The notes below the pieces were generated by a model. It was not told the DNA's origin, ran no database searches, and was given only the letters and a program-made list of their open reading frames with translations. Position numbers and translations under genes: made by a program. From the NCBI GenBank assembly GCA_020342025.1, contig CP070840.1, forward strand, positions 2,128,196-2,154,201: a stretch of DNA of 26,006 bases, read 5' to 3'. This document shows positions 1 through 26,006 of the stretch, piece after piece. Position 1 is the stretch's first letter; each line of letters begins with the position of its first letter. The stretch is from Deltaproteobacteria bacterium (GTDB lineage: Bacteria > Desulfobacterota > DSM-4660 > Desulfatiglandales > HGW-15).

Positions 1-2693
1 TTATCACAAATGATGGACATGAGATTAAAGAAGAATTTCTGTGCCGTTGGGGGATACAGCCATTGCAGCCGCTTGATCATTCTGTCATTAATCTGCAGCA
101 GTTCAGTAAAAGTGGTCGCGATGACGGTCGCAGATCTTTTGCAGGACCGGAGCATGCCCATCTCTCCCACCACGTCACCAACCCCCAAGGTCCGGATGAG
201 CTTTTTGTCGCCATGGATACCTTCTGGATCCGCATTATCCAGAGTATCTAAGACTTCCAGTTCCCCTGAAATAATGGCAAACATGGAATCGCTTGTTTCA
301 CCTTTCCTTAATAAGACCTCTCCTTTTTCATAGCTCCTTAGCGTCCCGGCCAGCAGGATGTAGTGAATTTGTGTGCCTGAAAGACCACTGAAAAGGGGTA
401 TGCCCTTTTCAGGATCCTTACCCAGTTTTAGCCTTAACAAATCCCATAAGGTCACCAGCTCCACGTGGGTCATCAATGAGGGAAGGATAATTAAATCCCC
501 CACCAGGGCCGATGCCATTGTGATAACCATCATCAAGCCGAAAACAGCTGTGGGCTTGAAGTGGGAGAATATCAATATGGCAAATCCTAGTCCGATGGTG
601 AAGGTGGTAAAGACAATAGGTCTGCCCACGTTTTGAATAGTATCCTGAAGGGCCCGCTTCTTATCCAGGTCCTTCTTAAACTCGCGGTTGTATCTGGCCA
701 GGTAATGGATGGTGTCATCAACAGCCAACCCGATAGCAATGCTCGCAACGAGACTGGTTGCCACAGAGAGCTCAATGCCCAGCCAACCCATGAGTCCAAA
801 ATTGACAATAATAGGGAAACAATTTGGAACGATGGCAATCAGACCCACCTTGCCAGACAGAAAAAGTAAGAACATGATGCCGAAGATGAGGACCAGGGTA
901 AGCGAGAGGCTCTTCAACTGACCTTCTGTAAGGATGTGGCTGCTCTCAGATATGACAATACCGAACCCCGTGACTTGGAAACCGAAATCCTTTGGAAAGG
1001 TCTCTCGAAGACGATCCTCTATCGTTTTCCTGATACGCAAGAAGTCCCTGGAGCTGGAGATATGCGTTCTTAGAAGAATATTGACCTTTGAGAGATCTTG
1101 AGCCATGAACCTTTCAAAGGTGTCTTGCCCCAACATGCTCTTATAACTGTTCATCAACATGCGGACTTCAAAAGGTTCCTCAGGCATCGCATAGTATTTT
1201 TGCTTGTATTGATTCGAGGCATAGTTGACCAGTTTAAGGTAGTCGGCAAAGGAGATGGTTTTGTCCACCCCCTGTAGCGTGTTCAGAAAGTCCTGCACGC
1301 GGACAATCTTGTTTAGGTGTTCCGGATTCTCGAAATAGTCCACGGTCTTGCTATCCAAGACCACATTGATGGGAAAACTGCCCGCCATATCCTGGTAAAT
1401 GTCGTGAAAGTGCCGGCTTATAGTCGTATCTTTTTTGAAAAAGCCAACGGGGTTGGTTTCCACCCTGATTTGGAAAATGCCCGCAAGCCCAATAACGGCA
1501 ATAAGTGCAATGATGGGAAGCGTCACCTTTTGATAATGGAGGTTTATCTGAGTAATTTTTTTCAGGAGTCCGTAAAGAAGACCTTCTTTCAATAGATGAC
1601 GCGTCGTTTTTTTCTGAGGGAAAGGAAGTAGACTAAATACGGCGGGCAAAAATACGAGCATGATGAGCAGCATGCTCCAGATCCCGAAACAGGAGAAGAT
1701 GGCAAATTCTCTGATGGCAGAGATCTTGTTCAGGAGGAGTGATCCCAGACCGATGGAAGTGGTGATCACGGCCAATGAGGTGGGAAATCCGATCCGTAGA
1801 AAGCATTGATAAGAGGCTTCTTTGCGAGAATCAGTGCGTTCGATTTGGGCAAAATACTCCGGGAAGATATACATGCAGTAAGCGGTGCCAACGGCAATCA
1901 AAAAGATGGGCACGATCATGGTGAGCATAGCAAGTGGGGTTTGGGTTAACCCCATCAGGCCGAATGTCCAAATCAATGCTATCAGCACGGAACCGACCGG
2001 GATCAATATGCCCCGAAGGTCCCTGAAAAAGAAGAAGAGAACACAGGCTATAATAAGAAAGGTAATGGGTGGCAGCCTTATAAAGTCCTGTTGTGTATAG
2101 GTTGCTAAGGCCTTAGAAACAAGGGGCATGCCGATCTGGTAAAGTGAAAGGCCCTTGTTCTGCTCATCAATGATCGCCTTTGCAGCGTCGATGACTTGAT
2201 CTTTTTCCTTTGTGTCCTCCAGAATGAGAGTTATGACCGTCGTTTTCTTGTCGGTGGAAATGAGATTTCTGGGGAATAAATCAATGGGAATGATGACCTT
2301 TTCAAAATCGGCAAGACTCCACTTGCCGGTTGCATCCATATCCTTTTTGATAAAAGGTAGGCTGATAACCCTTCTGACCCCATTTATCTTGGAAAAGTTC
2401 TCTGAAAGGCGTCTGATCTGTTGAAAGGTATCTTTCTCAAAGATGTTTTTGGCTTTGGCCACCACAAGGATGATTTCTTCGGTACCGAATTCCTTCTTGA
2501 AGGCCTCATAACGAAGGGTTTCCGTGAGGTCTTCAATGGCCATATCGTAGATGGAGGTCCGGAAGTGCAGTTTGGGGAGTTGAGAGGCAAAGAGAAGGGT
2601 AACTAGAAATACAAGGATGATAACCTGAAGAGGATGATCGACAATGAATCTCAACCAGTTCCTAGTACTGATGGCTTTGGATAGCCTTGTCAC
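1..2693 (-). CDS. MMPL/RND-family permease with C-terminal cyclic-nucleotide-binding domain (3' end outside window)
   Basis: A single frame stays open from a GTG at 2693 (upstream GGAG, 8-nt spacer) to the left edge, giving at least 897 residues without a stop. The N-terminal part matches the permease encoded at 13009 almost segment for segment: one N-terminal membrane helix, a large periplasmic loop (SIYDMAIEDL, then FGTEEIILVVAKAKN), a block of helices, a second loop and a second block of helices ending in LPSLMTHVELVTLWDLLRL. After about residue 755 a cyclic-nucleotide-binding fold follows, with the phosphate-binding cassette GEMGML...KRSATV, in which the Arg and Ser expected to hold a cyclic nucleotide are present. 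The likely role is inner-membrane export of a hydrophobic or lipid-like substrate, gated by a cyclic nucleotide. The substrate is unknown and no adaptor or outer-membrane partner is in the window. It lies 86 nt downstream of the hydrogenase large subunit on the same strand, separated from it by a hairpin. Confidence 0.85.
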   Translation of the reverse strand, partial: MTRLSKAISTRNWLRFIVDHPLQVIILVFLVTLLFASQLPKLHFRTSIYDMAIEDLTETLRYEAFKKEFGTEEIILVVAKAKNIFEKDTFQQIRRLSENFSKINGVRRVISLPFIKKDMDATGKWSLADFEKVIIPIDLFPRNLISTDKKTTVITLILEDTKEKDQVIDAAKAIIDEQNKGLSLYQIGMPLVSKALATYTQQDFIRLPPITFLIIACVLFFFFRDLRGILIPVGSVLIALIWTFGLMGLTQTPLAMLTMIVPIFLIAVGTAYCMYIFPEYFAQIERTDSRKEASYQCFLRIGFPTSLAVITTSIGLGSLLLNKISAIREFAIFSCFGIWSMLLIMLVFLPAVFSLLPFPQKKTTRHLLKEGLLYGLLKKITQINLHYQKVTLPIIALIAVIGLAGIFQIRVETNPVGFFKKDTTISRHFHDIYQDMAGSFPINVVLDSKTVDYFENPEHLNKIVRVQDFLNTLQGVDKTISFADYLKLVNYASNQYKQKYYAMPEEPFEVRMLMNSYKSMLGQDTFERFMAQDLSKVNILLRTHISSSRDFLRIRKTIEDRLRETFPKDFGFQVTGFGIVISESSHILTEGQLKSLSLTLVLIFGIMFLLFLSGKVGLIAIVPNCFPIIVNFGLMGWLGIELSVATSLVASIAIGLAVDDTIHYLARYNREFKKDLDKKRALQDTIQNVGRPIVFTTFTIGLGFAILIFSHFKPTAVFGLMMVITMASALVGDLIILPSLMTHVELVTLWDLLRLKLGKDPEKGIPLFSGLSGTQIHYILLAGTLRSYEKGEVLLRKGETSDSMFAIISGELEVLDTLDNADPEGIHGDKKLIRTLGVGDVVGEMGMLRSCKRSATVIATTFTELLQINDRMIKRLQWLYPPTAQKFFFNLMSIICD

Positions 2694-2715
2694 AGCCTCA
2701 GCTCCAGCAAGCGGG

Positions 2716-2760
2716 AAAAATGGAGCGCCCCTCAGCTCCCTGATATGGGGGGCTGAGGGG
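2716..2760 (-). terminator. Probable intrinsic terminator after the [NiFe] hydrogenase genes
   Basis: On the minus strand, 19 nt after the large-subunit stop, a perfect 9-bp stem CCCCTCAGC/GCTGAGGGG (2752-2760 with 2728-2736) encloses a 15-nt loop. Seven bases after the stem is a run of five T (2716-2720). The stem is strong but the T run is offset, so termination may be partial and could allow read-through into the permease gene. Confidence 0.5.
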
Positions 2761-2779
2761 CGATCGAATCATGATTATT

Positions 2780-4420
2780 TTAAAGCGCCTTGATCTTATA
2801 GACCTGATTGGAATCTGGATCTATCACATGAACGCCGCATGCCACACAGGGATCGAAAGAGTGCACCGTGCGAAGGACCTCTAAAGGCCGTTTGGGGTCT
2901 GCCACCGGGGTTCCCATCAATGCCTCCTCAACGGGTCCCAGTTTGCCTTTCTCATCCCTTGGACCCAGGTTCCATGTGGAGGGCACCACATATTGGTACT
3001 TGCCGATTTTCTTGTTTTCTATTTGGATCCAGTGACCCAGAGAGCCCCTCGGGACGTCGTTCAGTCCCACGCCCATCCCGTTCTTGGGCATTTCCCAAGA
3101 CTCATAGGTCTTGTCATTGCCCTTTTTCAGGTTCTCTACCAGTTCAAGGACCCATCCTTCCATGGCTTGGCCGATGACAAGGGTCTCAAGCCCGCGGGCT
3201 GCGGTCCGACCAAGGGTAGAGAACAGGGCGTTCACAGGGATATCCAATTGGGCTAAAGTGCCATTCACCGCACTCTGTATATCCTTATGCCCCTTGGCAT
3301 AGGCCACAAGGACCCTTGCGAGAGGTCCCACCTCACAGGATGCACCCTCATAGCGCGGGGCTTTGAGCCAAGAGTATCTGTCCTTGGTGTCATAGGGCCC
3401 ATGTTGTGGGGCAGTCTCACCCTCGAATGGGTGTCTGTCCTTTCTCCCTTTGTACCACGAATGGGCCACATGCTCCGTCACCTTTTTCTGCTCAGCCATT
3501 TTCACGCCCTTGAGATTCCTGTTCAGGATCACCCCACGCGGCATGAAAAGGCTCTCAGGCTCTTTGTCACTCTGTGGGAACTCCCCCCAGGCATGGAAAT
3601 TGGTGGTTCCTCCAATGGCTCCCCAATCTTTGTAAAAGGAGGCAACAGCCACCAGGTCTGGGATGTATACATTTTTGATAAAGTCCTGGGTCTCCTTCCA
3701 GGTGTAAAGGAACTCCGCAATGCGATCCGGCCTTAAATCCTTAACACAGGTGACGCCACCCACCACAAAGGTCTGGAGGTGAGGATTCTTGGCACCAAAA
3801 ATGGCGTGCATCCTGACCGCCTTGGCCTGCAGGCGAAGGGCCTCAATGTAGTGGGATGCCGCCATCAGGTTGGCCTCAGGCGGGAGTTTGTAGGCAGGGT
3901 GTCCCCAGTAGCCGTTGGTAAATGGGCCCAACTGGCCACTGTCCACAAAAGTCTTGATCCTTTGTTGGACACTCTTAAAATACGGGGCACCACCCCAGGG
4001 CGCGTTACTCACGGTGTCGGCCAAAGCGGCCGTCTTTTTGGGATCGGCCTTCAGTGCACTGACCACATCCACCCAGTCCAGCGCATGGAGATGGTAGAAA
4101 TGAACGATATGGTCTTGTTGGAACTGGGCACCCATCATCAGGTTTCTAAGGAGACGCGCATTGTCGGGAATCTTGACTCCTACCGCATTTTCCACTGCCC
4201 TCACCGAGGACAGGTAATGGACCATCGTTCAGACCCCTCAGGTGCGCTGACAGAAAAGCGGAGCATCACGGGGATCACGTCCCTGCAGGATAATCTCAAT
4301 ACCTCGAAACATCTGGCCAGAGCTCCAGGCATTAACCACTTTACCTCCAGCCACCTCCACCTCAATCCTCAGGTGGCCTTCTATCCTCGTAATAGGATCT
4401 ATCATTATTTTCGTAGCCAT
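2780..4420 (-). CDS. Periplasmic [NiFe]-hydrogenase large subunit with two selenocysteines (U-x-x-U) in the N-terminal nickel-binding motif
   Basis: Catalytic subunit of a membrane-side H2-oxidising hydrogenase. Read through two UGA codons it is 546 residues, the normal length for periplasmic [NiFe] large subunits. It starts at an ATG (4420) with GAGGAG five nt upstream and begins MATKIMIDPITRIEGHLRIE. The L1 motif, usually R-I-C-G-V-C-T, reads R-T-UGA-G-V-UGA-T, with the UGAs at codons 61 and 64, followed by VHYLSSVRAVENAVG and DHIVHFYHLHALDWVDV, all family hallmarks. The C-terminal motif is DPCVACGVH (Cys525, Cys528) plus a 15-residue tail that a maturation protease would remove after His531. 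Classical [NiFeSe] enzymes carry Sec at the first Cys of that C-terminal pair, so the positions are reversed here. No other stop occurs in the frame, which argues against decay. The frame can be mis-split into two ORFs, 4238-4420 and 2780-4225. It would be exported bound to the Tat-bearing small subunit. No maturation genes are in the window. Confidence 0.88.
4195..4240 (-). other. Two selenocysteine UGA codons with a shared candidate SECIS hairpin
   Basis: The UGA codons lie at 4240-4238 and 4231-4229. After the second UGA come 15 nt, then an 8-bp stem CTGTCCTC/GAGGGCAG (4213-4206 with 4202-4195, one T-G wobble) closed by the loop GGT. The loop begins 23 nt after the second UGA and 32 nt after the first; both fall within the roughly 16-37 nt I recall for bacterial SECIS apical loops, and the loop starts with G as expected. 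The fdhA hairpin in this window also has a GGY loop 23 nt after its UGA. Selenocysteine insertion is inferred, not measured. Confidence 0.75.
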
Positions 4421-4477
4421 TTTATCTCCTCTCTTTTCTTTCAGTTGCTAGATATGGATTCAGGATCAATCTTATGC

Positions 4478-5422
4478 TTAGGTCTTTTGTTCGAAGAAGG
4501 GTGTCATTTTGTCCCAGAAGCCCGGCTCGCTGCAACCGATGCAGGGGTGCCCTGCCTCTACGGGCCAGCTGGTGCCGTCGTTGAATTTGGCAATGGGACA
4601 ATTATTGTAGGTGTCCGGCCCCTTGCAACCCAACTTATAGAGACAGTAGCCCAGTTTCGCCTCTTTAGAGCCGAATTCCTTTACGAATTCATCGTTCTCA
4701 TAGTGGCCCCTTCTCGGGCACTGATCATGAATCGTCTGTCCATAAGCGAAGAGAGGCCTGCCAAGATCGTCCAGTTCGGGAAGCTTACCGAGTAACAGGT
4801 AGTTAACAATCGTCCCGACCAGGTTCACAGGATTTGGTGGACAACCAGAGATGTTGACGACCTTCATACCGAGAGCGTCGCCAACGCCTTTGTAACCGCC
4901 AGGATTGGGAGCAGCCGCCTGAATGCCACCAAAAGTGGCACAACTGCCGTGAGCGATGACTGCCGCCGCCTTGGGGCACACATCCCGTGCGATTTCCAGG
5001 AAGGTACGTCCGGCAATCTTGCCGTAGGCACCATCATATTTCGTGGCAATAGCCCCTTCCACCAAACAGATGAATTTCCCCGCGTACTTTTTCACAGCTG
5101 CATTGAGGTTATCCTCCATCTGTTGGCCCGCCGCGGCAAATATGGTTTCATGATATTCGATGGATACGATTTCGAGAACCAGTTCGTCAATCCATGGATA
5201 CATGGTTCTCAGGAGGGCTTCGGAGCAACCCGTGCACTCACCAAAGTGCAGCACCATCACTGGTGGGCGTTCCTTGGGTGCTGCGAAGACCTCCGCCACC
5301 TTGGGGATAAATGACGAAGAGAGCCCCATGGTAGCGGTCAGAAACCCGCAGTATTTCATGAAGTCCCTTCGTGAGATCCCCTTTTCTGATAACCTTTCGT
5401 AAAAGTCTCTCATCTCGTTCAT
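4478..5422 (-). CDS. Periplasmic [NiFe]-hydrogenase small (iron-sulfur) subunit
   Basis: Electron-transfer subunit, 314 residues, carrying three Fe-S clusters between the Ni-Fe site and an external acceptor such as cytochrome c3. The start chosen is the ATG at 5422, preceded by AGGAGGTG with good spacing; an upstream in-frame start at 5473 has no such site. A Tat signal SRRDFMK with a hydrophobic stretch covers residues 17-48. The proximal cluster motif GECTGC (Cys63, Cys66) follows, then GSCATFGG, SGCPPNP, and the distal and medial ligands in CPRRGHYEN, CLYKLGCKGP, NNCP and GHPCIGCSEP. A Pro is kept in SWPVEAGHPCIGC, where [NiFeSe] enzymes are reported to have Cys, so the medial cluster is probably [3Fe-4S] (tentative). 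The large subunit follows after 57 nt. The protein should travel folded with the large subunit to the periplasm. Confidence 0.93.
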   Translation of the reverse strand: MNEMRDFYERLSEKGISRRDFMKYCGFLTATMGLSSSFIPKVAEVFAAPKERPPVMVLHFGECTGCSEALLRTMYPWIDELVLEIVSIEYHETIFAAAGQQMEDNLNAAVKKYAGKFICLVEGAIATKYDGAYGKIAGRTFLEIARDVCPKAAAVIAHGSCATFGGIQAAAPNPGGYKGVGDALGMKVVNISGCPPNPVNLVGTIVNYLLLGKLPELDDLGRPLFAYGQTIHDQCPRRGHYENDEFVKEFGSKEAKLGYCLYKLGCKGPDTYNNCPIAKFNDGTSWPVEAGHPCIGCSEPGFWDKMTPFFEQKT

Positions 5423-5621
5423 TGGCACCTCCTGTTTTGGGTTAAGGGTTCGTCCCCTGGCAAAAGATTTCACATGCGGGTAGTATAAACTAACGGTTTT
5501 GTCAATTCTTTTCTTCTATCCTGGGAGGTCAAATTTTAAAGAAAGTGGATTCCGTGAAATGACAAAATTTATCTGTGAAATCAGATAGATGTGATATGCA
5601 ATGCGAGCCCCACAAAGGTGC

Positions 5622-5807
5622 AATTGTTGAGAAGAGGATGCTGCTCTCGGACAATTCTCAGAATCTGGGAGGCTGCGCAAGAATTTCCATTCCAAGCACC
5701 TCGCAGGACGCTAGCATGACCCTTGGGCTTAAGGGGTGAAAGGTCCTGATACCCAAGTCAAGTTAAGGATTCTGCACAGGTCGGCCCGGACAAGGCCCGG
5801 GTGTTTT
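5622..5807. other. Candidate structured RNA or attenuator block, family not recognised
   Basis: Several helices can be drawn by eye. AATTGTTGAGA (5622-5632) pairs with TCTCGGACAATT (5645-5656) with one bulge. CAGGAC (5704-5709) pairs with GTCCTG (5743-5748) and encloses CCCTT/AAGGG (5720-5724 with 5731-5735). CTTGGG (5722-5727) and CCCAAG (5752-5757) offer an alternative pairing. CCCGG/CCGGG (5785-5789 with 5797-5801) is followed by TGTTTT, resembling a short plus-strand terminator. I could not match it to 6S, SRP RNA, tRNA-Sec, a c-di-GMP riboswitch or a cobalamin riboswitch. Chance pairing remains possible. Confidence 0.3.
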
Positions 5808-5850
5808 GATGGGCCAGTAATCTCAATGACTTACCCTTCATTTATCATCC

Positions 5851-5879
5851 TTGCAAAATGAAGAAAGAACAGATATTAT
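5851..5879 (+). promoter_or_regulatory. Candidate sigma-70 promoter for the hdrA-mvh operon
   Basis: TTGCAA (5851-5856, 4 of 6 consensus bases) and TATTAT (5874-5879, 5 of 6) are separated by exactly 17 nt. Transcription would start near 5886, leaving about 195 nt of leader before the GTG of hdrA. No better pair was found closer to the gene. Confidence 0.45.
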
Positions 5880-6081
5880 ACCAAAACAGTCATATTCCAT
5901 ATCCATGGACTCCGTTGCCCGCTAAGGAGCAGATGCCAGATCTCTCTCAGACCATCTCCAAACTCTCCTTGCACCACCCATTGATATCTTTGTGCTCAGG
6001 ATCATTTGCCATATGTTTTGGATTGGTTATTTGTGAAAGCGGCCGAAAACGGAAGATGAAAATGAAAACAGGAGCGTACAA

Positions 6082-8064
6082 GTGGCCGAGAGAATAGGAT
6101 TATATGTCTGTGAGTGCGGTCCGAATATTAAAGAAGCGATCCATATGAAGGATGTCTTGAAATATGCCCGGGGCCTGGAAAAGGTGGTTCTTGCCAAACC
6201 TTTCCGGCTCCTGTGTTCCAAAGAGGGTAAGGAGCTTCTTGAAAAGGACATAAGAGAGCATGAACTGAACCGGGTGGTCATCGCAGCCTGTTCACCAAAA
6301 GAACACGAGATCACTTTTAGGCAAGTTTTGGGGAGTGCAGGGCTAAATCCATTTCTATTGCAGATGGCCAATATTCGAGAGCAGTGCGCGTGGGTCATTG
6401 AGGATAAGCGCCTTGCCACCGAGAAGGCGAAGCAAATGATCAACGCAGCGGTTAAGCGGGTCACCCACCATGGGCCCCTGGAGACAAGAGAGATAGAATG
6501 CCAGTCCGATGTCCTCGTGGTGGGCGCCGGAATAGCAGGCATAAGCGCGGCGCTCACCCTGGCACAGAAGAAAAGAAAGGTCTACGTGGTTGAAAAGTTG
6601 TCGTGCATTGGAGGCAAGATCGCGCGATACGAGGATCTCTACCCAACGCTGGAATGCGCCTCGTGCATTCTTGATCCGAAAATAGATGAAGTCCTACATA
6701 ACGAGCAAATTGAGCTTTTCACCCTGAGCGAGGTCCAAGAGGTCTTAGGCTATTATGGGAATTTCCATGTTAAGGTGCAGCAGATGGCAAGATATGTGGA
6801 TTCTGAAACCTGCTTGGGCTGTGGGGCCTGTTTTGAGTGTTGCCCTGTCCGGGTGAGAAACGAGTACAATGAGGGCCTTGACGAGCGAAGGGCCATCCAC
6901 ATTCCTTATGCAGGGGCCCTGCCGAACGTGGCCGCCATCGATAGGAGGCACTGTTTACGTTGGCAAGGGCAGGACTGCCATGCCTGTCAGGAAGCCTGCC
7001 CCTTCGGATCCATCCATTACAAACAACCGGATCAAACCCATGAATTGGAGGTGGGGGCCATCATCTTGGCCACAGGGTTTGATCTGTTTGATCCCGGCCG
7101 GGCTCCCCAGTATGGCTACGGAAAGATGCAAGACGTTTACACGAGCCTGGAATTTGAAAGAATCCTGAGTTCAACGGGTCCGACAGGAGGAAAGATTCTC
7201 CTGAGAAACGGTCAACCTCCCAAAAGAATTGCCCTTGTTCACTGTGTCGGTTCAAGGACGAGCAGATTCAACGAACACTGTTCCGGAATCTGTTGCATGT
7301 ACGCATTGAAATTTTCCCATGAGGCCTTGCAGAAACTGCCAGGCGTTTCATTGATCCATTTGTACACTGATCTTTGTCTTCCAGGGAAAGAATCACAGAG
7401 TTTTTACAACATGGTCTCTAAAAGTGAAGCGGTAGAATTCCACCGCATGAGAGGTCCCGATTCTGTGGAGATTACGGAGGAGGGCGAAGGGCTATCCATA
7501 AAATACACCGATGTGCATGGAAACGCCCATGCGTTGACTTCAGATATGGTCGTTTTAGCTCCGGCGGTTGAAGGGGCAAGGGATGCCCCATTCTTGGCCA
7601 GGGTCTTCGAGGTATCACATGGCAAGGGTGGATTTTATGTTGAAGGAGATACTCAAGCCGCCCCAGTGTCCACGGCGAGGGAGGGCGTGTTCATTGCTGG
7701 TTGTGCACAAGGGCCAAAGGACATTCAGAGCTCGGTGGCACAGGGGCAGGCGGCAGCGGGCCTCATTCTCTCATCCCTCATCCCTGGACAGAAATTGGAG
7801 CTGGAGCCCATGGCTGCAGAGGTGAGGGAGGACCTCTGCGCAAGTTGCAAGATTTGTACGGGGCTGTGCCCATACAAGGCCATTTACTGCGACGACGAGG
7901 AAAGGCCTGCCACCGTCAACGAACTCTTATGTAAAGGGTGCGGAATTTGTGCTGCAGCTTGCCCTAGCGGTGCCATTAAGGCGCGCCACTTTACGGACAC
8001 TCAGATATCGGAAGAAATCAAAGGTGTCGTGGAAGATCCAGGAAAGGCATCAGAGAAAAATTGA
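6082..8064 (+). CDS. hdrA: HdrA, flavin- and iron-sulfur-containing electron-bifurcating subunit
   Basis: 660 residues, the size of full HdrA. It starts at a GTG with AGGAG seven nt upstream. The N-terminal cluster domain has Cys10 and Cys12 (CECGP), Cys45 and Cys70 (ACSPKEHE). The FAD-binding GAGIAG is at about 148-153, and the HdrA-specific TLECASCILDPK is at 190-200. An inserted two-cluster ferredoxin domain follows (CLGCGACFECCP at 244-255, then Cys299, Cys302 and Cys306), then the second half of the flavin domain, then a C-terminal ferredoxin with two 4Fe-4S motifs (CASCKICTGLCP and CKGCGICAAACP, about 585-632). Family knowledge: HdrA uses FAD to split electron pairs between ferredoxin and a high-potential acceptor. 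All cysteines are encoded as Cys here. mvhD starts on its stop codon. No hdrB or hdrC is in the window, so the high-potential partner is unknown. It is cytoplasmic. Confidence 0.93.
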   Translation: MAERIGLYVCECGPNIKEAIHMKDVLKYARGLEKVVLAKPFRLLCSKEGKELLEKDIREHELNRVVIAACSPKEHEITFRQVLGSAGLNPFLLQMANIREQCAWVIEDKRLATEKAKQMINAAVKRVTHHGPLETREIECQSDVLVVGAGIAGISAALTLAQKKRKVYVVEKLSCIGGKIARYEDLYPTLECASCILDPKIDEVLHNEQIELFTLSEVQEVLGYYGNFHVKVQQMARYVDSETCLGCGACFECCPVRVRNEYNEGLDERRAIHIPYAGALPNVAAIDRRHCLRWQGQDCHACQEACPFGSIHYKQPDQTHELEVGAIILATGFDLFDPGRAPQYGYGKMQDVYTSLEFERILSSTGPTGGKILLRNGQPPKRIALVHCVGSRTSRFNEHCSGICCMYALKFSHEALQKLPGVSLIHLYTDLCLPGKESQSFYNMVSKSEAVEFHRMRGPDSVEITEEGEGLSIKYTDVHGNAHALTSDMVVLAPAVEGARDAPFLARVFEVSHGKGGFYVEGDTQAAPVSTAREGVFIAGCAQGPKDIQSSVAQGQAAAGLILSSLIPGQKLELEPMAAEVREDLCASCKICTGLCPYKAIYCDDEERPATVNELLCKGCGICAAACPSGAIKARHFTDTQISEEIKGVVEDPGKASEKN

Positions 8065-8495
8065 ACCGTTTTGAACCGAAGATCGTCGGGTTTCTGTGCA
8101 GCTGGTGTGCCTATGAGGGGGCGGACTCGGCAGGCCGGGCAAGGAGCACATATCCTGCCAACCTAAGGGTGGTGAGGCTGTTGTGCAGCGGCAGAATGGA
8201 TCCCCATTTCATTCTTGAGGCCTTCAAGGAGGGTGCCGACGGAATCATGATTTTGGGGTGTCATCTAGGGGAGTGCCATTACAAAGAGGGCAATTTCCAG
8301 GCCCTGAAGAGGACCGCGCTCCTAAAAAAAATCCTTCCCCAATTCGGAATCGAGGAACAGCGGGTGCGGCTCGACTGGATATCCACGAGCGAGCATGAGA
8401 AGTTTGCCAAAATTGTCTCAGAAATAGTCGAGAAAGTTCGGGAACTTGGTCCAATGAGGGGAGTAACGAGAGGCTTGAGTCATGGAAAGGCCTAA
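8061..8495 (+). CDS. mvhD: MvhD-type [2Fe-2S] subunit linking the Mvh hydrogenase to HdrA
   Basis: 144 residues. It begins at a TTG that overlaps the hdrA stop (TTGA); no ATG lies before Met46, and the sequence FEPKIVGFLCSWCAYEGAD right after the TTG is the conserved family start. Conserved ligands are Cys13 and Cys16 in CSWC, Cys42 in VRLLCSGRMDP, and Cys67 and Cys72 in GCHLGECHY. Family knowledge: MvhD carries a [2Fe-2S] cluster and passes electrons from the MvhAG hydrogenase to HdrA. Methanogen homologues can carry Sec; this one has only Cys. The 3' end overlaps mvhG by 14 nt, so translation is probably coupled. Confidence 0.9.
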   Translation: MNRFEPKIVGFLCSWCAYEGADSAGRARSTYPANLRVVRLLCSGRMDPHFILEAFKEGADGIMILGCHLGECHYKEGNFQALKRTALLKKILPQFGIEEQRVRLDWISTSEHEKFAKIVSEIVEKVRELGPMRGVTRGLSHGKA

Positions 8496-9453
8496 GATCG
8501 CGCTATATTGGTGCTCCAGTTGCGGGGGATGTGAGGAATCGGTTATCGATCTGGCCGAAGATATCCTGACCATCGCCGCATCCGCTGATATTGTGTTCTG
8601 GCCCATCGCCATGGATTTCAAGTTCAGCGATGTGAGGAAAATGAAGGATGGAGAAATTTCCGCGACGCTCATCAATGGTTCAATTAGGATGGACGAGCAG
8701 GAGCACATGGCCAGACTCTTGAGAAGGAAATCCAGGGTGCTGATCGCCCAGGGGAGTTGTGCCCATTTGGGCGGGGTCTACGGTTTGGCCAATTTCTGCG
8801 ATCCCGAAGAGGTGTTGAGAAGATCCTATGAAGAGGCCCCCTCCGTGAAAAACCCGCAAGGTATTTTGCCGAAATGGAAAACCCTGGAATCCGGAAGGGA
8901 ATTGAAGCTGTCCGGTTTACATGACTCTGTCAAGGCCTTGGACCAGGTTGTGCCAGTGGATTATTATATCCCGGGATGTCCTCCAACGCCCGAGCTTATA
9001 AAGCAGGCTATAACGATGATCCTGGAGAACAGCCTTCCCTCAAAAGGTAGTGTGGTGGCGGAAAAAAAGGCGCTATGTGACACATGCCCACGAAAAGACA
9101 GCGTGCCAGATACCCTCCATATCTCGGAATTTAAGAGACTGTACGAAGCAGAATGGGATCCGGTGCAATGTTTTCTGGGCCAAGGCATCATCTGTCTGGG
9201 TCCTTCAACCAGGGGCGGTTGCCGTGCAAGATGCATCAATGCCAATATGCCCTGCCGGGGCTGTTTTGGACCAACAGAGAACGTGAGGGACCATGGGGCG
9301 AAGTCACTCTCATTTCTCGCCTCATTGATCGATTCGAAAGAGGGACAGGAACTGGAGCGGATCGTAGACTCCATTCCGGACCCCGCAGGGCTTTTTTACA
9401 GGTTCAGCCTGCCCTCATCCATGTTGCAGAGGAAGCGAAGGCAGAAGAGATGA
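8482..9453 (+). CDS. mvhG: Small subunit of a cytoplasmic F420-non-reducing-type [NiFe] hydrogenase
   Basis: 323 residues. The ATG has GAGAGG eight nt upstream. There is no signal peptide, consistent with a cytoplasmic enzyme. The proximal cluster motif YWCSSCGGCEES (Cys11, Cys14, Cys17) opens the protein, followed by GSCAHLGG and PGCPPTPE, which complete the proximal 4Fe-4S site. A Cys-rich C-terminal half follows (CDTCPRK, GIICLGPSTRGGCRARC, MPCRGCFGP) for two more clusters. It would relay electrons from MvhA to MvhD and HdrA. It lies within the overlapping hdrA-mvhD-mvhG-mvhA unit and ends in an ATGA overlap with mvhA. Confidence 0.92.
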   Translation: MERPKIALYWCSSCGGCEESVIDLAEDILTIAASADIVFWPIAMDFKFSDVRKMKDGEISATLINGSIRMDEQEHMARLLRRKSRVLIAQGSCAHLGGVYGLANFCDPEEVLRRSYEEAPSVKNPQGILPKWKTLESGRELKLSGLHDSVKALDQVVPVDYYIPGCPPTPELIKQAITMILENSLPSKGSVVAEKKALCDTCPRKDSVPDTLHISEFKRLYEAEWDPVQCFLGQGIICLGPSTRGGCRARCINANMPCRGCFGPTENVRDHGAKSLSFLASLIDSKEGQELERIVDSIPDPAGLFYRFSLPSSMLQRKRRQKR

Positions 9454-10856
9454 ACAGACGCATTACCATTGATCCCATCACAAGGTTGGAAGGTCACGGG
9501 AGGATTGAGATCTTTACCGATGGCAAAGGCAACGTGGAGAGGACCTACTTGCAAATCCCGGATTTCAAGGGGTTTGAAAAGTTTTGCGAGGGGAGGGCGG
9601 TGGAGGAAATGCCCACCCTCACGCAGAAGATTTGCGGTGTCTGTCCCATGGCCCACCACGCCGCATCCAGTAAGGCGCTGGATGAGATTTTCAGCGTAGA
9701 GCCCCCTGACGCGGCAAAAAAGATCAGAGAGCTCATGTATAATGCATTCATTTTCGAGGATCACCTTTTGCACTTCTATTTCTTGGGTGCCCCTGATTTC
9801 ATCGTGGGACTGGACTCGTCCACCGGCGAAAGAAATGTACTGGGTGTCATGGATAGGTTAGGGGCTGAGCTGGGAAAGAGAATGATCGATATGCGAAAGA
9901 GGGTGCGGGGAGTCAATGCGACCATTGGCGGGAGTCCCCTGTATCCTGTCTGCGGTCTTCCGGGGGGGGTTTCAAAGGCTTTGACCATAGAAGAGGTCGC
10001 TGAAATACGGGGTGTAACGAAAGATGCGGTGGAATTTTCAAAGCTCACACTGAAGATATTTGATGAGACGGTCCTGAAAAGTAAGGCGTACCTTGATTTG
10101 CTGCATTCTGATGCCCTGCGTCACAGGACCTATTACATGGGTCTTGTGGATGAAAAGAACCGGATGAATTTCTATGATGGGAAAATCAGGGTTATGCGTC
10201 CGGATGGTGAGGAGTTGGTCAAGTTCGCGGCAAGAGACTATCTCAAGTATCTGGAGGAGCGCGTTGAGCCATGGAGCTACGCCAAGATACTCTATTTGAA
10301 GGAGATCGGCTGGAAGGGGTACACGGATGGACCGAAAAGTGGTATTTACAGGGTCGGACCTCTTGCCAGACTCAATGTCTCTGAAGGGATGGGAACACCA
10401 TCTGCCCAGGCAGAGTACGAGAAGATGTTTGACCGTTTAGGGGGCAGACCTGCTCACCATACGTTGGCCTACCATTGGGCCAGGCTTATTGAGGTTCTCT
10501 GTGCGGCGGAGCGGATGGATGAACTCGCAAAGGATGAGAATCTGACAAACACAGCCATAAGGAATCTCCCCCATGAGATCAACAGGGAGGGTGTGGGCGT
10601 CTGCGAGGCCCCACGGGGCACCCTTTTCCACCATTACAAAACCGATGAGCGGGGAATCATCGAGGAAGTGAACCTATTGGTGGCCACACAGAACAACGCT
10701 GGAGCCATATGCCTGTCTGTGGATAAGGCCGCCCGTCTCTTTATTAGGGGGGGTTCCATTTCAGAGGAAATAAAAAATCGGATAGAGGTGGCATTCCGCG
10801 CCTATGATCCATGCCTTGCCTGCACGACCCACGTCATTTCGGGGCCAAAAAGGTAA
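9450..10856 (+). CDS. mvhA: Large subunit of a cytoplasmic F420-non-reducing-type [NiFe] hydrogenase
   Basis: 468 residues from the ATG in the ATGA overlap with mvhG. A longer in-frame extension back to 9153 lies inside mvhG and lacks family sequence, so it is rejected. It starts MNRRITIDPITRLEGHGRIE. The L1 motif is KICGVCP (Cys62, Cys65) and the C-terminal motif is DPCLACTTH (Cys455, Cys458) followed by a short seven-residue tail. All four nickel ligands are Cys, in contrast to the periplasmic enzyme in this window. It would oxidise H2 in the cytoplasm and feed HdrA through MvhG and MvhD. The short tail suggests processing by a specific endopeptidase after His461, but no such gene is nearby. 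Confidence 0.93.
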   Translation: MNRRITIDPITRLEGHGRIEIFTDGKGNVERTYLQIPDFKGFEKFCEGRAVEEMPTLTQKICGVCPMAHHAASSKALDEIFSVEPPDAAKKIRELMYNAFIFEDHLLHFYFLGAPDFIVGLDSSTGERNVLGVMDRLGAELGKRMIDMRKRVRGVNATIGGSPLYPVCGLPGGVSKALTIEEVAEIRGVTKDAVEFSKLTLKIFDETVLKSKAYLDLLHSDALRHRTYYMGLVDEKNRMNFYDGKIRVMRPDGEELVKFAARDYLKYLEERVEPWSYAKILYLKEIGWKGYTDGPKSGIYRVGPLARLNVSEGMGTPSAQAEYEKMFDRLGGRPAHHTLAYHWARLIEVLCAAERMDELAKDENLTNTAIRNLPHEINREGVGVCEAPRGTLFHHYKTDERGIIEEVNLLVATQNNAGAICLSVDKAARLFIRGGSISEEIKNRIEVAFRAYDPCLACTTHVISGPKR

Positions 10857-10910
10857 AGGTGCGGGACGGGGATTTCCACTTATGAATCCAGGGACGAGGT
10901 ATTGCGCATC

Positions 10911-11135
10911 ATGGCGACTGAAGTCTTAGATACTCTAGGCCTGAAGTGCCCCCAGCCGGTGCTGAAGATCGCCGTAAAGGCGCCGGACATGAACCCGGGA
11001 GATATTCTGGAGGTATTGGGAGACTGCCCGACCTTTGAAAAGGATGTGCGCACCTGGTGCGAGCGGCTGGGAAAGCTTTTCCTTGCCGTCAGGGATGAAG
11101 GGGGCAGCAGGAAGAGGATCCAGATACAGTTTTAG
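10911..11135 (+). CDS. TusA/SirA-family sulfurtransferase-like protein
   Basis: 74 residues, the usual size for the family. The ATG at 10911 is preferred over an in-frame TTG at 10902, because the GAGG at 10896-10899 is too close to the TTG. The hallmark is LGLKCPQPVLK with Cys13 in the CPxP motif, which in TusA accepts a persulfide. The following GDILEVLGDCPTFEKDVRTWC matches the fold. Two further Cys (in GDCP and TWC) are present. It sits 54 nt after mvhA and 65 nt before the histidine kinase. Family knowledge: TusA proteins carry sulfur for tRNA thiolation, cofactor synthesis or sulfur oxidation with Hdr-like complexes. The role here is not established and could be sulfur delivery linked to the HdrA module. 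Confidence 0.85.
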   Translation: MATEVLDTLGLKCPQPVLKIAVKAPDMNPGDILEVLGDCPTFEKDVRTWCERLGKLFLAVRDEGGSRKRIQIQF

Positions 11136-11200
11136 ACCCTCCATCATCGCCAAGGCCGAAGGGAAAAAGACCGTTATGATTCAAGAAGAGCATTGGAGCC

Positions 11201-12961
11201 ATGAAAAAGAAGATGAGATGCTGGGAGTTTCTTGAGTGCACCCAGAAGGAATGCCCCGCTTACCAGTCAGATAAGTTGGAGTGCTGGTTGATTCCAGGTA
11301 CCCGTTGTAGGAGCCAGGTTCAGGGAGAGTTTCTGGAAAAGATGGACTTGTGCCTGGAGTGCGAGCACTTTACGGAGAACCTGGATGAAGCGACGATGCG
11401 AGAGACGCTGAAGGTGGCCAATGAACAGGTGGCAGAGTTCAGGAGGATGGTTGAGGCGCGAGACAAGGAGTTGGAAGAGATCAGCATGGAGTTGGCCATC
11501 GGCCTATCAGAGGTCTTTGAGGCCCTAAAGGTGATCTATTCCGGAGACCCTTCAGTCAGGATACCGGAAGCGTCGGAGCTGGAGTTGATTTCCAAATTAA
11601 AACACATGGTCAATCTCACTGCCGAAAATCTCGGGGAGATCGTAGACCTATCCCACGAGTTCGCCATAGGCCTGGCAGAGCACTTTGACGTGTTGCACAG
11701 GGTCTCCAAGGGTGACCTGGCCGCACGGGTATTCGGAACCTCCAAATTGGAGCTCTTGGAAGCCCTGAAGAACCTGACGAATAAGACGATTGAGAGTGTA
11801 GCCGAGGAGATCAGTGAACGCAAAAGGGCGGAAATAGCACTCGTGGCCTCCCAGGCCGAACTCATGGAGTCCGAAGAGAAATACCGATCTCTTTTTGATA
11901 GTGGCCCTGATCCTATCTTCGTTCTGGATCGAGAAACCCTTGAGATTCTTGACGCCAATGCCAGTGCCGAGGAGACCTACTGTTATTCAAGGCAGGAATT
12001 GATTGGCCATTCTTTCGTTGAATTGGGCCTGTTCGAAGACGAGGAGACAGGTTTGTCTTTTTTCTCCACGGACTCCGATGAAGATTCATACCTCATGTAT
12101 TCTAGAGTCCGGCATTACAAAAAGGGTCGCGTGCCGTTTTATGTGAGTGTCCACTTCTGTCTAACCAGGTACAAAGAAACGGAGGCGATCATTGTTTCAG
12201 TCACCGATATCACGGAGATGATAGAGAAAGATGCACAATTGATTCAGGCAAGCAAGATGACGACACTGGGCGAGATGTCTGCTGGCATGGCCCATGAACT
12301 GAATCAGCCCCTAAATGCCATTAAGATGGGCAATGAATATCTGAAAATGATGATTGAAAAGGGAAAAACCGTTTCCCAAAAGGATCTGTATCAGGTGGTC
12401 AATGAGGTGAGTGATCAGGTGGACAGGGCTGCGAAAATCATTGACCGACTCAGAGAATTTGGCCGAAAGGCCGATTTTACCAGAGAGAAGGTGGACATCA
12501 ACAAATCCATCAGAGACGTGCTCGCCATCATAGGCCGGCAACTGAGCCTCCAGAACATTGAAGTCAAGCTCGACCTGGATCAGACTATCCCCCCTATTTT
12601 GGCCCACAAAAATCGCCTTGAGCAGGTCATATTCAACATGGTAACCAATGCCCGTGACGCGATAGGCCAAAAGAAAGAGAGTGTTGATAAAACGTCCGAA
12701 CGTGTGATCACCATTCGGTCTTATCAGCATGATGGGAGGGTGGCGGTTACAGTCTCCGATACAGGCATCGGCATTCCGAGGCTTGTCAAGGAGAGGATTT
12801 TCGAACCATTTTTCACCACTAAGGAAGTCGGTAAAGGTATGGGGCTCGGGCTTTCCATTACCTATGGCATTGTCAGGGACTATGGCGGTGAGATCGGTGT
12901 AGAGAGTGAGGAAGGCAAAGGCTCCACATTCAGGATCACCTTTCCTCAGATCGCAGCCTAA
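11201..12961 (+). CDS. Soluble histidine kinase: two-CW domain, tandem HAMP-like repeats, PAS, HisKA, HATPase
   Basis: 586 residues, with no membrane segment. The N-terminus is Cys-rich: Cys7-Trp8, Cys13, Cys18, Cys28-Trp29, Cys36, Cys51 and Cys54, the pattern of the two-CW domain seen in deltaproteobacterial signalling proteins, possibly a metal or redox site. Two HAMP-like repeats follow at about 95-205 (each with IGL...EVF/EHF and a GD turn), then a PAS domain at about 225-345 ([19 protein letters not shown]). The kinase core has His365 in [13 protein letters not shown], the N box [32 protein letters not shown] and [11 protein letters not shown] 11201 is used; ATG 11213 is an alternative start. 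The probable partner is the response regulator at 16012. Its core is closely similar to the one fused to the next gene's permease. Confidence 0.92.
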
Positions 12962-13008
12962 AGATAGCCCCGAAGATTTGACCCCGCCAATTCAAATGTT
13001 ATGGACCC

Positions 13009-15990
13009 ATGGGTGCAATGGGACTCTTTCCCAGAAATATTGATTCCAGACGCTGGTTGAAATTTGCCATTGACCACCCCTTTCAGATCATCGCGGTGAT
13101 GATCCTGATTACATGTCTTTTAGGCTGGAGACTCCCCAATCTGCGTTTCCAAACCTCCATCTACGATCTGGCCATCAAAGACCTTTCTGAAAGCATGGCG
13201 TATCAGAAATTTAAAGAGGAATTTGGGACCGAGGAAATCATCCTGGTGGTGGCGAAGAGCAAAAACACCTTTGACCCCCAGGTTTTCCAAAAAATCGGTG
13301 GCTTGACCCAGGAGCTCTCGGGGATTCAAGGCATAAGAAGGGCGATTAGCCTGCCCAGTATCAGAAAGGACATGGATATCACCGACAAGTGGAGTCTCTC
13401 CGATTTTGAGAGGATCATCGCACCCATTGATCTCTTCCATAAAAACCTGATCTCTGCGGACAAAAAGACCACGATCATCTCCTTGATTCTGGAAGATAAG
13501 GAAGAAAAGGATCAGATTATTCGTTCCGTTGAAAAGATCATTGAAAGGGAAAACAGAGAGCTATCGCTATACCAAATCGGTATGCCACTCGTTTCAGAGG
13601 CTTTAGCCGCTTACACCAAAAAGGACTTCCTCACGCTGCCCCCCATCACATTTCTGATTATGGCAATGGTTCTTCTCCTCCTCTTTCGCAGTCTTCGGGG
13701 CCTACTGATTCCGGCCGGGTCTGTGCTTGTGGCCCTCATCTGGACTTTCGGTTTGATGGCCTGGACCCGAACCCCCCTTTCCATGCTCACAATGATCGTA
13801 CCTATCTTTGTCATTGCCGTGGGGTCTGCCTATTGCATGTATATCTTGTCGGAGTACTTTGAATCCATCAAGACGTCACAAACCCCAAAAGAGGCCGCTT
13901 ACTTGTGCTTTACACGGGTTGGATTTCCCACCTCCTTGGCGGTCATTACCACAACCATAGGGCTTGGCTCACTCCTGTTGAACAAAATCTCTGCCATCAG
14001 AGAATTTGCCATTTTCTCCTGTTTTGGCATATGGAGCATGCTGATTGCTATCCTTCTCTTGCAGCCAGCTATTTTTTCTCTATTGCCTATACCCCCAAAG
14101 AAGGAGAGAAGTCATTTCATCGTCGGAAGAGATCTCTTGGGGCGTTTGTTATCAAAGATCGTTATATTGAATCTACAGAAACAAGGAATCACGCTCCCTG
14201 TTCTTGCGGTTGTCTGCCTCATGGGCCTCGCAGGGATTTACCGGATCAAGGTAGAGACCAATCCTGTGGGCTTTTTTGGTAAGGATACAACTATCAGTCA
14301 GCATTTCCACGACATTTATCAGGAGATGGCAGGAAGTTTCCCCATGAATGTGGTTTTAAACGGCAAGACGGAGGACTATTTCGAGCGCCCTGAGCATTTG
14401 CAGATGATTTCCCGCCTTCAGCATTTTCTCGATTCCTTGGAAAGCGTGGACAAGACAGTCTCTTTTGCCGACTACATCAAGTTAGTCAATTACGCGAGCA
14501 ACCAATACAGGCCGGAATACTACGCCCTGCCCGAAGAATCCTTTGAAGTCCGCACCCTGATGAACAGCTACAAGACCTTGTTGGGAGGGGACATGTTTGA
14601 AAGGTTCATGAACGGGGACCTCTCCAAGACAAACATTCTGTTGAGGACCCATATCTCCAGCTCCAAGGATTTTTTGTTGATAAAGGATAAGATCCAGAAT
14701 CATCTGAAAGAGCATTTTCCCAAAGATCTAGGCTTTCAGATCACCGGTTTTGGCATTGTGATTTCTCAGAGTAGCCATCTTCTCACCAAGGGGCAGGTGA
14801 AAAGCATTTCCCTGACTCTCGTCCTCATCTTTGGCGTTATGCTTTTACTTTTTCTTTCTGCCAAGGCGGCTCTGATTGCCTTAATCCCCAATATCTTTCC
14901 CATCATCGTCAATTTCGGGCTTATGGGATGGCTTGGAGTGGAGCTTTCCGTGGCAACCAGTCTGATCGCTTGTATCGCCATAGGGCTGGCCGTTGACGAT
15001 ACGATTCACTATTTGGTCAGATACAGCAGTGAATTTAAGGGGGATCTGGACAAGGACAGAGCCCTGCGCGATACTTTGAGAAGTGTGGGTAGACCCATTA
15101 TTTTTACCACGCTCATCATCAGCCTCGGATTTTCCATACTCATTTTCTCCCATTTTAAACCCACAGCTGTCTTTGGGTTGATGATGGTCATCATCATGGT
15201 TTCGGCTTTGATCGGGGATTTAATCATTCTGCCCTCCCTGATGCTCCATGTGGAGCTGGTCACAGCATGGGATCTTCTCAAACTCATGCCAACCCAGGCA
15301 GGAATATCTCCGGGCATGGCCCATGAGTTGAATCAGCCCTTGAATGCCATCAAGATGGGGAGCGAATTTATAAAGATGATGATTCAACAGGGAGAGAAGA
15401 TCCCTCAGGAGCAGCTTTCGGAGGTGGTTCAAGAGTTAAGTGATCAGGTTGACCGGGCCGCGGTGATCGTGAACCGATTCACGGATTTTGACTTCAAACG
15501 GGATTTTGCCAAAGAGGAGATAAATATTAACAGGCCCATCAAGGACGTGCTCAGCATCATCGGTCATCAACTCCAACTGGAAAACGTAGAACTGACATTG
15601 GATCTGGATGAAACTATCTCTCCTATCTCAGCGCATGGCAACCGCTTACGGCAGGGGATCTTCAACCTGGTGATCAACGCATGGGAGGCCATAAACCAAA
15701 AGGCAGGGGTTGAGGATGAAGGGACTAGGGGGTGTATCAACATACGGACTTTTGGTGAAGATGATCGAGTGGTCGTCACGATCTCTGACAATGGCGTCGG
15801 CGTCCCACGAGCCATACGGCACAGGATTTTTGAACCTTTTTTTACGACCAAGGCAGTGGGTAAGGGCAAGGGATTGGGGCTTTCAATAACCCACCACATT
15901 GTCAAAGATTACGGTGGACGCATCGATTTGGAGAGCAAAGAAGGGGTAGGTACGACCTTTAGACTCACCTTCCCGATCGCGCCGTTTTAA
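13009..15990 (+). CDS. MMPL/RND permease fused to a histidine-kinase catalytic core
   Basis: 993 residues in one unbroken frame. Residues 1 to about 755 form an MMPL-type permease: an N-terminal helix (about 24-41), a periplasmic loop with SIYDLAIKDLSES, a helix block from about 212, a helix at about 393-411, a second loop, and a final helix block from about 598 to 746. A WDLLKL segment ends the transporter and then, within about 15 residues, His772 appears in [18 protein letters not shown] full catalytic domain follows: N box [32 protein letters not shown] and GKGLGLSI. No PAS or HAMP unit lies between the permease and kinase parts. Inference: substrate binding or transport could set kinase activity, or the kinase could monitor a lipid-like substrate. 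The response regulator follows after 21 nt. The start has no strong ribosome-binding site, and ATG codon 4 is an alternative. Confidence 0.9.
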   Translation: MGAMGLFPRNIDSRRWLKFAIDHPFQIIAVMILITCLLGWRLPNLRFQTSIYDLAIKDLSESMAYQKFKEEFGTEEIILVVAKSKNTFDPQVFQKIGGLTQELSGIQGIRRAISLPSIRKDMDITDKWSLSDFERIIAPIDLFHKNLISADKKTTIISLILEDKEEKDQIIRSVEKIIERENRELSLYQIGMPLVSEALAAYTKKDFLTLPPITFLIMAMVLLLLFRSLRGLLIPAGSVLVALIWTFGLMAWTRTPLSMLTMIVPIFVIAVGSAYCMYILSEYFESIKTSQTPKEAAYLCFTRVGFPTSLAVITTTIGLGSLLLNKISAIREFAIFSCFGIWSMLIAILLLQPAIFSLLPIPPKKERSHFIVGRDLLGRLLSKIVILNLQKQGITLPVLAVVCLMGLAGIYRIKVETNPVGFFGKDTTISQHFHDIYQEMAGSFPMNVVLNGKTEDYFERPEHLQMISRLQHFLDSLESVDKTVSFADYIKLVNYASNQYRPEYYALPEESFEVRTLMNSYKTLLGGDMFERFMNGDLSKTNILLRTHISSSKDFLLIKDKIQNHLKEHFPKDLGFQITGFGIVISQSSHLLTKGQVKSISLTLVLIFGVMLLLFLSAKAALIALIPNIFPIIVNFGLMGWLGVELSVATSLIACIAIGLAVDDTIHYLVRYSSEFKGDLDKDRALRDTLRSVGRPIIFTTLIISLGFSILIFSHFKPTAVFGLMMVIIMVSALIGDLIILPSLMLHVELVTAWDLLKLMPTQAGISPGMAHELNQPLNAIKMGSEFIKMMIQQGEKIPQEQLSEVVQELSDQVDRAAVIVNRFTDFDFKRDFAKEEININRPIKDVLSIIGHQLQLENVELTLDLDETISPISAHGNRLRQGIFNLVINAWEAINQKAGVEDEGTRGCINIRTFGEDDRVVVTISDNGVGVPRAIRHRIFEPFFTTKAVGKGKGLGLSITHHIVKDYGGRIDLESKEGVGTTFRLTFPIAPF

Positions 15991-16011
15991 TTAGATGGAA
16001 AGGAGAGGTTC

Positions 16012-16740
16012 ATGCGGAAGATTCTTGTTATCGACGATGAAAAACCGACTTTATCCATGTTTCGCCTTTTCTTGGGCGCATACGGCTATACGGTATTGAC
16101 CGCAGAGAATGGGAAGGAAGGCCTTGAGCTGTTTATGAAAGAGAAGCCCCCCATTGTGCTTACGGACATAAAAATGCCCGGAATGGACGGTTTTGAAGTC
16201 CTGAAACGGATCAAGGCGGCGGATGCCACGGTGGAGGTGATCATGATCACCGGACATGGTGATATGGACTTGGCCATCAAGGCCCTAGATTTCAATGCGA
16301 CGGACTTCATCAAGAAGCCCATTCAAAAGGCGGCCCTTGACGCCGCCCTGAGGCGGGCAGAAGAGAGACTCAAAATGGCCAGGGAAAAGGAGGAGGGCAA
16401 GATCTCTTTACGAACGTTGGACGATGTCACCATCATGGAGATTAAGGGGAATGTCACCTCCTCTTCTGAGCCTGTTCTGTGGGATAACTATGAAAAAGCT
16501 TTTGGCAAAGGAGCCCACAAAATAATCATGCATTTCGATGAGAATTGTTCTGTGAGCGGAGCCGGAATCGGCGTCTTGATTCAGATCCTTTCAGAGAGCA
16601 AGAAGCGGAATCAAGCCGTGGCCATTACCGGTCTTTCTGAAAATTTCAAAAAGATATTTGATATGGTGGGGATTACGAATTTTGCAGAAATCTTTGATTC
16701 CGAACAAGATGCGATGAACAGGCTGATTGGGAAGGGATGA
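16012..16740 (+). CDS. Response regulator with receiver domain and STAS output domain
   Basis: 242 residues, ATG with AGGAG upstream. The receiver domain covers about 1-120 with the acidic pair Asp8-Asp9, phospho-acceptor Asp52 (LTDIKMPGMDG), the switch Thr in MITGHGD and the Lys in FIKKPI. A short linker (about 120-132) leads to a STAS domain at about 133-240, recognisable by SGAGIGVLIQILSESKKRN and GLSENFKKIFDMVGI. The usual phospho-serine of anti-sigma antagonists is Ala here (SGAG), so control probably comes from the receiver's aspartate. There is no DNA-binding domain, so output should be through a protein partner such as an anti-sigma factor or phosphatase, not found in this window. It is the likely target of both upstream kinases. 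Confidence 0.9.
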   Translation: MRKILVIDDEKPTLSMFRLFLGAYGYTVLTAENGKEGLELFMKEKPPIVLTDIKMPGMDGFEVLKRIKAADATVEVIMITGHGDMDLAIKALDFNATDFIKKPIQKAALDAALRRAEERLKMAREKEEGKISLRTLDDVTIMEIKGNVTSSSEPVLWDNYEKAFGKGAHKIIMHFDENCSVSGAGIGVLIQILSESKKRNQAVAITGLSENFKKIFDMVGITNFAEIFDSEQDAMNRLIGKG

Positions 16741-16788
16741 AAACAACACGAGGAAGAAGTTATAAAAAGTTTAATAAAGGGATCTATC

Positions 16789-17358
16789 GTGCATAAACCA
16801 ATACCAAGGAATACATTTCTTGTTCTATGGATCTGCATATGGGTTCTTACTCTATGTCCTAAATTCGCGCGTGCCGGAGACCTGCCCGCGGTGGGTAGCG
16901 ACCTGCCCGAATTTCAATTGGAAACCCCAAAATCTGAGGAAGAGCGGGCCTACTTGGGCATAAAAGCGAATCCTTCCTTTTCGATCGCCCAGTTAAAAGG
17001 TGAGCTCGTGCTGATTGAAATTATCGGTGTCTATTGTCCCCGTTGTCATCGACAGCATCCGCTATTTAATAAACTGTTTTTCAGGATCAAAAAGAATACA
17101 GAGATGTACGACAAAACAAAAATGATGGGCATTGCTGTTGGGGCCAACCCCATAGAGGTTGCTTACCTAAAAAAGGAGTACCGTATACCCTATCCCGTCA
17201 TTGTGGACCCCAATTTCCAGGTCCACAAGGTATTGGGCGAGCCACGAACACCCTTTACCATGCTGGTGAGCAAGGAGAAAAAGGTGGTGTTCGCTCACTT
17301 GGGGGTCATTGAAGACATCGATCGCTTCTTTCTTCAAATCAAGGCGTTCCTCCACTAA
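16789..17358 (+). CDS. Exported redoxin (thioredoxin-fold, TlpA/AhpC-like)
   Basis: 189 residues from a GTG start preceded by AAAGGGA. Residues 1-29 form a Sec-type signal peptide ending near FARAG, so the protein should be periplasmic or membrane-anchored. The thioredoxin fold has the active site YCPRC (Cys83, Cys86), a KGELVLIEIIG strand before it and a cis-Pro segment GEPRTPFTMLV near residue 158. It probably reduces or exchanges disulfides in exported proteins. It sits 48 nt after the response regulator and just before the GAF-rhodanese and MauE genes, together with a second thioredoxin at the end of the cluster. The substrate is unknown. Confidence 0.87.
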   Translation: MHKPIPRNTFLVLWICIWVLTLCPKFARAGDLPAVGSDLPEFQLETPKSEEERAYLGIKANPSFSIAQLKGELVLIEIIGVYCPRCHRQHPLFNKLFFRIKKNTEMYDKTKMMGIAVGANPIEVAYLKKEYRIPYPVIVDPNFQVHKVLGEPRTPFTMLVSKEKKVVFAHLGVIEDIDRFFLQIKAFLH

Positions 17359-17372
17359 GGCATGAGGTGAAA

Positions 17373-19121
17373 ATGGGAGATCAAAAGCCATATGGAGAAA
17401 GGGGAGGAAATGCCCCCAGAGGACAGGATAGAAGGGCATTTCTCCTTCGAACCCTGTGCGCTTTGTCCCCTGAGCTGAGCAATCTGCAAGAGACACAAAC
17501 CATTATGGATACCTGTCTGCTCACCTCCATGGGCACATTGGGCGTTACCAAAGGATTTATTTTTCTCGTTGAAACAGAGTCTCTTGATAGCGAATTGTCC
17601 GCTCGTGGATTGGGAGAGGATAAAATTAGGGGGCTTCGTGCCCGTATGCCGCAAATCGTCCGGGAATACGTTGGCAGTCGCCCGCAGGTGGATGCCACTT
17701 CATCCACGAACGTACGTTTGATGGCAAAGGACGGCCTGCCTGATGACCCTTGTTTTCCTCATGAAACAAAGGTCTTGATCCAGTGGAGCGTCGATAAGAA
17801 TTTTGTGGGGTTCATAGGCCTGGGATCTAAGATAGTCTCAGAAAATTATGACGACGAAGATATCGAATTTCTTATGGGTCTCACGAATACAATGGTGGTC
17901 TCCATCAAGAATGCCCGTTCCATGGAAATGATCCTGAAGCTTAATTTGGAACTCCGCGAGAAAAATGTGGAGCTGGAGCACTCCATAAAACAGATAAAAA
18001 TAACACAGAAAGAATCGGAAAGGCGAGTTTTTCACCTGAAGGTCCTATATGATACCAGCCGAGAACTGAGTGACCTTAAGAGTACAGAGAAGATCATGGA
18101 AAGCTTTTTGCTCATGAGCATGGGGACCTTCAGTGTAGGGGAGGGCTTCATCCTGTTATTGGACAAAGAGCATGGAAAAGCGTGGATGACCTATCGTGGT
18201 ATTCAAAAAGAGAGCTTGAGGAAGCTCCAGGAGACGGAGACTGATAAAGTCATCGAATTTTTCTTTGAGGCGACCAGGAGTCACAACCTGTCGCCCATGG
18301 ATGCCAGCGTGGTGAGCGATAAGAGATTACTGAATAGCTTGGCCTTACCCATGAATGTGGAAAAGGGTTGTCTGTTCGTGATTGATGAGACATGCGTTGG
18401 ATATGTTGGTCTTGGAGGGAGACTAACAGGCGAGGATTACTCCTTTCAGGAGGAAGAGCTTTTTTCGACACTTACCAGCAACTTCGTGGTGTTCCTAAGC
18501 AACACGCGATCCTTGGAGTTGATACAAAGACTCAATGTTCATCTGGAAGAGAGAAATGTTCAACTGGAAAAGACGATCGGGGATCTGACTGCGAGCCGAC
18601 GCAGAGTTGAAGTCCTGGAAAAAGCCAAGGCCCATTTTAAATCTGTTGTTCAAAGGGAGTTGCAAAGGACGAGGAAAATTTCCGCTATAGACTTCGTTCT
18701 GATTTTGGGTTTGGCTGTCATCTTGGGACTGGGCTTCAATTTTTCAAATCCAGCCGGCGTCAATCTTATCCCGTCCACATGGTCATACGAACCCTCCCCC
18801 CTTATAGATTCAAATGCGGCAAAGCTGAGCCATGACGCGGGGACCTCTCTTTTTTTGGACGCAAGGCCGTCGGATTTTTATGAGCAGAGTCACATCCGAG
18901 GCGCTGTCAATTTGCCGCTCGCGCTATTTGATTTCGTCTACATGATGAAGTTGAGCAGGCTTGATCCGCAGAAAGAGATCATTGTATACGGCAGAAATAT
19001 CAGCAGGCTTTATGATGAGGAAGTGGCCTTAAAACTGGTCTCAAGGGGCCACGTAAACGTGAAAGTCCTGTCTGGCGGCCTATCCGCTTGGCAGAGAATG
19101 GGTTATCCCGTTGAACCATGA
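17373..19121 (+). CDS. GAF-GAF-transmembrane-rhodanese protein with degenerate rhodanese site
   Basis: 582 residues from ATG 17373 (GAGG five nt upstream); GTG 17367 is an in-frame alternative. Two similar GAF-like sensory regions lie at about 25-190 and 225-385, each starting with a LSNLQETQTIMD or LSDLKSTEKIME segment and containing MGT. Each is followed by a coiled coil (about 185-225 and 385-435). A single membrane helix at about 440-458 precedes a C-terminal rhodanese domain at about 478-582 with FLDARPSDFYEQSHIRGAVN and LSGGLSAWQRMGYP. The usual catalytic Cys after the central strand is replaced (IIVYGRNISRLYD), so sulfurtransferase activity is unlikely. Positive residues before the helix suggest GAF in the cytoplasm and rhodanese outside. 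No output domain such as a kinase or cyclase is visible. The gene overlaps the MauE gene by 4 nt. Confidence 0.85.
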   Translation: MGDQKPYGERGGNAPRGQDRRAFLLRTLCALSPELSNLQETQTIMDTCLLTSMGTLGVTKGFIFLVETESLDSELSARGLGEDKIRGLRARMPQIVREYVGSRPQVDATSSTNVRLMAKDGLPDDPCFPHETKVLIQWSVDKNFVGFIGLGSKIVSENYDDEDIEFLMGLTNTMVVSIKNARSMEMILKLNLELREKNVELEHSIKQIKITQKESERRVFHLKVLYDTSRELSDLKSTEKIMESFLLMSMGTFSVGEGFILLLDKEHGKAWMTYRGIQKESLRKLQETETDKVIEFFFEATRSHNLSPMDASVVSDKRLLNSLALPMNVEKGCLFVIDETCVGYVGLGGRLTGEDYSFQEEELFSTLTSNFVVFLSNTRSLELIQRLNVHLEERNVQLEKTIGDLTASRRRVEVLEKAKAHFKSVVQRELQRTRKISAIDFVLILGLAVILGLGFNFSNPAGVNLIPSTWSYEPSPLIDSNAAKLSHDAGTSLFLDARPSDFYEQSHIRGAVNLPLALFDFVYMMKLSRLDPQKEIIVYGRNISRLYDEEVALKLVSRGHVNVKVLSGGLSAWQRMGYPVEP

Positions 19122-19597
19122 AGGTATTCCTTTTCATTAAAAAGATTCTTACCCATCCATATCTGGCGCTCATTTTTAGACTCTATATCGGGGGGCTCTT
19201 TATCTATGCCGGCATGTATAAGATCAACTACACCGCTGAATTCGCCGAAACTATTGCCGGGTATGGCCTGGTTCCTTACTGGGCCGTCAATATCCTGGCC
19301 GCGGTGCTCCCTTGGGTGGAGCTCATCAGTGGTATACTCCTTTTTATTGGCGTCAGAGCCCGGTCAGCGGCTGTCATCATTGGCACGATGCTCATTCTGT
19401 TCACTGCCTCAATCACGATAAGTCTATTAAAAGGAGCGCCTATAAGTTGTGGCTGTTTTCATAGCTTAGGAGAGAGGATTAGTTGGTGGACGTTGTTGAG
19501 GGACTTCATATGGCTGGTCATGAGTATCCACATCTTTTTCTATGATAGAGCCTTACATCTGGAAAGACGATTTTCGTGGATGCTTAAGGAGGTCTGA
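19118..19597 (+). CDS. MauE/DoxX-family redox-associated membrane protein
   Basis: 159 residues with four predicted membrane helices (about 16-33, 56-78, 82-104 and 124-141). Family marks are RLYIGGLFIYAGMYKI in helix 1 and the ISCGCFHSLGERISWWTLLRD segment with Cys111 and Cys113, typical of MauE-like proteins that appear to work with periplasmic thioredoxins in disulfide handling. It starts in an ATGA overlap with the rhodanese gene and ends in a one-base overlap with the next gene. The context of redoxin, MauE and TlpA points to moving reducing power across the inner membrane; the electron donor is unknown. Confidence 0.87.
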   Translation: MKVFLFIKKILTHPYLALIFRLYIGGLFIYAGMYKINYTAEFAETIAGYGLVPYWAVNILAAVLPWVELISGILLFIGVRARSAAVIIGTMLILFTASITISLLKGAPISCGCFHSLGERISWWTLLRDFIWLVMSIHIFFYDRALHLERRFSWMLKEV

Positions 19598-19938
19598 TGT
19601 TGGGGACACGCGGATCTGTACTCATTACCATTTTGATTCTTTTTCTCCTGTCTTGGGGCGCGTGCAGCAGGGACACGTCCAGGGTGACAGGCAAGTACAT
19701 GGCTCAGACGGGAGAAGGTGAACAGTCAATGAGCGTGATCCTGGAACTAAGAGAAAACGGCACGGGCTCGTGGGCCACAGAAGAAGACAATGTCGACTTC
19801 AAATGGGAGATGAGGGGAGAGGAGATTCTGTTTCACACCAAATCTGGGGGCGTCATCGTGGGAAACATAGGGAGGGAGGGGATCGAGATTTATCTGCCCG
19901 GCGCAGGGGTTCATTCTTTCAAGAAAATCCGGAGATGA
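19597..19938 (+). CDS. Small exported protein, possible lipoprotein
   Basis: 113 residues, ATG with AAGGAGG five nt upstream. The N-terminal hydrophobic segment (about 7-21) ends in SWGAC at Cys23, a poor but possible lipobox (Trp rather than Leu at -3). The rest, with VTGKY...MSVILELRENGTGSW and a beta-rich pattern, resembles small lipocalin-like or copper-resistance-type periplasmic domains, but I do not recognise a specific family. It overlaps its neighbours on both sides (TGATG and ATGA), so it belongs to the thiol-redox unit. Confidence 0.75.
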   Translation: MLGTRGSVLITILILFLLSWGACSRDTSRVTGKYMAQTGEGEQSMSVILELRENGTGSWATEEDNVDFKWEMRGEEILFHTKSGGVIVGNIGREGIEIYLPGAGVHSFKKIRR

Positions 19939-20420
19939 CCTTGAATATTCCGTCCACGTGGTTCATATCGGTAGCCTTTCTGGTGAATAGTCTTTTGCCA
20001 CTGAGCGCGAGTGGGGGTTCCGAGAAGATCGTGGTTGGAAAAATCGATAAGGGCGGCTTGGAGCATTTGATCCGGGCAGGGGAGAGTCCAAGCATTGTGG
20101 TCATGATGGCTTCATGGTGTGGACCCTGCAGAAAGGATCTTCCCTCGCTCATAAAGCTTTACGAGAAGTACCGATCACGGGGTCTCAAGATGTTCGGTAT
20201 TTCCTTCGAGTATGCAGGGCCCTCGGCCATACAGAAACTTTTGGATAGCTTGAACGCCAACTTCCCGGTCTATTGTGCCGAAGAGGATATATTGCGTGAT
20301 TATGGGATCAATGCCATACCCATGCTCTTTTTGATTAAGGACGGTAAAATTGTTGAAAAGATCATCGGAAGCAGGACGGAGGAGTTCCTGGACAGGAAGA
20401 TAGGGGATTTCCTGAAATAA
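19935..20420 (+). CDS. TlpA-like exported thioredoxin
   Basis: 161 residues. ATG 19935 in the ATGA overlap with the previous gene is chosen; the same frame is open back to 19770, but that part is a shadow of the preceding gene. Residues 1-28 are a signal peptide or membrane anchor (ending near LSASGG). The active site is ASWCGPCRKDLP (Cys62, Cys65), and the cis-Pro segment NAIPMLFLIKDGK confirms the thioredoxin fold. It is likely a periplasmic disulfide reductase partnered with the MauE-like protein. It is the last gene of the plus-strand block and faces fdhE convergently with 50 nt between; no clear intrinsic terminator was found there. Confidence 0.9.
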   Translation: MTLNIPSTWFISVAFLVNSLLPLSASGGSEKIVVGKIDKGGLEHLIRAGESPSIVVMMASWCGPCRKDLPSLIKLYEKYRSRGLKMFGISFEYAGPSAIQKLLDSLNANFPVYCAEEDILRDYGINAIPMLFLIKDGKIVEKIIGSRTEEFLDRKIGDFLK

Positions 20421-20470
20421 TTTGACGGTAGTTAGCCTTTCCCAAAACGCCATGGCGCCATATCCAGCCC

Positions 20471-21298
20471 CTATCTAAAGCCATACTTATTGGCGAGAAG
20501 ATCAAGGTGAAGGCTGGCCAGGTACTCCAGTTCAATGGACCCTGCGTCTTCCAAGACCCTCTGGTCTACCGTCTTAATATACCTTTCGCACCTTCGGCAA
20601 AAATCGACCCGCAGGCCTTCCTCTTGCTCACCCTGAAAATACCCCAAGCTCTTCTGTTCCGGGTTCTGACAAAAAGGACAATTAAGGCGTGGATGAGGCC
20701 ATTCCTCACCGCACAGCTCGCAGTGGAGATGCCTTTTCCCCGTCTTGTCCAAGTAGGCCATATTTGGCTCCGAACCACACAAGGGGCAGTAACCATAGTC
20801 CCAACCCTTCTTTTCTATCTGGTCGGAAACTGAATTGCGGAGGTGCTCCAGTGAAGGTCTTAAGGCGAGCTGAGCGAAAAATTGTAGCACCTTAGGGTCC
20901 AGATCCGTCTCTCTTCCAAATCTTGTAAGGCTTTCATCATCTTTCTCCAGCACTGCCCTGAACAATGCATTAGTCCAATCGGCGTCACTCTTTGATTTCT
21001 CCAGGGCCTTCTTCAGCCCATCCGAGTCCTCTCGCCTTGTGCTCATTAGATGATCCATGAATCTGGACAAAAGCTTGGAGGCGCTTTCAAAGTCAAGGGG
21101 TAAGTCACGTCTCGAGAAGAGGGGAAAACCCTCCTCCCTTTTTACGTCCTTTAATCTACCCTCAAGGCCTATGTTCTGGGGGTGGGGCACCACTTCACCC
21201 ATTAAGCTCACCAGGTCACGATATGAAACAAGGGCTTCTTTAGAGAGAGGCCTCTGCGCAATGAGTCGGTCAATGTGCCTTAGCAAATCAGCGGTCAT
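20471..21298 (-). CDS. fdhE: FdhE, formate dehydrogenase accessory protein
   Basis: 275 residues. The C-terminal half holds four CxxC pairs (CPLC, CELC, CPFC and CRRC at about 172-240) that build the FdhE zinc-ribbon or rubredoxin-like region, with HLHCELCGEEWPHPRLNCPFC highly typical. The N-terminal half is helical. Family knowledge: FdhE helps assemble active formate dehydrogenase in the cytoplasm before Tat export. It lies downstream of fdhA-fdhB on the same strand but is separated from them by an intrinsic terminator and a 199-nt gap. It therefore needs read-through or its own promoter, which I could not identify. Confidence 0.92.
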   Translation of the reverse strand: MTADLLRHIDRLIAQRPLSKEALVSYRDLVSLMGEVVPHPQNIGLEGRLKDVKREEGFPLFSRRDLPLDFESASKLLSRFMDHLMSTRREDSDGLKKALEKSKSDADWTNALFRAVLEKDDESLTRFGRETDLDPKVLQFFAQLALRPSLEHLRNSVSDQIEKKGWDYGYCPLCGSEPNMAYLDKTGKRHLHCELCGEEWPHPRLNCPFCQNPEQKSLGYFQGEQEEGLRVDFCRRCERYIKTVDQRVLEDAGSIELEYLASLHLDLLANKYGFR

Positions 21299-21335
21299 CT
21301 GGGCTCACCCGTTTAGCGTGCTGTCCTTTGCGTGT

Positions 21336-21402
21336 GGTCGGCGGTCAGTGGTCAAAACACAAAGAGCGAAGACAACGAACAATCGACCATCCGCCGTTGA
21401 CC
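21336..21402. repeat. Imperfect 18-bp inverted repeat, intergenic stem-loop
   Basis: The arms GGTCGGCGGTCAGTGGTC (21336-21353) and GACCATCCGCCGTTGACC (21385-21402) pair over 18 positions with two mismatches and four G-T wobbles, around an A-rich loop (21354-21384) containing GACAACGAACAA. The GGTC-rich arm and AACGAACAA loop resemble intergenic repeat cassettes I have seen in other bacterial genomes. It sits between fdhB's terminator and fdhE. No copy is recognisable elsewhere in this window. Confidence 0.45.
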
Positions 21403-21429
21403 TATACTTCATCCCCATCTTGTAGGCAA

Positions 21430-21469
21430 GAAAAATAAAGGGGGCTTCCCTAAAGGTTACCCCCTTTAT
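21430..21469 (-). terminator. Intrinsic terminator downstream of fdhB
   Basis: On the minus strand, a perfect 10-bp stem ATAAAGGGGG/CCCCCTTTAT (21469-21460 with 21444-21435) with a 15-nt loop is followed directly by five T (21435-21431, overlapping the stem base). It begins 28 nt after the fdhB stop and would end the fdhA-fdhB transcript before fdhE. Confidence 0.85.
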
Positions 21470-21497
21470 GATTTGAAGATGGATAAAATGTGCGCCT

Positions 21498-22253
21498 CTA
21501 ACCTACCCGCTTATGCAAGAGATTCCACTCCTGCGAGAGTTCCCGCAAAGATCTGCCGATCTTTTTCATGGCCATCTTTCGGTCCATAAGACCGGGGACC
21601 CTCTCCGCACTGGCATATTTGTAATACTTGCCAGGCTCGTCCGCCAGCAGGTAAAAGCAGCGCAGATCATCGAGCCCTGTTGCCACAGCCCCGGGATACT
21701 TGGATTTCACCTCAGCCAGGCGCTGGTTGGCCAGGGAAATCATCTTATCCCGGTCGCCATAATTCATGGCCCCTGTGGGACAGGTCTTGACACAGGCAGG
21801 TTCAAGGCCGTTGTTGACCCTATCCACGCACATGGTGCATTTGGACATGAAGCCTGTGCCCTTTTCCACTCGAGGGATGTTGAAGGGACAGGACTCGATC
21901 ACGCCTTCAGCCTTAACCTTCCTCAGCCTATCCGTGTAAAGGACGGCGCCCGATAGGCTGTCAATGATGATTCCGCCAGGGGCATCATCTTCGGCCGCCT
22001 CTTTGCAGGGTGGTTCCACGCAATGGCGGCACTGGTCCGGAAAGAAGTACCAGCGCGGTTTGCCATCAGACCCTAGATGTTCCGAGAAACGAACCAATTT
22101 ATAGGTATAGAAGGAGAGGTCCTTGGGGTTCTGGTAACTTCCCCATTGCTCCGTCTTGGTAGCCGGCAGTTGGTTCCACTGCTTACAGGCAACCTGACAG
22201 CCTCGGCACGCGGTACACACAGTCGTATCTATAAAAAACGCCTTTCCACTCAT
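21498..22253 (-). CDS. fdhB: Formate dehydrogenase iron-sulfur (beta) subunit
   Basis: 251 residues, ATG with GGGAGGTGA upstream. It carries four 4Fe-4S motifs: CTACRGCQVAC (about 13-23), CRHCVEPPC (about 75-83), the CPF of the ESCPFNIP segment, and CTMCVDRVNNGLEPACVKTC (about 138-157). No C-terminal membrane helix is present, unlike FdnH-type beta subunits, so the enzyme is probably a soluble periplasmic FdhAB that passes electrons to cytochrome c. No signal peptide is visible; export would be by hitch-hiking on the Tat signal of FdhA. The gene follows fdhA after 15 nt and shares its promoter. Confidence 0.93.
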   Translation of the reverse strand: MSGKAFFIDTTVCTACRGCQVACKQWNQLPATKTEQWGSYQNPKDLSFYTYKLVRFSEHLGSDGKPRWYFFPDQCRHCVEPPCKEAAEDDAPGGIIIDSLSGAVLYTDRLRKVKAEGVIESCPFNIPRVEKGTGFMSKCTMCVDRVNNGLEPACVKTCPTGAMNYGDRDKMISLANQRLAEVKSKYPGAVATGLDDLRCFYLLADEPGKYYKYASAERVPGLMDRKMAMKKIGRSLRELSQEWNLLHKRVG

Positions 22254-22268
22254 CAGATCACCTCCCTT

Positions 22269-25200
22269 CTATGCCTTTCTAATGTTGACCATAAAGGCCT
22301 TGGTTTCAGGAATCCTGGTATTCGCATCACCCGTTGATGGGGTCAACAGGTTGGCCGAATCGCCCCCACCCTCTGGATAAACCCATCCATAATGCCATGG
22401 GAGTCCCACTTGATGAACCACGTTCCCTCCCTCAACTGTCTTGCCGCCGATCCTAAAGGGACGAAAGCGATGGGTCACAATAGCCACGGCCTCTACCTTG
22501 CCGCGTGCGGACTCCACAATAACCATGTCACCGTTCTTGATCCCCTTCAACCTGGCCAGTTCATGGCTCATCTCCACGAAGAGCTGGGGTTGAGACTCCA
22601 GCAGCCATGGCTGCCACCGCGTCATAACCCCGGTCTGCCAATGCTCAGAGACCCGGTAGGTGGTGGCCACAAATGGATACTTGGGATCGCATGTTTTGTA
22701 AATATCCGCATCGGTTCCGTATCGCGCTGCGACGGGATTGATGAGCTGGCTGGACATCAGATTCTTCTCCACGGGGCACTCTATAGGTTCGTAGTGCTCT
22801 GGGAACGGTCCTTCCGCTCTTCCGGGACCAAAGACATGGGCATGGCCCTCAGGTTTCATGATGAACGGATACTTAGTTTTGGGATTGGGGGTACCATCCG
22901 CATTGAGCATGGGAGGCCACCCGCCATCCGGGACATCGCCCACCCATCCGCCTTTTCCATCCTTGGCAGCGGGATCCCAGCGAATGACCGGATGCTCCGA
23001 ATCCCATGGCTTACCATATTTGTCTACGGATGCCCGGTTGTAAATAATGCGTCGGTTGACCGGCCAGCACCATGCCCATTCCAGATTGAGGCCGATGCCA
23101 TCCTTCTCTCTCTTGCGCCTGGCCGCCATGTTCCCTTTGTTCGTGTAAGAGTTGCAGTAAAGCCAGTTCGCACTACTGGTAGAGCCGTCATCTTGTAAGA
23201 ATGCAAAGCTGGGGACCAGGTCACCTTTCTTGAAAGACGTGCCTCTCACAATCATATCCGTCTGGAAATACCCATTGATCTCCTTAGCCACTTTGTGCGG
23301 ATCATATTTCCCAGCGGTCGTGTAGTCCCACTTCAGATTAAGAATGGGCTCGGGGAAGACGGCTGTGGTATCTTTTCTATAAAGATATCTTACCTTTCTC
23401 ATGAGGCTAAGAATGATATCGCCGTCAGCTCTTGCCTCTCCAGGCGGCTCCGCAGCCTGGTAACGCCACTGACTCCAACGCCCGCTGTTCGTGATGGAGC
23501 CCTCTTTCTCCATGGAGACGGCAACGGGGAGGAAAAAGACCTCCGTTTTTATCTTCTTGGGATCCATCCCGGGTCCTTTCCAGAACGATCCCGTCTCGTT
23601 GGGGAAGATATTCACATTCACCATCCAGTCCAGATTTGCCATGGCTTGACGGGTCTTATTGGCGTTCGCCCCGGAGCCTGCCGGATTCTGTCCCCATGCA
23701 AGGAAGCCCTTGATTTCGTTGCGGTACATGGCATCAAAGAGGTCCAACCAGGAATAGGCCTTCCCATCATCCAGCTTGGGAAGCCAGCTGTAGCCGAAAT
23801 CATTTAGGCTCGTCGCTTTATCGCCAAAGAATGACTTGAGCAGGCTCACCGAGTATTTGGGATAGTTCCCCCACCAGTTGGCACTCAGGGGATCCTTGGT
23901 TTTGGGTGTACATGTCTTGTTGTATTCGGCCAGGGTGCCCTGAGAGGCCCTGGGGGTCCTCAGATAGCCGGGCCAGATATGAAAGAGGATGCAGTGATCC
24001 GTAGAACCCTGTACATTGGACTCCCCTCTCAGGGCGTTAACGCCACCACCGGCCACACCCATGTTGCCCAGGAGCAACTGAATAATGGCCATGGTTCGAA
24101 TGTTCTGGGTCCCCACCGTATGCTGGGTCCAGCCCATGGCATACATGATGGTCCCTGCCTTTCCCCTCTGACCGGTCGCCGAATACATCTCATAGACCTT
24201 GATGAGATCCTCTTTGGGGGTGCCTGTGACGGCTGAGACCGTGGCTATGTCATATCGATTGAAGTGTTCTTTCAATTGCTGGAAGACACATCGTGGATCC
24301 TGAAGGGAGCGATCCTTCTTCGGAGTACCGTTCGCATCCATTTGAAAGGCCCACGTCTTCTTATCGTATTTCCTGGTCTTGGGATCATATCCGGAGAAAA
24401 GGCCATCCTTAAAGGAATAGGCGTCTGCCAGAATAAAGGCTGCATTGGTATATTCTGCCAGGTATTCCTTAAAGTACTTTTCATTGTCGATGATGTACTT
24501 GATCATCCCGCCCAAGAAGGCGATATCCGTTCCTGATCTCAATGCGGTATAGAAATCCGCCTTTGCCGAGGAGCGCGTAAATCGGGGATCCACGCTGATA
24601 AGCTTGGCCCCACGCTCCATGGCCTCGGTTACCCACTTGAAAGAGATGGGGTGATTTTCTGCCGCATTGGAGCCCATGATGAGAATGCAATCACTGTTTC
24701 GAATATCGATCCAGTGATTGGTCATCGCGCCGCGTCCGAACGACTCTGCCAGAGCCGCAACTGTGGCGCTGTGTCAGATACGGGCCTGGTGTTCAATGTA
24801 GACCAGACCCAAGGCCCTCATCATGGCCTGGATCAGCCAGCACTCTTCATTGTCCAATGCTGCGCTTCCCACCTCAGCAATACCGGTGGTCCGGTTGACA
24901 ACGCTTCCCTTACTGTTTCTGCGCCGAAAAGTTTCGTCCCGGGTTTTTTTGATCTTTTTGGCGATGGTCCAGAGGGCCCAATCCCATGATACCTCCTGCC
25001 ACTCTGTACTGTATGGCTTTCGGTATAAGGGAGTGGTGACACGATTTTCGTTATTGGCCAACTGGCTCAAGGCCGCAACCTTTGCACAGAGAGAACCCTC
25101 GTTGATGGGGTGGTCAGGGTCTCCCTCAATGTTAATAATTTTCCCCGCTCCTGCTTTGCCGGTGTGAACGATCACACCGCAGCCGACAGCACAGTAACAA

Positions 25201-25349
25201 CAGATGCTCGTCGATTCCTTGGCGAAGCGGATTTTCAGGGTCTGGGCATGGGATTTGATCGGCTTTAGATCAAGACCCAGCCCCAGAACCGCCGCGCCCG
25301 CTGCAGAAGCCCCTGTGATTTTAAGAAAATCACGACGTGTAACTTTCAT
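22269..25349 (-). CDS. fdhA: Selenocysteine-containing formate dehydrogenase catalytic (alpha) subunit
   Basis: Oxidises formate to CO2 at a Mo or W bis-pterin site in the periplasm. Read through one in-frame UGA (codon 192) it has 1026 residues, a normal length. The ATG at 25349 has GGAGG upstream. The Tat signal TRRDFLK plus a hydrophobic region occupies residues 1-35. The 4Fe-4S motif is Cys50-x2-Cys53-x3-Cys57 with a fourth Cys in EGSLCAKV. The active-site segment is HQARI-U-HSATVAALAESFGRGA, with the conserved His following Sec. Cofactor-binding features such as TNHWIDIRNSD and MGSNAAENHP follow, and a C-terminal dinucleotide-binding domain ends the protein. The frame can be mis-split into ORFs at 22269-24725 and 24774-25349. 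fdhB is 15 nt downstream. Confidence 0.95.
24742..24776 (-). other. fdhA selenocysteine codon and candidate SECIS hairpin
   Basis: The UGA is at 24776-24774. Seventeen nt later a 6-bp stem GGCTCT/AGAGTC (24756-24751 with 24747-24742, one G-T wobble) is closed by the loop GGC, which starts 23 nt after the UGA. The position and the Gs at the start of the loop fit bacterial SECIS rules as I know them. The protein context (ARI-U-HS) makes Sec here near certain. Confidence 0.85.
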
Positions 25350-25787
25350 GGGACCTCCTTTCTTTTAGGTTACCGATTGAGTTAAAAACCAATAAGGCTC
25401 GAAACTGTTGAGGTGTGTTGGTAATAAAAAAAGGAGTTTAAGGAATGAAAATGGTGCTGAATAGCACAGTCTTATGGCTCTTTTAGGGATAATTGTCAAG
25501 CATTTTTTGTGAGGAATTCCGAGGTGTTATATATATCAAAATTGACATAAGTGCCCGGGAAGGTCAGGCCCTTCACACCGAAGAAGATATGGCACAATGT
25601 CTTAACAGGAGGGGATAGCCTTAAGCGTTAAGGGCCTCAAAAGGCTGGTACAACACCGTGATTTCATATATAAACCATCACCATAAACAAGGTCGCCCTT
25701 GGCTGGTCGTACCCGTCTATACTTATGACGGTCCATCTTTATCCCTTTTTTGGGGAGAAAGAGATTTATTGTAAAGGAGAAATGGGT
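25350..25787. other. Divergent intergenic region between fdhA and the enoyl-CoA hydratase gene
   Basis: No coding sequence is convincing in this stretch. The left part contains the fdhA promoter and a leader of about 115 nt. A weak plus-strand pair, TTGTGA (25507-25512) and TATATA 17 nt later, could drive the hydratase gene. Two adjacent small hairpins, CCTTAA-GCG-TTAAGG (25619-25633) and GCCT-CAAA-AGGC (25634-25645), lie in the presumed leader of the hydratase gene. Their role is unknown. Confidence 0.4.
25471..25499 (-). promoter_or_regulatory. Sigma-70 promoter for fdhA-fdhB
   Basis: On the minus strand, a perfect TTGACA (25499-25494) and CATAAG (25476-25471, 4 of 6 consensus bases) are separated by 17 nt. 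Transcription would start near 25464, about 115 nt before the fdhA start codon. Confidence 0.6.
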
Positions 25788-26006
25788 ATGGAAGAAGTGG
25801 TGAAATTGGAAAAGGTGGAAGGCACTGTGGTTGTGACCCTTAACCGGCCCAAGTTCTACAATGCCTTCAATCTGGAGATGATCCAGTACTTGGCGGAAAG
25901 ACTGCTGGAGCTTGCCACCGATCAAGACGTGAAGGCTGTGGTCATCACGGGAGAGGGAAAAGTCTTTTGTGCAGGAGGGGATCTCAAATGGGTCGCCGGT
26001 TTTGGA
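25788..26006 (+). CDS. Enoyl-CoA hydratase/isomerase family protein (5' part only)
   Basis: 73 residues are visible before the right edge. ATG 25788 is chosen because AGGAG lies eight nt upstream; ATG 25782 in the same frame would leave only two. The crotonase start is typical: VVVTLNRPKFYNAFNLEM, then KAVVITGEGKVFCAGGDLKW, which holds the oxyanion-hole backbone residues (FCAGGDL). The catalytic acid region lies outside the window, so hydratase, isomerase and hydrolase cannot be told apart. It suggests fatty-acid or aromatic acyl-CoA metabolism. It is transcribed divergently from fdhA and probably unrelated to the formate genes. Confidence 0.88.
   Translation, partial: MEEVVKLEKVEGTVVVTLNRPKFYNAFNLEMIQYLAERLLELATDQDVKAVVITGEGKVFCAGGDLKWVAGFG

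Follow-up and report, generated by a model that had tools for sequence, protein, structure and literature searches.

In the natural [NiFeSe] hydrogenases of the literature examined, nickel has a single selenium ligand, which belongs to the C-terminal pair; the papers cited here were available in part, and statements attributed to them refer to those parts. In the classical enzyme HysAB of Desulfovibrio vulgaris Hildenborough and Desulfomicrobium baculatum, which is periplasmic and has its selenocysteine (Sec) on nickel, a single Sec stands in place of the first Cys of the C-terminal pair, which corresponds to Cys546 of E. coli Hyd-2 (PMC11212049). The Sec-containing alpha subunits FrhA and MvhA/VhuA/VhuU also place Sec on nickel, but they belong to another subgroup, and hydrogenase alpha subunits appear as UxxC with one Sec in Table 1 of PMC13188914. 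The roles of the ligand positions have so far been probed by single engineered variants, obtained at low yield. Sec was introduced at Cys61 or Cys64 of Hyd-2, the same two positions that are of interest here, one at a time and through UAG codons, and a single Sec at each of the four Hyd-2 Cys, 61 and 64 included, gave processed enzyme active at a level below native (PMC11212049). The available part of that study contains no double-Sec variant. Bacterial selenoproteins with two Sec three residues apart (UxxU) are found in other families (PMC13188914, Table 1), but these are redox pairs of other folds and not metal ligands of hydrogenases.

A hydrogenase with natural N-terminal Sec ligands was not found in the partially available open-licence literature searched. 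The available parts of PMC9312934, PMC9961374, PMC9723677, PMC10779653, PMC13111528, PMC12013277, PMC1088965, PMC11291895 and PMC4730141 make no mention of a natural N-terminal Sec ligand, and the 2026 selenoprotein survey PMC13188914, in the part available, does not list the N-terminal ligand positions for any hydrogenase.

Here, we describe a 26,006-nucleotide stretch of a deltaproteobacterial genome (the window) encoding a [NiFe] hydrogenase large subunit in which the codons of both N-terminal nickel ligands are UGA. From the comparative sequence evidence it is very likely that both are read as Sec, which would give one terminal and one bridging selenolate in a predicted periplasmic enzyme.

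Results

The large-subunit gene occupies 2780..4420 on the minus strand. Translated with TGA as U, it starts at ATG and spans 546 codons before TAA, and its sole internal stops are TGA61 (4238..4240) and TGA64 (4229..4231). Residues 39-531 of the product score 740.2 bits against PF00374 (cut-off 25.8). The minus-strand codons CGC ACC TGA GGG GTC TGA ACG ATG read R-T-U61-G-V-U64-T-M, and the distance from the start of the first TGA (4240-4238) to that of the second (4231-4229) is nine nt. Re-reading of the sequence thus bore out the initial annotation, which had placed UGA at both Cys of an R-x-C-G-x-C motif, nine nt apart, in a frame of 546 codons with no other stop. It had also described the C-terminal pair as plain Cys, and the motif DPCVAC (2837..2854, minus strand) with Cys525 and Cys528 can be read directly in the translation and in the structure alignment. 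Without read-through the open reading frame begins at ATG66 and encodes 481 aa.

The 15 residues after His531 (2783..2827, minus strand) form a C-terminal tail predicted to be cleaved in maturation, and several solved mature chains stop at the residue aligned to His531. A maturation protease was not identified in the window; in one homologous locus (L004) the large-subunit gene is followed by genes for a HycI-type protease and a class III cytochrome c. The small-subunit gene (4478..5422, minus strand, start taken at the first Met) encodes a protein with a twin-arginine signal (TIGR00391, 403.6 bits against a cut-off of 179.5; TIGR01409, 22.2 bits). A homologous small-subunit gene lies directly upstream in the 10 loci with both UGA codons from clade 1, to which the window belongs, and in locus L170 of a second clade described below.

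The Group 1 [NiFe] hydrogenase of D. vulgaris Miyazaki F (1h2a, 4u9h) is a homologue of the window protein along almost the entire length, and its precursor 1h2a likewise has a C-terminal tail. The alignment to this precursor (723 bits) puts residues 61, 64, 525 and 528 on residues 81, 84, 546 and 549. Since Cys84 and Cys549 bridge Ni and Fe in the Miyazaki F enzyme (PMC12117559), Cys81 and Cys546 are the terminal ligands, and UGA61 therefore falls on a terminal position and UGA64 on the N-terminal bridging position. The initial annotation had likewise assigned one terminal and one bridging selenolate, in agreement with this alignment and with the ligand roles given in the available part of PMC12117559. 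The ligand positions of RxCGxC and DPCxxC are in register with 1h2a, and the N-terminal pair can act as ligands only if both UGA are read as Sec; in the Miyazaki F enzyme both N-terminal ligands are Cys, whereas both codons are UGA in the window. As with HysAB, the window enzyme would be periplasmic with Sec on nickel, but the Sec of HysAB is in the C-terminal pair while the window has Cys there and Sec is predicted at the N-terminal ligands instead. The window protein scored 430 bits against the HysA model NF045518 (cut-off 780) and 594.4 against NF033181 (NiFeSe_hydrog; cut-off 600). Cys525 and Cys528 are present in 11/11 rows with UGA at both codons (UU) and in 44/44 rows with Cys61 and UGA64 (CU) that reach this region.

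The two UGA codons recur in other genomes. Among 80 loci encoding relatives, eight have TGA/TGA, 32 Cys/TGA and 37 Cys/Cys, while three do not reach codons 61 and 64; the aligned parts of all 80 are free of other in-frame stops. In several organisms, therefore, an in-frame UGA falls where homologues have a conserved Cys. A set of 85 genomes from one class contained 10 with two TGA (G001-G008, G042, G043) and 11 with a single TGA. A match at E <= 1e-80 was obtained in 200 genomes of a 395-genome sample of the phylum, and the matches listed include at least two genomes with two TGA (G001, G305) and at least nine with one. When near-duplicates among 135 rows were merged, 114 rows remained, comprising 12 UU including the window, 45 CU and 57 with Cys at both codons (CC); in none of these 114 did UGA61 occur without UGA64. 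UGA is found at both codons in 11 genomes besides that of the window, most UU genomes being metagenome assemblies, and the closest loci are from metagenome assemblies of Desulfobacteraceae, Desulfobacterales and deltaproteobacteria. The U-x-x-U form was seen only among clades that have C-x-x-U relatives, and most Sec-type relatives are C-x-x-U. A bare U-x-x-U DNA pattern matched 12 of the 395 genomes, with only two places (G001, G305) inside hydrogenase matches, and the reversed control pattern matched two genomes, so the bare motif was not taken as evidence. No relative was found in viral contigs.

A second clade (L170-L173) shares 54-58% identity with the window protein and has 82-95% identity internally. 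It is separated with 100/100 support and contains one UU row, that of G305, along with two CU rows and one CC row. The predicted UxxU trait is thereby present in two separate clades. These comparisons outline a wider family in which the bridging N-terminal ligand is predicted to be Sec; for a subset of this family, including the window, the prediction extends to both N-terminal ligands.

A few residues accompany the UU form. Among rows that share 70% or more identity with the window, and without correction for kinship, Phe218 is found in 11/11 UU rows and 3/74 others, and residue 60 is Thr or Val in 11/11 UU rows and mostly Ser in the others. One further fragment (G044:C203:8700-9407) is 86% identical to residues 1-236 and free of stops, which suggests that there is a Cys-type relative no more distant than those with UxxU.

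Downstream of the two codons, a putative SECIS-like hairpin of 8 bp with a GGU loop lies at 4195..4213 on the minus strand. UGA64 precedes its loop by 23 nt and UGA61 by 32 nt, distances at which one element could serve both. The published bSECIS model has a loop of 3-9 nt with an early G, a stem of 4-16 bp, a distance of 16-37 nt from UGA to loop and an MFE <= -7.5 (PMC13188914), and the window hairpin, at -10.6 kcal/mol, falls within all of these limits. None of 200 shuffles was as stable (z -3.68); longer stretches were less telling, with z -2.16 for 49 nt and z -0.46 for 61 nt from UGA61, where 62/200 shuffles were as stable. Rfam gave no match within the window at gathering scores. In 41 UGA-containing rows, the window included, the hairpin is at one place, and its commonest form, CUGUCCUC-GGU-GAGGGCAG, occurs letter for letter in 28 of them. 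Over 541 six-codon windows ranked by synonymous-codon identity, codons 70-75 come first in the 41 UGA rows (0.94, against a gene mean of 0.45), but rank 540 (0.26) in 17 Cys rows chosen for similar identity and 541 (0.34) in all 37 Cys rows. The bSECIS model fits 50/57 UGA rows, compared with 5/57 Cys rows (one of them at the same place) and 34/1140 random synonymous recodings. The seven UGA rows that miss the -7.5 cut-off, three of them UU, correspond to four rows whose stem contains a G facing a G (L014, L016, L040, L115) and three from the second clade, at -7.4; the second-clade hairpin is a different one, CAGCUC-CGUGA-GAGCUG, with the same 23-nt spacing. Both sides of one stem pair are changed in two rows (L005, L007), which lends the hairpin slight backing from covariation. 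As the stem hardly varies, covariation was set aside as proof, and the case for the predicted hairpin rests on conservation more than on covariation. Folding of 12 UU sequences revealed no further hairpin, whether between the two UGAs or surrounding them, that all have in common.

Sequencing error, gene decay or an altered genetic code is hardly credible as the source of the two codons in view of these data, and nothing in favour of such a reading came to light. The same codons are found in the 11 other genomes, the hairpin is conserved at synonymous sites, and the single frame is intact with no further in-frame stops. Against eight UU relatives, pN is 0.04-0.10 in codons 1-60 and 0.10-0.14 in codons 65-546, with pS at 0.60-1.02, near saturation; constraint at the protein level acts on both sides of the two UGAs. 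UGA is moreover the ordinary stop of six of the 15 other complete window genes with checked ends, which speaks against a global reassignment.

It is also most improbable that termination at UGA61 or UGA64 is followed by a new start at ATG66 to give a 481-residue protein devoid of the N-terminal ligands. An ATG does stand two codons after UGA64 in all 11 clade-1 UU rows, and among rows with 70% identity or more to the window Met66 is found in 11/11 UU rows and only 2/74 others, a contrast uncorrected for kinship. Gene callers take the Met66 start as well: among 120 listed proteins (8000 candidates scored), at least nine clusters, 88-94% identical to the window protein, are of 481 aa and begin there, and the full-length proteins in this list that are >97% identical to a locus correspond to Cys/Cys loci only, or to one not covering the site. 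However, the second-clade UU row has Thr66, most CU rows have Tyr66 and yet carry the same hairpin, and codons 1-60 are themselves constrained at the protein level. Loss of both N-terminal ligands would, in addition, abolish nickel binding. Decoding of UGA as Sec is the reading that we prefer.

How many of the two codons are decoded deserves separate consideration. UGA64 alone might be decoded as Sec with useful yield, a true two-Sec enzyme being rare or absent and UGA61 acting mainly as a stop, as a selenium-dependent switch or as a codon read by another tRNA. We regard this as unlikely, although the loop lies 32 nt from UGA61 and not at the 23 nt that UGA64 has in common with another gene of the window, that of formate dehydrogenase-N alpha (FdhA; 22269..25349, minus strand, TIGR01553), whose one in-frame UGA, codon 192 (24774-24776), lies 23 nt ahead of the GGC loop of a hairpin (24740-24758, minus strand). 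C-x-x-U is also far commoner than U-x-x-U (45 against 12). But UGA61 occurs in 12 sequences from two clades, always with UGA64 and with ligands and frame intact, and 32 nt is inside the published range of 16-37 nt (PMC13188914). A second match of this hydrogenase at E <= 1e-80 is lacking in nine of the 10 UxxU genomes of the class set, which have a single match, G008 having two partial ones; UxxU selenoproteins are also on record in other families (PMC13188914). Double decoding, at UGA61 and at UGA64, is the reading followed below.

Genes for Sec insertion are common among the relatives. SelB was over the cut-off in 13/14 relatives' genomes (193 bits in the exception, G002) and in four of five further ones (all but G181), and SelA was found in 15/17 (all but G003 and G008). 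In 14 named control genomes the corresponding figures were 2/14 for SelB and 1/14 for SelA. The Rfam model for tRNA-Sec exceeded its cut-off in 13/14 relatives' genomes but also in 5/14 controls, so its score alone is weak and ARAGORN was run on the best hits of 12 of the 14 genomes, leaving out G013 and G014 (75-77 bits). Ten of these 12 were called tRNA-Sec(UCA), while the best hits in G007 and G010 were Leu or Ser tRNAs. Each of the UU hosts G001-G008 has at least two of SelA, SelB and tRNA-Sec, and SelA and SelB are present in G042, G043 and G305. SelA, SelB and tRNA-Sec hence occur in most of the relatives' genomes examined.

A second, more divergent SelB is encoded beside another tRNA-Sec(UCA) in six of the 14 genomes (L099-L104; G005, G006, G008, G003, G012 and G011). 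Two such tRNAs lie by the second SelB in G011, in G003 the tRNA beside it is the only tRNA-Sec found, and G305 has two SelB over the cut-off. This second set was considered as a dedicated decoder of UxxU and rejected: it is found in CU hosts (G011, G012) in addition to UU hosts (G003, G005, G006, G008) and was not seen in other UU hosts, and no link to UxxU is claimed.

Discussion

The proposal of the initial annotation, a hydrogenase with both N-terminal nickel ligands as Sec, has gained support from the recurrence of the codons, the hairpin and the Sec machinery of relatives. These sequences probably represent a natural class of hydrogenases with two selenolates, a terminal one on nickel and another that bridges nickel and iron. 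This class would have been built bridging-first, would have arisen in two separate clades, and would use one SECIS to recode two UGAs nine nt apart. SelB bound to the single hairpin would deliver Sec-tRNA twice, to UGA61 and then to UGA64. The apoprotein would then take up the Ni-Fe cofactor, whereupon a HycI-type protease would remove the 15-residue tail and the large subunit would be exported by the Tat pathway together with the small subunit, with electrons possibly passed on to a class III cytochrome c. The parts given here to the protease and the cytochrome derive from the adjacency of both genes to the homologous gene in L004. The benefit may be that the Ni site recovers from oxidation, as has been proposed for the classical [NiFeSe] enzymes.

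The succession of changes was followed in two trees. In a 78-row tree, built without the two codons and with bootstrap not fully settled, position 64 requires at least nine changes and position 61 at least three, and a single origin of UU within this set is compatible with the starred branches alone. With more distant rows added, a 44-row tree gives six changes for UU, at least four of them forced by starred branches. For U61, gain within clade 1 was indistinguishable from loss. Two Cys/Cys rows, L125 (the sister of CU row L126) and L173, keep a UGA-type hairpin in codons 61-76, which suggests recent returns from Sec to Cys; remnant SECIS elements in Cys genes have been described (PMC1794560). 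The order that we infer is a change of the bridging Cys64 to Sec, followed by that of the terminal Cys61, with later returns to Cys.

If natural selenium-bridged and two-selenium enzymes exist as predicted, they would allow the role of each ligand in oxygen tolerance, catalytic bias and reversibility to be tested, and the series of CxxC, CxxU and UxxU among close relatives would be a ready natural experiment. They also raise the decoding question of whether one SECIS can serve two UGA codons. The family is likely to be truncated or missed in databases, given that at least nine of the listed predictions nearest to such forms begin at residue 66. Single-Sec C-x-x-U forms, such as that of the Olavius Delta 3 symbiont (L017), may have been noticed before.

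The window encodes a second hydrogenase, with HdrA-, MvhD-, MvhG- and MvhA-like genes at 6082-10856, whose large subunit has plain Cys in both pairs (KICGVC and DPCLAC). Two MMPL-type transporters are encoded at 13009-15990 and 3-2693, one with HisKA and HATPase histidine kinase domains and the other with a cyclic-nucleotide-binding domain.
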